Shown: one piece after another, positions 1 to 64,000 of the stretch
Layout: each line of letters starts with the position of its first letter
Position numbering within the stretch: position 1 is the stretch's first letter
Assembly (NCBI RefSeq): GCF_000166295.1
Contig: NC_017506.1
Coordinates: 1,922,001-1,986,000 of the forward strand
Length of the DNA stretch: 64,000 bases
Source: Marinobacter adhaerens HP15
GTDB taxonomy: Bacteria; Pseudomonadota; Gammaproteobacteria; Pseudomonadales; Oleiphilaceae
Reading direction: 5' to 3'
The notes under the pieces: generated by a model
What the model was told of the DNA's origin: nothing
Database searches by the model: none
The model's input: the letters and a program-made list of their open reading frames with translations, nothing else
Position numbers and translations under genes: made by a program

Positions 1-198
1 GTTAGTGCCAGCCACAGTGATGATCCGGGCGGACGGCTTTCGTCGGAACAACCGCCGCAGGACCACGAGGACCCGGTCCAGGCCAAGATCAATCTCTGTA
101 GGGTGTATCGCTTCCAGGTAGGTAAGCCACTGATCGACGGTGGCACCAGCCCCCGGCGATGCCGGGGGCTGGTCTGCAGGGTTACTCGGCAGGGGCAT
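1..198 (-). CDS. folC: FolC, dihydrofolate/folylpolyglutamate synthase, N-terminal part (runs off window)
   Basis: The 66 visible codons carry the FolC N-terminal signature [20 protein letters not shown] and end at the window edge with VAGTN, the start of the GTNGKGS P-loop. FolC adds glutamate to dihydropteroate and folates in the cytoplasm. The only in-frame start is ATG at 198, inside the end of accD, giving a 17-bp overlap. No ATG, GTG or TTG lies between the accD stop and the conserved region. The first 20 or so residues are Pro/Ala/Gly-rich because they are encoded by a perfect hairpin (145-173). accD-folC adjacency is common in gammaproteobacteria. Identity is firm; the start is inferred. 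Confidence 0.88.
145..173. repeat. Perfect 13-bp inverted repeat at the accD-folC junction
   Basis: ACCAGCCCCCGGC (145-157) and its exact complement (161-173) flank the loop GAT. The stem is G/C-rich and lies 9 bp downstream of the accD stop, inside the apparent folC reading frame. There is no T-run after it on either strand, so it is not a classical terminator. It could slow ribosomes or polymerase, or stabilise the 3' end of an accD transcript. Confidence 0.7.
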
Positions 199-1108
199 CG
201 GTTTCAGGCTTCTCCGAGACTTCAAACTCGATCGGGTCTTCGGTTCCCGGGCGCTCCTGGCCGGTAAACTTGGCGAGCACATGAGCAATGCGTTCGCGCA
301 TCTGGTGGCGATGGAGAATCATATCAATCGCGCCATGCTCAAGCAGGAACTCACTGCGCTGGAAACCTTCCGGCAGTTTTTCACGAACCGTCTGTTCGAT
401 AACCCGGGGGCCGGCGAAACCGATCAATGCGTTTGGCTCTGCAATGTTGAGATCCCCCAGCATGGCCAGACTGGCGGACACGCCACCGAAGACAGGGTCC
501 GTCATCACCGAGATATAGGGAATACCCTCAACTTTCATCCTCTCAAGCACAGCGGCTGTCTTCGACATCTGCATCAACGACAGGATCGCTTCCTGCATGC
601 GGGCGCCGCCGCTGGCTGAGAAGCACACCAACGGGATACGCTCCTTGAGGGCAACATTTGCGGCCTGGACAAACTTCTCCCCGACCACTTGCCCCATGGA
701 GCCACCAAGGAATCCAAATTCGAACGCGCAGGCAACCAAAGGAACCCCAAGCGTCGTGCCTTTCATTGCTACAAGGGCATCCTTTTCCCCAGTGGCCTTC
801 TGCGCCTGGGACAAACGATCTTTGTAACGCTTACTATCCTTGAACTTCAATCGGTCCCAAGGCTCAAGCTCAGCGGCAACTTCTTCACGACCCTCCGGAT
901 CAAGAAAAATTTCGAGGCGTCGACGCGCAGTCACCCTCAGGTGGTGGTTGCATTTGGGGCAAACATCCAGGTTTTTCTCAAGTTCCGGCTTGTAGAGAAA
1001 GGCACCGCATTTGGGGCATTTCTTCCACAACCCCTCCGGAACACCCGTTCTCTGCTTCGACTCCGAGCGAATCTTGCTCGGCATTATCTTGTCCAGCCAG
1101 TTACTCAT
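182..1108 (-). CDS. accD: Acetyl-CoA carboxylase carboxyltransferase subunit beta
   Basis: 308 residues, normal for AccD. It forms the carboxyltransferase with AccA and moves the carboxyl group from biotin to acetyl-CoA to make malonyl-CoA, the first step of fatty acid synthesis. The four-cysteine zinc ribbon is visible (C31, C34, C50, C53), followed by the crotonase-like carboxyltransferase fold with Gly-rich segments such as [10 protein letters not shown] and [11 protein letters not shown]. It is 46 bp downstream of trpA and overlaps the start of folC. Placement between trp genes and folC matches relatives. High confidence. Confidence 0.97.
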
Positions 1109-1154
1109 GGTCTCATCCTGTCCTTTGACGCCTGTTTGCCCTCCTCCCCTTCAT

Positions 1155-1967
1155 TCAGGAGGCGAGACTGTCCAGTGCTTCACGCATCGGGTGGAGCAGA
1201 TCCGTCAATGCCCGCTTGAGCTGGTCGGTATCTGCCTGATTTCTGGCTATTGTATCGACCAGGACGCTGCCAACAATTACACCATCGGATACCCGACCGA
1301 CCGCCGCGGCAGTTTCCGCATCACGAATACCGAAACCGACACCCACCGGGAGAGCTGTCAGTTCGTGAATATGATTCACCTTGGCAGCTACCTCTTCCAC
1401 GTTGATGGTGGCCGATCCCGTCACACCCTTGATAGAAACATAGTACACATAACCGGAGGAGTGCTCACTGATTGCCCGGATCCGGTCATCGGTCGTGGTT
1501 GGTGAAAGCAGGAAGATGGCGTCGAGATTTCGCTGGGTGAACAGCGGAGCAACCTCGTCGGCCTCTTCCGGTGGCAAGTCAACGGTCAGAATGCCGTCTA
1601 CGCCAGCATCCTTGGCCGCATCCGCAAAACGCTCGTAGCCCATGGCTTCCATCGGGTTCAGGTAGCCCATCAAAACCACCGGAGTTGCGTCGTCTGACTT
1701 GCGGAACTCCTTGACCATGGCAATCACCTGCCTCAGCGAGGTACCGTGCACCAGGGCCCGCTCACAGGCAAGCTGGATTACCGGGCCGTCTGCCATGGGG
1801 TCAGAGAACGGCACCCCCAGCTCGATAATATCTGCCCCCGCCTCAACCAGCGTGTGCATCAGATCTACCGTGACATCGGGATGCGGGTCACCGGCAGTAA
1901 TATAGGGAATAAGTGCCTTACGACCTTGTCCTTTCAGGGCCTTGAGGACCCCTTCAATTCGGCTCAT
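1155..1967 (-). CDS. trpA: Tryptophan synthase alpha chain
   Basis: 270 residues. It cleaves indole-3-glycerol phosphate to indole and glyceraldehyde-3-phosphate, passing indole through a tunnel to TrpB. The catalytic pair E49 and D60 lies in [16 protein letters not shown], at the same numbers as in the Salmonella enzyme. I chose the ATG at 1967 because AGGAGC lies just upstream and the protein begins [11 protein letters not shown]; the open frame continues further into trpB but is not conserved there. It follows trpB by 19 bp, so the two are very likely co-transcribed. Confidence 0.96.
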
Positions 1968-1986
1968 GCCTGCTCCTGTTAATTCT

Positions 1987-3207
1987 TCAGATCTCGATGC
2001 CTTCAAGCTTGGCAACCGTGTTAATGTCCTTGTCGCCACGCCCGGAAACGTTAATGACAACGGTCTGGTCTTTGTCCATGGTCGCCGCCAGTTTGATGGC
2101 ATAAGCGACAGCGTGAGCCGTTTCCAGCGCGGGCATAATGCCCTCGACGCGGGTCAATTTCCGGAACCCTTCCATCGCTTCGTCATCGGTAACGGACACA
2201 TAATTGGCACGGCCAATGTCCTTCAACCAGCTGTGCTCTGGACCCACCCCTGGATAGTCCAGGCCGGCACTCACCGAATGCGTCCCTGCGATCTGGCCAT
2301 TTTCGTCCTCCATCAGGTAGGTGCGGTTACCGTGAAGCACGCCAGGACGACCGGCACAGAGTGGTGCCGCGTGTTTGCCAGTATCAATGCCCAGGCCGCC
2401 AGCCTCGACACCGTAAAGCTGTACCGATTCGTCAGAAAGGAACGGATAGAACATGCCAATGGCGTTGGAACCACCACCCACACAAGCAACCAGGGCATCC
2501 GGCAATTTGCCGGTTTTCTCCAGCGCCTGACGACGGGTTTCACGACCGATTACCGACTGGAAATCCCGGACCAGCAGCGGATATGGATGCGGCCCCGCAA
2601 CGGTACCAATGATATAGAAAGTGTCGTCCACGTGAGCCACCCAGTCACGCATCGCATCGTTCATGGCATCCTTTAGGGTTTTGGTGCCACCCTGAACGGC
2701 ATGTACCGTCGCGCCCAGAAGCTTCATCCGGAACACGTTCAGAGACTGTCGCTGGACATCCTCCGCGCCCATGAACACATGGCATTCAAGACCCAGACGC
2801 GCGCAAACAGTGGCAGTGGCAACACCGTGCTGACCCGCACCGGTTTCGGCAATGATCCGCTTTTTACCGAGGAAACTGGCAAGCAGCGCCTGGCCGATCG
2901 TGTTGTTCACCTTATGGGCACCGGTGTGACAAAGATCTTCACGCTTGAGCCAGATCTGGGCGCCGCCGGTTTCACGGCTGAGACGCTCGGCGAAATACAG
3001 AGGGGTTGGCCGGCCAACATAGTCCGCCAGTTCCTTGTCGAACCGCGCCTGGAATTCCGGATCCTTCTTCAGGCGGGCGTATTCTTTCTCGAGCGTCATC
3101 AGGGAATCCATCAGAGTCTCGGAAACAAATCGCCCACCAAAGGCGCCGAAGTGACCCCGCGCGTCCGGCAGTGCGCTCAGCATTTCTTCAGTCAGTTTTA
3201 CAGACAC
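1987..3207 (-). CDS. trpB: Tryptophan synthase beta chain
   Basis: 406 residues. The PLP enzyme condenses indole with serine to make tryptophan. The Schiff-base lysine is K99 in [10 protein letters not shown], and the phosphate-binding loop reads [11 protein letters not shown] set the start at GTG 3207 (SVKLTEEML), with AAAGAGG upstream. This overlaps the end of trpF by 20 bp, which suggests translational coupling. Further upstream codons lie inside trpF and look unlike any TrpB. Order on the minus strand is trpF-trpB-trpA. Confidence 0.96.
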
Positions 3208-3817
3208 GGTGAACCTCTTTAATAAAATGAGAAATTTTCTGGATATCCTTGATGCCTTTGTCCTGTTCAACACCGCCACTGACATCTACAGCCCAGGGTT
3301 TCACCTGTTTCACAGCGGCAAATACGTTATCAGATGACAAACCCCCGGCCAATATGATCGGAAGCGGCCGGTAGTCAGGGATCAGATCCCAGTTAAACGA
3401 TTTTCCTGTGCCTCCATACCGGTCTGGATCCCAGGCGTCGACCAGCAGGCCGGAGGCATTGTGAAACTCCTCGAAGGCAGCTTCAATCTGCCCCGCCTCT
3501 CGGACCCTGATGGCCTTGATCCAGCGTCGACCAAAACTGGCACAGAAATCCGCCGATTCGTCGCCATGAAACTGCAGCAAATCCAGTGGCACCCGCTCGA
3601 GAACCGCCTCGACTTCCTGCCTGGATGGATTAACAAATAATCCGACCACCGACATGAACGCCGGAACACGCTTTGCCAACTCGGCGGCCTGATCCAATGA
3701 CACTGACCGGGGACTCGGCTCATAAAAAACCAGACCCAGGGCGTCGGCGCCGAATTGAACAGCCCCGTCGATATCCTCGGGGCGGGTAAGGCCGCAAATT
3801 TTGACCCTTGCGCTCAT
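3188..3817 (-). CDS. trpF: Phosphoribosylanthranilate isomerase
   Basis: 209 residues, normal for a stand-alone TrpF. It isomerises phosphoribosylanthranilate by Amadori rearrangement in tryptophan synthesis. The N-terminal [11 protein letters not shown] holds the catalytic Cys, LVDAWD the catalytic Asp, and LAGGL with VDVSGGVE forms the phosphate site. The ATG at 3817 overlaps the truA stop as ATGA, so translation is probably coupled to truA, as in many Pseudomonas relatives where truA-trpF-accD are contiguous. trpB follows with a 20-bp overlap. Confidence 0.96.
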
Positions 3818-4722
3818 TGGCTCGGAACCCGCTGTTTGACATGGATGTGTGTTGGGGTGAACGGACTGTTTTCTTCCCGAGTGAACCAGGGCCGCAGAAA
3901 GCCCGGGCCGCACTCGACAGCGGGAATCCCGAATTCCTCCGGGTACCCCACATCGACCAGATACAGACCATGGGGAGGCGCTGTTACACCTGCAGCTGTC
4001 CGATCTCTGGCGACCAGTATCTCATGAATCCACTCCGGTCGCTGCTTTCCCGAACCAACCGCCATCAGGGCACCGGCGATATTCCGGACCATGTGGTGCA
4101 AAAACGCGTTGGCCTGCACGTCTATTACGACAAAATCCCGTTTCCGGGTTACCGAAATACGTTCCAGAAACCGAATCGGTGTTCGAGACTGGCATCCGGC
4201 CGCACGGAAAGAGGAAAAGTCATGCTCTCCCGCCAATGCCTGGGCGGCCCTGTGCATACGATCTGCGTCCAGTGGGCGGAAGGTCCAGCTTACCTGGCCC
4301 CGCTGTATACCCGGACGCACTGGATGGTTGTAGATGATGTAACGGTAACGCCGATAGGTCGCGGAAAATCGAGCGTGGAAATCACCGACTCCGTTTCCGG
4401 CCCAGTGCACGGAAATGTCATCGGGCAGCGCCGTGTTTATACCCATAACCCAGGAGCGCAGGTTACGGACAGACGGAGTGTCAAAATGAGCGATTTGATA
4501 GCTGGCGTGCACCCCGGCATCGGTACGGCCCGCACACACCAGATCAACTGCATGGTTCGCAACCTTTGCCACCGCTGCCGTCAGTTCCGCTTCCACCGAT
4601 CGAACACCGGATTTCTGGAGCTGCCAGCCGTGAAACCCACGCCCATCATATTCGAAGGCAAGTGCGACGCGGCCCGCGCCTACGGCGTTATCGGTGGAGA
4701 GCTGCTGAGTCTTGAGAAACAA
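3814..4722 (-). CDS. truA: tRNA pseudouridine(38-40) synthase TruA
   Basis: 302 residues. It modifies U38-U40 in the anticodon stem-loop of tRNAs. The catalytic Asp is D68 in [11 protein letters not shown], and the core continues through [11 protein letters not shown] and FLHHMVRNI. The start is uncertain: there is no ATG between the preceding in-frame stop and the conserved region, so the best candidate is TTG at 4722 with only a weak Shine-Dalgarno. It sits 27 bp downstream of a terminator hairpin following fimV, so its transcription must depend on readthrough or a local promoter. The stop overlaps trpF as ATGA. Confidence 0.93.
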
Positions 4723-4749
4723 GTGCGAATCCGAAGAGAATGGTTCTAT

Positions 4750-4801
4750 AAAAACAAAGCGCCGACCTTATTGCCGGGAGGATACCCGGCGGCCGGCGCT
4801 T
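4750..4801 (-). terminator. Rho-independent terminator after fimV
   Basis: Read on the minus strand, the stem AAGCGCCGGCC / GGTCGGCGCTT encloses a second small C/G hairpin and is followed by TTTGTTTTTA. It lies 28 bp past the fimV stop and just ahead of truA. Confidence 0.75.
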
Positions 4802-4829
4802 GCTTCCTGTCAGACCCGATTATAACGGA

Positions 4830-7800
4830 TCAGGACAGATTTTTAAGGAGGTCTTGCGCCTCTGCTTTCTGGTCTTCGTTTCCTTCAAGGGAGACTTCTT
4901 CCAGGATGTCGCGAGCTCCGTCGGTGTCACCCATCTCGATGTACGCCCGCGCCAGATCCAGTTTGGTAGCGGCCTCATCGGTTCCGGCCAGGAAGTCGAA
5001 ATCGTCCTCGTCACCGAGTTCGCTTTCATCGATGTCCGCAACCTGCGATTTGCGCGACTCATCGGAAACTTCATCAGACGCGACCGGGAGATCAAGATCA
5101 CTTTCAGATGTCTCCGAGTCTTCGAGCTCATCGGTTACACCCAGTTGCTCGAGATCCTCGGCATCTTCAACCGTCTGTTCAGGATCCGCTTCCTCCGCAT
5201 CGCCCTCACCGAGTGTGTCCTCAAGACCAAGCTCTTCATCGAGTGACGCCTCTTCGCTCTCCTCGGGGTTGGCTGAATCGGCAGAATCGGAAAACTCTTC
5301 CATCAGGGCCAGGTCTTCATCGGAGACGTCCAGTTCCAGGTCATCCAGCGAAGATTCTTCCATCTCACTGCCACCAAGCTCGTCTTCTTCACCGGCTACC
5401 TTGTCCAGTTCAGCATCGAGCTCATCCAGGAATGACTCGTCCAGCGAATCAATATCCGATTCGCCGTCAGTATCAGCACTCTGCTCAGTACCTTCCTCGG
5501 ATGTAGTTTTAGGCCTTTCGTCTGGCAGCTCCTCCGTCAGGTCTCCTTCGTCCAGATCACCCTCTTCCAGATTAAGGCTCAGGTCGTCATCAGAATCGTC
5601 GAGCCCCTGCTCTGCGCCGGATGGCTTGTCAGTGTCCTCTTCGAATTCCGAAGACAGATCCCAGTCTGTGGACTCCTCAAGCTCGGAGGTGTCTTCGGTC
5701 GAAGGCTTTTCTTCGTCCGATTCCAGCTCCAGGCCCGAGAGATCGTATTCGATCATATCGTCACGGCTTTCTTCTTTGCCCTCGCCGGATGCGTCCTCCT
5801 TGCTGGCCTCGGATTCGTCAAGCTCATCAAGCTCGAAATCAGACAGGTCAGCCTCTGAAAGTTCCGAATCAAAGTCGCCAAACTCGTTCTCGGCCGGCTC
5901 TTCTTTCTCAGCATCAAACTGATCGGCGAGAAGTTCTTCAGATTCAGGCTTGTCCTGCTTCTCAATGGACTCATCACCGGTTTCGTCAGAATCATAGGAC
6001 GTAGCGAACGAATCGGAACGTAACTGAGATTCAAGGTCATCGATGCTGGGCATCGACTCCGCCTCTTCCAGCCGCGCGCGCAGCTCGTTCGCAGTGGTCA
6101 GCGCTTCTTCATCGTCCAGAGCCTCGACCTCTCCGAATTGTTTTTCGAAAGAGTCGCGATCCTGGGTATCTGCGTAGACACCGAGCAGCTTCAAGCGCAG
6201 ATCGGTGCGACTGGGCTCACGGGAAATTGCGGTTTCCAGAGCTTGGGCAGCCCGATCATGTTGACCATAGGCAATGTAAGAGTCAGCCTCGGCCAGGGCG
6301 TCGCCAGCCGCAGATTGCTGATCCTCTTCATCCAGGCTCAGATCGAAGGAATCCGTTTCTTCGTCGGTTTCATTGTTCAGCTGTTCGTAAAACGCCTTTT
6401 CCCGGTTTGCATTGCGGCGGGCAAGCAGCAGGAGAAGCAACAGCAGAACGATCAGACCGCCACCAAGGGCAATCTGATACATCGGATTACCAGTTATGGC
6501 ATCAATAACGTTACCGGGGAAACCTTTATCGGCAGCCGGAGCCTGTTGAGCAGGCTTGGGCGCAGGCTCTGCAGATTGCTCTGTTTGTGTCGGGGCTGGC
6601 TCCGCCGCCGCAGTTTCTTCAACCGCATCATCGGTAGCCTCAACCGCCGGCTCGTCCGCTCCAGACATTTCAGCCTGTTCTGATGCGTCACCGGAATCGG
6701 CACCCATCTGATCATCGGATGACTGATCGGAACCGGCCATTTCGTCAGTTTCATCGACCATAGCCTCGGACTCGGCCATGTCGCCTGATTCACCCGCAGC
6801 TTCCGCATCCTCAGCTTCACCGTCCATCATGTCCGAATCGACGGGTGCCGTATCACCTTCAACGGCCTCGTCCATGGCGACAGATTCCTCTGCTCCAACA
6901 TCGGCAGCCGGACTTTCAACGGGTGCGGTCTGCTCCGCCGTTTCATCACCGGCAGTCTGCTGCATTTCAGCAAGCTGGGTATTCTTGAGCTCAAGCAGGC
7001 GCTGCAGAGTCTGCACCTGGTCCTGCAGGTCCTCAACACGACTGTTCAGCTCATCGTTCTCCCGGCGAGCGCTTTCGAGCTCTTCCATCGCGACCGCTGT
7101 GCCGGCATCAACGCCGCCCGGCAGTTCGCTGTCACCGCCCGCGGAGCCACTTTCGCTGGCCTCACTGCCGGCGTCCTCGGACACCACGAGTTTGAGCTCA
7201 TCACCTCCGGCGCCAGCCTGCTGTTGGGGCGCGGACGCTGCCTGCTGCTCGGCGGTTGCATCGACTGTGCGCTGGGGCGTCTGGAATTCCTGATTCTGCT
7301 GGGCAACCACGCGAGTAGCTTCAGCGCGAGTTCGACTCTGGATCTGGTCCAGAGACGGGACACGCAGCACTTCACCGCGCTTCAGTCGATTGATGTTATT
7401 GCCAATGAATGCGTTCGGGTTCAGGTCCTGGATTGCCAGCATGACCTGCTGCATAGAGACACTGTTGTCTGGACGCACTTGAGACGCGATGGTCCACAAT
7501 GTGTCTGAAGCTCCGGTGGGCCCGAATGTATCAGCCTGATATCCGGAACCCAGCGACCGCTCGGCCTGAGCCTGGCGACGAACTGATTCGGCACTGCGAG
7601 TGGTCGTCGGCTGGCTGGTTGTCTGGGACGTGGAGACTGTTGGAGTGCTGACCTGTTCCTGCACGCCGGACTCTTCCGCGTATACAGGTGGATCCACCAG
7701 AACGGCGTATTCCCGCATTAACCGGCCGTTTGGCCAGGTCAACTCAAGCAGGAAGTTGAGGTACGGTTCCCTCAGAGGTTCACGGGAGGACACATTGACA

Positions 7801-8078
7801 ATGAGACTGCCATCATTGCCGGTGACCACCTGGAACCTGAGTTTACTGAGAAACTGGTTGCGATCCAGCCCCACCCGCTCATATGCCTGTTCCGAGGCAA
7901 TATTGACGAACACGTCCGCTGGATTGACGCCACGGCTTTGGGGCAGAACAATCTCTGCGTCCAGTGGCTCGTTCAGATAGGACTGAAGTTCTATTTCACC
8001 CAGCCCCAGGGCCTGTGCGACGCCGGATCCGAGCCCTCCCGCCAGAGCCAGGGCAACCGCAAGCTTGCGTACCTTCAT
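4830..8078 (-). CDS. fimV: FimV/HubP family polar hub protein
   Basis: 1082 residues. FimV/HubP proteins organise the cell pole and help assemble type IV pili and type II secretion. Visible order: signal peptide (1-23), a conserved FimV N-terminal domain (about 24-135, GLGEIELQSYLNEPL), a LysM peptidoglycan-binding domain (about 185-243), a coiled coil (about 332-375), an acidic linker, one membrane helix (533-553), then a very acidic Glu/Asp/Ser cytoplasmic region. It ends in a TPR-like FimV C-terminal motif (LDLARAYIEMGDTDGARDIL). Start ATG 8078. It stands alone behind its own promoter region and is followed by a terminator. pilZ in this window is another pilus-linked gene. Confidence 0.93.
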   Translation of the reverse strand: MKVRKLAVALALAGGLGSGVAQALGLGEIELQSYLNEPLDAEIVLPQSRGVNPADVFVNIASEQAYERVGLDRNQFLSKLRFQVVTGNDGSLIVNVSSREPLREPYLNFLLELTWPNGRLMREYAVLVDPPVYAEESGVQEQVSTPTVSTSQTTSQPTTTRSAESVRRQAQAERSLGSGYQADTFGPTGASDTLWTIASQVRPDNSVSMQQVMLAIQDLNPNAFIGNNINRLKRGEVLRVPSLDQIQSRTRAEATRVVAQQNQEFQTPQRTVDATAEQQAASAPQQQAGAGGDELKLVVSEDAGSEASESGSAGGDSELPGGVDAGTAVAMEELESARRENDELNSRVEDLQDQVQTLQRLLELKNTQLAEMQQTAGDETAEQTAPVESPAADVGAEESVAMDEAVEGDTAPVDSDMMDGEAEDAEAAGESGDMAESEAMVDETDEMAGSDQSSDDQMGADSGDASEQAEMSGADEPAVEATDDAVEETAAAEPAPTQTEQSAEPAPKPAQQAPAADKGFPGNVIDAITGNPMYQIALGGGLIVLLLLLLLLARRNANREKAFYEQLNNETDEETDSFDLSLDEEDQQSAAGDALAEADSYIAYGQHDRAAQALETAISREPSRTDLRLKLLGVYADTQDRDSFEKQFGEVEALDDEEALTTANELRARLEEAESMPSIDDLESQLRSDSFATSYDSDETGDESIEKQDKPESEELLADQFDAEKEEPAENEFGDFDSELSEADLSDFELDELDESEASKEDASGEGKEESRDDMIEYDLSGLELESDEEKPSTEDTSELEESTDWDLSSEFEEDTDKPSGAEQGLDDSDDDLSLNLEEGDLDEGDLTEELPDERPKTTSEEGTEQSADTDGESDIDSLDESFLDELDAELDKVAGEEDELGGSEMEESSLDDLELDVSDEDLALMEEFSDSADSANPEESEEASLDEELGLEDTLGEGDAEEADPEQTVEDAEDLEQLGVTDELEDSETSESDLDLPVASDEVSDESRKSQVADIDESELGDEDDFDFLAGTDEAATKLDLARAYIEMGDTDGARDILEEVSLEGNEDQKAEAQDLLKNLS

Positions 8079-8203
8079 GCTTTTTCCTTTCCAGTCTCCG
8101 TTATTCGTTACTGCTCTTTTTCAAACAGAATCGGACGAGGTTGGATGACTTTCGTCTTGATAATTCTCGTTATTATGTGTTCTTTTTAATTTTCAGTCCG
8201 GCA

Positions 8204-8232
8204 AGTATTGTTGATAAAACCTCTTTTATCAA
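8204..8232 (-). promoter_or_regulatory. Candidate fimV promoter overlapping a perfect palindrome
   Basis: On the minus strand TTGATA (8232-8227) and AATACT (8209-8204) are separated by 17 nt, a fair sigma-70 pair about 125 bp upstream of the fimV ATG. A perfect 9-bp inverted repeat (TTGATAAAA, 4-nt gap, TTTTATCAA; 8211-8232) covers the -35 box and spacer, as a repressor operator would. Confidence 0.45.
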
Positions 8233-8272
8233 TCAATCAGCCGCAATCCTTGTACCATTTTTTTATCAATCA
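8224..8272. repeat. 12-bp direct repeat upstream of fimV
   Basis: TTTTATCAATCA occurs at 8224-8235 and again at 8261-8272, 37 bp apart. The first copy is one half of the palindrome over the fimV promoter, so together they may form a multi-site operator. The rest of the 314-bp asd-fimV gap is AT-rich and shows no reading frame. Confidence 0.5.
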
Positions 8273-8290
8273 CGCGGAACTACCTAGCGC

Positions 8291-8334
8291 TCTTGAAAAT
8301 AACAGGGGCGGAGGCTGAAATCAGCCTCCGCCCC
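8291..8334 (-). terminator. Terminator after asd
   Basis: A perfect 14-bp stem (8305-8318 with 8321-8334, two-base loop AA) reads GGGGCGGAGGCTGA on one arm. On the minus strand it is followed by TGTTATTTTC, a loose T-rich tail. It lies 59 bp past the asd stop and should separate the leu-asd transcript from fimV. Confidence 0.75.
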
Positions 8335-8392
8335 CTCACCGGTTTATCGAAACCGGACACAGTTGGCATTTATTGCCTCTGTGTAACAATTT

Positions 8393-9508
8393 TTAACGCT
8401 CCTGAAGGATCCGGAGCATACGGCGCAGCGGCTCAGCGGCACCCCACAGGAGCTGATCACCCACCGTAAACGCGGAAATGTATTCCGGCCCCATGGTCAG
8501 CTTGCGGATACGGCCGACAGGAACGCTCAAGGTACCGGTCACCTTCGCTGGAGTAAGTTCCTCAATGGTCGCATCACGATCATTGGGAATCACTTTTACC
8601 CAGTCATTCGCTTTCGCAAGGATCGACTCGATTTCAGAAACCGGGAGATCCTTCTTCAGCTTGATAGTCAGCGCCTGACTGTGGGAGCGCATTGCGCCAA
8701 TCCGCACACAGATGCCGTCGATGGGAATCGGGTTATCGGAGCGCCCGAGAATTTTGTTGGTCTCGACCCCCGCCTTCCACTCTTCCTTGCTCATGCCGTT
8801 GTCGAGCTGCTTGTCGATGAACGGGATAAGACTGCCGGCCAGGGGCACCTGGAAGTGCTCGGTCGGGAAGCCGTCCGAACGCATGGTTTCGGTTACCTTG
8901 CGGTCAATCTCCAGAATCGCGGAGGAAGGATCGTCCAGCTCAGACTTGACGCTCTTGTTGAGCTCGCCCATCTGGTTCAACAGCTCGCGCATGTTCTGAG
9001 CGCCAGAACCGGAAGCCGCCTGATAGGTCATGGGCGACACCCACTCGATCAGATCCTGCTCAAGCAGGCCACCCAAAGCCAGCATCATCAGGCTCACGGT
9101 GCAGTTACCACCGATGTAGTCCTTGACGCCTTTCTCAAGCGCGGCGTCAATCACGTTTCGGTTGACCGGATCCAGAACAATCACCGAGTGGTCGACCATC
9201 CGCAGGGTGGAGGCTGCATCAATCCAGTAACCTTCCCAGCCCGCGTCACGGAGCTTCTGATAAACCGCGCCGGTGTAGTCGCCACCCTGACAGGTCACGA
9301 TGACATCCATGGTTTTCAGAATCTCGACGTCAAACGCGTCCTGCAGAGGAGGAACGTCGTCTTTTCCCACGTCCGGCGCAGGCTTGCCAGCCTGGGATGT
9401 GGTGAAAAACACCGGTTCGATATCGGCGAAATCGTTTTCTTCACGCATGCGTTGCATGAGGACCGAGCCCACCATGCCACGCCAACCTACAAGTCCAACT
9501 CGCTTCAT
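8393..9508 (-). CDS. asd: Aspartate-semialdehyde dehydrogenase
   Basis: 371 residues, the longer enterobacterial/Pseudomonas-type enzyme. It reduces aspartyl phosphate with NADPH to aspartate semialdehyde, the branch point to lysine, diaminopimelate, threonine and methionine. The NADP-binding loop is [12 protein letters not shown] and the catalytic cysteine is C136 in [12 protein letters not shown]. Start ATG 9508. It lies 131 bp downstream of leuB on the same strand. The gap holds a small hairpin (9582-9603) without a T-run, so co-transcription with leu genes is possible. Confidence 0.97.
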
Positions 9509-9639
9509 GTGCGATCTTCAGACCTCGTTTTATGCCCGCCCCATGCCTTTATCGCTGGCAGGGACAGGATGGATGATCCCGCGGCAACTGCATCGCGTTG
9601 CCGTCGGGTCTCAAATACGCCTGTCAGGGCCTGGCCTCT

Positions 9640-10713
9640 TTACAGTGCAGCCAGAACCGCCTCCCCCATTTCCCGGGTGGACACTTTCTTTGCGCCCTCA
9701 GACATGATGTCCGCTGTTCGCAGACCCTGATCCAGGACCTTGCTGACCGCCGCTTCAATGGCTTCAGCAGCTTTTTCCTCATTCAGACTGTACCGCAGCA
9801 TCATGGCAGCACTGAGGATGGTGGCCAGCGGATTGGCAATGCCCTGCCCGGCAATATCCGGCGCAGACCCGTGGCAGGGCTCATACATGCCCTGCTTTTC
9901 GGAGTTCAGCGACGCCGATGGCAACATACCGATCGAGCCGGTGAGCATAGCCGCTTCGTCCGAAAGAATATCACCAAACATGTTGCCAGTCACAATCACG
10001 TCAAACTGCTTGGGTGCACGGACCAGCTGCATGGCGGCATTGTCCACGTACATATGAGACAGCTCCACGTCCGGATATTCCCGGCGGAGATCGTTCATGA
10101 TTTCCCGCCATAGAACAGTCACTTCCAGCACGTTGGCCTTGTCCACGGAGCACAGCTTCTTGCCCCGCTGCTGCGCGGCTTCAAAAGCCACCCGCCCGAT
10201 ACGACGAATTTCCGATTCTGTGTAGGCGTAGGTGTTGTAACCCTGGCGCTCTCCGCTCTCCAGTTCGCGCACACCGCGCGGCTGACCAAAATAGATGCCA
10301 CCAGTCAGTTCACGGACAATCATGATATCCAGCCCGGAAACAACTTCCGGCTTCAGAGAAGAGGCGGAGGCCAGTTGAGGATAAAGGATTGCCGGGCGCA
10401 GGTTGGCGAACAGCTCCAGGTTAGAGCGCAACCCCAGCAACCCCTTCTCCGGGCGCTTAGCCATGGGCAGACTGTCCCACTGAGGACCGCCCACGGCACC
10501 CAGAAGGATCGCGTCGGCTCTGGTGGCCTTTTCGAGGGTTTCATCCGGCAGCGGTGTGTCGGTTTCATCAATCGCCGCACCGCCCACGAGGCCGGACTCG
10601 AAGCTCAGGCCGAGATTGAACTGATCATTGATCTTGTTGAGCACTTTTTCCGCTTCAGCGACAATTTCCGGACCGATACCGTCGCCGGGAAGCATCAGGA
10701 TAGTTCTGGGCAT
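9640..10713 (-). CDS. leuB: 3-isopropylmalate dehydrogenase
   Basis: 357 residues. It oxidises and decarboxylates 3-isopropylmalate with NAD+ in leucine synthesis. Visible landmarks are [10 protein letters not shown] at the N-terminus, [11 protein letters not shown], the substrate-binding [12 protein letters not shown] and the nucleotide site [11 protein letters not shown] chose ATG 10713 ([12 protein letters not shown]) because AAGGAA is correctly spaced; a second ATG six codons upstream lacks a good ribosome site. It is 60 bp downstream of leuD. Confidence 0.97.
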
Positions 10714-10773
10714 GTTTTTTCCTTGTTCCATTCCTTCAGGTCGAATTAGCGCCAGCGTAATCCGACAGCCTAT

Positions 10774-11421
10774 TCAACCCCCGGCACCAAACAGCCAGGG
10801 CGCAGTTTTACGGCGGCTTTCTTCGTAAGACCGGATCAGCTCAGCGTCTTCCAGCGTCACGCCAATATCATCCAGGCCGTTCAGCAGGCAATGACGACGG
10901 AAATCATCCACCTCAAAGGTAAAGGTTTCGCCGGATGGGGTAGTTACAGTCCTGGCTTCCAGGTCGACTGCCAACTGATAGCCTTCACTCTGCTCCACTT
11001 CCCGGAATAAACGATCGACAATTTCCTCTGGAAGAACAATGGGTAACAACCCATTCTTAAAGCAGTTATTATAGAAAATATCCGCAAAACTCGGAGCAAT
11101 AATCACCCGGAACCCGAAATCCTCCAGAGCCCAGGGTGCGTGCTCCCGGCTTGAACCACAGCCAAAGTTACGTCGCGCCAACAATACACTGGCGTTCTTG
11201 TAGCGGTCCTGATTCAGGACAAAATCCGGATTAATCGGACGGGTGGAACAATCCTGATCCGGTTTGCCTTCATCCATATACCGCAACTCATCAAACAGGT
11301 TCGGGCCGAAACCCGTGCGCTTGATGGACTTCAGAAACTGCTTGGGAATGATCATGTCCGTATCCACGTTGGAACGGTCCATGGGGGCGACAACGCCCTG
11401 GTGTTGCTTCAATGCGCGCAT
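10774..11421 (-). CDS. leuD: 3-isopropylmalate dehydratase small subunit
   Basis: 215 residues. It is the swivel-domain partner of LeuC in isomerising 2- to 3-isopropylmalate. The family signature [13 protein letters not shown] is present. The start ATG 11421 follows GGAGAG. It lies 16 bp downstream of leuC, so the two subunits are made together from one message. Confidence 0.97.
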
Positions 11422-11437
11422 GGTTCTCTCCTATGGA

Positions 11438-12856
11438 TCAGTTCATCAGCTCGCGGACATCAACGAAATGACCGGTTACAGCGGCAGCAGCAGCCATGGC
11501 CGGGCTCACCAGATGGGTACGCCCGCCAAAGCCCTGACGGCCCTCGAAGTTCCGGTTCGACGTGGAAGCACAATGCTCCCCCTGCCCCAGCTTGTCGGCG
11601 TTCATGGCCAGGCACATCGAACAGCCCGGGTCGCGCCACTCAAGACCGGCTTCGATAAAGATCTTGTCGAGACCTTCCTGCTCCGCCTGGGCTTTCACCA
11701 GACCGGAACCGGGAACCACCATGGCCTGCTTCAGAATCGGCGACACCTTCCGCCCTTTCACCACGGCAGCGGCCTCGCGCAGATCCTCAATCCGGCTGTT
11801 GGTACAGGAGCCAATGAACACACGATCCAGCTTGATATCGGTAATCGCCATATTGGGCTGCAAACCCATGTACTTGAGAGCGCGAACAATGCCTTCTCGC
11901 TTGATCGGATCGGCTTCCTGTTCCGGATCGGGCACCTTGCCATCAATTCCGGCCACCATTTCAGGAGACGTACCCCAGCTCACCTGCGGCTGGATTTCCG
12001 AGCCTTCGAGCTCAACAATCTTGTCGAAGACTGCATCGCTATCGCTATGCAACGTGCGCCAGTATTCAACTGCAGCATCCCACTGCTCGCCCTTGGGGCC
12101 AAACGGGCGATTGCGAACGTATTCGATGGTGGTGTCATCAACCGCTACCATACCAACCCGCGCACCGGCTTCGATGGACATGTTGCAGATGGTCATCCGC
12201 CCTTCCATGCTCAGGCCCCGGATGGCTTCGCCGCCAAACTCAATGGCGTGCCCGGTACCACCGGCAGTCCCGATTTTGCCAATGATGGCCAGCACAACAT
12301 CCTTGCCGGTAACGCCCGGACCCAGCTTGCCATTGACCTTCACCAGCATGTTTTTCATTTTCTGCTGCACCAGGCACTGGGTAGCCAGCACATGCTCAAC
12401 TTCACTGGTGCCAATACCATGAGCCAGGCAACCGAAAGCACCGTGGGTAGATGTATGGGAATCCCCACAAACAATACTCATGCCCGGCAACGTTGCGCCC
12501 TGCTCGGGCCCGATAACGTGCACGATGCCCTGGCGTTGATCCTTGATCTTGAACTCTAGAATCCCGAACTCGTCGCAGTTCTTGTCCAGTGTTTCCACCT
12601 GGATCCGGGAAACCGGGTCAACAATACCTTCGACACCACGATCACGATCCGTGGTAGGCACGTTGTGGTCCGGCGTCGCAATGTTGGCATCAATCCGCCA
12701 CGGCTTCCGCCCCGCCAGACGCAGGCCTTCAAATGCCTGGGGTGATGTCACTTCGTGCAGTAACTGACGATCGATATAAATCAACGCGGAGCCGTCATCG
12801 CGCTGTTTGACGAGATGATCGTCCCACAATTTGTCGTATAAGGTTTTGCCCGCCAT
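11438..12856 (-). CDS. leuC: 3-isopropylmalate dehydratase large subunit
   Basis: 472 residues. This aconitase-family subunit holds a [4Fe-4S] cluster bound by the Cys of [12 protein letters not shown] and the two of CSMCLAMN, and isomerises isopropylmalate with LeuD. Start ATG 12856 ([14 protein letters not shown]) follows GAGAGAGAACC. It is the first gene of the leuC-leuD-leuB(-asd) run and is divergent from a LysR regulator, a layout also found in Pseudomonas. A 425-bp intergenic region upstream holds a candidate promoter and two structured repeats. Confidence 0.97.
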
Positions 12857-12906
12857 GGTTCTCTCTCACTCTCTGGGGGTTTTTGGTTCTGACGTTTGAT
12901 AACGGT

Positions 12907-12936
12907 ATCTTACCGCCTGCGACCGGATAACCCCAA
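12907..12936 (-). promoter_or_regulatory. Candidate leuC promoter
   Basis: On the minus strand TTGGGG (12936-12931) and TAAGAT (12912-12907) are 18 nt apart, about 50 bp before the leuC ATG. Match to consensus is fair. I did not find a leader peptide with leucine codons. Confidence 0.35.
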
Positions 12937-13000
12937 TTCATGTTTTTTATCTATCGCATGCCTTATGGTAATGCTTTAAGATTCTGAGAAGGTCGCATGA

Positions 13001-13095
13001 AGGGATAAGCCTCCCAAAACACGCCCGTAAATACATCCATGTAGGGCTCGGTCGCGCCATCCCTGGCGCTCCACGGTTTTGGGAGGCTCATCCCT
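13001..13095 (-). repeat. Structured intergenic repeat, copy A
   Basis: Arms 13001-13020 and 13076-13095 are complementary at 19 of 20 positions and enclose a 55-nt core (13021-13075). Read on the minus strand, the core starts CGTGGAGCGCCAGGGATGGC and contains the inner hairpin GCGCCA-GGGA-TGGCGC. The same core occurs in copies B and C with unrelated arms. It lies between leuC and lysR with its core oriented toward leuC. Confidence 0.85.
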
Positions 13096-13145
13096 CCATA
13101 CTCCCCATGCGCTGCGGATATTGGCCACACTCTGGGGAGCGGGTT

Positions 13146-13238
13146 GGAGCAGCGTTTTCAAAACCGTAGAGGGCCAGGGATGGCCCGATTCGAGCCCACA
13201 GGGATGTACTTGTCGGCGTGTTTTGAAAACGCTGTTCC
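13146..13238 (+). repeat. Structured intergenic repeat, copy B
   Basis: Arms 13146-13164 and 13220-13238 pair at 18 of 19 positions and enclose a 55-nt core (13165-13219). The core matches copy A at most positions when both are read in the same sense. The inner hairpin is GGGCCA-GGGA-TGGCCC: relative to A and C, one base pair is changed on both sides, a compensatory change. It is oriented toward lysR and ends 43 bp before its start. Confidence 0.85.
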
Positions 13239-13281
13239 AAGCCGGGACCTGCACCATATTTCGAAATCCGGGAACACAGAT

Positions 13282-14154
13282 ATGGACTCAAACGCATTAA
13301 AGGCATTTTTGACCATTGTCGATCAGGGCTCCTTCTCTGAAGCCGCGGAAATCCTGCACCTGACACAGCCGGCCATCTCTAAACGCCTGGCCGCCTTGGA
13401 AAACCAGCTTGGCACCAGCCTGATCGATCGGAGCCACCGCCAGATTCGTCTGACCAATGCCGGCAGTCGTTTGCTTCCCCATGCACGTCGGATCCTCGAT
13501 GAAATTCACAACGCCCGGGTGGCGTTGTCGCCGGACTCTGGACAAGTCGAGGGCGAGCTGCAAATCATCGCCAGCCATCACATCGGTCTGCATCATTTGC
13601 CAAATTGGCTACGACGGTTCAAACGGGAATACCCTCAGGTGTCCATCAACCTACAGTTCATGGAATCCGATGCCGCCTACGAGCAGATGCGTAAACGTAA
13701 TGCGGAGCTGGCATTCGTGACGCTGAGTGACAGCATGGAACCGAGCTTTCATGTGTTTGCTCAATGGCCGGACCAGATGGTGTTTGTGGCGGGCGCTGAG
13801 CACCCCCTGGCGTCACTCGAAAATCCGAGGCTTACAGACTTAGCAGACCACCCGGCACTATTGCCCGACACCAGCACCGCAACCTATCGGGTTGTGAGCC
13901 GGTTGTTTCTGGAGGCGAATCTGCACCTGAATCCGCAAATGCCAACCAACTACCTGGAAACCATCAAGATGATGACCAGTGTGGGCCTGGGCTGGAGTGT
14001 GCTGCCCCTGCGCATGATTGACGACAGCCTTACGGTACTGGACGTGGGCAAGCCGGTTTCTCGTGTCCTCGGGGGGATCGGGTTATCCGGGCGGCAGCTC
14101 AGCAACGCCGCCAATGCGTTACTCACCATCGTGCAGGAAGAAGAAAGCGCCTGA
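13282..14154 (+). CDS. LysR family transcriptional regulator
   Basis: 290 residues. An N-terminal winged helix-turn-helix (about 1-60; AFLTIVDQGSFSEAAEIL, TQPAISKRLAALE) is followed by a periplasmic-binding-like effector domain. LysR proteins usually bind the shared promoter region with a divergent target, here leuC, so leucine-pathway control is possible but unproven. I chose ATG 13282 (MDSNALKAF) because the upstream open frame is encoded by repeat copy B. A regulator also flanks leuC in Pseudomonas. It converges with the MFS gene, 3 bp away. Confidence 0.9.
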   Translation: MDSNALKAFLTIVDQGSFSEAAEILHLTQPAISKRLAALENQLGTSLIDRSHRQIRLTNAGSRLLPHARRILDEIHNARVALSPDSGQVEGELQIIASHHIGLHHLPNWLRRFKREYPQVSINLQFMESDAAYEQMRKRNAELAFVTLSDSMEPSFHVFAQWPDQMVFVAGAEHPLASLENPRLTDLADHPALLPDTSTATYRVVSRLFLEANLHLNPQMPTNYLETIKMMTSVGLGWSVLPLRMIDDSLTVLDVGKPVSRVLGGIGLSGRQLSNAANALLTIVQEEESA

Positions 14155-14157
14155 GCT

Positions 14158-15320
14158 TTACCCCTCGCCATGGGCTGGCGGCGGCCGAAGGCCTCGCCAG
14201 GTGATCACGATTGCGAGGGCCATGGCGGCCGCACCACCCCAGAAAGCCGCCGAGGTACTGAACCCATCCACCAGGAAGCCCGACAACCAGGCCCCAAGCG
14301 CACCGCCAGCACCGAACGTGAGGCCGCTGTAGAGGGCCTGCCCTTGCCCGTGATGGTACTTGCCAAAAAAGCCCTGGATGTATTGGACAGAGATAGCGTG
14401 CAGCGCACCGTAAGATGCTGCATGCAGCAGCTGAGCGAACAGCAGGACGAGGACAACATCCGTCAGCTCCGCGATCAGTACCCATCGAATCATGGTGAGC
14501 GTAAGCGCGCCGATCGCAATCTGGCGAACCGTGAAACTGCGCGTTAACCGGTGCATCACCAGAAACAGCGCGATCTCCGCAAACACACCCAGCGACCACA
14601 GCAAACCAATCGACAGCTTGCCGTAGCCGTGCTGCTCCAGATGAATACTGAAGAACGTGTAGTAGGCTCCGTGCGAAACCTGCAGCAGGAAATTCATCAG
14701 AAAAACGTAACCACTGCCGGGTGCGTGACGATGGCCTTTAAACTACCTTTCGGAGCCGGCGGCTTTCGCTCACCCCGCTCCGCAGGCACCAGAAATGCGG
14801 ATACGGCAATGCCCGCAAACACCGGAAGCAACAACCACGGGAGATTCTGAATCGGCACCAGTTCCAGCAAACCGCCGACCAGCGCAACCGCTCCGATGAA
14901 CCCCACCGAGCCCCAGAGCCGAACCCGCCCGTATTTCTCTTTCTGCTCGCCCAGGGTTCGAAGCGTGATCACCTCATACAGCGGCAAGATCGCATTCCAG
15001 AAAAACGTGAACGCCAGCATGACCAGCAGCAGGCCATAAAACCCCGGTTCCATGAATACGCCGGCGAAGAACAGCGAGCCGGTAATGGCGCCGACCCGGA
15101 CCAGACGAACCCGTTGGCCGGTCTTGTCGCCGAGCCAACCCCAGACGCTGGGCGCAATGATTTTGGTGAGCTGGATCGTCGCCATGAGGGTGGCGATCTG
15201 GAGGTAGGAAAAGCCCTGGCCCTCAAGGTAGAGGGACCAATACGGCAAGAGCCCGCCAAGGAGGGCGAAGAACCAGAAATAGAGGTTAGAGAGGCGCCAG
15301 TAGATAGAAATACCCCGCAA
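14158..15320 (-). CDS. MFS transporter of the HcaT-like MFS_1 type, interrupted by a one-base frameshift
   Basis: Two frames, 15320-14697 and 14697-14158, together make one 12-helix MFS protein of about 387 residues. The first half begins MRGISIYWRLSNLYFWFFAL and ends at VVTFF; the second begins LMNFLLQVSHGAYYTFF. Adding one T to the TTTTT run next to 14700 joins them without loss. The two halves meet as TGATG. The family (nucleoside/3-phenylpropionate permease-like) exports or imports small organics by proton symport; the substrate here is unknown. An MFS gene follows aroC in Pseudomonas too. It may be intact in the organism if the missing base is a sequencing error. Confidence 0.8.
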
Positions 15321-15325
15321 GTCCG

Positions 15326-15440
15326 GCTGTTTTGGCGGGACTCACTGCCCAAAAATGTGGAGCGCCAAGGATGGCGCGACCAAGCCCTACAGGGAAGTAT
15401 TCACGGGCGTTTTTTGGGCAGTGAGTGCCGCCAAAGCAGC
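15326..15440 (+). repeat. Structured intergenic repeat, copy C
   Basis: Arms 15326-15355 and 15411-15440 pair at 28 of 30 positions around a 55-nt core (15356-15410) that matches copies A and B. The arms are longer than and unrelated to those of A and B. It fills most of the 143-bp gap between aroC and the MFS gene and ends 5 bp before the MFS start codon. Confidence 0.85.
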
Positions 15441-15463
15441 TTCACCAAGCCTGACAAACAAAA

Positions 15464-16558
15464 TCAGAGCTGCCCAATCACCGGCGTAGAAACAGAAACA
15501 TCCGCATTCTGCCCACGATGCCGCAGGTAATGGTCCATCAACACAATGGCCATCATCGCCTCCGCAATAGGTGTCGCGCGGATGCCGACACATGGATCGT
15601 GCCGCCCGGTGGTAATAACTTCACAGGGATCGCCGTTCACATCAATACTGCGACCCGACAAACGCAAACTCGACGTGGGCTTCAATGCGATACTGGCCAC
15701 GATCGGTTGCCCCGAGGAAATACCTCCAAGCACACCACCGGCATTATTCGAAAGGAACCCTTCCGGCGTCATTTCGTCACGATGCTCGGTGCCCTTCTGG
15801 TCGATGCAGTCAAAACCGGCGCCAATCTCGACGCCCTTCACCGCATTGATGCTCATCAGTGCATGAGCCAGATCCGCATCCAGGCGGTCAAAGATCGGCT
15901 CGCCGAGACCCGGTGGCACACCGTCGGCAACCACGTTGATCCGGGCACCGATGGAATCCCCCTCCTTGCGCAGGGCATCCATATAAGCTTCCATCTCGGG
16001 AACCTTGTCCGCATCCGGGCAGAAGAACGGGTTCTGGTGAACCTGATCCCAATCCAGTTTCTCGGCCTTGATGGGCCCCAGCTGCGACAGATAGCCGCGA
16101 ATCCGGATACCCAGGCGCTGCTCAAGGAATTTTCTCGCAACAGCACCCGCAGCAACCCGCATAGCGGTCTCACGGGCAGACGAACGACCACCGCCGCGAT
16201 AGTCGCGAACACCATACTTGTGCATGTAGGTGTAATCAGCGTGAGCCGGCCGAAACTGTTCGGAGATCTTTGAGTAATCCTTGGACCGCTGATCGGTGTT
16301 TTCAATCAGCAGGCCAATCGGCGTTCCGGTGGTCTTACCCTCGAAAACGCCTGACAGGATTCTCACCTCGTCGGCTTCGCGACGCTGGGTTGTGTGCCGG
16401 GATGTGCCTGGCTTACGGCGATCCAGGTCCCGCTGCATGTCCGCTTCCGAAAGCTCAAGCCCCGGAGGGCAGCCATCAATGATGCACCCCAGCGCAGGCC
16501 CGTGGCTCTCGCCGAATGAGGTAACCGTAAACAGTTTTCCGAAAGAGTTTCCCGACAT
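15464..16558 (-). CDS. aroC: Chorismate synthase
   Basis: 364 residues. It removes phosphate from EPSP using reduced FMN to make chorismate, the last shikimate step and the precursor for trpF/B/A and pabB products in this window. Family signatures are visible: [18 protein letters not shown] near the N-terminus, [20 protein letters not shown] and the C-terminal [18 protein letters not shown]. Start ATG 16558. It lies 37 bp downstream of prmB. Confidence 0.97.
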
Positions 16559-16595
16559 AATTCAGTATCTTGTTCAGCTTTTATGAGAATTCAGT

Positions 16596-17498
16596 TTAAC
16601 TGGAAGCCTGCCACTGACGCAGGTCCGGCTCGGTGATCAGAAAGACGCCATCGCCCCCATTCTCGAACTCCAGCCAGGTCAGTGGCAGATCCGGATACGC
16701 CTCATCCATTGCAACCCAGCTGTTACCGACTTCCACGACCAGTAGTCCACCAGGAGTGAGATGCTCGGCCGCTTTGGCAATGATTCTGTGAGCGATGTCG
16801 AGCCCGTCTTTACCGGCGGCAAGGCCCAGCTCAGGTTCGTGGCGGTACTCATCCGGCATGCTGGAGAGATCGTCTGCATCCACATAGGGCGGGTTGCTAA
16901 CGATCACGTCGTAGCGACCTTCAATATTGTCAAAGACATCGGATTGTACGGTACGGACCCGCTCGCGGACTCCGTGCAGGTCGATATTGGATTCAGCCAC
17001 TTCAAGTGCATCCGGAGAAATGTCCGACAGATCGACTTCCGCCTCGCCGAAAACAGATGCCGCACCAATGCCAATGCACCCGCTCCCGGTGCAAAGATCA
17101 AGGATGCGTTCCACCGGCTTGTCTCCGAGCCACGGCTGAAAGCCATTCTCGATCAATTCACCAATGGGGGAACGCGGTACCAACACCCGTTCGTCAACAT
17201 GAAAGGGCATGCCCATAAACCAGGCTTCACCGAGCAGATACGCCAGAGGTACGCGCTCATCCACGCGCCGGGCGATTCTTTCCAGTACCAGCTCCCGCTC
17301 TTCCCGCGTTAGACGGGCATCCAGGAACAGAGTGTTGTTTTCAAGGGGAAGGTGCAGGCTACGCATAACCAGCTGAACGGCTTCATCCCAGACATTGTCC
17401 GTGCCATGCCCGAAAAACAGCGGCGAAGCAGCAAACCGAGAGGAGGCGTAGCGGAGGTAATCCCGAACGCTGTGAAGGTCGTCAATAGGGCTGGTCAC
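16596..17498 (-). CDS. prmB: Ribosomal protein L3 N5-glutamine methyltransferase
   Basis: 300 residues. PrmB methylates a glutamine of ribosomal protein uL3. A class I SAM-dependent methyltransferase fold follows an N-terminal helical domain. [12 protein letters not shown] (134-145) is the SAM-binding loop and NPPY (202-205) is the glutamine-binding motif. PrmC is the close paralogue, but the prmB-aroC neighbourhood and the N-terminal sequence fit PrmB better. It precedes aroC on the same strand. Confidence 0.92.
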
Positions 17499-17586
17499 TA
17501 ACGTACATCCTGTGCAAGAGCGTGTTAGCGCGGGATTATACGCTGATTACCCGCTCGACTGCAGCCCGCCCCCGCCAACAAATTGT

Positions 17587-18807
17587 TCAGATAGCCAGAG
17601 GCCCGGAGCTGTTCCGGCTTTCTTCAAAGCGATCCAGCGCAGCAGCCATCCGCTCACGGCCCAGCTGAATCAATTCCGGGGCCTTGTGATAATCGTAGCT
17701 CCGACAGGCATTCTTCGGGATATTCACCAGCAAATCCGGCGGGTAGCCCGCGATCTTGTACTGCACAAGCGCACTCTGCATGGTCTCGATGGTGAGGTTC
17801 ATCACATCGAATTTGCCGATCCCGAGCTTGTCCCAGTCGATGGTTTCGTGCTCTTCCTGGCTCTTCTTGTCAGCCGGCTTCTTCTCCGTCTGCTTTTGAT
17901 GCTCTTTCTTGTGCACTGCCCGGCTGATCTTTTCTTCCGGGCTGTCACCGTTGTCCGGCTTCCGGGCAGTCAGGGATTTCAGGGCATCCCAATCAAACCA
18001 GCGCGAGGCCTTCTCACGGATGGTATCCACCCACTCGTCCATATCCGTGTTTTCAGCCTCGCCTGGAGTAAACGCAGCGTCCGGAATCCGTCGACGGCGG
18101 TCATCCTCGCCACTGAGATTGACCGCAACGATGATGTCAGCGTGGGAGGAAATGGTCGGGATGATTGGCAAAGGATTGAGCAAGGCACCGTCCACGAGGA
18201 CTCTGCCATTGAGAACGAGAGGTGTGACAACACTTGGAATCGCCACCGAAGCGCGGATAGCCTGATCCAGAGGCCCTTCCTGAAACCAGATTTCCTTGTG
18301 GGCGAGCAGATCTGTCGCCACGGCCGTAAAGGCAATGGGCAGGTTTTCGATCCGGGTATCTCCCAGCATTTCCCTTACAACCGAAAAAATCTTCTCGCCA
18401 CGAATAGCACCCACGGAATTGAACGTTACATCGAGGAGCTTGAGGACATCGAACTGGCCCAGGCCGGTAACCCAGTCCTTGTAGTCCTGCATCTTGCCCG
18501 CTCCGAACATACCGCCGATCAGGGCCCCCATGGAACAGCCGGAGATAGCAACGATGTCGTAGCCACGCTCCACCAGAACTTCGATGGCGCCGATGTGGGC
18601 ATACCCTCTGGCACCACCACTTCCCAGCGTCAGAGCCACGGTCTTGCGCGGTTTGTTCCGGTCTTTGCCTTTTTCCGGATTTGCCGGAGCACTGGTAGCG
18701 GAGACATCCGAGCTGCTCAGGACCTTCGAGACGTTGTCCTGCGGATCTTTCTCTGAGGGCTTGTCCTTTGGATCCTGATCGTCATCCTTTGATGTGCCCA
18801 TAATCAT
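17587..18807 (-). CDS. Patatin-like phospholipase, RssA type
   Basis: 406 residues. A polar, charged N-terminal segment (1-53) precedes the patatin domain: oxyanion loop LGSGGARGYAH (61-71), nucleophile elbow GCSMG (Ser92) and catalytic Asp in VDGALLNPLP. No signal peptide is visible, so it is probably cytoplasmic or membrane-associated. The middle contains a lysine/glutamate-rich insertion. Substrate is unknown; patatins hydrolyse acyl esters of phospholipids. The start overlaps the upstream stop by one base (TAATG); a second ATG is two codons later. It belongs to the run from the DUF58 gene downward. Confidence 0.85.
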   Translation of the reverse strand: MIMGTSKDDDQDPKDKPSEKDPQDNVSKVLSSSDVSATSAPANPEKGKDRNKPRKTVALTLGSGGARGYAHIGAIEVLVERGYDIVAISGCSMGALIGGMFGAGKMQDYKDWVTGLGQFDVLKLLDVTFNSVGAIRGEKIFSVVREMLGDTRIENLPIAFTAVATDLLAHKEIWFQEGPLDQAIRASVAIPSVVTPLVLNGRVLVDGALLNPLPIIPTISSHADIIVAVNLSGEDDRRRRIPDAAFTPGEAENTDMDEWVDTIREKASRWFDWDALKSLTARKPDNGDSPEEKISRAVHKKEHQKQTEKKPADKKSQEEHETIDWDKLGIGKFDVMNLTIETMQSALVQYKIAGYPPDLLVNIPKNACRSYDYHKAPELIQLGRERMAAALDRFEESRNSSGPLAI

Positions 18808-19721
18808 TACCTCGAGATCACCACCACTTCTACCCGGTCGCCCTGCCTGTCTGGATCACTGAAGACACCTGCCGGCCCCACAACGATTATCTCCTGTTGA
18901 GCCCGGGAGACACCCGTTTTGGACAGGACCTCCGACAACGATTCGGTAGCCAGGCGGGCACGCTCCATCGCATCACTGAAGGACTCATCAGTCTCCAATA
19001 CAGAATAGCCCACCAGTGCAACCACCGTACCCTCTTCACGGGCCAGATCATTCACCCGCCTGCGATCCGTTGCCTGCCAATCGAACCGGTAGGTTACACC
19101 GCCTTGCCAGGGAACAATAATCGGCCCTTCGACGCGGTTGGCCATGGTGCCAAAGCCGGGAATGGTCGCGCCGGATTCAACCCGCAGGTGCTCCACCCAA
19201 ACATACTCCCGAAGGTTGCCGCGAGTCACCGTGTAAATGAGGGTCAGCCAACGGGCGCCGTCCTCGGCAACGGTGCCCGCCACCAGATAATCCTGGGTTG
19301 CATCACGGCCATAGAGAACGGCCTGATTAAAGATCTGGTTCGCCCATACGTTGCTTCTTCCACAACGGATACTGGAGCACTCGAACAGAATCTGGGCGTT
19401 TCTCTGGCGCAACAGACCCAGGTAGTGGTCCCGCGCTTCCTCGCGACTTGAGTCTCGGGCAATCCGGTACAGGCGCCCTTCCCCAGTCACGGGCAAGCGG
19501 GCCAGGGTTTCGGAGCGAATCTCGTTATTGACTTCCCGCACGGGGCTGAACAATACCAGGTGTCCCGACGACTGAATCGAGACCGTATCTTCAAGCGTCG
19601 ACTGTTGATAGGCCTCGGGCATATCCTCCGGAGCAGACTGCACACCGGAAGACAGTGCCAATAATCCGAGGATCGGTACCAAGAAACGTGTGAACAGTAA
19701 TTTCAGCAAGCGATTACTCAT
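18807..19721 (-). CDS. DUF4892 family exported protein
   Basis: 304 residues with a signal peptide (about 1-29, ending SGVQSA). I recognise it as DUF4892-like from the region after the signal (GHLVLFSPVREVNNEIRSET, LPVTGEGRLYRIARD, ECSSIRCGRSN). The C-terminal 80 residues (VVALVGYSVLE, ending VEVVVISR) resemble an OmpA-like periplasmic fold. Function unknown; likely envelope-located. It overlaps the hydrolase gene by 8 bp and the patatin by 1 bp, so it is part of that operon. Confidence 0.75.
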   Translation of the reverse strand: MSNRLLKLLFTRFLVPILGLLALSSGVQSAPEDMPEAYQQSTLEDTVSIQSSGHLVLFSPVREVNNEIRSETLARLPVTGEGRLYRIARDSSREEARDHYLGLLRQRNAQILFECSSIRCGRSNVWANQIFNQAVLYGRDATQDYLVAGTVAEDGARWLTLIYTVTRGNLREYVWVEHLRVESGATIPGFGTMANRVEGPIIVPWQGGVTYRFDWQATDRRRVNDLAREEGTVVALVGYSVLETDESFSDAMERARLATESLSEVLSKTGVSRAQQEIIVVGPAGVFSDPDRQGDRVEVVVISR

Positions 19722-20664
19722 TTTCCAGGAATTGTCTGATGGCTATTGCAGCCGGCCCGGTCTCGCCATCCAGATGGCAATGGTGACCTCCCGGCACGGT
19801 TACGATCTGGAGGTTGGCGATAGCGTCAGCGCGTTTATCCAGATCCTTTCTGTACGAAAGAAGTCCTGCATCGGCTCTGACAAAAAGCACACGGGTTTCG
19901 ATAGCAGACAGCGAAGCCAGCACCTGCTCTTCGGTCATCATCAATGGAGACGGGTGCCGTAACCTGGGATCGGTCTGCCAGACGTAGCCCTCTCCCTCGG
20001 GTTTCATATTGCGCGGAATGAGTGTCAGCGCGGCCTCGGGGCTGAGCGGGCTCAGCCCGCCCTCCCGTGCTTTGGCGGCCGTGGCGATATCCGGATAGAC
20101 AACCTGGCGGCCAGAGCCGGCAATGCGTTTTTTCACAGCTTTCCGGAGCTGGGGAATGGTTTCCTTAACCGGACGGCTCAATGCGCCCAGGCTGTCGATC
20201 ATGACAAGGTTTCGAATTCGCTCCGGAAAGGCGGCCGCGTAGAGCGCTCCGACAATCCCCCCAAGCGAGTGCCCGACCAGGTTGATCCTGCCATCCGGTG
20301 TTTCCTGGAAATAGCGTTCAACCAGCTCGGCAAGATCCGCCACATAGTCCATCAAGAGGTAACTCTGCCCCTCTGGCCGGTGCCCGGAATGGCCATGCCC
20401 GGCGAAGTCCAGCGCGTAGACGGGCCCGAGTCGCGCCAGCTCCGGTGCGAGCTTCACAAAGGTAAGGCTGTTATCGAGCCAACCATGCAGCATTATGATC
20501 GGTGTATTATCGTGGGCATCAGTAGCGGCAGGCCAGCTAAGGCCGGCCAGGGTGATGTGCCGGAGTTTCCAATCGGACTCGCGGAACGACCGGGCGGGGT
20601 TTTCAATGCTCCCGTCCTTCACCTGGTTTCCGGGGGTGTCCGTGGGAAACGACATGTCGCTCAT
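19714..20664 (-). CDS. Alpha/beta hydrolase
   Basis: 316 residues. Classical alpha/beta hydrolase features: oxyanion HGWLDN (60-65), DFAGHGHSGH, nucleophile elbow GHSLGG (Ser133), and a late His in VPGGHHCHLDG. No signal peptide, so a cytoplasmic esterase or thioesterase is most likely; the substrate cannot be read from sequence. It follows pilZ by 13 bp and overlaps the DUF4892 gene by 8 bp. Confidence 0.85.
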   Translation of the reverse strand: MSDMSFPTDTPGNQVKDGSIENPARSFRESDWKLRHITLAGLSWPAATDAHDNTPIIMLHGWLDNSLTFVKLAPELARLGPVYALDFAGHGHSGHRPEGQSYLLMDYVADLAELVERYFQETPDGRINLVGHSLGGIVGALYAAAFPERIRNLVMIDSLGALSRPVKETIPQLRKAVKKRIAGSGRQVVYPDIATAAKAREGGLSPLSPEAALTLIPRNMKPEGEGYVWQTDPRLRHPSPLMMTEEQVLASLSAIETRVLFVRADAGLLSYRKDLDKRADAIANLQIVTVPGGHHCHLDGETGPAAIAIRQFLENE

Positions 20665-20677
20665 CCAGGCTCCGCCT

Positions 20678-21028
20678 TCACATTGTATGGGTGGGGCGAT
20701 CGGAGCTCAGCGAGCCTGCCAGGTAGGACTCAATCTTGGTTCGGGCGGTTTCATCATCACCGTTGAACTGGACACCAATACCCGCCGCGCGGTTGCCCTG
20801 GGCACCTTTGGGCGTTATCCAGATTACCTTGCCAGCGACCGGAATTTGTTCAGGCTCGTCCATCAGGTTGAGAAGCAGGAAGACTTCGTCGCCCAACTGA
20901 TATTGTTTCTGGGTCGGGATGAACAGACCGCCCTGGCGAATATACGGCATGTATGCCGCGTAGAGCACTGCTTTATCCTTGATTGTCAGGGTGAGTATGC
21001 CACTGCGCGCACCAAAACCTGGCCCCAT
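20678..21028 (-). CDS. pilZ: PilZ domain protein (type IV pilus assembly type)
   Basis: 116 residues, essentially one PilZ domain. It resembles the founding PilZ needed for type IV pilus biogenesis rather than classical c-di-GMP receptors: the RxxxR motif expected near the N-terminus is not evident (GARSGILTLTIKD), while YMPYIRQGGLFI and GIGVQF match that subgroup. I placed the start at ATG 21028, eight bases after AAGG; a GTG three codons upstream is the alternative. holB-pilZ adjacency is typical of Pseudomonas. Confidence 0.85.
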   Translation of the reverse strand: MGPGFGARSGILTLTIKDKAVLYAAYMPYIRQGGLFIPTQKQYQLGDEVFLLLNLMDEPEQIPVAGKVIWITPKGAQGNRAAGIGVQFNGDDETARTKIESYLAGSLSSDRPTHTM

Positions 21029-21143
21029 AACTGACACCTTTCTCTTAGATCGTTTTGAACGGTTATCGGGATCCGAAAATCCCTTTCATTCCGGAATCAT
21101 AGCAGTTGTTGCCCCCAAAGACGCAATTCTGCCGGGATATCCA

Positions 21144-22175
21144 CTAGGCAGCAGGGCGTTTCACCGGCATCAGCTTTTGCCAGGCGATCAGAAGACGACT
21201 GGCTTCCAGCTCGGGGCTGGCGTTGTAGACACCCGCTGCGCGTGATTCCTTTACCATATCGAGCAACTCATGGGCCCGCCAGCCGGGCGTCGTTTTTGCC
21301 AGAAATCCGAGCATATCGGCGGCATCGGCGTCCCGAGCACTGCCCCCCACAATCAAGCGTGCCAGATCAGCCGCCCAGGTTTCGAACAACCAAAGCGTAT
21401 CCTCCAGGCCCATGGACTTGAACGCCCTGGCGGCCTCACCGACCGGAATCCTGGACTTCATGAAATCCTTGAAGCGGTCTAGGGCCGTGTCCCGCAAACC
21501 GATGAAATCACCTGTTGCATAGTCCAGTGCCAATCTGGGTGCATTACCCGCCAGCATCAAAGCTTTGGCCAGAACATCTGCAGACGGTTGTGCATCTTCG
21601 GGAAGATTCTTTACACGACTGGCGAGCCAGTGGTTGGCTTCGCTGTTGCCGGGCACCGGAACCGTCAATGTCTGACATCGGGACCGGATGGTAGGCAACA
21701 CCGGACGACCACTCTCCTGCAACAGAATCAAGGTCACGTCGGGCAGCGGCTCTTCAAGGGTCTTGAGCAATGCGTTCGCCGCATTGATGTTCAACTGATC
21801 CGCCCGGTCAATAATCGCCACTTTATGGTGGGCCACCTGCGGAGACGCCACCGCGAACGACGACAGAGCCCTGACCTGATCCACCTTGACCATACGGGAC
21901 TTTTCCGGCGCATAAATCCGGATATCCGGGTGGCTGGCGGCTGCCAGAAGTTCACATTGTTTACAGCGGCCACAGGCAATTGGCTGGCCCGCTTCCCGGC
22001 CCAATGGCTGATCGCACAGCAGCAGCCCGCCGACAGCCTCTGCCCAGGCCCGCTTGCCCACACCACACTCACCAACAAGTATAAGAGCGTGTGGGAGTCG
22101 GTCTTCTGCGACCCGGCTCTGAACCGTTTGCCAGGCACGGCGCAGCCAGGGCATATCTTGGGCAATATCAGTCAC
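21144..22175 (-). CDS. holB: DNA polymerase III delta' subunit
   Basis: 343 residues. Delta' is part of the clamp loader that places the sliding clamp on primed DNA. The sequence begins like DnaX-family ATPases: degenerate P-loop VGECGVGKRAWA (about 34-45), zinc-binding cysteines C54, C68, C71 and C74, then NALLKTLEEPLPDVTLIL and the sensor RSRCQTL. It overlaps the upstream transglutaminase gene by 8 bp. The usual upstream partner tmk is absent here. Confidence 0.92.
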   Translation of the reverse strand: MTDIAQDMPWLRRAWQTVQSRVAEDRLPHALILVGECGVGKRAWAEAVGGLLLCDQPLGREAGQPIACGRCKQCELLAAASHPDIRIYAPEKSRMVKVDQVRALSSFAVASPQVAHHKVAIIDRADQLNINAANALLKTLEEPLPDVTLILLQESGRPVLPTIRSRCQTLTVPVPGNSEANHWLASRVKNLPEDAQPSADVLAKALMLAGNAPRLALDYATGDFIGLRDTALDRFKDFMKSRIPVGEAARAFKSMGLEDTLWLFETWAADLARLIVGGSARDADAADMLGFLAKTTPGWRAHELLDMVKESRAAGVYNASPELEASRLLIAWQKLMPVKRPAA

Positions 22176-24243
22176 TGGATCTTCCTGTGCGGGTTCCGGA
22201 TCTGCGCAGTTGGCGCTTCATGGTTGCAAGCAAGCGGCGCATTCGCTTCAACTGCTCAACGCCCTCGTCGTCTTTACCAGCGCTATAGTAATGGCTGTTC
22301 ACCATCCGGGCAAAAAGCCTGGCAGAATCCCCTGCAGCCGGTTCAGCTTTTGCCAGCCTTGATGCAAGAACCGACGGCGTTTCACCATGACGGACAGGCA
22401 CGCCTGCACTCGCGCACAGACGGTGCCACGTATCCACCACCCTCCGCAACGCGTCCCGCCTTTCTCCACGGCGCATTTGCAACGCGGAAATGAGTCCAGC
22501 GATTAGCAAACCGGCACCAACGATACCCGCCGTCATGTATCCCAATTCACGCATGCCGAAACCACCGGGCAACCTGGACATCAGATCCATCTGGCTCTGG
22601 CCCTGATAGCCGACGACCCAGCGCTGCCACTGGTAGTTGATGCGATCCAGCTGAAGACTCGCCCATTGCACCAGGGCCACATCCGCATAACGCTGGGGAG
22701 AGGCCCAGTTGTTTTCCAGGAAGGATCCCTCCTCTGCCACCGCGTCTCTCAGGCCTGACTCAATCCTATCCGGCGCAATGGCAGCCGTGGGATCGATCCT
22801 CACCCATCCGCGGCCGTCAATGTACGCCTCAACCCAGGCATGGGCATCGTACTGCCGCACAATCAGATAATCGCCTCCCGCCCCGTTTTCTCCGCCCTGA
22901 TAGCCGACGACAACGCGCGAGGGAATACCGGCAGCGCGCAACACGAAGGTGGTTGCGCCAGCATAGTGGGCACAAAAACCGCGCTTCTCGTCAAAAAGCA
23001 GGGAATCAATGCCGTCTTCAGGCATGGCAGGAGGTCTGAGCGTGTAAAAGTATTCCTGTTCTCGAAAACGCTGCAACAGGGTACGAACGACCTGCTCGTC
23101 GCCCATCGTACGGCGAAGTTCCCGCGCAAATTCTCGCGCTCTGGGATTGCCTTCCTGCGGCAACTGAAGATAGCGGCGCAGTTCCGCAGCGTTTTGTGTT
23201 TCGGCAACAGAAGCTTCGCTCTCGAGTGCCAGCCTATAACGCACGGGGCTGTCAGCCGGCCGCCGGAAACGGAAAAGATCCGCGCTGTCTTCGAACACGT
23301 TATCCGATACCGCACGGGAACCTTCCAGGGCAAATGCCCAGCGCTGATCCGTAGGTTCCAACAACACGTCATACTGGTTTGGCTCAAGCTCTCCTATGCC
23401 ACCATCGACCGCTACGCGGCCCAGGGCCCGAAATGGTTCTTGTTGACCCTGGCGCCAGGTTTCTCCATCCAGGTAGTCGAGAATAAGCCCTCGCCAGTAT
23501 CTTTCTCTGTAGGCGGGCATCTCGCCGCCAAAGGTTACCCGGAACGCCCTCTCACTGCTCTGGGCAAGGTTGGAAATATCCCCTGGCCTCATGGTGTCGC
23601 TGATCCCGGTCCGGGCCTCACCGGACACCAGCGGCACACTCCACAGCGGCGACATCCGGGGGAAAAACACGAATAAAAGAACGACGATTGGCAGTGTCTT
23701 GAGGAACATTCCACCCAGCCTGCGCCAGCCTGAAGTCATGCCGCCGGGCAGTTCTGGTGCGTTCAGTACTTGTAGCCCGACCAGCAGCAGCGCTATGCCG
23801 GTGAAGTTGACCAGTGCCCATAGAATCTCCTGATGGAACAGGAAATTTACCGAGGCCAGATAGACAAGAATGAAAAAAAGAACGTAGAAGTCCCTGACCG
23901 AACGGGTCTCCAGCCACTTGAGACCTACCGCCAGCACGAAGAACGAAGCTGCGGTATCTACCGTGAACCGCCCCTGCACTGTTGCAACATAGACGCCGAT
24001 CAGCACCAGCATAATGCCCGTGCGCAACAGGCGGCCAGGGAGCCTTACCCTTCCGTATTGCGCCAACCAGCGCCAGGCGGCCAACACTGCGCAAGCCGCA
24101 ATCAGCCAGAGCGGTAACCGGTCCCACTGTGGCGACAGCAGCAACGCAAAACTGGCAATCAGCCAGAGCAAGGCTCTCGAAGGCAGATTGGTCGCTGTCG
24201 CTTCTTCCGATTGGGTGCCTCTGATGCGGTCCAGGAAACTCAA
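22168..24243 (-). CDS. tgpA: TgpA-type membrane transglutaminase
   Basis: 691 residues. Several N-terminal membrane helices (within 23-195) are followed by a periplasmic transglutaminase-like domain with the Cys-His-Asp triad C424 (RGFCAHYA), H468 (YDAHAW) and D484 (RIDPTAA). Another helix follows near 555-580, then a short cytoplasmic tail. The P. aeruginosa homologue TgpA is an essential inner-membrane protein; its cellular role is not settled. It overlaps the DUF58 gene upstream as ATGA and holB downstream by 8 bp. No moxR gene sits beside it, unlike many DUF58-TgpA clusters. Confidence 0.9.
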   Translation of the reverse strand: MSFLDRIRGTQSEEATATNLPSRALLWLIASFALLLSPQWDRLPLWLIAACAVLAAWRWLAQYGRVRLPGRLLRTGIMLVLIGVYVATVQGRFTVDTAASFFVLAVGLKWLETRSVRDFYVLFFILVYLASVNFLFHQEILWALVNFTGIALLLVGLQVLNAPELPGGMTSGWRRLGGMFLKTLPIVVLLFVFFPRMSPLWSVPLVSGEARTGISDTMRPGDISNLAQSSERAFRVTFGGEMPAYRERYWRGLILDYLDGETWRQGQQEPFRALGRVAVDGGIGELEPNQYDVLLEPTDQRWAFALEGSRAVSDNVFEDSADLFRFRRPADSPVRYRLALESEASVAETQNAAELRRYLQLPQEGNPRAREFARELRRTMGDEQVVRTLLQRFREQEYFYTLRPPAMPEDGIDSLLFDEKRGFCAHYAGATTFVLRAAGIPSRVVVGYQGGENGAGGDYLIVRQYDAHAWVEAYIDGRGWVRIDPTAAIAPDRIESGLRDAVAEEGSFLENNWASPQRYADVALVQWASLQLDRINYQWQRWVVGYQGQSQMDLMSRLPGGFGMRELGYMTAGIVGAGLLIAGLISALQMRRGERRDALRRVVDTWHRLCASAGVPVRHGETPSVLASRLAKAEPAAGDSARLFARMVNSHYYSAGKDDEGVEQLKRMRRLLATMKRQLRRSGTRTGRSSD

Positions 24244-25274
24244 GCCCGCCCCTCCCCTGCATACTGCGGTGAGTTTCCTATCGGCTTTCTGCGCGTTCCA
24301 TGGGGCTCGGCCATGGTATCCCGGGGCCGTTCCTCACCCCAGGTCGCCAATGCACGCAGGCACCGTGCTGCGTGCGCCGGCCCCGAATCAGGCTCGATGA
24401 TCTGCCCGGGAAGATTCAACCCGAAACGCACGCCGCTTTTGCCCCGTTCATTGACCAGAAACGCCAGGTAACTCAACCGTAACTCATGGTCTGCGCCAGG
24501 GTAGGCGTTGAAATCCAGCCAATAGGGACTGCCCTGCTCACCCTCCCAGTCTGCCACCACCATTTGCCCGGTTCGTGCGAACCGCTTCCAGAGCACCCGC
24601 TGGCTGAGATCACCTTCCCGCCAGGGTCGGATATCCGCATGGTCATTGCCCTCAACGGATCGTGCTTCTGCTGACTCTTCACCATCCTCTACCGTGCTGA
24701 ACGCCTCAGGAGCTGGAACCGGCCTTGGGAATACCAGACCGGAGGATACCGGCCGAACCCACGACCAGGACTTGAGGAGGCCGAACGGAAAACGCGTTTC
24801 AATCCGTACCCGATCGGGCCGCAAATACCCCCGATGAGCGGAATGAACCGGAAGCGTGACATCCAGGGAACGACCCGAGTGAACGTGAACCGGGGCCAGG
24901 CCGGACTCTTCGCAGGACAGCAGGATGGCAATGGCGTCATCCCGCCCTGCCTTCAGGCGGAATCGAAACGGAATATCATCACCGGCAAAGCCCTCTCCCG
25001 GCTGAACCAGCGTGAGTTCCAGGCCGGACAGATTTCGATGGGTCTGATGCATCGCGCCAACAAAGACCGCCCCAAGCAGAAAGGTACTCAGATAGATCAG
25101 GCTGTTCTGATAATTGATGCCGGTGAGAAGCATGATGACGAGCAACAGCCCGAACACGAGTCCCGCACCAGTAGGCAGGATGAATATGTTCTTCTGACTG
25201 AAGCTCTGGACATCGGACCGCGGAATCCGTCGGTTAATCCAGCGACGAAAGCGTTTTCTGAACGGATTTATCAT
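24240..25274 (-). CDS. DUF58 domain protein
   Basis: 344 residues. Two membrane helices near the N-terminus (about 30-50 and 56-76) are followed by a cytoplasmic region with the DUF58 core DIRPWREGDLSQRVLWKRFAR, which resembles the start of a VWA-like fold. DUF58 proteins usually accompany MoxR ATPases and TgpA. Function unknown. It starts a run of at least seven overlapping or closely spaced minus-strand genes. A 188-bp gap upstream is shared with a divergent exported protein. Confidence 0.88.
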   Translation of the reverse strand: MINPFRKRFRRWINRRIPRSDVQSFSQKNIFILPTGAGLVFGLLLVIMLLTGINYQNSLIYLSTFLLGAVFVGAMHQTHRNLSGLELTLVQPGEGFAGDDIPFRFRLKAGRDDAIAILLSCEESGLAPVHVHSGRSLDVTLPVHSAHRGYLRPDRVRIETRFPFGLLKSWSWVRPVSSGLVFPRPVPAPEAFSTVEDGEESAEARSVEGNDHADIRPWREGDLSQRVLWKRFARTGQMVVADWEGEQGSPYWLDFNAYPGADHELRLSYLAFLVNERGKSGVRFGLNLPGQIIEPDSGPAHAARCLRALATWGEERPRDTMAEPHGTRRKPIGNSPQYAGEGRA

Positions 25275-25462
25275 AGTAGAACTGAGGTCCTGCGATGCCC
25301 AAAAAGTTCATGGTATTCGACCACGATTTTGCGTTGATTAGTAACAGTACCGAAAAATCAAAGATTCTGATCACAATCCCGGATCATCTGGCTTGAATTC
25401 CTGTCTGACAAACCGAATACTCGTTCAAGGGAGCGTGTTTTTTAAACAAAAGAGGCCAGATT

Positions 25463-26080
25463 ATGAAACGCCGACATCTGCTCACCACCGCCATCAGCGG
25501 CCTGGTTGTTGCCTTACCTGCCTTCGGTGGCGTTCAGACCATGACCTCGGACGAGATGGTGGAAACCTATGTGAAAGATTCCGCCGTAATCGTTGTACCC
25601 AAAGAACGGAAGAAATCAGAAGCCGACCGCCAACGTATCCTGCGCTCCCTCACCATATCGCCCGGCGAACCGGTACTGACCGAAGCTGAGGAGGAAGCTT
25701 ACCGGGAAGCGTTGCAACGATACGTTGATGAGGGCAGGACCGATGCTCTGGAAAACGCAGAAGATGAATTCCTCCGTCGCGCCCTGCTGCTGCCCCAGGA
25801 AGAAATCGCCCGGGCGCAGCCGCCAGCAGAGTTTACCCCAACGATTCCACCAATCATCTTTGGGCAGCAGGCACAGATTCCGGAAGAGCCTTTTACGCAA
25901 ACCTTTCTTAATGATCAACTGGGGATAGGGTTTGACGGGCAGAACCTGAATTTCAGCATCGGCAATCCGCCTGGGATTGATCAGATACAGGTTCCGCAGG
26001 CCATTAATGAAGGGCCCATTACTTTGACGCCGAGGCCTGGTGGAGGGTTTGATCTTTCTATTGCGGTGCCGGATCAGTAG
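25463..26080 (+). CDS. Exported protein of unknown function
   Basis: 205 residues, start ATG 25463, signal peptide 1-22 (ALPAFGG). The mature part has a charged helical segment (about 45-110, rich in Glu/Arg) and a Pro/Ile/Gln-rich C-terminal half (PTIPPIIFGQQAQIPEEPF). I do not recognise a family. It is followed by a strong terminator and converges with a FilA-like surface protein gene, so both may belong to one exported system, but that is inference. Confidence 0.7.
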   Translation: MKRRHLLTTAISGLVVALPAFGGVQTMTSDEMVETYVKDSAVIVVPKERKKSEADRQRILRSLTISPGEPVLTEAEEEAYREALQRYVDEGRTDALENAEDEFLRRALLLPQEEIARAQPPAEFTPTIPPIIFGQQAQIPEEPFTQTFLNDQLGIGFDGQNLNFSIGNPPGIDQIQVPQAINEGPITLTPRPGGGFDLSIAVPDQ

Positions 26081-26108
26081 CGCAGAATTAACTGATTCAA
26101 TTGGAAAG

Positions 26109-26136
26109 CGGCAGCCAGGATTGGCTGCCGTTTTTT
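26109..26136 (+). terminator. Terminator after the 25463 gene
   Basis: Perfect 9-bp stem CGGCAGCCA / TGGCTGCCG (26109-26117, 26122-26130) followed by TTTTTT. It lies 28 bp after the stop codon. Confidence 0.92.
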
Positions 26137-26157
26137 ATTGGCCTGAGCTTTACCATG

Positions 26158-26190
26158 ACCAATAAAAACGCCCCGCGGAGCGGGGCGTTT
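26158..26190 (-). terminator. Terminator after the FilA-like gene
   Basis: Perfect 11-bp stem AAACGCCCCGC / GCGGGGCGTTT (26166-26176, 26180-26190), loop GGA. On the minus strand it runs into TTTTTATT. It lies 24 bp past the minus-strand stop and sits back to back with the plus-strand terminator at 26109. Confidence 0.9.
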
Positions 26191-26214
26191 CACCAACTTT
26201 GGTGTTACGTCAGA

Positions 26215-27051
26215 TTAGTGACCATAAACCTTCATGTTGGTATTGGTTACTGCCAGGTTGTCCATCTGGAATGAACCGATGGAAGCACCACCGATTTCAA
26301 CAGCACCTACGATAATATCCGCCCGGAATTCGGGAATCGCGATTTCCAGAGCGTCACCGCCAGTTGCAGCAGAAGTCCCCTTACCCACAGTAATGGTTGC
26401 AAAAGCATAGGCATTGGCCAAAGTGGTTGGGTCGGCAGGATCAACGCCGGCACCACCAGTCTCCAGGAAGTTGGTACCCATAACACGCATGTCACGGATA
26501 TTCACGCCCAGGAAGTCAACATCCATATCCATATCAGTCACGTTAAAACCAACGTTCATGATCAGGTCGTCTGTCGCAGTATCAACGCGAATGTTGAGCT
26601 GCGCCAGGCCACCTTCGATACCAATGTTGCTAGCCAGCAGAGTTGTGTCGCCACTGCCGTCGGTAGCGTTCAGTGACGCAGAACCAACACCAACAGCGAA
26701 GTCAATTGGAGCACCAGAGATGCTGTGGACATCAATGAAGGCATCACCATCAGCCTCTACATCAATGTCGATCAACAGATCGTCCAGCAGACCAGAGACG
26801 CCAGTTACATTGCCGCTACCATCACGCTCGACGGTTCCACCACCGATGAAGATATCGTTGACTGACAGGTAACCATCGTCGGTGTAGCGGAATTCGCCAA
26901 TGCTGACTTCGGTTTCCAGTTCAATAGACACACCAGACTGACCAGTCACGTTACCCATTGCACTGTCATCGAGCGCTTTCAGGTCAGCGTGTGCAGCAAA
27001 TGGAGCTGCTGCAACAGCAGTTGCAAGTGCGATTTTCTTCAGGCCTTTCAT
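26215..27051 (-). CDS. FilA/DUF6160-like exported surface protein
   Basis: 278 residues with a signal peptide (1-22, AAPFAAHA). The motif just after it, LKALDDSAMGNVTGQSGVSI, is typical of proteins annotated as FilA-like or DUF6160. The rest is rich in Asp, Gly, Val and Ile in alternating patterns, suggesting beta-strand repeats of an extracellular or outer-membrane protein. It has few Lys/Arg and only one Cys-free domain. Acinetobacter FilA is linked to a putative pilus system; here no fil partner genes are nearby. Family call is by eye. Confidence 0.6.
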   Translation of the reverse strand: MKGLKKIALATAVAAAPFAAHADLKALDDSAMGNVTGQSGVSIELETEVSIGEFRYTDDGYLSVNDIFIGGGTVERDGSGNVTGVSGLLDDLLIDIDVEADGDAFIDVHSISGAPIDFAVGVGSASLNATDGSGDTTLLASNIGIEGGLAQLNIRVDTATDDLIMNVGFNVTDMDMDVDFLGVNIRDMRVMGTNFLETGGAGVDPADPTTLANAYAFATITVGKGTSAATGGDALEIAIPEFRADIIVGAVEIGGASIGSFQMDNLAVTNTNMKVYGH

Positions 27052-27209
27052 AACGTTCTCCTTACGGAAAAATTGTTGTTATTTCCATGTGTGCAGACTG
27101 TTTGGTTTACTTTTGTATCTGCACAGATACAGAGTACGTCAGAGGTAACAGAATGTTCCGTGAACACCTTCACAGTAACCAATAATTAGATTGTTAGACA
27201 TTCCTAGAT

Positions 27210-27764
27210 TCATTCGGCAGATTCTTCGTCAACCTTGATATTGAAGATCTGCTTTTCCATGTCTACAACAACTTGCTCTCCGTAGCTTGCCTTGCCGTTT
27301 TTGATAGTAAAAGGAACGAGCTGTGCCAGTGTCGGACCAAAAATATGTTCCATTTCTACTACAAGAACTTTGTCAGCGTTTGATTTTTTATTTGGGTTAT
27401 CAGCCGTATAAAAAATCGCAGTGGCCCCGATCTTTCCTTTTTTCACGAGCGCAATGAGAGACCGCCGGAGAACCTCCAGCGCGATCTCAGGAGGCATTTC
27501 TTCTGCCTGTCTAATGCGGATGGCTTTTACGTTATCCCCAGTGTCTGAGACCACTGCAAAAGGCTTCACTCCACCAGTAAGCACAATACGATCAGAAAGA
27601 TTCTGGATTCCCTTCTCATACATCCTCTCAAACTGTGTCTGGATCATTTGTTTAACCTCCTTGTCTGACTGCTCAGAGCCTTGTGCGGCTGCGAAACAAG
27701 GAGCAATAACCAGAATCGCAAACAGTGACAGAACCTCCTTTGCAATGTACCTAGACTTTCTCAT
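27210..27764 (-). CDS. Exported protein of unknown function
   Basis: 184 residues. I chose ATG 27764 (MRKSRYIAKEV) preceded by GGAG; the frame stays open upstream for 11 codons. A signal peptide (about 1-27, PCFAAAQ) is followed by a soluble domain with no motif I recognise: FERMYEKGIQNLSDRIV, a basic middle (VKKGKIG, NPNKKSN) and an acidic end. By eye the gene is richer in A and T than its neighbours, which may point to recent acquisition. It is divergent from pabB. Confidence 0.65.
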   Translation of the reverse strand: MRKSRYIAKEVLSLFAILVIAPCFAAAQGSEQSDKEVKQMIQTQFERMYEKGIQNLSDRIVLTGGVKPFAVVSDTGDNVKAIRIRQAEEMPPEIALEVLRRSLIALVKKGKIGATAIFYTADNPNKKSNADKVLVVEMEHIFGPTLAQLVPFTIKNGKASYGEQVVVDMEKQIFNIKVDEESAE

Positions 27765-27988
27765 CGACAATCTCCGTCCTTTTCTTGGATGCATCACTCA
27801 ATCGCATGAACGCCGCACCCTGATCTATTTTTGTATTAAGAATGGCCGCCAAACTCAGTTAGAATACCGGCCGATGTCCCAATCTGGCATCCAACTGGAA
27901 CAGCCTTCAATTAGATCAGTGGCTCGGTGAACCCGACAACGCCGGTTTTGTGTGCTGTTTATCATTTCTCGAAGAATCCGGAGGAACC

Positions 27989-29341
27989 TTGAACCCGGCA
28001 AACATGCGTGAACTTACCGATGAGGGCTACCATCGCCTGCTCAGCCATGCGTGTCGGGAAACGGATTTCGCCTATATCGGAAGCGTTGGAAACGGCCCGG
28101 CCCGGGGAGTTTTCAGCGGATTTTCGGCCAGAGCTATTGCCACCGAAGTACTACAACACCCTGTGCCTGAAGATTTCTGCTCCGATCAGCTTGCCCAGAA
28201 CATGGAAAGCCTCGTCCACCAGTTCCAGATCGAACAGGAACCCAATCCGGAATGCCTGTCCGGAGGGTGGATTGGTTTCCTGGGCTATGAGCTCGGGTAT
28301 GTCAGGGAAAACCGTCTCAGAGAGCTCTGCCCATCTCTGGATGTCCCCCTGATGTCTGCAGGATTCTATCTTTGGACTGCCAGTCATAATCGCAAAACAG
28401 ATCAATATTGGCTTTGGATTCATCCGGACTGCCCTGATGGGACGCGTGATTTACTGGACCAGTGGCTGGCCACGGACGAACCCGCCACCACTGGATGGTC
28501 TATGGTTTGCGGATTTCAGCCCAGGCAAACACCGGTTGCCTTCAGGACGAGCGTAGAAAGGGTTCGCCAATACATCGAAGCCGGTGATTGTTATCAGGCG
28601 AATCTGTCTCAGGAATTCTCAGGCCGTTTCGTAGGGGATCCCTGGCGAGCATTCCAGGCGCTTTCGGATGCTAACCCTACTCCCTACAGCGGTTTTATCC
28701 GATCAGGCGAAGCATCGATTATCTCGGTCTCCCCCGAACGTTTTCTCGAGATACACGATCGCACCGTAACCACCAGCCCAATTAAGGGCACCAGGCCGAG
28801 AGGCAGAACACCGGAAACCGATCTGGTCTATGCCTCTGAACTGGAAGGCTCCGAAAAGGACCTTGCCGAGAACCTGATGATCGTTGATCTTCTCCGCAAT
28901 GATCTGGGCCTGAACGCGAAACCCGGTAGTGTGAAAGTCGACAAACTCTTTGCTCTTGAGTCCTACAAGAACGTTCATCACCTCGTCAGCCACATTCGCG
29001 CGGAACTTGCCGACGGTGTTACGCCGATGAAGGCCCTGTTTGACGCATTCCCGGGTGGTTCCATTACGGGTGCACCCAAGATCCGAGCAATGGAAATCAT
29101 CCGGGAACTCGAGCCCCACTGGCGCGGCCCCTACTGCGGCTCGATTTTCTATCGCGGACTGGATGGCACTCTGGACAGCAATATTGCGATTCGAACCATG
29201 CTGTGTGATGGCGAGGGCACCATTCGGTGCTGGGGTGGTGGCGGTATTGTTGCGGACTCAGATCCCGAGGCTGAATATCAGGAGACGCTCGCAAAAGTCG
29301 GGTCTTTAATGCGGTTTCTGGAAGAGTTGGTGATCGACTGA
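27989..29341 (+). CDS. pabB: Aminodeoxychorismate synthase component I
   Basis: About 450 residues. PabB aminates chorismate, with ammonia from PabA, on the way to p-aminobenzoate and folate. The chorismate-binding domain is clear: IEAGDCYQANLSQEF, SPIKGTRPRG, EKDLAENLMIVDLLRNDLG, FPGGSITGAPKIRAMEII and the late CWGGGGIVADSD. I prefer TTG 27989 because GGAGG lies four bases before it. GTG 27950 (13 codons more) and ATG 28004 are alternatives. pabA is not in the window. pabB next to thrH and cysH is also seen in Pseudomonas. Confidence 0.92.
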   Translation: MNPANMRELTDEGYHRLLSHACRETDFAYIGSVGNGPARGVFSGFSARAIATEVLQHPVPEDFCSDQLAQNMESLVHQFQIEQEPNPECLSGGWIGFLGYELGYVRENRLRELCPSLDVPLMSAGFYLWTASHNRKTDQYWLWIHPDCPDGTRDLLDQWLATDEPATTGWSMVCGFQPRQTPVAFRTSVERVRQYIEAGDCYQANLSQEFSGRFVGDPWRAFQALSDANPTPYSGFIRSGEASIISVSPERFLEIHDRTVTTSPIKGTRPRGRTPETDLVYASELEGSEKDLAENLMIVDLLRNDLGLNAKPGSVKVDKLFALESYKNVHHLVSHIRAELADGVTPMKALFDAFPGGSITGAPKIRAMEIIRELEPHWRGPYCGSIFYRGLDGTLDSNIAIRTMLCDGEGTIRCWGGGGIVADSDPEAEYQETLAKVGSLMRFLEELVID

Positions 29342-29406
29342 AGTGAGTTCGGGTGAACATGGGAGCAGAAGAAAGCGTTCTTCTGACCCCAGTTTCAGTC
29401 TTACAA

Positions 29407-30021
29407 TCAGGCGCTATGGATCTCGCTGGCCTTGAGAAACTCCTGCCTGAGATCGTCAAAGTTATGTACCGCAGGGAACTGCGGGAATTCGTCGATCACG
29501 TTTTGCGGCGCATGGAACAGGATACCGGCTTCGGCCTGGCCCAGCATGGTAGTGTCATTGTAGGAATCACCGGCAGCAATCACGCGGTAATTCAGCAACT
29601 GGAATGCCCTCACCGACTGTCGCTTGGGGTCGCGCTGGCGCAGCAGGTAGTTGGTGATCTGGCCGTCGTCTGCAACTTCCAGCTTGTGACAAAGCAGTGC
29701 CGGATAACCCAGCTTCTTCATCAGGGGCATGGCGAATTCGTAGAAGGTGTCGGACAGGATCACAACCTGAAAACGCTCGCGCAGCCAATCCAGAAACTCC
29801 CGGGCGCCGGGCAGCGGGTCCAGCTCGCCAATCACTTCCTGGATTTGCGGAAGGCCATAGCCGTGCTGGTCCAGCAGCTTGAGGCGCTGCTTCATCAACA
29901 CGTCATAATCCGGAATATCGCGGGTGGTCGCCTTGAGCTCTTCAATGCCGGTCTTTTCGGCGAACGCGATCCAGATCTCCGGGATCAATACTCCTTCAAG
30001 GTCAAGGCATGCCAGTTCCAC
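29407..30021 (-). CDS. thrH: Phosphoserine/homoserine phosphotransferase ThrH
   Basis: 204 residues. This HAD-family enzyme hydrolyses phosphoserine and can transfer its phosphate to homoserine. The nucleophile Asp is D7 in LACLDLEGVLIPE, motif II is VVILSDTFYEF and motif III-IV is AAGDSYNDTTML. I set the start at GTG 30021 because CAGGAG lies six bases upstream and the length then equals typical ThrH; the longer frame starting at 30063 is not conserved. It converges on pabB and is divergent from cysH. Confidence 0.93.
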   Translation of the reverse strand: MELACLDLEGVLIPEIWIAFAEKTGIEELKATTRDIPDYDVLMKQRLKLLDQHGYGLPQIQEVIGELDPLPGAREFLDWLRERFQVVILSDTFYEFAMPLMKKLGYPALLCHKLEVADDGQITNYLLRQRDPKRQSVRAFQLLNYRVIAAGDSYNDTTMLGQAEAGILFHAPQNVIDEFPQFPAVHNFDDLRQEFLKASEIHSA

Positions 30022-30253
30022 AACGATCTCCTGCTTTGATTGGTAAAGGGCCAGTACGGTCAATCCGCCTGCCTGTATTCGGTGCGTATGATAAGAAAAA
30101 CCGGCCAGGATTGCATCGTGGAAGTGTAAACCCGCGCTTTTAAACGCGGAATAACCATATAGATCGTCATTCCTTCAGGGTATGAGGCATTTAATGGTAG
30201 CCTTTTCGGTCAGTTAGATACCCTTGCACATCCATAGAAGGCAATGCCGGGCC

Positions 30254-30976
30254 ATGACCGATATTCAAACCCTGCGGGAAGAGCTCGAAGGCCAGAGCCC
30301 CCGTTCGATTCTCAAAGCTGCGCTGCAACAATACGATAACATCGCCATTTCTTTCAGTGGCGCAGAAGATGTCGTGTTGATTGAAATGGCGCACAAGCTG
30401 ACCGACAACCTGAAGGTTTTCACTCTGGATACAGGCCGTCTGCATCCGGAAACCTACGATTTTGTAGAGCGGGTTCGCAAGCATTACGGCATCGAGATCG
30501 AAGTTCTGTTTCCGGATGCTCACGAAGTTCAGGATCTGGTGAACAAAAAGGGCCTGTTCAGCTTCTATGAAGATGGGCACGGTGAGTGTTGCGGCATTCG
30601 CAAGGTCAACCCCCTTCGCCGCAAGCTGGCGACCGTGGACGCCTGGATCACTGGACAGCGGAAAGACCAGAGCCCCGGAACTCGCAATGACGTCCCGGTT
30701 ATCCAGGAAGATACCGCCTTCTCGACCAATGAAAAGACACTGGTAAAGTTCAACCCACTTGCAAACTGGACATCAAAAGAGGTGTGGGATTACATCCGTA
30801 TGTCCGAGGCGCCGTACAACAAACTGCATGAGAAAGGCTTTGTCAGCATCGGCTGCCAGCCCTGCACCCGTCCTGTCCTGCCTGGTCAACATGAACGTGA
30901 AGGCCGCTGGTGGTGGGAAGAAGCCACCCAGAAAGAATGCGGCCTCCATGCCGGCAACCTGATCGCCCGGGAATAA
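30254..30976 (+). CDS. cysH: Adenylyl-sulfate (APS) reductase, CysH family
   Basis: 240 residues. It reduces APS to sulfite with thioredoxin. The family C-terminal motif ECGLH holds catalytic C229. The cysteine pairs C112-C113 (CCGIRK) and C201-C204 (CQPC) are present; they bind a [4Fe-4S] cluster in assimilatory APS reductases and are absent in E. coli-type PAPS reductases. I therefore call APS rather than PAPS as substrate. ATG 30254 gives the conserved N-terminus; upstream codons do not fit. cysB is convergent 27 bp away. Confidence 0.94.
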
Positions 30977-31003
30977 CCCGGGCGCCTCTTGCCCATTCAT
31001 CTT

Positions 31004-32074
<1,071 letters not shown>

Positions 32075-32227
32075 TTACACAGTTTAGACCAAAATCGCAT
32101 TTGCGCAGCCCCTGATAAAACTCTGAGGCTATGAAAAGCCCCTCCAACCCTTGACTTGGCCAATACAAAGGACACAATCCGTAATGCCCTGTCTGGGCAC
32201 ATCAACACTCCAGTTCTCAGGGAACCC

Positions 32228-34948
32228 ATGCTGCTCACCACAAAGTTTCTTCGGCCAACGTCAGACTCACGCGCGGTTAAACGTGAGCGGCTGAGTGCCT
32301 TGCTTGAGTCCCGGGCTCCGAAAAGACTGAATCTGGTTATTGCGCCGGCCGGGTTTGGCAAAACCACTCTGGTTGCGCAATGGTGTTCAAGGGTTTCCTC
32401 CCCTACCGCCTGGCTCTCTCTGGATGAACACGACGATGAGCCCCGGCGATTCTGGCAGTACCTGATAGGTGCTTTTGAGCAAGCCGGGCTGACCGGCGCC
32501 TCCGATTTGCGCAAACAACTGGCTCACCACTCAGATGACACGTTTACCGAGGCCATTACCGGCCTGATCAACACGCTGGCTCATGATGACAGCCCGTGGT
32601 CCCTGGTGCTGGACGACTTCCACTTCATTGGCAACCCGGCCATCCACAGGCAGTTCGCCTATTTCATTGATTATCTTCCGCCGGGTGTTCTGATAACCCT
32701 GGCGTCCAGAACCGAACCGCCACTGCCCCTGGCCCGCTGGCGCGTCCGTCGGTGGATCCAGGACATCCACCCTGGCCTGTTGGCCTTTTCTGAAGACGAA
32801 TGCCGTCAGTTTTTTCACGACACCATGGGCCTTGATATCGCCGACGAGGATGTCCACGCGATTTACCGCAAAACCGAAGGCTGGGTCGCCGCCATGCAGC
32901 TGTCCGCATTGTCCGGAAAGGACGCCAGCACGAGTGGAAACCAGATAAATCTGGATGAGCGCCACATCAGCGATTATGTGCTGAGCGAAGTACTTGAGCA
33001 GCAACCCCGGGAGCTGTCGGACTTTCTGCTTGAAACGGCCTGTTGCCCCCGGCTGTGTGCATCCCTCTGTGATTCGATCCGTGGGTCCGATAACAGCCAG
33101 GAGCTGCTTGAAAAACTTCTCAGCCAGAATCTGTTCCTGATCCCGCTGGATACCCGGAACGAGTGGTTCCGCTATCACGACCTGTTTCGGGATGCGCTGC
33201 AACTCAGGGTAAGTCACCAAGATCCTGACTTGGCCGCGCGACTCTGGCACCGTACGGTGGACTGGTTATTGGCCCATGGTCACGTGCAGGAAGCCATTGC
33301 CCAGATCGTCCGACAGGAGGACTGGTCCCGGCTTGCCCGGGTGCTCGCCGAGCACGGCAACAACCTGATCCATGGCGGATATCACCTCCCCGTGCTGGAC
33401 TGGATTGATGCCCTGCCACAGGATCTTGTCATCGACAATCCGCAACTCCAGATGCTCCGGATCTGGGGGCTGTTCTTTGCCAACCGCATGGATAGTCTGG
33501 AGCCGCTGCTGTCCGGCCTGGAGGATCTTCTGGACCGGCAGGTGGCGGACTCCCATCCGGATGCCGAAGGGGCCCTCGGGCTGCAAAGTGAGATCTCGTT
33601 GATGCGCTCCTATCTGGCTCGCACCCGGAGTGACGACAAGAGCGCCGCAGATCTCACAAGACAGGTGCTCAGGGAGATTGATCACACTCGCATACCATTA
33701 AAGTCGGTAACCTATTACGGCCTTGGGCTGGATTACTACGGCAAAGGTGAACTCACCGAAGCCGAAGACGCGCTCCAGTCGGCAGTCCGTTACGGACAGG
33801 TCGAACATAAACCCAGTACGGTTCTTTCCAGTGGGGGCCTGCTGGCGTGGATTCAATACAATCGCGGCGATATCGATCTGGCTTTGGAAACCTGCACCGA
33901 GATAAGGCAATGGGTGGACAAACACTATGCGGACCCAACCCAGCCAAGACTCATCTCATGCTGGCAGAACAGTACACTCTGTGAGATTCATCGCGAACGA
34001 AATCACCCCCAGCTAGCAGCCACGCACCTGAAACCGTTGCTCGAACATGTTGAGCGGGGCACCGAACCGGGCCAGCACGTGATCATTCAGTACGTGCGTG
34101 GTCACCTGGCTTTCAGCGAAGGCAGGCTCCAGGACGCGATTGACGCACTCGAAGACGCATCCCAGACCGCCCGCAAGCGGCGAGAGCAAATCGTGTTCGA
34201 GCCACCGGCAAGCACTGCCCTTCTGGCACGCTGCTACCTGGCTTCAGGCCATCCGGAAAAAGCCCGGGCCTGCCTGGATTCCCGAGCCGATACCGAGTTC
34301 ACCAATCCGCTTCATCTTGAACAAAGCCGTATTAGCGAGGCGCGAGTGCTGGTTGCACTGGATCAGCCCGAGCGGGCCCAGGAAATACTCAGCGCTCTTT
34401 TGCAACCGGCTGAACGCAACGCCCACAACAGACACCTGGTGGAAATTCTGTTGGTCTATGGCGAGGCCCTGGCGAAGCAGGAACGGACCGGTGAATCGGA
34501 GCAAATGCTGACCCGCGCGATAGAACTGGCCAGCGAAGCCGGATTCCTGAGCCTCTTTGCGGAGGAAAGCCCGGATCTGCGTGCCCTGCTCCTCGGTTTG
34601 CCAGCACTGGATGAACCGGGAAGCTGGAACGCCAGCGTCAGGAAAATGCTTCTCGATCAACGCCAGTCCGGCGAGGGCCATTCTGAAGCAAAACCTAGTG
34701 CCATTTCTGGTGAGCGCGGTCCTACGACACTCAACGCCGAAACACTGCCTGAACCTCTCAGCCAGCGAGAACTTGAAGTGCTTGCGCTCATTCATGCGGG
34801 CCACGCCAACAAGGAAATTGCCGCAAAAATGGACGTTGCCCCGGCTACGGTGAAGGCCCACATTCGCAACCTTTATGGAAAGCTCGGCGTGGGCCGCAGA
34901 ACCGAGGCTCTGGCCAGGGCCCGGGAACTGGGGTTGCTGCAAGGCTGA
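32228..34948 (+). CDS. MalT-like LuxR family regulator (LAL type)
   Basis: 906 residues. Order: P-loop APAGFGKTT (39-47), Walker B-like LVLDDFHF, winged-helix region, a long TPR-like helical sensor domain, and a C-terminal LuxR helix-turn-helix (LSQRELEVLALIHAGHANKEIA ... ATVKAHIRNLYGKLGV split by a few residues). Such ATPases of the STAND class activate transcription when an inducer is bound. I placed the start at ATG 32228, after AGGGAA; TTG 32156 is a longer alternative. The target is unknown: no obvious catabolic genes are adjacent. Confidence 0.9.
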   Translation: MLLTTKFLRPTSDSRAVKRERLSALLESRAPKRLNLVIAPAGFGKTTLVAQWCSRVSSPTAWLSLDEHDDEPRRFWQYLIGAFEQAGLTGASDLRKQLAHHSDDTFTEAITGLINTLAHDDSPWSLVLDDFHFIGNPAIHRQFAYFIDYLPPGVLITLASRTEPPLPLARWRVRRWIQDIHPGLLAFSEDECRQFFHDTMGLDIADEDVHAIYRKTEGWVAAMQLSALSGKDASTSGNQINLDERHISDYVLSEVLEQQPRELSDFLLETACCPRLCASLCDSIRGSDNSQELLEKLLSQNLFLIPLDTRNEWFRYHDLFRDALQLRVSHQDPDLAARLWHRTVDWLLAHGHVQEAIAQIVRQEDWSRLARVLAEHGNNLIHGGYHLPVLDWIDALPQDLVIDNPQLQMLRIWGLFFANRMDSLEPLLSGLEDLLDRQVADSHPDAEGALGLQSEISLMRSYLARTRSDDKSAADLTRQVLREIDHTRIPLKSVTYYGLGLDYYGKGELTEAEDALQSAVRYGQVEHKPSTVLSSGGLLAWIQYNRGDIDLALETCTEIRQWVDKHYADPTQPRLISCWQNSTLCEIHRERNHPQLAATHLKPLLEHVERGTEPGQHVIIQYVRGHLAFSEGRLQDAIDALEDASQTARKRREQIVFEPPASTALLARCYLASGHPEKARACLDSRADTEFTNPLHLEQSRISEARVLVALDQPERAQEILSALLQPAERNAHNRHLVEILLVYGEALAKQERTGESEQMLTRAIELASEAGFLSLFAEESPDLRALLLGLPALDEPGSWNASVRKMLLDQRQSGEGHSEAKPSAISGERGPTTLNAETLPEPLSQRELEVLALIHAGHANKEIAAKMDVAPATVKAHIRNLYGKLGVGRRTEALARARELGLLQG

Positions 34949-35055
34949 TTTCGAGCCCAAAAACGTGACACAACTCACACTTTGCACCAACAACTTGAAC
35001 CCGCTACGCCCTTTGGACGATCCGGCTACGCCCTCTAATCCCCTATTATATTTTC

Positions 35056-35188
35056 AACGGTGAGGGAAACCTCACCAGGAATTCTGAAACTTCAGGCCTT
35101 CAGATTTCTTGTTCCGCGTTGTTTCGACGCCCGGGTTCGAAAGAACCCCTTGATGAGAGCCAACCCCAAAAGGGCTGGCTCTTTTTTT
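35056..35188 (+). ncRNA. Candidate small RNA with two GAAA-tetraloop hairpins and a terminator
   Basis: The 264-bp gap between the LuxR gene and dinG contains no reading frame but a chain of hairpins on the plus strand. These are GGTGAGG-GAAA-CCTCACC (35059-35076), TCTGAA/TTCAGA (35083-35104), GGGTTC-GAAA-GAACCC (35133-35148), and a terminator ending in seven Ts. TATTAT at 35044-35049 could be a -10 box; no good -35 box is visible. No downstream plus-strand gene exists, so a riboswitch is unlikely. I do not recognise a known sRNA family. Confidence 0.5.
35156..35188 (+). terminator. Rho-independent terminator of the candidate sRNA
   Basis: Stem AGAGCCAACCC / GGGCTGGCTCT (35156-35166, 35072 not involved; second arm 35172-35182) with one mismatch and loop CAAAA, followed by TTTTTTT. 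It lies more than 200 bp after the LuxR stop, so it ends either a long 3' UTR or a separate RNA. Confidence 0.9.
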
Positions 35189-35212
35189 ATGGCTGGACGG
35201 TTCTGGTGGGAT

Positions 35213-37417
35213 TCAGTGTTCGATGATCCGGCGGAAGGGTGGCAACGCATCCAGCAACAGCTGACCATACCGGCGGGCAATAATGCGGCGATCCAGGATC
35301 GTCACTCTTCCAGTATCCTGCTCTGTCCGCAGCAGCCGACCAACCGCCTGGACGAGTTTGATGGACGCGTCCGGAACGGTGATTTCCATAAACGGATTGC
35401 CGCCCCGCTGCGTCACCCACTCGGCCAGGCTCGCCTCAATGGGATCATCCGGCACCGAAAATGGCAAACGGGTAATCACGACGTGGTGCAAGTACTTGCC
35501 TGGCAGGTCGATACCCTCTGCAAAACTGGCAACGCCGAACAGGACACTCGGCCGGCCTTCATCCACCCTGCTGCAATGCTGCCTCAGCACTTCGCCCTTG
35601 GCCATATCGTCCTGGGTAATAATGAGGTCTGGGTAATCCGGGGCCAACGCGTCTCGCACTTGCAGCATTTGACGACGTGACGTAAACAGTACCAGAGTCG
35701 CCTTCTCGCCTGCCCAGAGGTCCGGTAGTCGTTTTACAAGCTCATCGGCGAAGCCGTCATCCGTTGGCATGGCAGACATCGCAGGCACCTCCACCGTTGC
35801 CATTTCGCCGTAACGGAAAGAGCTGGGAACCACGAGGAAGCGGCTGCCCTGGGGCAATCCAGCCCGCGCGTTCAGGCGATCGAACCGACCAAGTGCAGTC
35901 AGGGTCGCACTGGTGAGCACGGCGCCGTAAGCGCGAGACCAAAGCCTGGAATACAACAGGTTGTCTGCCAGTACCGGTGAACTGTAAAGGGTGATGTCTT
36001 CGGCGTGATCCCAGCGCTGGCGTACTGCCCATCGGGCTGGGGGCGGGCTTTTCTGCGTTTTCGGCCTGGCTTCAGGCTCATCACCTGTCTCGCTGTTGGT
36101 TTCAGCTTCCACGGGGGGACTGGCATTGCCCGGGTCGCACCAGGCTGTCCAGAGCCGCAACTGGTCCTCTGCCCGGGCGTGAAAGGAGCCTATCACCGGA
36201 TACCAGGCTTCGGCGGTTTCCCGGTCGATCTCATGCTCCTTGCGCTCATCAAAGGCGCCCTGCAACTCGTCCGCCAGAACGCCCAGTTGCCGGACCATGT
36301 TAGCGGTAGCAATCCGGCTTTCGGCTGCAAGCTCGGCCATCGCCTCCGGCAACTCACCTTCCGGATAACGCCACTGCGCCGTCCGGCGCTCTTCGTTGAA
36401 CTCCCAGCCGGTATTCTGCTCGGCTTCTTCGTAAACCCGGTTGAGGACCAGGTCTACCTCTCTCGACGCAGAACTGATGCGATCCAGGGACTTGGCGGCC
36501 TGAGTGCCGGCTGCCAGATAAGGCTGCATTTTAACAAGCGCCTGGGAAAGCTGCTTCAGCCATTGCCGGGTAGCATTGAGTGGCAGCGACGCGGCAAAGT
36601 GATTCAGGGCCTTGTCCGGAAGGTGATGAGCCTCGTCGAAAATATAAAGGGCGTTCTCCGGCTCCGGCAGAATGGCGCCGCCGCCCAGGGCAAGGTCGGC
36701 CAGAACCAGATCATGGTTAGCCACCACGATATCGGCATCATCAAGGTCTTTACGGGCATCAAAAAACGCGCAACTGTCGAAATAGCTGCAGTGGCGGTTG
36801 GTGCACTGCCGGTGGTCGGTTGTTACCTGTCGCCAGACGTCGTCCGGTATCTGTTCCGGCCAGTGGTCCCGGTCACCGTCCCACTCACGGGAGCCATAAC
36901 TGGCGAGCATTTCCTCGAAAAAGGCCCGGGTGCCCGGTTCTTCATTTTTCGGCCCATCCAAAAGGAACAGGGGCATGGTGTCGCTGTCGGTATTGCCTTC
37001 ATCGTGCAGTCGGGCTTCCAACCGTGACATGCAGAGGTAGCGCCCCCGCCCTTTGGCCAGAGTCCAGTTGAAATCCATCTTGCTGTGCCTTTTCAGGTCC
37101 GGGAGATCTTTGAGCACAATCTGGTCCTGAAGGGCCACGGTTGCGGTGGAGATAACCAGGGTTTTGCCGAGGGCTTTGGCCACCGGGATGGCAGCGATCA
37201 GATAGGCAAGGGTTTTGCCTGTCCCGGTCCCGGCTTCGACCACACAGGCAGAGGCAGGGGACGTTCGCTGGCCATCGTTCTCGGTGATGTCGCCCATGTA
37301 TCTGGCGATTTCCGCAATCATCAGGCGTTGCCCATAGCGCGCCCGAATATCCTTGCCTGCCAGCACATCCCGATATCCCTGCTGGATCGATTGCTTGATC
37401 TCGTCGGTCAGCGCCAT
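35213..37417 (-). CDS. dinG: DinG-family ATP-dependent DNA helicase
   Basis: 734 residues. A superfamily 2, XPD-like 5'-3' helicase. Walker A is EAGTGTGKT (61-69); four cysteines fit the [4Fe-4S] domain (C129, C205, C210, C216); the DEAH box is 261-264; later motifs include SATLTALGRFD and the C-terminal VQAVGRLLRTEQD. DinG unwinds R-loops and D-loops during repair and replication conflict. Its start overlaps the gspB stop as TGATG, so the two are probably coupled. Confidence 0.92.
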   Translation of the reverse strand: MALTDEIKQSIQQGYRDVLAGKDIRARYGQRLMIAEIARYMGDITENDGQRTSPASACVVEAGTGTGKTLAYLIAAIPVAKALGKTLVISTATVALQDQIVLKDLPDLKRHSKMDFNWTLAKGRGRYLCMSRLEARLHDEGNTDSDTMPLFLLDGPKNEEPGTRAFFEEMLASYGSREWDGDRDHWPEQIPDDVWRQVTTDHRQCTNRHCSYFDSCAFFDARKDLDDADIVVANHDLVLADLALGGGAILPEPENALYIFDEAHHLPDKALNHFAASLPLNATRQWLKQLSQALVKMQPYLAAGTQAAKSLDRISSASREVDLVLNRVYEEAEQNTGWEFNEERRTAQWRYPEGELPEAMAELAAESRIATANMVRQLGVLADELQGAFDERKEHEIDRETAEAWYPVIGSFHARAEDQLRLWTAWCDPGNASPPVEAETNSETGDEPEARPKTQKSPPPARWAVRQRWDHAEDITLYSSPVLADNLLYSRLWSRAYGAVLTSATLTALGRFDRLNARAGLPQGSRFLVVPSSFRYGEMATVEVPAMSAMPTDDGFADELVKRLPDLWAGEKATLVLFTSRRQMLQVRDALAPDYPDLIITQDDMAKGEVLRQHCSRVDEGRPSVLFGVASFAEGIDLPGKYLHHVVITRLPFSVPDDPIEASLAEWVTQRGGNPFMEITVPDASIKLVQAVGRLLRTEQDTGRVTILDRRIIARRYGQLLLDALPPFRRIIEH

Positions 37418-38142
37418 CAGCGAGGGCTCACCCAGTCCCGAACAACGCCAACCCGAAAACGGCGCCCGTCACGACTCAGAACCACCCCTTCTTCCGTTAT
37501 GTCGTCTACCCGCAAGCCTTCGAAGACGTCGCCCACTCGCAGGTAGGTGTCGTTAATCATGACCCGGCGCGATGCAGGGGATGACGAGTAGATATGGCTG
37601 TTAAAGGTCAAATCGGGAACGCTCTTCTGAAATGAGAGCGGCAACTCTACCAGATGTGGCACTCTGCCTGCCTGCTCGGGCTGCACCATTGGTGCAGCAG
37701 TTTCGGCATTTGCGGATGAGGGAACGATAACGGTCGCCCGCTCCCGGCTTTGTGATGGGGAAGGTTCCGAAGCGATCGGCGCCGGCGTCGCCTCGCCCGC
37801 ATCGGGCTCAGGGATGGTCCCCGTTTGTGCAACGGGATCTTCCAATGTCGGCGCTGGCTCTGTCGCAGGCGCCACCGCATCAGGTTCAGGAGCTGTCGTT
37901 CTGGCCGAGGCCGCAGATGTCTCGGATTGCGACTCGGAAACCCAGGGCAACGGCGCTCCCGGCCAGAAGACAAAGGCCAGGACGCCGGCATTGAGCATGA
38001 GTGCAAGAGACACCCAGGCAGCCGGCGACCACCGCTTTTTCTTCGGGCGATGGATCAGCTGTACCTGCTGACCAAGGTCCGGTACGCGCCCTTGCCTCCG
38101 TTCAGTTTCGGATTTCCGCAATGCGTCAAGAATGTACGACAT
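37417..38142 (-). CDS. gspB: GspB/ExeB-like general secretion protein
   Basis: 241 residues. N-terminal MSYILDALRKSETERRQG is typical of GspB-type proteins. One membrane helix (42-60) is followed by a Pro/Ala/Glu-rich periplasmic linker and a compact C-terminal GspB domain (LTFNSHIYSSSPASRRVMIND). With GspA it helps insert the type II secretin through peptidoglycan. It follows the gspA-like gene by 2 bp and overlaps dinG by one base. No other secretion genes are in the window. Confidence 0.85.
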   Translation of the reverse strand: MSYILDALRKSETERRQGRVPDLGQQVQLIHRPKKKRWSPAAWVSLALMLNAGVLAFVFWPGAPLPWVSESQSETSAASARTTAPEPDAVAPATEPAPTLEDPVAQTGTIPEPDAGEATPAPIASEPSPSQSRERATVIVPSSANAETAAPMVQPEQAGRVPHLVELPLSFQKSVPDLTFNSHIYSSSPASRRVMINDTYLRVGDVFEGLRVDDITEEGVVLSRDGRRFRVGVVRDWVSPR

Positions 38143-38144
38143 AA

Positions 38145-39851
38145 TTACTCTCGACCTTCAACTTGCCGGCGACCTTCGGACTGCAGAGGCTTGAGACGGG
38201 GAATGTTAGCTTCCAGGTCGTTATTGATCTGGATAATCGTCATGGCTCCGGCGATCCCATCGACGGTAAGCCCTCGCAATGACTGATACCAGCGAACCTG
38301 CTCTTCGGAATCCAGCCGTTTCACCCGGTCACTTTCAGCACGGGAATTACTGAAACGGTCCGCCAGATCCATCATTCGCGCACCAATCCAGAGTTGCTCG
38401 CCCCCGCCATTGCTGTAAAAGCCGTCGCCCGTCAGGTATTCCGGAAGGCGCCACAGAACCCGATACTCCCCGAACCAATAGCGCTCGATACTGGCAAACA
38501 ATACAGTCTGATTGCCGGAGGGCAAGGCGATGTCTGCGGTATCGCCATCCAGATGGCGGAGCACGACAAACCCCCGGTTACCCGCCTCATCCTGCAACTG
38601 AAGCATCGCCGGGCGATCCAGAAACTCAAGGCTTCGGCGGCTACCCTGACGACTCAGGCATCCAAGGCCCTCCTCGTTGGCCCAGTCGCAGGCAACGGGC
38701 GCTTCCGAAGGTTCATATTCGCGCCCCCAAATCCCGAAAAGTACCTGAAAAGCCTCCACGGAATCCAGAAGCTGACCTGGCACGGCAAGTTCAACGGGTG
38801 CTGACGACTCTCCCGACCCGGTTTCCTGGATCTCTTGCAATGGTTTCTGTTCCTGCTCCTCGACTCGCTCAACAGCTCCCTGTAAAGGTTCTGCTGAGGA
38901 GGGATCGGTGAGAAACGCTCCGCCCGGTGACCAACGCTCAAAAAGCCAGGAGGTGCCGATGATGGCCACCAGAATCGAAGCCGCAACGATAAGGTACTGG
39001 GATCTGTCTGGTGACTGGTGAGCTCGTGAGGGCGTGGGGCCGAGGGATTGTCCACGTACTTCTTTTGCCGCCTGGCGGATATGCTCGGGCGTAATCTCAT
39101 GCTCACCCTCGGCATAGGCGCCCAACAATGCGCGGTCACTGATCAGGTTGATCAGGCGGGGTATGCCCTGGCTCTCGCGATAAAGGCGATTCACCGCCCG
39201 CTGCGAAAAGATATCACCCCGCATGCCAGCAACACTGAGGCGGTATTTCAGGTAGGCCGCAAGCTCATCCCGACCGATGGCGTCCAGGTGATAGCGTGCT
39301 GTAACCCGCTGATTCAGCTGCCTCAATTCCGGAAGTGCCAGCATTTCCTGCAGTTCAGGCTGGCCAAGCAGGACAATCTGCAGCAGCTTCTTCTCTGCCG
39401 TCTCAAGATTGGTCAACAGCCTTAACTGTTCCAGCACCTCGGCCGAAAGGTTCTGGGCCTCATCAATCATCAGAACCTTGTGTCGCCCGGCTGCATGGGC
39501 CTTGAGCAAGTCCCGGTTAATCAGATCAACCAGTTCCTTGATGGTGGCACTGATATCGTGGGGGATTTCCAGCTCATCGCAGATGGAGGACAGTAACTCC
39601 CGCGCAGAGAGCCTCGGGTTGAGGATCAGTGCGATATCCACATGATCGGGAACATTCTCGATAAAACACCGGGAAACCGTTGTTTTTCCTGTTCCCACCT
39701 CACCAGTAATCACGATGAAACCGCCCTGCCCCTGGACTCCGTACATCAGGTGCGCCAGGGCCTCCTTGTGGCGATCGCTGAGATATAGATAACGAGGGTC
39801 TGGGGCAATGGAAAACGGCGGTTCGCGAAAGCCGAAAAAGTCGTAATACAT
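38145..39851 (-). CDS. gspA: GspA/ExeA-like AAA ATPase with peptidoglycan-binding domain
   Basis: 568 residues. Cytoplasmic AAA ATPase beginning MYYDFFGFREPPFSIAPDP; Walker A GEVGTGKTT (50-58), Walker B VLMIDEAQ (126-133). One membrane helix lies at 286-304. The periplasmic part ends in a peptidoglycan-binding type 1 motif (VRWYQSLRGLTVDGIAGAMT). ExeA-ExeB pairs remodel the cell wall for secretin assembly. It sits between a patatin gene and gspB with 1-2 bp gaps. Confidence 0.9.
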   Translation of the reverse strand: MYYDFFGFREPPFSIAPDPRYLYLSDRHKEALAHLMYGVQGQGGFIVITGEVGTGKTTVSRCFIENVPDHVDIALILNPRLSARELLSSICDELEIPHDISATIKELVDLINRDLLKAHAAGRHKVLMIDEAQNLSAEVLEQLRLLTNLETAEKKLLQIVLLGQPELQEMLALPELRQLNQRVTARYHLDAIGRDELAAYLKYRLSVAGMRGDIFSQRAVNRLYRESQGIPRLINLISDRALLGAYAEGEHEITPEHIRQAAKEVRGQSLGPTPSRAHQSPDRSQYLIVAASILVAIIGTSWLFERWSPGGAFLTDPSSAEPLQGAVERVEEQEQKPLQEIQETGSGESSAPVELAVPGQLLDSVEAFQVLFGIWGREYEPSEAPVACDWANEEGLGCLSRQGSRRSLEFLDRPAMLQLQDEAGNRGFVVLRHLDGDTADIALPSGNQTVLFASIERYWFGEYRVLWRLPEYLTGDGFYSNGGGEQLWIGARMMDLADRFSNSRAESDRVKRLDSEEQVRWYQSLRGLTVDGIAGAMTIIQINNDLEANIPRLKPLQSEGRRQVEGRE

Positions 39852-39852
39852 A

Positions 39853-41340
39853 TCAAGACGTACCGGAATCCGCGTTGCTGATCAGCCTGAGCTCGGCCGT
39901 GCGCCGGTTCTGTTGCTTCAGCCTTCGCACGCAGCGCTCCAGGGTTTTCGATATACGGGCGTGGGAGCGAATCATGGAGATCTTCGGCCAGGTCGCCCGC
40001 TCGCCAGCCAGAATCATCTGCCGTACATAGGCAGGATCCGGATTCGCCAGCATCCTGCTGTAATCCTTGAAGGAATACGACGGAGCTATGGTCACGTCTC
40101 CCGAGTAACGCTGAGCCATAATGGTGTACAACTGACCGGACATCTGCCGCAGAAGTTCCGGCCTTACCCGTTTTCGCAGGTAATCGAACACGCCCTGGCC
40201 ATGAAACTGTATCTCGGATTTCAACAGATGCATGGGCAGATTTCCGAGGGACAGTTTTTCATCCAGCCCCCGCTGGCTCAGGAAAGGGACTACGTGGGGA
40301 TTGGTCTGGCTCACGATGGTGTAATTGACATCGTACAGGTGCATCAACCGCTCGATTGGCAAATCACTGACGACCGAGCCATCCACAAACTTCAGGCGCG
40401 GCATATACGGTAGCGTATTACCCTGAATGTCTTTTTTCATCAGGGTAACCGGCGGGAAAATACCGGGAACCGCGGCGCTGGCAAGCACCGCGCTCCACAC
40501 CATCAAATAGGGCGAGGTGTATCCGCAAAGCAACCGGGCCTTCTGGTGCGCCTGCACTGGGGACACGCTAACGTTGATTGAACGTCCGGTACGCTGATAC
40601 GCCTCCTCGAAGGTGTACTCACCGATATTGCCCCGCAGACAGTTCCGAAGCTCCTCCTGATCCATGAGCCCGTCGCCACGGACTGCGCTGAGAAGACCTC
40701 GCCATTTCCAGGCTTTCAGGTTGTGGTTCTCGGGGATCAGCATTTCCGGAATTTCGGCATCCGTATGCACACCAAGAATGCCCGCGATGATGGCCCCGAT
40801 ACTTGAGCCCGCAATAACCTGCGGCAGAAGCCCCTTTTCCCAGAGCGCCTTGATCACGCCGAAATGGAACACACCGAGGGTGGCGCCACCACTAAGCAAA
40901 AGTGCCGGGCGACCATAACTTGTGAGGGTGTCGCGGAAGAACTGGAGCTTATCTGCAACTGGAAAACCCGGAACCGGTTGATCACAAAGATAGTCCAGCG
41001 CTTCACAGACCTGCGTGATGTACTCCTCGATCAGATGCTTGGTGCCGACGCGCGATCGGGTATAAAGCGCGGGATTGCCCATATTGCCCAGGTCATGGTG
41101 CAAGCCTTCGCGGAGAGCGCGTTTGAGGCGTTCCACGTCATTTTGCTGGCGATATTGCTTGAGGTTGCTCAGCCGGTCGTAGATGACTTCATAATGATAA
41201 AGGTCGGAGGCAAAATCCTCTTTCCACTCGGCGTTGCCCTCCAAAAAGTCCAGTTCCAGGGCTGCTGCTTTCCATACCTCGTAGTTGGGCGCGTCGGCCA
41301 GCATTTTCCGGAACTTGGCTATTCTTGGGTCCTTGAGCAC
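39853..41340 (-). CDS. DUF3336 patatin-like acylhydrolase
   Basis: 495 residues. An N-terminal DUF3336 region (about 1-140) precedes a patatin domain: SGGATLGVFHFG as oxyanion loop, GSSIG nucleophile elbow and Asp in FVDGSVVSDLP. This architecture is shared with eukaryotic triacylglycerol lipases such as yeast Tgl3-5, so a neutral-lipid lipase is plausible, which would suit a wax-ester- or triacylglycerol-storing marine bacterium. That is inference. Not exported by any visible signal. It follows gspA by one base in the opposite sense of order (upstream on the transcript). Confidence 0.85.
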   Translation of the reverse strand: MLKDPRIAKFRKMLADAPNYEVWKAAALELDFLEGNAEWKEDFASDLYHYEVIYDRLSNLKQYRQQNDVERLKRALREGLHHDLGNMGNPALYTRSRVGTKHLIEEYITQVCEALDYLCDQPVPGFPVADKLQFFRDTLTSYGRPALLLSGGATLGVFHFGVIKALWEKGLLPQVIAGSSIGAIIAGILGVHTDAEIPEMLIPENHNLKAWKWRGLLSAVRGDGLMDQEELRNCLRGNIGEYTFEEAYQRTGRSINVSVSPVQAHQKARLLCGYTSPYLMVWSAVLASAAVPGIFPPVTLMKKDIQGNTLPYMPRLKFVDGSVVSDLPIERLMHLYDVNYTIVSQTNPHVVPFLSQRGLDEKLSLGNLPMHLLKSEIQFHGQGVFDYLRKRVRPELLRQMSGQLYTIMAQRYSGDVTIAPSYSFKDYSRMLANPDPAYVRQMILAGERATWPKISMIRSHARISKTLERCVRRLKQQNRRTAELRLISNADSGTS

Positions 41341-41369
41341 CGTTGATCTCCTTTCAATCCGGCTGACGC

Positions 41370-42161
41370 TTAGAAATCATCAAGCATCAAGTCCTCATCG
41401 TCATCGCTGGCAAACGGATCGTTAACCACCTTACCGTCGTTAATCAGGAATTCGCGACGTTGCAGAAAGGCATTCCGCACAAACACGTAACTATCGCCAG
41501 AGATGAAACTTTCAGCAGGGATCAAATCCGCCCGGCGGTCGACGATTTGCAGAGCCCTTGCATAGTAAACTTCAGGGCTTTCCACTTCATCCCACGCCGA
41601 AGGCAACGCGAAACCGTCCGTCACAAACCCGGTAAAGTGCCGGGGTGTGGAAGGGCCGAGAAAAGGAAGCATCAGATAGGGCCCTGAACCCGCGCCCCAG
41701 TATCCCAGGGTCTGGCCAAAATCCTCGGGCCGTTCCGGCAGGTCAAAGGCGGTTGCGACATCGAACAAACCACCCAGCCCAAAGGTGGTGTTGTAGGTGA
41801 AGCGCCCCACGGCAACCACCGCAGACTCCCCTTTCAGTTGAAGGACACTGTTGGTGAAGTTCCTCAGTTCTGTCAGATTGTTGAAAAAATTGGTAACGCC
41901 GCGGTCGATGATTTGCGGCGTAAAGGTCCGATAGGCCTGTGCTACCGGTTTCAGGAACCAGCGGTCGATGGTTTCGTTGAAGGTGTACACCTTGCGGTTC
42001 CAGTTCTCCCAGGGATCTGCGGGATCAACCGGAACAGATCCCTCTGGAGCGGGTTCCTGCATGTTCTGGGCAATAGCCTGGCCCGCTGGCACAAGCGCAG
42101 ACAGGGAAAACAACATGGCCAGGGTAATAAACCGGCGCCGGATAAAAAAGTAGTTCATCAT
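41370..42161 (-). CDS. mlaA: MlaA (VacJ) family outer-membrane lipid asymmetry protein
   Basis: 263 residues. MlaA removes mislocalised phospholipids from the outer leaflet with the Mla transport chain. The family core DPWENWNRKVYTFNETIDRW, YRTFTPQIIDRGVTNFFNN and LPFLGPSTPR is clear. The signal peptide ends PAGQAIAQ and there is no lipobox Cys, so it appears not to be lipidated, unlike E. coli MlaA. The C-terminus is an acidic tail (ASDDDEDLMLDDF). It is divergent from the thioesterase gene with an 86-bp gap. Confidence 0.92.
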   Translation of the reverse strand: MMNYFFIRRRFITLAMLFSLSALVPAGQAIAQNMQEPAPEGSVPVDPADPWENWNRKVYTFNETIDRWFLKPVAQAYRTFTPQIIDRGVTNFFNNLTELRNFTNSVLQLKGESAVVAVGRFTYNTTFGLGGLFDVATAFDLPERPEDFGQTLGYWGAGSGPYLMLPFLGPSTPRHFTGFVTDGFALPSAWDEVESPEVYYARALQIVDRRADLIPAESFISGDSYVFVRNAFLQRREFLINDGKVVNDPFASDDDEDLMLDDF

Positions 42162-42247
42162 CTGCTCTTGGGTTGTTTAATTCGTTTCAGTTCGTCGAAA
42201 ATACCGGCGCTACTTTTTATTATTAAACCGTTGTTCCGGAGAAACCG

Positions 42248-42655
42248 ATGTCAGTACCGGGAAATCTTGTAAACACAATCACTATGCCCCTCCGGTGGGG
42301 AGACATGGATGCATACGGCCACGCCAATAATACAGTCTACTTCCGATTCTTTGAGGAAGCGCGCATTGTGTGGCTGGCTTCACTGGAGCTGGGCGGGCCT
42401 GACGAGCCGACCGGCCCGGTCATTATAAAGACCAGCGCTACCTTTCTAAAGGAATTGAACCACCCGGCAACGGTTGAGGTGAAAACATACGCTGACAAGG
42501 CAGGTAACACCAGTCTCGACACCTACCATTTGCTGACAGATGTCGACACCGGCGCCGTATATGCGGAAGGCTATGCAAAAATCGTCTGGTTCGACCGAAA
42601 GACGCGCTCATCGGCTCCGCTGCCAGACACCCTCAGGGCACTGGCAACGTCTTGA
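42248..42655 (+). CDS. Acyl-CoA thioesterase, 4HBT family
   Basis: 135 residues, a single hot-dog domain. RWGDMDAYGHANNTVYFRFFE (16-36, overlapping two motif halves) contains the catalytic Asp and is typical of YbgC/FadM-like thioesterases that hydrolyse acyl-CoA. Start ATG 42248 follows CGGAGAAACCG. It faces the FabH2-like gene 12 bp away and lies near fadD and maoC, so it may act on beta-oxidation intermediates. The exact substrate is unknown. Confidence 0.85.
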   Translation: MSVPGNLVNTITMPLRWGDMDAYGHANNTVYFRFFEEARIVWLASLELGGPDEPTGPVIIKTSATFLKELNHPATVEVKTYADKAGNTSLDTYHLLTDVDTGAVYAEGYAKIVWFDRKTRSSAPLPDTLRALATS

Positions 42656-42667
42656 CCCAGCTCACTT

Positions 42668-43789
42668 CTATCGGCGGCGAACCACCACGCTGCCGATGGA
42701 ATAACCTGCCCCGAAAGAACAGATTACCCCCAGATCACCACTGACAAGGTCATCCTTGTTTTTGTGGAAGGCGATGATCGAACCGGCGGAGCTGGTGTTT
42801 GCGTACTCATCCAGAATGACCGGGGCCTCTTCTTCGGTGGCATCCCGACCCAGTACCTTGCGCGCTATCAGCTGATTCATGTTCAGGTTGGCCTGGTGCA
42901 GCCACATGCGACGGAGATCATCCGGGGCAAGCGAAAGGCTTTGCAGCTGTTTCTGGATTGTCTCGGCAACCAGTGGCGACACTTCTTTGAATACCTTACG
43001 GCCTTGCTGAACGAAGAGCTTGTCCGGTTTGCCGACACCGGATTCGTCGGCGCGGTTCAGAAACCCGAAATTGTTCCGGATGTTATTCGAGAATTTGGTT
43101 TTAAGACTGGTACCGAGGATCTCGAAGCCCTGGCCCTCACGAGTATCTTCTTCTCGCTCAACCAGAATAGCCGTACAGGCGTCACCGAAAATAAAATGAC
43201 TGTCCCGATCGCGGAAGTTCAGGTGGCCCGAACAGATTTCCGGGCTGACCACCAGAACGGCACGGGCACTGCCATTCTCGACAGAATTAACGGCGGCCTG
43301 GAGCCCAAACGTAGCGGAGCTGCAGGCTACGTTCATATCATAGGCAAACCCGTCGATACCCAACGCCTCCTGGACCTCGATAGAAACGGCTGGGTAGGCT
43401 CGCTGCAGATTAGAGCAGGCAACAATCACCGCATCAACATCCTCAGCCGACTTGCCCGCTTGTTCCAGCGCCTCACGGCAGGCCGTCACGGCCATATCGC
43501 ATTGAACCGAGGGCTCTTCGTTGCTGCGATCCGGGATGTAGGGTTTCATGCGGTTGGGATCGAGAATGCCATCCTTGTCGATGACATGGCGACGCTTGAT
43601 GCCCGACGCTTTTTCGATGAACGAAGAGGAGGAAGGCTGCAGTGGCGTTACATCGCCGCTGGCGATGGCGTCTGCGTTCTCGGCGTTGAACAGTTCAACA
43701 TACTGGTTAAAGGCTTCGACCAGTTCGTCATTACTAATGGTTGCTGGCGGTGTGTAGAGACCGGTCCCGCTAATAACGGCTTTAATCAC
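42668..43789 (-). CDS. Beta-ketoacyl-ACP synthase III, FabH2-like
   Basis: 373 residues, longer than typical FabH. The thiolase-fold triad is C156 (NVACSSATFG), H298 (LHQANLN) and N331 (YANTSSAG). Its N-terminus and length resemble P. aeruginosa PA3286 (FabH2), which condenses octanoyl-CoA from beta-oxidation with malonyl-ACP and so feeds it back into fatty acid synthesis. I infer the same role here; fadD, maoC and hrpA nearby match that genome region. Start ATG 43789. Confidence 0.88.
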   Translation of the reverse strand: MIKAVISGTGLYTPPATISNDELVEAFNQYVELFNAENADAIASGDVTPLQPSSSSFIEKASGIKRRHVIDKDGILDPNRMKPYIPDRSNEEPSVQCDMAVTACREALEQAGKSAEDVDAVIVACSNLQRAYPAVSIEVQEALGIDGFAYDMNVACSSATFGLQAAVNSVENGSARAVLVVSPEICSGHLNFRDRDSHFIFGDACTAILVEREEDTREGQGFEILGTSLKTKFSNNIRNNFGFLNRADESGVGKPDKLFVQQGRKVFKEVSPLVAETIQKQLQSLSLAPDDLRRMWLHQANLNMNQLIARKVLGRDATEEEAPVILDEYANTSSAGSIIAFHKNKDDLVSGDLGVICSFGAGYSIGSVVVRRR

Positions 43790-43813
43790 GCTAACCCCAC
43801 GTCATAATTGTGA

Positions 43814-43840
43814 AAACGGGACACCAGACATCCCGTTTTG
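43814..43840 (-). terminator. Hairpin terminator between hrpA and the FabH2-like gene
   Basis: Stem AAAACGGGA / TCCCGTTTT (43814-43822, 43832-43840) with a 9-nt loop. T-runs lie in the stem on both strands, so it could act in either direction. It lies 100 bp after the hrpA stop. Confidence 0.6.
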
Positions 43841-43939
43841 TTAATTCGTTGACCTACTGCCGGAAATACTAACACAGTATCGGGGTTTTGCCCGTCGGGT
43901 ATCAGTCATGGGCACCGGATTGGTGCGCCCGTTACTGCC

Positions 43940-46900
43940 TCAGACCTTCGTTTTCTCCCACTGCCGGTCCAATCGTTTTACAGACACAGTCATCGCCGTG
44001 CCCAGTTGCTGTGCAAAAAACGACACCCGGAATTCTTCCAGCATCCAGCGGTACAGCACCAGCTCGGGGTCTCGAACACCCTGCCGCTGCTGTTCGTCCC
44101 GCTTGACAGCATACCGGGACCAGAGCGGCTCAATGGTGTGGAGAAATTCCCGTTCCCGGCCCATTTCCCGGGGCATCTTCTCCAGCCGAACCAGAGCCGC
44201 CTCAAAATAGCGCCCGAATTCCGCCAGCCACTCAGGCGGCGTCTCAACCAGGAATCCCGGATATATCAGGTTCTGCAGCTGAAACTTGAGATCCGCCATG
44301 CTGTTGGCCATGACCAGATTGATCTTACCTTTTAACTGTTTCGCTACCTTCTGGTAACCGGACATGGCCTGATACAGCCGTTCGTCTGCCTGCTCCAGTG
44401 CAGGAATGAAATCCCCTCGGTGAGCATCAAACACCCTGTCGAAGCCCTCTGCTGTCCTCGGAATTTCTTCCGTAAGAAAGTGCTGCATGGCGGTCGCCAA
44501 CAGCAGATCGTCCAACAACACTTTCGACTGACCCACCGGAGCAAACATCAGCGCAGACTGTTTAAACCGGGGAAGCTTGCGCTCCAGATCATCAAGGGTT
44601 CGGCCAAACCGGTTTATGATCAAGCGGGCGATAGCCTTCCGAGTCGTATCTTCAGCGGTCAGCCGATCAAGACAACGGATCTGGCGTACCTGCTTACCCA
44701 GGTCCTCAAGGGCGGGATACACAGTAACCTGCATACCGCCTTTTTCTGTCTGTACCTGTTCAGGCAATGCGCCGAACTGCCATTCCGTGTACTCGCCACT
44801 CGGTTCCGTTGCCGCATCATCCTGAGTTGCCGAGGCCAGTGCCTGCTCGGCCTGACCCTCAAGTTGGTGCTGAAGATCTGCCGTTTCCCTGCTCTCTGCA
44901 ATGGCGCGACCGCCGTCACCCATAACGCGAAGGTTCATCCGCAAGTGTTTTGGCAATTCGCTATCGGTCCAGGCATCAGGATCAATCTGCACGCCGGTCA
45001 TGCGCCGCAACTGTTCGCCAAGCTGAAGCGTCAGCGGTTCGTTGGAAGGCTGAAGATTTTCGAGAGCGGCATCCACGAAATCCGGCACCGGCACGAAATT
45101 CCGGCGCAATGCCTTGGGCAGGGATTTCACCAGGGCAATGCACTTCTCCCTCAACAGTCCCGGCACCAGCCATTCCAGGCGACGGGACGGTATCTGCTTG
45201 AGCGCCATCAAGGGCACCTGAAGCGTAACGCCGTCCTTTTCACTGGTGGGTTCGAACTCATAGCTCAGCGGGTATCGAACACCCTCCCACTCCAGATAGT
45301 CCGGGTACAGGTCAGCGGCCTTGGCATCAACCGGGCGCTGAAGAATGTCGGATTCCGTCAGCTCAAGTTGCTTCAACTGCTCCGCCGGGAGCCCCTTCCA
45401 CCAGGTCTCGAAGTGCCGGCCACTGATGATGTCTGACGGCAGGCGTTCATCATAGAAGGCCACCAGCACTTCATCGTCAACGAGCAGGTCACGCCGCCGG
45501 GTCTTCTTCTCCAGATTCTCAACCGTGTCGAGCATTTCCCTGTTACGGGCGATAAAGGGCGCCTTTGATCGGTAATCCCCCTCCACCAGGGCTCGCCGGA
45601 TAAACAGATTTCGGCATTCCGCCGGATCCACCTTGGCGTAAGGAATGCGGCGCTTGGCCACGATATCGAGGCCGTAAAGGGTCACCTTTTCATAGCCCAT
45701 CACCTGGGCCCGCTTCTGCTCCCAGTGGGGCTCAAAGTAGTGGTGCTTGACGATATGTCCGGCCAGGGGCTCAATCCACTCCGGTTGAATGGAGGCCACC
45801 ACCCGGGCGAACACCCGACTGGTCTCCACAATCTCGGTGGCCACAATCCATTTCGGGCCAGTCTTGGCGACCTTCGAACCGGGAAAGATCAGGACTTTGC
45901 GGTTTCGTGTTGCCAGGTATTCCTTTTTCTCAACTTTCACCGCCACCTGGCCCAGGAGACCCGCCAGAATCGCCTTGTGCAGCGCTTCGTAACTGGCGGC
46001 ATCCTTGTTGACCGCCAGCTTTTGTTCCCGGCAGATCAACGTGAGCTGGCGATGGATGTCCCGCCATTCCCGCATCCGCATCCAACTCAGGAAACTCTTC
46101 TGGCAGACCTTTTTGAGCTGATTCTGGGACAATTCCTGACGCTGTTCTTCGTAGAAGTTCCAGACATTCAGTAGCGTCAGAAAATCGGATTCTTTGTCAT
46201 TGAAAGGCGCGTGGGCCTGATCCGCAGCCTGCTGCTTGTCCTGGGGGCGTTCCCTGGGGTCCTGAATACTCAGCCCGGCAATGATCACCAGCGTTTCCGA
46301 AAGACTCCCCAGCTCGGCGGCGGTGACCAGCATCCTGGCCAGGCGCGGGTCCAGAGGCAGCCGTGCCATGGTTCGACCAAGGCGGGTGACGCGTCGTTTG
46401 TCATCCACCGCGCCCAACTCTTCAAGGAGCTTGTAGCCGTCGTTTACCTGGCGCTTATCCGGCGCCTCAAGAAATGGGAACTGGCGAATCTCCCCCAAAC
46501 CTGAAGTGGCCATCTGCAGAATGACGGACGCCAGGTTGGTTCGCAGGATTTCCGGATCGGTGTATTCCGGGCGGTTGATGAAGTCCGTCTCATCGTACAG
46601 GCGGAAACAGATGCCCGGGGCAACACGACCGCAACGCCCTGCCCTCTGGTTGGCGCTCGCCTGGGAAATTGGTTCCACCGGCAGGCGCTGGATCTTCGAG
46701 CGCACGCTGTAACGACTGATCCGGGCAACACCGGTATCGATCACGTATCGAATACCCGGCACCGTCAGCGAGGTCTCCGCCACGTTGGTGGATAACACGA
46801 TCCGTCGTCCCTTGTGGGACTGGAAAACCCGATTCTGCTCGGCGTTGCTCAATCGGGAATACAGCGGAAGCACTTCGGTATGGCGCAGGTCGACGTGGCG

Positions 46901-47875
46901 AAGAACCTTGCTGAGGTTGCGGATCTCGCGCTCGCCGGGCAGAAAAACCAGAATATCTCCAGGCGGCTGTTTCTGGCTGCGCTCGTGCTGCTCGATTTCA
47001 TCCAGGGCACCCAGCACGCCATCCGTCCACCCCTGATCCCGGTCGTCTTCATCTCCGGTCAGTGGCCGATAGCGCACGTCCACCGGATAGGTTCGGCCGC
47101 TCACCTCGATCACGGGCGCCTTGTCGAAGAACTCGCTGAAGCGCTCGACCTCAATGGTGGCCGACGTAATGATAACCTTCAGATCCGGGCGTTTGGGCAA
47201 AAGCTGGCGCAGGTAGCCCAGCAGAAAATCGATGTTGAGACTGCGCTCGTGGGCTTCGTCGATGATGATCGTATCGTAGCGGTCCAGAAACCGGTCGTGC
47301 TGAACCTCCGCCAGCAGTATACCGTCGGTCATCACCTTTACACGGGATTGCTCGGAGGTGTTATCGGTAAAACGAACCTGATACCCGATCTGCTGACCAA
47401 TCTGCTCACCGATCTCCTCGGCAATACGGGCAGCCACACTGCGGGCGGCGATCCGCCGAGGCTGGGTATGACCGATCAGGCCACGAATACCACGGCCACT
47501 GTTCATGCAGATTTTGGGTATCTGGGTGGTTTTGCCAGAACCGGTCTCACCCGCAATGATCACCACCTGATGGTTTTCGATGGCCTCACGGATATCATCC
47601 ACACGCTCGGAGACCGGAAGACCCTCGGGGAAGCTGGCCGGCTTGTGCAGGGCATGGCGTTGCTGAACCTTTTCAAGCCCGCGCTCCAGCCAGCTGGCCA
47701 TTTTCTCCAGGTCTTTCTGGCCCGGTTTGCCCTTGGTACGGGCAACCGTTTTCACAATGCGGGCGGCTTCCTGCTGATTGCAGGCGTCCAGCTGCTCCAT
47801 CATCGCTTTAACGGCGGCTTCGCCATCGGGCTTGGGTTTCGGTGTGCTCGGAGTATCGGAACGGGTGTCTGTCAT
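43940..47875 (-). CDS. hrpA: ATP-dependent RNA helicase HrpA
   Basis: 1311 residues, normal for HrpA. DEAH/RHA superfamily 2 helicase: Walker A GETGSGKTTQ (109-118), DEAH in IIIDEAHERS, SATIEVERF and the motif VI region QRAGRCGR, followed by HA2, OB and the long DUF3418 C-terminal domain. In E. coli HrpA rescues stalled or collided ribosomes and processes mRNA. Start ATG 47875. It lies downstream of fadD, separated by a terminator. Confidence 0.96.
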   Translation of the reverse strand: MTDTRSDTPSTPKPKPDGEAAVKAMMEQLDACNQQEAARIVKTVARTKGKPGQKDLEKMASWLERGLEKVQQRHALHKPASFPEGLPVSERVDDIREAIENHQVVIIAGETGSGKTTQIPKICMNSGRGIRGLIGHTQPRRIAARSVAARIAEEIGEQIGQQIGYQVRFTDNTSEQSRVKVMTDGILLAEVQHDRFLDRYDTIIIDEAHERSLNIDFLLGYLRQLLPKRPDLKVIITSATIEVERFSEFFDKAPVIEVSGRTYPVDVRYRPLTGDEDDRDQGWTDGVLGALDEIEQHERSQKQPPGDILVFLPGEREIRNLSKVLRHVDLRHTEVLPLYSRLSNAEQNRVFQSHKGRRIVLSTNVAETSLTVPGIRYVIDTGVARISRYSVRSKIQRLPVEPISQASANQRAGRCGRVAPGICFRLYDETDFINRPEYTDPEILRTNLASVILQMATSGLGEIRQFPFLEAPDKRQVNDGYKLLEELGAVDDKRRVTRLGRTMARLPLDPRLARMLVTAAELGSLSETLVIIAGLSIQDPRERPQDKQQAADQAHAPFNDKESDFLTLLNVWNFYEEQRQELSQNQLKKVCQKSFLSWMRMREWRDIHRQLTLICREQKLAVNKDAASYEALHKAILAGLLGQVAVKVEKKEYLATRNRKVLIFPGSKVAKTGPKWIVATEIVETSRVFARVVASIQPEWIEPLAGHIVKHHYFEPHWEQKRAQVMGYEKVTLYGLDIVAKRRIPYAKVDPAECRNLFIRRALVEGDYRSKAPFIARNREMLDTVENLEKKTRRRDLLVDDEVLVAFYDERLPSDIISGRHFETWWKGLPAEQLKQLELTESDILQRPVDAKAADLYPDYLEWEGVRYPLSYEFEPTSEKDGVTLQVPLMALKQIPSRRLEWLVPGLLREKCIALVKSLPKALRRNFVPVPDFVDAALENLQPSNEPLTLQLGEQLRRMTGVQIDPDAWTDSELPKHLRMNLRVMGDGGRAIAESRETADLQHQLEGQAEQALASATQDDAATEPSGEYTEWQFGALPEQVQTEKGGMQVTVYPALEDLGKQVRQIRCLDRLTAEDTTRKAIARLIINRFGRTLDDLERKLPRFKQSALMFAPVGQSKVLLDDLLLATAMQHFLTEEIPRTAEGFDRVFDAHRGDFIPALEQADERLYQAMSGYQKVAKQLKGKINLVMANSMADLKFQLQNLIYPGFLVETPPEWLAEFGRYFEAALVRLEKMPREMGREREFLHTIEPLWSRYAVKRDEQQRQGVRDPELVLYRWMLEEFRVSFFAQQLGTAMTVSVKRLDRQWEKTKV

Positions 47876-47951
47876 TGAATTGCCGGAATAGCGCTCACTC
47901 GGATTCGATTTGGCGACAGTCTATCGGGAAAGTCGGTGTCTTAAAAACGGA

Positions 47952-47975
47952 AAAACCCCGCCGAAGCGGGGTTTT
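47952..47975 (-). terminator. Terminator after fadD
   Basis: Perfect 10-bp stem AAAACCCCGC / GCGGGGTTTT with loop CGAA (47952-47961, 47966-47975). On the minus strand it continues into TTCCGTTTTT. It separates fadD from hrpA. Confidence 0.88.
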
Positions 47976-47998
47976 CCTTGATCCACTGCCAGGAAGGC

Positions 47999-49675
47999 TT
48001 ACTTATTGTTCGCCTCGTCCCGCAGTTCACGGCGCAGGATCTTGCCCACATTTGTCTTGGGCAGCTCGTCCCGGAACTCGAATTTCTTGGGAACCTTGTA
48101 GGCGGTTAGCCGCTCGCGACAAAACTCCTTGAGCTCGTTTTCCGTGACGCCTTCAGCCGTCGGCACCAGGTAAACCTTGACCGCCTCACCACTCTTGGCA
48201 TCGGGAACGCCAACCGCGGCGCACTCGACCACTTTCGGATGGCTGCTGACCACATCTTCGATCTCATTCGGGAACACGTTGAAGCCAGAGACAATGATCA
48301 TGTCTTTCTTGCGATCGACAATACGGATATAGCCGTCTTCCTGAATCAGGGCAATGTCCCCGGTGCGCAGATAGCCGTCCTCGGTGAAGGACTTCTGGGT
48401 ATCCTCAGGGCGCTGCCAGTAACCGCGCATAACCTGCGGGCCCTTCACGCACAGCTCGCCGGGCTCGCCAAGAGGCGTTTCATTGCCTTCTTCATCCAGA
48501 GTTTTAACCACTGTAGACGGAATCGGAAGGCCGATGGTGCCGATCTGAATGGCGCTGTGGGGGTTGAAGGTCACAACCGGGGACGTTTCGGTCATACCGA
48601 AGCCCTCGCAGATCTCACATCCAGTGACCCGCTCCCACATCTTGGCAGTGTCGCTTGTCAGCGCCATGCCGCCCGAGGACGTCAGCTTCAGGCTGCTGAA
48701 GTCCAGATCCTGGAAGTCTTCGTTGTTGCAAAGCGCGACAAAGAGCGTGTTCAGTCCCAGGAACGCGGTGAACTTGTGGTTCTTCAGCTCTTTCACAAAG
48801 CCCGGGATATCACGCGGGTTCGGAATCAGCACGTTGTGCGCGCCGGCCTCAAGCATGATGCCGCAGTTCAGGGTAAAGGAATAAATGTGGTAGAGCGGCA
48901 GCGGCGCGATAACAACCTCCTGACCTTCAACCACCATGTCTTCCATCATAGGCCGGGTCTGCAGCAGGTTGGCTACCAGGTTGCCGTGGGTCAGCATCGC
49001 GCCTTTCGCCACACCGGTCGTCCCGCCGGTGTACTGAAGCACGGCAATGTCATCCTGCTTGCACTCTACCGGGGTGAATTTTTCACGGGCGCCGGCACTC
49101 AGAACGGCAGGCAGCTTGTGGGCCTGGGGCAGATTGAACGGCGGCACCATCTTTTTGACATGCTTGACCACGGCATTCATCAGCGTGCGCTTGATTGGCG
49201 AGTGCATATCCGCGATTTCGGTAACAATCACGTGCTCGATGCCAGTGTGCGGCAACACCTTCTCGGCGTTCTCGGCCATGTTCGCGAGAACCACCAGCGC
49301 CTTGGCTCCGGAATCGTTGAACTGATGTTCCATTTCCCGCGTGGTATAAAGCGGGTTGGTATTCACTACAATCAGGCCAGCTCGCATTGCGCCAAACACA
49401 ACGACCGGGTACTGGCTGACGTTCGGCATCTGCACCGCGATGCGGTCGCCAGGTTTCAGGTCTGTCTTGTTTTGCAGCCAGGCTGCAAAGTTGCGGCTCT
49501 GGGTGTCGAGGTCACGGTAAGTGAGAGTTGCACCAACAGCACTGAAAGCTGGACGGTCGGCAAATTTTTTGACCGACTGCTCGAACACATCCACCATGCT
49601 TTTGTACTTGTTCAGGTCCACCTCGCGGGGTACGCCGGCGGGGTATTTATCCTGATAGAACTGCTCAAAATCCAT
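47999..49675 (-). CDS. fadD: Long-chain fatty acid-CoA ligase
   Basis: 558 residues. It activates fatty acids to acyl-CoA with ATP, at the inner membrane, for beta-oxidation and lipid synthesis. ANL-family motifs are present: phosphate loop YTGGTTGVAKGA, GFGMTETSP, and C-terminal RTGDIALIQEDGYIRIVDRKK with KNVGKIL-like PKTNVGKILR. I prefer ATG 49675 (MDFEQFYQ): AGGAG is six bases upstream, whereas the ATG at 49681 directly abuts it. maoC is divergent 200 bp away. Confidence 0.95.
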   Translation of the reverse strand: MDFEQFYQDKYPAGVPREVDLNKYKSMVDVFEQSVKKFADRPAFSAVGATLTYRDLDTQSRNFAAWLQNKTDLKPGDRIAVQMPNVSQYPVVVFGAMRAGLIVVNTNPLYTTREMEHQFNDSGAKALVVLANMAENAEKVLPHTGIEHVIVTEIADMHSPIKRTLMNAVVKHVKKMVPPFNLPQAHKLPAVLSAGAREKFTPVECKQDDIAVLQYTGGTTGVAKGAMLTHGNLVANLLQTRPMMEDMVVEGQEVVIAPLPLYHIYSFTLNCGIMLEAGAHNVLIPNPRDIPGFVKELKNHKFTAFLGLNTLFVALCNNEDFQDLDFSSLKLTSSGGMALTSDTAKMWERVTGCEICEGFGMTETSPVVTFNPHSAIQIGTIGLPIPSTVVKTLDEEGNETPLGEPGELCVKGPQVMRGYWQRPEDTQKSFTEDGYLRTGDIALIQEDGYIRIVDRKKDMIIVSGFNVFPNEIEDVVSSHPKVVECAAVGVPDAKSGEAVKVYLVPTAEGVTENELKEFCRERLTAYKVPKKFEFRDELPKTNVGKILRRELRDEANNK

Positions 49676-49875
49676 CACCATCTCCTGTTTGGCGCTTTTG
49701 ATTGTAATGATTTACCGATGTCAGGTTGCTCAAAAAATCAACCCTACAAAAGTATCAGCCTCAAAAAAGTGGGGAGAGAATAGCAGTTTTGTAACCGATG
49801 AGGTAGTTTTCGAAACTCTTACCCGAACACCAACCAGAACACCTGTACTCAAATGACAACAGTGCGGAGCACGCG

Positions 49876-50361
49876 ATGAGCGATACCCTTGATACCCTGG
49901 AAAATATCACCTACGACGAGCTGAACGAAGGCGATACCGCGACCTTCACACGCACCCTTACCGAGGACGAACTGGTGCTGTTTGCAGCGGTCTCCGGCGA
50001 TGTAAACCCGGTACACCTGGACTCTGAATTTGCCGCAGGCTCCATGTTCAAGGAACGCATAGCCCACGGTATGTGGAGCGGCTCGTTGATTTCGGCGGCT
50101 CTGGCAACAGTGATGCCAGGCCCTGGGACGATTTACCTGGAGCAGAGTCTTTCGTTCAAGCGGCCGGTTAAACTGGACGACACCCTGACGGTTCATCTCA
50201 AAGTCCTTCGCAAGGAGCCGAAAGGCCGGGTTGTGGTGGAGTGCGACGTGCGCAATCAGAACGAACAGAAGGTGGTCATCGGTGAAGCGAAGGTGATCGC
50301 CCCGACGGAAAAGGTGTCTCTGCACAAACCGCGACTGCCGAAAATCGCCATCGAACACTGA
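49876..50361 (+). CDS. MaoC-like (R)-specific enoyl-CoA hydratase
   Basis: 161 residues, a single hot-dog domain with the hydratase 2 motif: D42 and H47 in SGDVNPVHLD, followed by AHGMWSGSLIS. PhaJ-like enzymes make (R)-3-hydroxyacyl-CoA from enoyl-CoA; phosphate acetyltransferase-linked MaoC proteins are an alternative. The C-terminal part (EVKVIAPTEKV-like, residues 140-150) is typical. Start ATG 49876. The gene is divergent from fadD, consistent with a role in acyl-CoA metabolism. Confidence 0.85.
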   Translation: MSDTLDTLENITYDELNEGDTATFTRTLTEDELVLFAAVSGDVNPVHLDSEFAAGSMFKERIAHGMWSGSLISAALATVMPGPGTIYLEQSLSFKRPVKLDDTLTVHLKVLRKEPKGRVVVECDVRNQNEQKVVIGEAKVIAPTEKVSLHKPRLPKIAIEH

Positions 50362-50370
50362 GAATTCGAA

Positions 50371-50400
50371 ATCGGGCAGCCATTTTTATGGCCGCCCGAT
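50371..50400. terminator. Hairpin between convergent maoC and the TonB-like gene
   Basis: Arms ATCGGGCAGCCAT and ATGGCCGCCCGAT (50371-50383, 50388-50400) pair with one mismatch around loop TTTT. There is no T-run after the stem on either strand, so termination would be imperfect. It sits in a 47-bp gap between two convergent stops. Confidence 0.5.
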
Positions 50401-50408
50401 CGCACGCT

Positions 50409-51404
50409 TCACCCGGGCAGGAAATCAATCGGGAACCTGACCTTGCGGGGCTCAACATTGTCGGCCCCGAAATTGAAGAGCCGTACCCGCATGGCAATCC
50501 GTTGCTCCAGGGTGGCATGCCCAAGCTCCGAACTGACTACCTCGCAGGCGGAAACCGAACCATCCGGCTCTATGACCAGCTCCAGCAAGACTTTGCCCTC
50601 TAGGGTCGGGTCCTGGCGGAGTTCCCTCCGATACATGGAATAGAGTGCCGTTTTCTGGGCATCGAAGACTTTCCGAATATTGCTCATTGCCCGCTCACCA
50701 GCGGACGGGGCTGTCTCGGCAGGTTTAGCAACCACTTGCCTGGTTTCTTCAACGGGGGCCGCAACTGTTTTGACCTCGTGCTCAGCCACAGCGACGGTTG
50801 TTTCAGGAGCAACCGTATCTTCAACTCCGCCACTGCCAGCGAGGACTTCCGTCGATGCCTCATTCTCTCGGGTTCGACCCGGGGCGCTGCCTTCCGTGTT
50901 GACCGAAAATTTTCGAGCCGGCGCTGGTTCGGGGGACCTGAGTGATGCCAACTTGTCCCTCATCGACAGCAGCCCCGATCTCGACGCTTTCTCCCTAGCC
51001 TGCTCGATGGTTTGCGTTGGCTTCGGCTTTGGCTCCGAAGCTACCTGAGGTTTTACCTCTGGTTCCGGAGCAGGTTCAACCTCGGCAACTTCCGGCTCCG
51101 GCTGTTCAGGCTTTTCAGGCTGCACTTCTGGTTTCGGCTCGGGCTCGGGTTCCGCCTCGGGCTTCACCGGCTCCGGTGTCACCACCGGTTGCGGCTTCTC
51201 CACCAGGCGAGCCAGCCTTGGGGGAATCGTCTCGGCTTCGCTGCGCTCGATCTCCGGCACATCCTGAGTGGGAATTAGCAACGCAGGCGGCAAAAACAGC
51301 GCCGTCACCAACAAGACGATGCCCGTAAATCGTCTACTCTCGGCCTGATCACGACTCCATGGCAGCCCTGAATCGCCCATTCGAGACCATCCGCTGTCAG
51401 CCAT
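50409..51404 (-). CDS. TonB-like protein with AgmX/PglI-type C-terminal domain
   Basis: 331 residues. A short cytoplasmic N-terminus, one membrane helix (25-44), a long Pro/Glu/Lys-rich spacer (about 70-130), a linker, then a folded C-terminal domain (240-331: YRRELRQDPTLEGKVLLELV, EPDGSVSACEVVSSEL). That domain is the AgmX/PglI type, related in shape to TonB and found in Myxococcus gliding proteins. It should link the ExbB/ExbD motor encoded upstream to the outer envelope. ATG 51404 is chosen for GGGAGG upstream; it overlaps exbD by 8 bp. Last gene of a nine-gene operon. Confidence 0.82.
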   Translation of the reverse strand: MADSGWSRMGDSGLPWSRDQAESRRFTGIVLLVTALFLPPALLIPTQDVPEIERSEAETIPPRLARLVEKPQPVVTPEPVKPEAEPEPEPKPEVQPEKPEQPEPEVAEVEPAPEPEVKPQVASEPKPKPTQTIEQAREKASRSGLLSMRDKLASLRSPEPAPARKFSVNTEGSAPGRTRENEASTEVLAGSGGVEDTVAPETTVAVAEHEVKTVAAPVEETRQVVAKPAETAPSAGERAMSNIRKVFDAQKTALYSMYRRELRQDPTLEGKVLLELVIEPDGSVSACEVVSSELGHATLEQRIAMRVRLFNFGADNVEPRKVRFPIDFLPG

Positions 51405-51885
51405 TTCGGACCTCCCGTTCCACAGCGAGCCGCACCTGCCGGTACTGCTCATCAACACAGGTCTGCATGACCTTGCGAAGCAATCGGTAGTCGGTGTCGC
51501 GACCCGCCATGATGGTTACGTCAAGCCCCTCCTCGGGAATTTCAGACCAGCGACTGCGACGCCAGGAAAGCTCTTCCGAAAGCCCAGTGATATAGGTATC
51601 ACCAATCTCGATACCCTCCAGTCTTGCAACTTCGCTGCCCTGAACGAGAATGGCATTGCCCGTTATCTGGACTGTCAGGCTCTCAACGGCCGCCTGTTGC
51701 GCCGTGGACTTTGGCAGTGGCACGTCCGCGGTGTTCTGCATCACTTTCACATCCGACGAATTCACCATCAGGAAGAAAACCAGGATCGTGAAGATGTCCA
51801 TCAGGGACACCAGGTTCAGGCCCCCAGGCTTCTTCATACGGCCGTAATGTCGACGAATTCTTTTGGCCTTGCGCGAGGTCTTCAT
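51397..51885 (-). CDS. ExbD/TolR-family protein (Asp-bearing)
   Basis: 162 residues. A basic N-terminus is followed by one membrane helix (about 23-42) with the motif LNLVSLMDIFTIL. D30 aligns with the proton-carrying Asp of ExbD and TolR. A periplasmic domain follows (ESLTVQITGNAILV, VTIMAGRDTDYRLLRKVM). It probably forms the proton-conducting half of a heterodimeric pair with the neighbouring ExbD. It overlaps the upstream exbD by 4 bp (ATGA) and the TonB-like gene by 8 bp. Confidence 0.88.
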   Translation of the reverse strand: MKTSRKAKRIRRHYGRMKKPGGLNLVSLMDIFTILVFFLMVNSSDVKVMQNTADVPLPKSTAQQAAVESLTVQITGNAILVQGSEVARLEGIEIGDTYITGLSEELSWRRSRWSEIPEEGLDVTIMAGRDTDYRLLRKVMQTCVDEQYRQVRLAVEREVRNG

Positions 51886-52412
51886 GCGTCCTCCCCGGAT
51901 TCAAGCCGGGCATTCGCCGCAAGCTTTCGGTCTGCGGGCGCATCCTTCAGCGAGACATCAGGAAACAGCTCTCCCTCAACCACGCTGGCCGCAACCACAG
52001 CCGGATAAGAACGGACCGTATCCATGGCCGTGATCAGTGTCTGGTAATCGATGTCTGGCCCGACTTCCAGAACCACATCAGTCTTCTCGGGAACCCGGTT
52101 TTTTATCTGCCGAAGGACCTGACGCAGGCCTTCGAAGTCTTGAACTGCCTCTTCTGCCGGCAACACACGGATCAAGCCGCGATCACTGTCGGCGATTTCA
52201 ATACCCTCCGGAATCAAAGTAACCACGAGACGGAACTCTTCGGGCGCCGGCGTTTCCCCGGCATCCATACCGGGAAAATTCAGCTCGATCATTCGAACCT
52301 GACTGAATACCATGCCGAGCAACAGGACAGGTACCAGCACAATCATCAGATTGAGAAAGGCGGTAATATCCAGCTCAGGCGATACGCTTAACCTGCGGTG
52401 ACGTCGTCTCAT
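51882..52412 (-). CDS. ExbD/TolR-family protein with Asn in place of the conserved Asp
   Basis: 176 residues. The membrane helix motif reads ELDITAFLNLMIVLVPVLL. Compared with TolR (EINIVPLLDVLLV), N21 stands where the essential Asp normally is, and D15 stands where Asn is usual. The periplasmic part is acidic and ends EVGPDIDYQTLITAMDTVRS, a good ExbD match. The protein may be a structural partner without its own proton site. It overlaps exbB by 4 bp and the second exbD by 4 bp. Confidence 0.85.
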   Translation of the reverse strand: MRRRHRRLSVSPELDITAFLNLMIVLVPVLLLGMVFSQVRMIELNFPGMDAGETPAPEEFRLVVTLIPEGIEIADSDRGLIRVLPAEEAVQDFEGLRQVLRQIKNRVPEKTDVVLEVGPDIDYQTLITAMDTVRSYPAVVAASVVEGELFPDVSLKDAPADRKLAANARLESGEDA

Positions 52413-53034
52413 GCTTCAGACACAATGTTCAGCAACTTGACGCCGGCCATTTCAAAACTGTCGACAATCTCATTGGTTCGGGTCTGTAGTACCGCATGAA
52501 ACATGAGCAACGGAATGGCCGACATCAGGCCGAAAGCCGTGGTATTCATGGCCACGGAAATACTTTCGGACAACAGACTGGCCTTCTGGGAAGGATCTGC
52601 CGCCGCCACCGCAGTAAACGCAGCAATCAGACCAATAATGGTTCCCAGCAGGCCGAGCAACGTCGCGATGTTGGCCAGGGTTGCCAGATATTGGGTACGC
52701 TTTTCCAGGCGCGGCAGCACTTCCATCAAGCCTTCTTCCATGGCGTACTCAATATCCTCCCTACGGCTGTTGCTCAGCAGACGGCCGATGCCCGCCCCCA
52801 TGATTGAGGCAATCGCACTGTCTGAGTTTGTGGCGGCTTTCATGGCGCGCTGATAGTCCCGCTTCCTCAGCAGCGGCAGGATGCCCCGCTCAAAGGCAAT
52901 CCGGTTTCGCCGCCGTACCGCAGAGAGATAGAAGAACCGCTCCAGAGTAATCGCCAACCCCAATGCCAGGACAATGGCGATGGGGTACATGAAGGGCCCA
53001 CCTTCCTGGAAAAACGTACGATCGTGTCCAGCAT
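52409..53034 (-). CDS. ExbB/TolQ/MotA-family proton channel, with a one-base frameshift near the start
   Basis: About 208 residues once repaired. From ATG 53034 the frame reads MLDTIVRF and then leaves the conserved frame at a TTTTT run (53010-53014). One extra T restores FFQEGGPFMYPIAIVLALGL, a typical ExbB start. Without repair, translation could begin at the internal ATG 52990. Three membrane helices are present; ATLLGLLGTIIGLIAAF carries the conserved Thr-Gly channel motif. GGAG lies seven bases before ATG 53034. It stands 13 bp after the small exported protein gene. Confidence 0.85.
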
Positions 53035-53047
53035 GACTGTTCTCCGG

Positions 53048-53395
53048 TTATTGCTCGGCCAAGCCTGAGTCTCCAACAGGGCTCAGGATGAGAGGATTAA
53101 GGTTTTCACGAAACAGACGGTGACGCTCGAGGACGACTGGATCTACCGGCCGGACCAGTTCCGGCGCCTCGTCATTCAGGTCCGCCCTTGGTCGTTTTGG
53201 CAGGCTTGGGGCTTGCCAGGGCAGTATGTAGAGTACCCGCGGCTCGTCTTCGCCGAGGCTGGCGGATATACCCTCAACAGCCAGCCGGTTCGCTTCTTCC
53301 TGATCCGCCTGCGCCGGGTTGAGGAGCATTAACTGGAGGCCAACCAGCGCCAGTACGCGTAAAACGACTTTGGCAGTTTTGCGGATATCAGCCAT
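53048..53395 (-). CDS. Small exported protein of unknown function
   Basis: 115 residues. A signal peptide (about 1-30, LLNPAQA) is followed by a short mature chain with several prolines (LPWQAPSLPKRPRADL, ELVRPVDPVVLERHRLF). No family recognised and no cysteine. It starts directly after the TPR lipoprotein stop and precedes exbB by 13 bp, so it is likely a periplasmic accessory of the ExbB/ExbD complex. Confidence 0.75.
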   Translation of the reverse strand: MADIRKTAKVVLRVLALVGLQLMLLNPAQADQEEANRLAVEGISASLGEDEPRVLYILPWQAPSLPKRPRADLNDEAPELVRPVDPVVLERHRLFRENLNPLILSPVGDSGLAEQ

Positions 53396-53878
53396 TTATT
53401 GCAGCCTCCGTTCCAGATCCGCTATCCAGCCAGCCACCTGCTGGTCTTCTTTATCCGTCAGCTGCCGGTAGCGGTTGTAATGCTCAAGGGCAGTCTGAAG
53501 ATCCAGCAAATAGAGCTCGGCAATCACCGCCAGATTAAAATGCAGCTCGGCCACATCCGGCGAATGGCTGATGCCCAGTTCCAGTAGCCTCGCCGCTTCG
53601 GCGAATCGGTACTGGTCCTTTAGAACGAGCGCCAGGTTGTTGACTGTCACCGCCCTGGTCGGATCCAGCTCCACGGCTTTTTGCCATGCATTCACTGCCG
53701 CGCCTTTGCGACCTTCTTCGAAGGCCACCCGCCCCTCCTGTTCATAACTTGCTGCCAGTTCCGGATCCTTTCCGATGGGCGTCTCCGGCTGCCGGACTTC
53801 CTGCCCGGCGCAGCCGACGAGCAACACCAGAAGCGCCGCCAGTGGCAGGCCCGTTTTCCCCGTTGAATTACACGCCAT
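53396..53878 (-). CDS. TPR-repeat lipoprotein
   Basis: 160 residues. ATG 53878 gives a lipoprotein signal with lipobox LLVGC, then two or three TPR units (SYEQEGRVAFEEGRKGAAVN, AVTVNNLALVLKDQYRFAEA, VAELHFNLAVIAELYLLDLQ). The residue after the lipid Cys is Ala, not Asp, so outer-membrane sorting is likely. Its size and architecture resemble the short TPR lipoproteins of gliding-type complexes. It overlaps the large TPR gene by 11 bp. Confidence 0.82.
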   Translation of the reverse strand: MACNSTGKTGLPLAALLVLLVGCAGQEVRQPETPIGKDPELAASYEQEGRVAFEEGRKGAAVNAWQKAVELDPTRAVTVNNLALVLKDQYRFAEAARLLELGISHSPDVAELHFNLAVIAELYLLDLQTALEHYNRYRQLTDKEDQQVAGWIADLERRLQ

Positions 53879-56675
53879 CCCTGATCTCCATAGTCCAGCC
53901 AAGCCACTTAACACTCCGCTCGTAACGTCCCGGGTGCAGCTCCGCAAGAACGCCAAGGCTGCGTCCTATCCAGGGGTCATACCCCTCGGCCGTAATCCGG
54001 CGATGGTTCTCCGTATGCAGTTGAATGGCTTTGTCTTCGAATGGGAAAGCTTCTTCCTCCAGTAACATCTGATACTGCATCGCCTCCAGTTCATTCAAAT
54101 CCGCTGGAACCGCGGATGCCATCAGGTCTTTGGCCAGACCACGATAGAGTTCGGCCCGTCGGAACAGCGATTCAGACAGAACTCGCTCGCCGCCCAGAGC
54201 TTCGGCATCCAGGAATCTCTGTCGAGCCGATTCCAGCGCCTTTTGCTTGCGCGCCAGAGATTGTTCCAGCGGCTGGCTCAGTCTGATGCTGGTAAACAAT
54301 GCAGCCGCACGGGCACCGAGAACCAGTGACGACCGGGAGGCCCACTCAAGGGTGTCGGCGGTGTGCCAGGTGCTGTCCAGCTCTGACTGGACCAGTACTT
54401 CCCTCCAGGCATCGGGATTGTCGCCGGCTTCTACCAGGCGATGCCGGAATGTCTGGAGCTGTTCATGTTCGGCCCCGCTCTCTGCCTTCGGAGCCGTTGC
54501 AAGGTAATCCCTGTAAAGGGCATTTCGTTCCGCTACATTCCCGGCTTGATTCAACAATTCCGCAGCCCGCAACTTCAGGCTCCATGGGTTAGCGTGATTG
54601 TCGGCGGCCTGCAATAATTCTGACGCCGCGCGGGTGGGTTCATCAGACTGAATCCAGGCATGTACCAGCTTTTCGCTGATGCCGGCAGTAAGCTCGTGCT
54701 GGGGAAAATCGGCGCGAAAACTCTGCAGGTCGCCGACGGCAGCGCCCCAGTCCGATGCTTTGAGTAAGGTGTTGGCGGCGTCGTAGCGCGCACGGATCGC
54801 AACGTCCGAACCTGGTAGCACCGAATCAACCCGTCGGAAGTGCCCAACGGCCTCTCCGAGCCTGCCACTGGATACCGCGAGCTCTGCCTGGCGATAGACG
54901 GACGTCGCCAATTGCTTCCGAATGGCTGAGACCTGCTCTTCGGTCACGTTTGCGAGCCGTTCACTTTCGGCAAGATTCAGCGCCTGGCCCCAGGCACGCT
55001 CCGCCAGGCCATAGTCGCCCTCTTCCTGGCGTATCCGGGCCATGACCTGCCATGCCGCGTATCGCTCTGCCGGAGACGCCGTGGGCGCAGTCAATACCCG
55101 CGAACCATAATCCAACGCCAGTTGGTGGTCGCCGGCGGCCAGCCACCGGGCGGCGAGATCTGCCATCAGGCCGGGAATCCGGCTATCCCCTTCGAAACGT
55201 CCACTAAAGCGGTTGGCCTCATTGGAAACATCCTTCAGTTCGGGTTGAAAGGCAGACACAGTGGTCGGCCGGTCAAGACTGTTTCTCAACAGAGCAATAG
55301 CGGCCCAGGCAGCATCGGCAGCCTCGCTGTAACCGGGCGACTCATAGGCTGCTCTGCGAAAATTCGTCAACGCTTTCGGAAAATCCCTCGCCTGCAGCCA
55401 GGCATCACCAGCAAGGCGTAGCATTTCGCCGCTCTGATCAATCCTCGGAGCCAGGTGTGCGTAATAAACCGCTGCCTCAGCAAAAGCGGATTCAGCCTTC
55501 GCCACCCGGCCCTGTTCCACCAATCGTGTGGCCAGGTCATAGTGGTAATCCGCCAACCGTTTGCTGTAACTCAGCCATTTATTCTTCTGTTCACCAGTCA
55601 GAGCGGCGTAAGCGGAATCCTGGCTGTAGCTGGCGACGAACTCCGCACGGGCATTGCGAACCTGCTCCGGATCACCAGCCGCTTGCCACACATCCACTAT
55701 CTGTAACCGGAAGGCAGGCACAGCACGGTGACTGGGCGAATAGTCAATAAAGGCCTGATTGGCAGCAACACTTGCGATGGTCTCGCCCTTCACCGCGTAG
55801 TAATCGGCCAGCCGATCGAACAGGAGATGTTCCCAGTGGTGGGAACGGCTCCCATCCAGCCAGGCAATAAGGGTTTCCGTACCGCTGTTTCGGGCAGCCA
55901 TCAGGGCAAGCACCCGAAACGTGTCATCGATGGTATCAACGCTCGAATCACTGACTGACCCCAGGCTCTGTGCGCTCGGCAGGAATTCATCCAGAACTCT
56001 GATAAAGGTCGCTGCGGCCCTGTTCCACGCAGACGGCCCCTGTTTGAACTGGCTCCAACCGAGCATGTATCTGGCCTTGATGCCCAGCTCTCCACCAGCG
56101 TCTGAATTAATCAGGTGCAGATAGCCGGTTTCCGCTTCTGTGTAGCGTCCGGCTGCGAAGGCGGATTCAGCCAATCGGAACCTGGCCTCTGGCACAAGAG
56201 GGGATTTCGGATATAACCCGACCAGCTGTTTCAACCTCTGGAATGAAGCATCCTGCTGCCCCGTCAGAGCATGGGCCTTGGCCATCTGGTACAGCAGCTC
56301 GTCAAGCCTCCCGCCATAGGAACCTCGCTCGAGAATAGACTCATAGCTGCTGATGGCCTCGCTGTAGACCTGTTCTTCTTCAGACGCCGACAAGCCAACG
56401 TCTGATCCTGACCGATCCCTGATGTTGCTCAGCCGGTTGAGGGCATCGATCCGAACCTCAGGCTCGTCCGATGTCCTGAACAGGCGATGGTAGCGCCGGG
56501 CCACTTCCGAAGGCGAGATCGCCGGCATCGGCCTGCTTTCAAAAGTAAGAAACACCGGTCGCATGTCCCCGATCGTCTCTCCGTCCCGCCCAAGCTCTAC
56601 ACGAAAGGCTTCCTGGGCTGCAGCCGGGACCACCAACATCAAGCAGAGGAACAAGCCCGCAACTGGTTTCATCAT
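53868..56675 (-). CDS. Large exported TPR protein
   Basis: 935 residues with a signal peptide (about 1-20, VVPAAAQ). Almost all of the mature chain is helical repeats of TPR type, for instance LLYQMAKAHALTGQQDASFQ, ARFRLAESAFAAGRYTEAE, ARYMLGWSQFKQ and RYAAWQVMARIRQEEGDYG. It should be periplasmic and act as a scaffold. No catalytic motif is visible. It overlaps genes on both sides by 4 and 11 bp. In size and place it resembles the large TPR component of Myxococcus Glt/Nfs clusters, but similarity is at the architecture level only. Confidence 0.8.
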   Translation of the reverse strand: MMKPVAGLFLCLMLVVPAAAQEAFRVELGRDGETIGDMRPVFLTFESRPMPAISPSEVARRYHRLFRTSDEPEVRIDALNRLSNIRDRSGSDVGLSASEEEQVYSEAISSYESILERGSYGGRLDELLYQMAKAHALTGQQDASFQRLKQLVGLYPKSPLVPEARFRLAESAFAAGRYTEAETGYLHLINSDAGGELGIKARYMLGWSQFKQGPSAWNRAAATFIRVLDEFLPSAQSLGSVSDSSVDTIDDTFRVLALMAARNSGTETLIAWLDGSRSHHWEHLLFDRLADYYAVKGETIASVAANQAFIDYSPSHRAVPAFRLQIVDVWQAAGDPEQVRNARAEFVASYSQDSAYAALTGEQKNKWLSYSKRLADYHYDLATRLVEQGRVAKAESAFAEAAVYYAHLAPRIDQSGEMLRLAGDAWLQARDFPKALTNFRRAAYESPGYSEAADAAWAAIALLRNSLDRPTTVSAFQPELKDVSNEANRFSGRFEGDSRIPGLMADLAARWLAAGDHQLALDYGSRVLTAPTASPAERYAAWQVMARIRQEEGDYGLAERAWGQALNLAESERLANVTEEQVSAIRKQLATSVYRQAELAVSSGRLGEAVGHFRRVDSVLPGSDVAIRARYDAANTLLKASDWGAAVGDLQSFRADFPQHELTAGISEKLVHAWIQSDEPTRAASELLQAADNHANPWSLKLRAAELLNQAGNVAERNALYRDYLATAPKAESGAEHEQLQTFRHRLVEAGDNPDAWREVLVQSELDSTWHTADTLEWASRSSLVLGARAAALFTSIRLSQPLEQSLARKQKALESARQRFLDAEALGGERVLSESLFRRAELYRGLAKDLMASAVPADLNELEAMQYQMLLEEEAFPFEDKAIQLHTENHRRITAEGYDPWIGRSLGVLAELHPGRYERSVKWLGWTMEIRDGV

Positions 56676-58078
56676 GGCTGCGTCTCCTCCAGGCTCTGAA
56701 GGGCGAGATATTCGTAAAGATGCGCAATTTGCTGTTCGGTTTTGTCCAGCGCAAAGGCCATCTGCTGATCTCTGGCTTCGACATACTCAAGTGCCAGTTT
56801 GTCCAGCGCCGACTCGCACCTTTCAAGCAACTGACGAACAGCCGATAACAACACCTCGTTTCGCCTTTCCAGCGCAAGGGCTTCACGACGCAATCGATTC
56901 AGCGTTTCCGGCTGCCGGGATCCCCTGGCCTGGACCTGTTCCAGTCTGGCCTGTGTGTCGGCCAGCGTTTTATGAAGGGAGCGAATACGGGCTTGCTGAT
57001 CTGGATCGGCTTGATTGGCCAAACTCTCCAGGCTGGCACTCAGATCCTTGCCCCGCGCGGAGAGATCCATTTTGCTTTGATCGGCGAACGGGTTCTGCAT
57101 GCCGGCGAGTTTGTCTTCAAGCGCTCCCCCGAACACCTGCAGATCATGACCGTGGCGATCCAGCTTTGCCGCCATGGTGCGAAGGGCCACGACTCGCCCC
57201 GCCGCCCTCTGCGCCTCCGGACCCTCCATGAAGCCCAACAGATAGGCCATTCGCGGTTGAGTCAAGGTGCGGCTGTCGGCAAGAAACCAGTCAACTCCGG
57301 TCTCCCTGGCATCTTCCAGCAGGGTTTTGTAGGCGCCCTGTTCGCGAATCTTGCCGGCAAGTTTACGAAGCGTGACCCGTTCACTCTCGAACGCAGCGTT
57401 GGCCGCAAGGTAGGCTTCTCCAGCCTGCCCGAGATAGCCGGAGAGATCGTAGCCGCGCCCCATCCCTATCCATGCGTCGGCAACTCCCGGGTAGGCCAAA
57501 GGATATTTCCTGGCTCGATGCCAGCTCTGCATAGCGGCCCGGTGATTGCCTTTTTCTGTCAGCGCCAAGCCGTGCAGGTAAAGGGCCCGCGGCGTGTTGA
57601 AACTGTCGAGATCGACCTTCTCCAGAAAGCCGATCGCTTTATCGAATTCGCCATGCTGGTAGGCAAGGTGGCCCGCACGTACCAACAGATTATTCTCCAG
57701 ATTCTGGCTACGCTCGGAATCGGCGTCACCATCGGACATGGCTAACGCAACCCGCAGAGCAACCAGCGCTCTGGCCGGGTTAAGATCGGATTTCGCGTAA
57801 TCACTGGCAAGATTGAGGTATCCCAGAGCCGCCCAGTAGCCCTCTTTCATACCGGCCAGGATGCGCCCGGCCTCATCGGTGCGGCCTTCGGCTCGTGCCT
57901 TCTCAGCATCTTCATAGAGCGCTTGCTGTCGTCCGTCCCCAAGATCGACGCCGACTTCTCCCGCCTGCCGGAATTGCTTGAGACCAGAAAGGACATCATC
58001 CGGCATTACCGGCGTGGCCGCCCCGGAAAAGCCGGAAACAGTCAGAGGTAACACAAACAGGAGGACCCGGAGCATCAT
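56672..58078 (-). CDS. Exported TPR and coiled-coil protein
   Basis: 468 residues with a signal peptide (about 1-20). The first half has TPR-like units (YLNLASDYAKSDLNPARALV, RAGHLAYQHGEFDKAIGFLE, YLHGLALTEKGNHRAAMQSW). The second half, about 330-460, is a long coiled coil (QARIRSLHKTLADTQARLEQ, LRREALALERRNEVLLSAV). It could span periplasm to peptidoglycan. It starts 6 bp after the previous gene and overlaps the large TPR gene as ATGA. Confidence 0.8.
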   Translation of the reverse strand: MMLRVLLFVLPLTVSGFSGAATPVMPDDVLSGLKQFRQAGEVGVDLGDGRQQALYEDAEKARAEGRTDEAGRILAGMKEGYWAALGYLNLASDYAKSDLNPARALVALRVALAMSDGDADSERSQNLENNLLVRAGHLAYQHGEFDKAIGFLEKVDLDSFNTPRALYLHGLALTEKGNHRAAMQSWHRARKYPLAYPGVADAWIGMGRGYDLSGYLGQAGEAYLAANAAFESERVTLRKLAGKIREQGAYKTLLEDARETGVDWFLADSRTLTQPRMAYLLGFMEGPEAQRAAGRVVALRTMAAKLDRHGHDLQVFGGALEDKLAGMQNPFADQSKMDLSARGKDLSASLESLANQADPDQQARIRSLHKTLADTQARLEQVQARGSRQPETLNRLRREALALERRNEVLLSAVRQLLERCESALDKLALEYVEARDQQMAFALDKTEQQIAHLYEYLALQSLEETQP

Positions 58079-58084
58079 GGCGCC

Positions 58085-58633
58085 CTACTCCCGCTCCATG
58101 AAAGAAACCCGAGGTTCGTAATCGGGCGCCCGGGCTTCCAGACTCATCTGCAAACGGAGTACGCCGGGGCGTTTTCTGAACTTATGGGTGGATTCCCGCC
58201 GCACGAAATCATCATCGGCGGAGCGAGCGGTAATCACCGTTTTCAACTCATGCTCGCCGTTTTCCAGGTTCCCGGTGAACAACTGCTGGATTCCGCCGCG
58301 TTCAAGCGATGTCCGCTCTCTATCGGAATACAGGTGGGAAGCCACGGGCTGGCCATTGACGAACAGCTCCACAGAATCAAGATTGAGGGCATCCCGGCTC
58401 TGAAGTGTCAGAAAAACTGCCAGTCGGGTATTGGCTGGATGCAGGACCTTCTGCTCAAGAGCGAAGACGCGCTCGGAATGGCTGGCGACCTCGGCACTCA
58501 GCCGCTCTAACTCCTCGTCAAGCCCGGCCGCAGCCGTCGCTGGAGCAGACAGCAATGCCAGAACCACTGATCCGATGGCGAATACCCTTTGGTCTGCTAT
58601 CCGGCGTCTTCGTGTTTGTTGTGTGCCGAACAT
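58085..58633 (-). CDS. Exported protein opening the ExbB/ExbD operon
   Basis: 182 residues from ATG 58633, which is preceded by AGGAGG only three bases away and yields a good signal peptide (basic MFGTQQTRRRRIADQR, then a hydrophobic stretch ending PATAAA). The mature part has a short coiled coil (DEELERLSAEVASHSERVFA) and a beta-rich domain (LDSVELFVNGQPVASHLY, GEHELKTVITAR). No family recognised. It is the first of nine co-directional genes. The 346-bp gap upstream holds only a candidate RNA near 58981. Confidence 0.72.
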   Translation of the reverse strand: MFGTQQTRRRRIADQRVFAIGSVVLALLSAPATAAAGLDEELERLSAEVASHSERVFALEQKVLHPANTRLAVFLTLQSRDALNLDSVELFVNGQPVASHLYSDRERTSLERGGIQQLFTGNLENGEHELKTVITARSADDDFVRRESTHKFRKRPGVLRLQMSLEARAPDYEPRVSFMERE

Positions 58634-58879
58634 AAGCCTCCTGCCCTTGTAGCCTCTGTAACTCATGCAAACTTCTGTAACAGATCGGCGGAAAGCGTAA
58701 CACTTGGTAACCGCCAAGAACGGTATCCAGATCACCAAATGAAAAACGCGAGTTCGGCAGTTAAAAACTGAGAAGAGTGTCGACTTATTTGACAGGGAGG
58801 GGAGATTTATCGGAGCAAAATAAAGGCTAAGCGGATAAGTTGAATTTTAAACGACTGTTTTAGCAGCTTTTAAGTCAAG

Positions 58880-58981
58880 TGGCCCTGTATTTGCTCACTG
58901 GAAATCGGCGGGAGTGCCTTCAGGCAACCCCGCTTGATATGCCGAGCTTTGCCGATGCCCTCAACCGCATCGGCTTTTTTT
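58880..58981 (+). ncRNA. Candidate short RNA ending in a plus-strand terminator
   Basis: Downstream of the operon start region, on the plus strand, a hairpin GCGGG..TGCC-TTCA-GGCA..CCCGC (58908-58933) is followed by a terminator: GCCGATGC / GCATCGGC (58951-58958, 58967-58974) and TTTTTTT. TCGGC at 58905-58909 can pair with GCCGA at 58941-58945. No plus-strand gene precedes it, so it may end a small RNA. The T-run overlaps the coxE-like stop codon on the other strand. No clear promoter is visible. The rest of 58634-58879 shows nothing I can name. Confidence 0.35.
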
Positions 58982-60157
58982 ATTTACTCAGCTGTTTCAT
59001 GGCCGACTCGAGGCCCTCGACGGTCAGCGGATACATGTGGTCGTTGACGAGCTGCTTGGTCATTCCCAACGAACCTCCGTTACCCCAGTAACTCTCCGGA
59101 AGCGGGTTGATCCAGACAACCTTGCGGAAGTGCTCATTGATGCGTTGAAACCAGGTAGCGCCCGCTTCCTCGTTCCAGTGCTCAATTGAACCACCGGGAT
59201 GGGAAATCTCGTAAGGCGCCATGGTCGCATCGCCGACAAAGATCACTTTGTAGTCGGGCGTGTACTTGTGAAGAATGTCCCAGGTGCTGGTGGTTTCATT
59301 CATCCGCCGGATATTGTTTTTCCAGACACTTTCATAAACGAAATTGTGGAAATAGAAATATTCCATGTGCTTGAATTCGAGCCGTGCGGCCGAAAACAGC
59401 TCCTCACAGACACGAACGTGGGGGTCCATGGAGCCGCCCACATCGAAAAAGATCAGCACTTTCACAGCGTTATGCCGTTCGGGCACCATCTTCAGATCCA
59501 GATAACCGGCATTGCGGGCAGTGGAACGAATCGTGTCGTCCATATCCAGCTGGTCTGCCGCACCCTGGCGGGCGAACTTGCGCAACCGACGCAGCGCCAC
59601 CTTGATGTTCCGTATGCCCAGAGTCACGCTGTCGTCCAGATCCTTGAACTCGCGTTTTTCCCAGACTTTAACGGCCCTGCCGTGGCGGCCATTCTTCTGG
59701 CCAATACGGAAGCCTTCGGGGTTATAGCCGTTCGCCCCGAATGGTGAAGTGCCGCCGGTTCCGATCCATTTGTTGCCACCGGCGTGGCGCTCTTCCTGCT
59801 CTTCCATTCGCTTCTTGAAGGTCTCGATAAGCTCCTCAAGGCCTCCCAGAGAATCAATTTTGGCCTTCTCTTCCTCAGACAAGTGCTTCTCGAACTCGGC
59901 CCTCAACCAGTCGTCCGGAATCAGGGCTTCCAGCAGGTCGTCGAGGTTCTCGATACCTTCAAAGTAAGCCTGAAAGGCGCGGTCAAACTTGTCGAAGTGG
60001 CGCTCGTCCTTAACCAGGCAGAGCCGAGCGAGGTAGTAGAACTCTTCCATATCCGCAAAGGCGAGCCTCTTCTGCAGGGCTTCCAGAAGATCCAGGAATT
60101 CCCTCAAACTGGCAGGCACCTTCGCGCGCCGAACTTCAAGAAAAAATCAATCAACAT
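58980..60157 (-). CDS. CoxE-like VWA domain protein, with a one-base frameshift near the start
   Basis: About 392 residues once repaired. From ATG 60157 the frame reads MLIDFF, and one extra T in the TTTTTT run (60141-60146) continues it as LEVRRAKVPASLREFLDLLEAL. That is the conserved N-terminus of this family; unrepaired, the frame opens only at GTG 60119. The C-terminal VWA domain has a modified MIDAS DVGGSM and FVGDATMAPYE. A basic middle region (KVWEKREFKDLDDSVTLGIR) is typical. It pairs with the MoxR ATPase upstream, in the style of RavA-ViaA. Confidence 0.85.
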
Positions 60158-60191
60158 AAAACGTGACTCTTGCCAGTGTTCTTGCCGAGAA

Positions 60192-61034
60192 TCAGCTGCG
60201 ACGACGGGCCATAAACGCGAGCTTCTGCAACAGGTGAACGTCCTGCTCGTTCTTCACCAGAGCACCATAAAGAGGCGGCAGCGCCGAACTGGAATCCTTC
60301 TCCTGCAACATTTTCGCCGACAGCTCATCAGCCATCAGCAGTTTCAGCCAGTCAATCAGCTCCGAGGTGGACGGCTTCTTCTTGAGGCCCGGGACCTTGC
60401 GCACATCGAAAAAAACTTCCAGAGCATCGCGAACGATTTCCTGCTGCAAGTCCGGGAAATGCACGTCCACGATATTCTGCATGGTGTCGTGGTCCGGGAA
60501 GCTGATGTAGTGGAAGAAGCACCGGCGCAGGAAGGCATCCGGCAGTTCTTTTTCGTTGTTACTGGTGATCACCACGATCGGGCGTTTCTTTGCCTTAACC
60601 AACTTCTGAGTCTCATAGACAAAGAACTCCATACGGTCGAGTTCCAGCAAGAGGTCGTTAGGGAATTCGATATCCGCTTTGTCGATTTCATCAATCAGCA
60701 ACACAACCTGCTCATCAGCCTCAAAGGCCTCCCAAAGCTTGCCCTTTACGATGTAGTTGCTGATGTCCTTGACCTTTTCATCACCCAACTGGGAGTCCCG
60801 CAGACGGGAAACCGCATCGTACTCGTACAGGCCCTGCTGGGCCTTGGTGGTGGACTTGATGTGCCAGGGAATCAGTCTCATCCCGAGGGCGGCGGCCATT
60901 TCCTCGGCCAGCAGGGTTTTCCCGGTGCCCGGCTCGCCCTTGATCAACAGCGGGCGCTGAAGCGCAATCGCTGCGTTGACGGCCATTTGCAGGTCATCGG
61001 TGGCTACGTACTTCTCGGTACCGGTAAACTTCAT
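60192..61034 (-). CDS. MoxR-family AAA ATPase
   Basis: 280 residues, a single AAA module. Walker A GEPGTGKT (33-40), Walker B VVLLIDEIDKAD, sensor 1 VVITSNNEKELPDAFLRRCFF. MoxR ATPases act with VWA proteins in chaperone-like maturation of enzymes or complexes. It lies 34 bp before the coxE-like gene and 17 bp after the membrane VWA gene, so the three likely work together. Client unknown. Confidence 0.92.
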   Translation of the reverse strand: MKFTGTEKYVATDDLQMAVNAAIALQRPLLIKGEPGTGKTLLAEEMAAALGMRLIPWHIKSTTKAQQGLYEYDAVSRLRDSQLGDEKVKDISNYIVKGKLWEAFEADEQVVLLIDEIDKADIEFPNDLLLELDRMEFFVYETQKLVKAKKRPIVVITSNNEKELPDAFLRRCFFHYISFPDHDTMQNIVDVHFPDLQQEIVRDALEVFFDVRKVPGLKKKPSTSELIDWLKLLMADELSAKMLQEKDSSSALPPLYGALVKNEQDVHLLQKLAFMARRRS

Positions 61035-61051
61035 GGTCTGGTTCCTGTTGG

Positions 61052-63174
61052 TTACTTTTTCTGGTCTTTCTGATCCGGTTTTTTCTTCGAGTCGTCTTCG
61101 GGCAATCCGGACTCGTCCTGATCATAATCGGGTAAATCGTCGAATTCGGACAGATCGAAATCTTCAAGCCCGAACTCCTCCTCATCATCATCTTCCGGCC
61201 CATCAGCGTCGGACGGATCGGCAATATCCTCCAGCTCCGGGATATCCTCATCCAACTCGCCAGGCTCTTCCTCCACCGGGGTATCCGCTACCGGGATGTC
61301 CTCTTCCAGTTCGTCGGTCGGTTCAATCTCTGGTTCCGTAAGCGCTTCATCTTCCGACTTCAGAGCGGCCTCATGTTCATCAATGACGGCCTCCAGCTCA
61401 GACATATCGTCCTCAAATGCTTCCTCGGTTACCTCAGGGATTTCCTCGGCTTCGACATCCTCTTCCGGCTCTGAGACTGCCTCCGGCTCGGGTTCTGGTT
61501 CGGGTTCGGTCTCTTCCTGCAGATCCTCAAGTGTTTCGCGCTCTGATGCTGCTTTCTCTTGCGCCTGCTGATCCTGTTTACGCTTACGGATGGCAAACCA
61601 GACCAAACCGCCAATGAAGAGAAGACCACCGCCGGCTGCGCCGACCATCCACAAAGGCACGGCAAAGCAGGTTCCGCGTCTTCCGGCTCCTCAGGGGCCG
61701 GTTCAGGCTCCTGGACCGCTGGCGTCTCTGGCTCCTCCACCTCGCTTACGTCGATGGGCGATGTAATCGCCGGTTCCGGCCCGGATTGCTCCGGCTCAGA
61801 CACCGGCGGCTCCGGTTCAGACTGCTCAGGAGCGAGCGCCGGTTCTGTCACCTGCGGCTCCGGCGATTCAGCCGGTTCAACCCCTTCAGGCATCGTAAAC
61901 CCGACGGTGGCGCTGAACTTGCGGCTGAAGGTCTGGCCATCGGCCACCACGTCAAAGGTGTAGAGGCCCGCGGCTGGCAAACGACTTACCGTATCCCGGT
62001 AGGTGCCGTCTTCCGGCGGCTGCTCTCCCGACAATACCTTGGTTCCACTTCTGCCATCCTCGGAGGTGATACTGAGGCTGACCTCAATCACACCCAGAAA
62101 ATCGGGATTAGTGATTTTCTCACCTTCTTCGAAAAAGCCGACCCGGAGCTTGAGGGGCTCCTGCAATGTAAATGAAGGAGGTAGAGGATTGACCACCATC
62201 CTCAGATCGCTAACGACGGTAACCCGGCTGCCCTCTCCGAGTTCGCCATTAATGCGCCACTGCCCTGCCAACGGCTCATTGACCGTAATAAGATCGTAAC
62301 CGGCTTCCCTGGCCCACCGGACGTTGTCGGGAAACTCCGAAAGATTAACGACCTGATCGTCCGGGCGCACGAGGGCAAGCTCCCGGGTGGCAGAGGTTTC
62401 AGACTCGCCCCAGAAAATCAGGGCGGTAAACTCACGAACGCCCTCGTCCACAGTAAAGCCATTGCCCTCAATGGGAATCTGCTCCTGTGGGACCGCGGTA
62501 TTCAATGCCTGAAGAAATGCCAGGTTCAGCGCATCTGCTGTATCCGCCACCTGGAAACGACCGCCGGAGTCTGTCGCCAACGCTTTCAGAAAGTCGGTAT
62601 CGGCGGCCTCAGAGAGAGCCACGGGGTGAAAGGTAGCGCCCCTTTCGATGAGATCAGCGACAATCGTATCCAGAATGCGAGTTTCCTCTGCGGTATTCTT
62701 TGCAGGATCGTCGGAGATATCGACCTTGCCGTCGGTCAGCAGTATGAAGTGGGTCCGGCTCAGATCGCCGTCTGTGAAATAATCATCGCTGGCTGTCTCA
62801 ATAGCCGCGCCAAGGTTTGTTCTGAGTGCGACCGAGTTAATCTGAGCTGAGCGCTGAATGGCCATTTCCCGCCATGCGTTGTTCACCTCACGGTGCGGCA
62901 CCAGCATGTTGACATACTGCCCGAAGGTCCAGACACCCGCGGAGGCCCCCTCTGGCAAAAGCCGGGCCAGCAGACGCACGGCGGGCTGTCGCAGGTTGTC
63001 CGGATCGGTGTCTTTCATGGAGCCCGAGATGTCGACTATGATCCGGACGTCCGACTGCTCCGGCAGTTGAACATCGTCGCTCTCCTGGGCATTCAGCCCG
63101 GCTGGCAGACTGAGCACGAAGCAAAGTGCAACCAGCCCAAACCATCTCGATGTCATCTCTCTCAAGGCATCCAT
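61052..63174 (-). CDS. Membrane-anchored VWA domain protein, interrupted by a one-base frameshift
   Basis: About 707 residues if repaired. Frame one (63174 down) has a signal peptide (1-29), a VWA domain with intact MIDAS DISGS (48-52) and a beta-rich region, then a Pro/Glu-rich linker. Frame two (from about 61660) has a membrane helix (AAGGGLLFIGGLVWFAIRKR) and a very acidic cytoplasmic tail. One extra T in GCTTTGCC near 61666 joins them as EPAFAVPLWMVG. The domain order signal-VWA-helix-acid tail is coherent. It lies upstream of moxR in the same run. Confidence 0.8.
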
Positions 63175-63198
63175 CCTTATCTTTTTTTCTTTTTCGCG

Positions 63199-63543
63199 CT
63201 ATTTACGAACAAGACGATAGCGAACCAGATCCAACACCCAGACCAGCAGCATGACCAAGCCGGCGAGCCCCAGGTTGAACATGGCCCGACCTGAAGCGTC
63301 GGCGTCGCCAAGAATCATTTCGTAGCCGCCGAACAGCCAGGCGGGAATCCACCAACCGGCCAGATCGGGTGATTCAACCGGCGTGAGCAGCAAAGCCACC
63401 AGGGCGGCGAGAATCAGGGTCCGCACTCCATAAAAAGGTAGAAAACGGATCAGGCTCTTCATCATGTAAAAGAACACGACAAAGGCTATAGCGTAGGCGG
63501 CCCAGAAAATCCCATAGGCCATTTGTGCATCGGTATCAATCAT
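63199..63543 (-). CDS. Small integral membrane protein
   Basis: 114 residues. Three to four membrane helices (MAYGIFWAAYAIAFVVFFYM, TLILAALVALLLTP, FNLGLAGLVMLLVWVLDLV). Start ATG 63543 overlaps the ycgN stop as TAATG; the frame continues upstream inside ycgN without sense. Unknown function; its place before the VWA and MoxR genes suggests it belongs to that group. Confidence 0.75.
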   Translation of the reverse strand: MIDTDAQMAYGIFWAAYAIAFVVFFYMMKSLIRFLPFYGVRTLILAALVALLLTPVESPDLAGWWIPAWLFGGYEMILGDADASGRAMFNLGLAGLVMLLVWVLDLVRYRLVRK

Positions 63544-63989
63544 TACAGGATCCAGTGAATGATATGTTCTTCCCAGTCTTCTTCCGGCACGCGGTCTTCT
63601 GAAATCACCTTGTGACGGATCGAAACGCCTGCTTCGTGTACCGAATCCGGATCCCCGCTTCGCAAGGGATGCCAATCGGCCAGCGGCCGGTCTTCAGCCA
63701 GGGTGCGGTAAGCGCAGGTGTACGGCAACCAATGGTAGTCGTTGACGGTACCGGGTGTCAGTACCGTGCAACCCGGCACCTTCTTGAGCCGCTCTTCGTA
63801 AACGGTGCACTGGCAGGTCTCTTCGTTCATATAACGACACACCAGATCGGTGTGGTAGACCTCGCCGGTGTCTTCGTCTTCCAGTTTGTTCAGGCAACAC
63901 TTCCCGCAACCGTCGCAAAGAGACTCCCATTCTTCAGGCGTCATTTCATGCAGGCGCTTACGTTGCCAGAACGGCACCTGGGCAATCAT
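63543..63989 (-). CDS. YcgN family (UPF0260) cysteine-cluster protein
   Basis: 148 residues. Eight conserved cysteines: C25, C28, C31 and C32 in LCDGCGKCC, then C51, C59, C61 and C74. This pattern (CxxCxxCC) is characteristic of YcgN/YkgJ-type proteins that bind zinc or an iron-sulfur cluster. The function is not established. Start ATG 63989; only 11 bp remain before the window edge. It overlaps the small membrane gene by one base. Confidence 0.92.
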   Translation of the reverse strand: MIAQVPFWQRKRLHEMTPEEWESLCDGCGKCCLNKLEDEDTGEVYHTDLVCRYMNEETCQCTVYEERLKKVPGCTVLTPGTVNDYHWLPYTCAYRTLAEDRPLADWHPLRSGDPDSVHEAGVSIRHKVISEDRVPEEDWEEHIIHWIL

Positions 63990-64000
63990 GGATTGCGCTG

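Follow-up and report, generated by a model that had tools for sequence, protein, structure and literature searches.

A nine-gene operon of Marinobacter adhaerens HP15 that resembles the Agl-Glt/Nfs core complex of gammaproteobacteria in gene content, and loss of its motor genes in one Marinobacter clade

An operon with core-complex content

Nine consecutive genes in Marinobacter adhaerens HP15 correspond in gene content, judged from their sequences, to the Agl-Glt/Nfs core complex published for gammaproteobacteria, and the system itself is not new. We consider it probable that these genes encode a motor-plus-transducer of core-complex content that would use proton flow to pull, via a rod, on a periplasmic TPR scaffold and in this way move or position cargo at the cell surface. 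This reading builds on gene content and order, their conservation, fold models of g1 and of the tip of g9, and the observation that either the complete unit or just its motor can be lost as a module, and from these we infer the steps of assembly, proton use and pulling. The features in the window (the whole stretch of 64,000 nucleotides that was analysed) are as follows.

58715..58739, minus strand: strongly conserved non-coding block upstream of g1
58085..58633, minus strand: g1, exported, 182 aa, no Pfam family
56672..58078, minus strand: g2, exported, 468 aa, weak TPR and coiled coil, GltC-like by position
53868..56675, minus strand: g3, exported TPR protein, 935 aa, GltD-like by size, repeats and position
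53396..53878, minus strand: g4, TPR protein with a lipobox (by eye), 160 aa, GltE-like
53048..53395, minus strand: g5, exported, 115 aa, without a family
52409..52990, minus strand: g6, ExbB/TolQ/AglR-type channel subunit, MotA_ExbB match
51882..52412, minus strand: g7, ExbD-type subunit, Asn at the canonical channel-Asp position
51397..51885, minus strand: g8, ExbD-type subunit, canonical channel Asp kept
50409..51404, minus strand: g9, TonB-like rod, GltG-like, AgmX/PglI C-terminal domain

All nine open reading frames of the operon proposed in the initial annotation were found on the minus strand between 50409 and 58633, nearly all of them overlapping (by 4 bp at g2-g3, g6-g7 and g7-g8, 8 bp at g8-g9 and 11 bp at g3-g4) or abutting (gaps of 0 bp at g4-g5 and 6 bp at g1-g2). 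The annotation's upper limit of 13 bp on the spacing holds at these junctions but fails at g5-g6, where the ExbB start is displaced: in this assembly the usual start at 53034 does not share the reading frame of the remainder of g6, and the open frame begins at an internal ATG at 52990, 57 bp past g5. A second frame break lies near 61650, and either break may be an assembly error. The same start region is in frame in 28 of 28 relatives inspected. Signal peptides and the g4 lipobox were read by eye rather than with a prediction tool.

Profile searches assigned g6 to MotA_ExbB (102.5 bits), g7 and g8 to ExbD (41.7 and 54.8 bits) and the end of g9 to the AgmX/PglI C-terminal domain NF033768 (59.3 bits, cut-off 40), which in g9 follows a single N-terminal membrane helix and a proline-rich linker; the tip of g9 is modelled with a TonB/TolA fold. 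Three TPR proteins had been annotated, and the assignment stands for g3 and g4, which score above the TPR cut-off, while the repeats of g2 score below it. No family rose above its cut-off for g1 or g5 in the Pfam and NCBIfam searches. The predicted fold of g1 combines an N-terminal helix, a coiled coil and an Ig/transthyretin-like beta-sandwich; against PDB sequences g1 had no match up to an E-value of 1, and g8 none up to 0.1.

The core complex as set out in the relevant sections of Luciano et al. 2011 (PMC3169522) comprises aglR, aglQ, aglS, gltC, gltD, gltE and gltG with one additional gene; in gammaproteobacteria it forms one clustered region whose function is given there as unknown, it is duplicated in two Marinobacter, and it is named as the ancestor of the gliding and spore-coat machines of Myxococcus. 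The operon described here likewise unites an AglR-type ExbB next to two ExbD-type genes (AglQ, AglS), three TPR proteins, a GltG/PglI-type protein with an AgmX/PglI C-terminal domain and at least one additional gene, with all core genes in one region, but it has nine genes where that description counts seven plus one. In TPR content, size and order, g2, g3 and g4 fit GltC, GltD and GltE, with a GltE model score of 16.9 bits for g4 and 43.2 bits for its type II paralogue (cut-off 225). The published additional gene has no myxococcal homologue, and g1 and g5, neither of which reaches a family cut-off, are the candidates for it. The likeness to the Agl-Glt and Nfs machines that the initial annotation drew proved right, and was already published (PMC3169522). 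The 3 operon types, the motor loss and the haem-motif lipoprotein described below are additions to the account of the core complex in those sections.

Comparison with energized envelope systems

Both the AglRQS-like motor and the GltC/D/E/G-like transducer of the M. xanthus Agl-Glt and Agl-Nfs machines are represented, and a gliding machine as in Myxococcus would be built from the same core parts. The matches of g9 to full-length GltG (42.5 bits, cut-off 650) and to the NCBIfam GltJ model (41.7 bits) are far under their cut-offs, however, and among the nine genes no outer-membrane barrel and no counterpart of the Group A genes of the M. xanthus gliding machine (GltA/B/F/H/I/J/K) scored above cut-off, so that we regard a gliding function as very unlikely. 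To our knowledge, neither sporulation nor gliding is known for the host.

TonB-ExbB-ExbD and TolA-TolQ-TolR share with the operon their channel subunits and a TonB/TolA-fold tip carried on a rod, but the operon differs from both in having two unlike ExbDs, three TPR proteins and no receptor or Pal. A TonB2/TtpC-type energizer for uptake through TonB-dependent receptors would agree with g6 to g8 being ExbB/ExbD relatives and with the tip of g9, for which TonB_C (23.1 bits, cut-off 24.6) and tonB_Cterm (24.7 bits, cut-off 27.1) fall just short. Such an energizer is nonetheless extremely unlikely, since exbB2 (36.6 bits, cut-off 135.35) and ExbD_2 (13.3 bits, cut-off 123.45) are far below their cut-offs, three exported TPR proteins are co-conserved with the motor genes and the nine genes include no TonB-dependent receptor. 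The initial annotation, which a standard TonB2/TtpC identity of all components would have refuted, likewise saw no indication of ordinary iron uptake.

A second Tol-Pal-like system for outer-membrane attachment or constriction, with TPR proteins replacing TolB and YbgF, has several scores in its favour. Of the NCBIfam models, TolQ comes closest for g6 (66.3 bits) and TolR for g8 (25.9 bits), g3 matches YbgF/BamD-type TPR stretches (53.8 and 55.5 bits), and the type II g3 passes the YbgF cut-off (112 versus 90.1 bits, summed over four stretches). Against it, the proteins of this operon are all under the respective cut-offs (221, 127.3, 90.1 and 81.4 bits), profile searches of the nine genes turned up neither Pal nor TolB nor TolA, and the operon is cleanly absent from 11 fetched genomes, unlike an envelope-maintenance system, all of which makes a Tol-Pal role unlikely. 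Iron uptake, a Tol-Pal function and stand-alone gliding are not supported, and in the motor-plus-transducer reading the cargo of this operon would most likely be a surface polymer or an outer-membrane protein.

In this proposed machine, g6 and a hetero-pair of the ExbDs g7 and g8 would form the motor, powered by proton flow, and g9 would transmit the pull through its membrane helix, proline-rich linker and TonB/TolA-fold tip. The transducer on the periplasmic and outer-membrane side would consist of g2 with g1, g3, the lipoprotein g4 and g5, and pulling on the TPR scaffold at the outer membrane would move or position the surface cargo. The members of this predicted pair differ in the channel residue: g7 has Asn at the canonical ExbD channel-Asp position in 106 of 106 rows read, with an invariant Asp six residues before it, and g8 keeps the canonical Asp. 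This split is relevant to AglQ and AglS, whose heterodimer formation is described as unknown in a passage of PMC9389320.

Conservation in gammaproteobacteria

The arrangement was surveyed in the best 80 of 238 loci, picked by ExbB, so that ExbB is present by construction. Eight loci stop at a contig or locus end, and among the 72 in full view all nine genes occur in order in 62 (one of which, L031, has g3 in broken frames), g1 and g2 are fused in 8 (in one, L021, g9 is cut by the contig end) and g8 is missing in 2, both from Oleiphilus. Since the gene order recurs in 72 of the 80 related loci, the arrangement is more than chance, and the co-conservation of the TPR genes with exbBD, on which the initial annotation had let its proposal stand or fall, is what the survey found. 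The gene order is kept in Marinobacter, Tamilnaduibacter, Mangrovitalea, Hahella, Oleiphilus, Spongiibacteraceae, Teredinibacter and Paraglaciecola. A protein search with a g3 alignment named, among the best 120 of 417 matches, Marinobacter, other Marinobacteraceae, Tamilnaduibacter, Alkalimarinus and unplaced Pseudomonadota, with M. xanthus absent from the names in that set.

MoxR and CoxE genes lie near the operon in 59 and 60 of the 80 loci, and we considered a MoxR/CoxE-VWA pair as a part of the machine. This was ruled out by the empty type I site: in each of the 11 fetched genomes that have one, it lies between unchanged neighbours, and MoxR and CoxE still flank it. CoxE was present in 21 of 23 genomes checked, a set that includes two motor-bearing controls, five motorless clusters and two broken type I clusters; the two genomes without it are 82 and 87% complete. 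The strongly conserved block at 58715..58739, upstream of g1, is likely a promoter or regulatory element. A regulon defined by this block was rejected, as it occurs only once in the genome when up to 3 mismatches are allowed. In the 64,000-nucleotide window there was no tRNA and no Rfam match above the gathering score, and the numbers of promoters and terminators did not exceed those in shuffled sequence.

Three operon types and natural loss of the motor

Three paralogous operon types (I, II and III) occur in Marinobacter, and the operon described here is of type I. The HP15 genome holds a second collinear nine-gene operon; this operon and the motor loss in type I clusters had both been overlooked in the initial annotation.

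Type I g3 was found in 95 of 124 genomes searched, and 13 of these 95 have no type I ExbB-ExbD-ExbD. These motorless clusters keep the transducer genes (with g1 and g2 fused in 3 of the 13) and are missing exactly g6 to g8; they form one clade and represent one loss event. With dN/dS of 0.08-0.25 for g3, g4 and g9 (3 pairs) and for g1 (1 pair), they are under purifying selection. Two motorless genomes show irregularities: in G097 g2 is split over two frames and g5 is altered, and in G115 the type II g9 is split over two frames.

All 13 motorless genomes hold a type II ExbB-ExbD-ExbD, and a type II ExbB is found in 28 of 80 motor-bearing genomes (Fisher p 7e-6, which is overstated, as the 13 are one clade). 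This suggests, by analogy with the sharing between Agl and Nfs in Myxococcus, that the persisting motorless transducer is likely driven by the motor of the type II paralogue. The parallel in M. xanthus is nfsA-H, a transducer without a motor of its own; according to the portion of PMC3858216 that treats this system, Nfs spore-coat assembly needs AglRQS, and GltG and NfsG are both interaction partners of AglR. There was no clear signal that g9 of the motorless clusters has adapted to the type II motor: in the N-terminal and membrane segment its identity to type II is 0.40, hardly above the 0.38 of motor-bearing type I, and it remains as close to type I (0.43). Other ExbB-type channels of the genus, which appear as 33-37% matches in the majority of 61 genomes (in HP15 such a channel adjoins a ComEC-like gene, by eye), could serve the motorless clusters in place of the type II motor.

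Repeated loss or breakage might instead mean that type I redundantly duplicates type II and is in the process of being lost. The 11 empty sites would fit this, as would a type I remnant with an internal deletion (L147), a cluster with frame breaks (L148) and possibly the displaced ExbB start of HP15. Set against these, type I motors occur with neither type II nor type III in 15 of 61 genomes and the motorless clusters remain under purifying selection, so that we think redundancy unlikely.

A candidate cargo for types II and III

A lipoprotein with two haem-binding motifs was found in 34 of 35 genomes with type II or III and in 0 of 26 without them, and it is not associated with type I. Such near-perfect co-occurrence points to a candidate cargo of types II and III. 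Upstream of type II paralogues, and not of type I, lie genes for DUF3570 and in part for thioredoxin, a DUF4266-like protein (2 loci, L080 and L085, by eye only) and ApbE (one locus, L086). These are parts of the DUF3570/DUF4266/thioredoxin/ApbE flavinylation clusters described in eLife 2021 (PMC8238504), whose main text mentions neither ExbB nor MotA. We tried flavin on the Marinobacter DUF3570 as part of a redox module. The flavinylation motif [S/T]GA[S/T] given in that paper occurs in 4 of 8 type II DUF3570 copies read (L081, L084, L085 and L087) but in none of the 4 from Marinobacter (L006, L073, L078 and L080), and flavin was therefore dropped from the redox-module reading.

Tentatively, and with more doubt than confidence, we propose that the envelope machines of Marinobacter are interchangeable and draw on common proton motors: motorless type I would be driven by the type II motor, as Nfs is by Agl, and types II and III would move or energize a surface redox module centred on a diheme beta-propeller lipoprotein with SH3/outer-membrane barrels.

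The core complex has stood without an assigned function in its main hosts since 2011, and in the open-licence literature we found no functional study of it in gammaproteobacteria, and likewise none on this operon. Whether marine bacteria share motors can be tested directly on the natural motorless clusters in 13 genomes of one clade and on the two clusters from Oleiphilus that lack the canonical ExbD (g8). If shared motors and a redox module were both true, this would be the first cargo for the orphan core complex, and the sharing of motors would characterize the Agl family in general.

Gene content, order, and conservation of the operon

Nine minus-strand ORFs, overlapping or separated by short gaps, occupy 50409-58633 (g1, 58085-58633, through g9, 50409-51404). 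The initial annotation had described this operon with gaps of at most 13 bp, a bound that fails at g5-g6, where the usual ExbB start of g6 is out of frame in the window assembly and an internal ATG opens the frame 57 bp past g5. Pfam and NCBIfam searches identified g6 as MotA_ExbB and g7 and g8 as ExbD, supported TPR in g3 and g4 and weakly in g2, matched the C-terminal domain of g9 to AgmX/PglI (59.3 bits versus a cut-off of 40), and gave no family above cut-off for g1 or g5. In predicted structures, g1 combines a coiled coil with an Ig/transthyretin-like sandwich, and g9 has a membrane helix, a Pro-rich stretch modeled at low confidence, and a confidently modeled C-terminal domain for which TonB and TolA tips are the top PDB matches. 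Its genes and their arrangement place the operon in the published, functionally uncharacterized Agl-Glt/Nfs core complex.

An ExbB scan of named genomes found 238 loci, the best 80 of which were taken; 8 stop at a contig or locus end, leaving 72 in full view, and 62 of these carry all nine genes in order. Two, both Oleiphilus, lack g8, and 8 have g1 joined in frame to g2, a fusion also found in 3 of 13 clusters without g6-g8. Individual loci show broken g3 frames (L031) or, with g1-g2 fused, a g9 cut by a contig end (L021). Because the fusion needs three changes on the g3 tree among motor-bearing rows, the proteins from g1 and g2 probably function as a single piece.

The ExbB start region is in frame in all 28 relatives printed. 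An exported VWA-transmembrane gene on the minus strand (61429-63174; wider span 61052-63174) has a second frame break near 61650, and is intact across that point in 8/8 relatives printed. Since both breaks fall within 10 kb of each other, assembly errors are suspected, real decay being the alternative. Upstream of g1, the intergenic region 58633-58980 holds blocks strongly conserved across 58 aligned sequences, which likely serve g1 regulation:

58715-58739, conserved block, intergenic, upstream of g1
58951-58974, hairpin, in a conserved block of the intergenic region
within 58633-58980, inverted-repeat-like element, conserved in the 58-sequence alignment

Eleven fetched genomes lacking this operon kind (type I) have an empty site, with CoxE-MaoC spacing of 17-330 bp in 5 and, in the 6 where MaoC is gone too, CoxE-ligase spacing of 178-1051 bp. 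A near relative of the window's genome (G056) carries a type I remnant with an internal deletion. MoxR and CoxE-VWA lie upstream of type I and are kept where the operon is gone, so we rejected them as machine parts and regard them as neighbors only. In Marinobacter flavimaris (L008, 2126-3935), two additional ORFs lie between CoxE and g1, one of which looks by eye like an exported VWA-type product.

Paralogous types and their neighbors

The single operon noted initially has company in its own genome: a second collinear nine-gene operon lies at about C1:2236110-2245284, with 67% (ExbB), 32% (g3), and 43% (g9) identity to the first. Using bands of ExbB identity that are our own grouping, we distinguish in Marinobacter type I (81-100%; the operon at 50409-58633 belongs here), type II (66-70%), and type III (57-60%). 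One 58% locus (L121, genome G030) has DUF3570 upstream, reads g2-g3 as one 1550 aa frame, and is closer to type II in character.

DUF3570 lies directly upstream, preceded by SH3/barrel genes, in 8 of 12 type II-like loci inspected, including that of the window's genome; five of the 12 have a thioredoxin-like gene, and a Teredinibacter locus (L086) has ApbE in place of DUF3570. In the window genome's type II region (L006 6111-18645; G000:C1:2236110-2248644), the operon is preceded by genes for DUF3570, thioredoxin-like, and SH3/outer-membrane barrel proteins, and beside these lies the gene of a lipoprotein that carries two CxxCH motifs (L170). In 9 of 11 type III-band loci fetched, a gene of ~975 aa lies downstream of g9; it is cut by a contig end in L126, and L121 lacks the arrangement. 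After g9, the type III loci among L120-L130, L121 apart, also have a gene for a 225 aa protein.

The one copy of this ~975 aa lipoprotein scanned (L120) matches PD40 and HZS_alpha, and all 8 copies read (2 type III, 6 from type II-like genomes) have two CxxCH heme-binding motifs, and the type II copies share 31-41% identity with the type III query. Of 61 genomes, which come from related species and are hence not independent, 35 have type II or III, and 34 of these encode the lipoprotein; it is absent from all 26 others, including the 15 with type I only. The one exception (G052) is an 85% complete assembly. DUF3570 occurs in 25 of these 61 related genomes: 23 of the 25 with type II, G030, and G015, the last lacking types II and III. 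In PMC8238504 (eLife 2021), DUF3570 is shown to be flavinylated by ApbE and is associated with thioredoxin and DUF4266. The flavinylation motif given there is present in 4/4 other copies and in 0/4 Marinobacter type II copies read, so flavin on DUF3570 in Marinobacter is unsupported.

Loss and asymmetry of the motor

A search of 124 Marinobacter genomes detected type I g3 in 95 and an intact type I ExbB in 80; one further ExbB copy is truncated at a contig end and another has a broken frame. In 13 genomes, g3 occurs without type I ExbB. All 13 loci were fetched, and none of the stretches contains a match to g6-g8. Of the 10 loci with a complete g9, 9 show a g5-g9 overlap of 4-10 bp and one (G097) a 52 bp gap between these genes; in the remaining three, g9 leaves the stretch, its open frame beginning 4 bp within g5. 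On the g3 tree the 13 clusters fall in one clade, which implies one loss event. With dN/dS of 0.08-0.25 for g3, g4, and g9 (three pairs) and g1 (one pair), these motorless clusters are, by their substitution patterns, maintained. All 13 genomes carry a type II ExbB-ExbD-ExbD set with the N/D pattern described below, compared with type II ExbB in 28 of the 80 motor-bearing genomes. The assemblies of the two g8-less Oleiphilus loci also carry a complete type II operon (L084, L081), which makes them a second, partial case. In Oleiphilus L066 (12266-14146) and L070 (11824-13671), type I without a canonical-Asp ExbD is followed by a large TPR-like gene.

The two ExbD proteins differ at the site that corresponds to the channel Asp of ExbD. 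The g7 type has Asn there in 82/82 rows, 11/11 type III-band rows, and 13/13 type II rows, and six residues before it carries an invariant Asp at a site occupied by Asn in ExbD; the g8 type has Asp in 80/80, 11/11, and 13/13, respectively. According to PMC9389320, AglQ and AglS are both predicted to carry a conserved mid-membrane Asp, with homo- versus heterodimer undecided.

Proposed mechanism and implications

Our proposal for g6-g8 builds on what is known of ExbB/TolQ motors. In M. xanthus, AglQ D28N abolished proton conductance, paralyzed Agl-Glt, and stopped Nfs movement, according to PMC3858216. On both grounds, proton flow at g6-g8 is predicted to set g9 in motion, and g9 would reach a TPR scaffold of g2/g1, g3, g4, and g5. 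None of the nine genes encodes an outer-membrane barrel; therefore, the type I outer-membrane partner, if any, would be encoded elsewhere. The function of type I is one that we infer. To the published complex this analysis adds three types, motorless clusters in which a second motor is kept, a heme-motif lipoprotein tied to types II and III, and an asymmetry between the two ExbD proteins.
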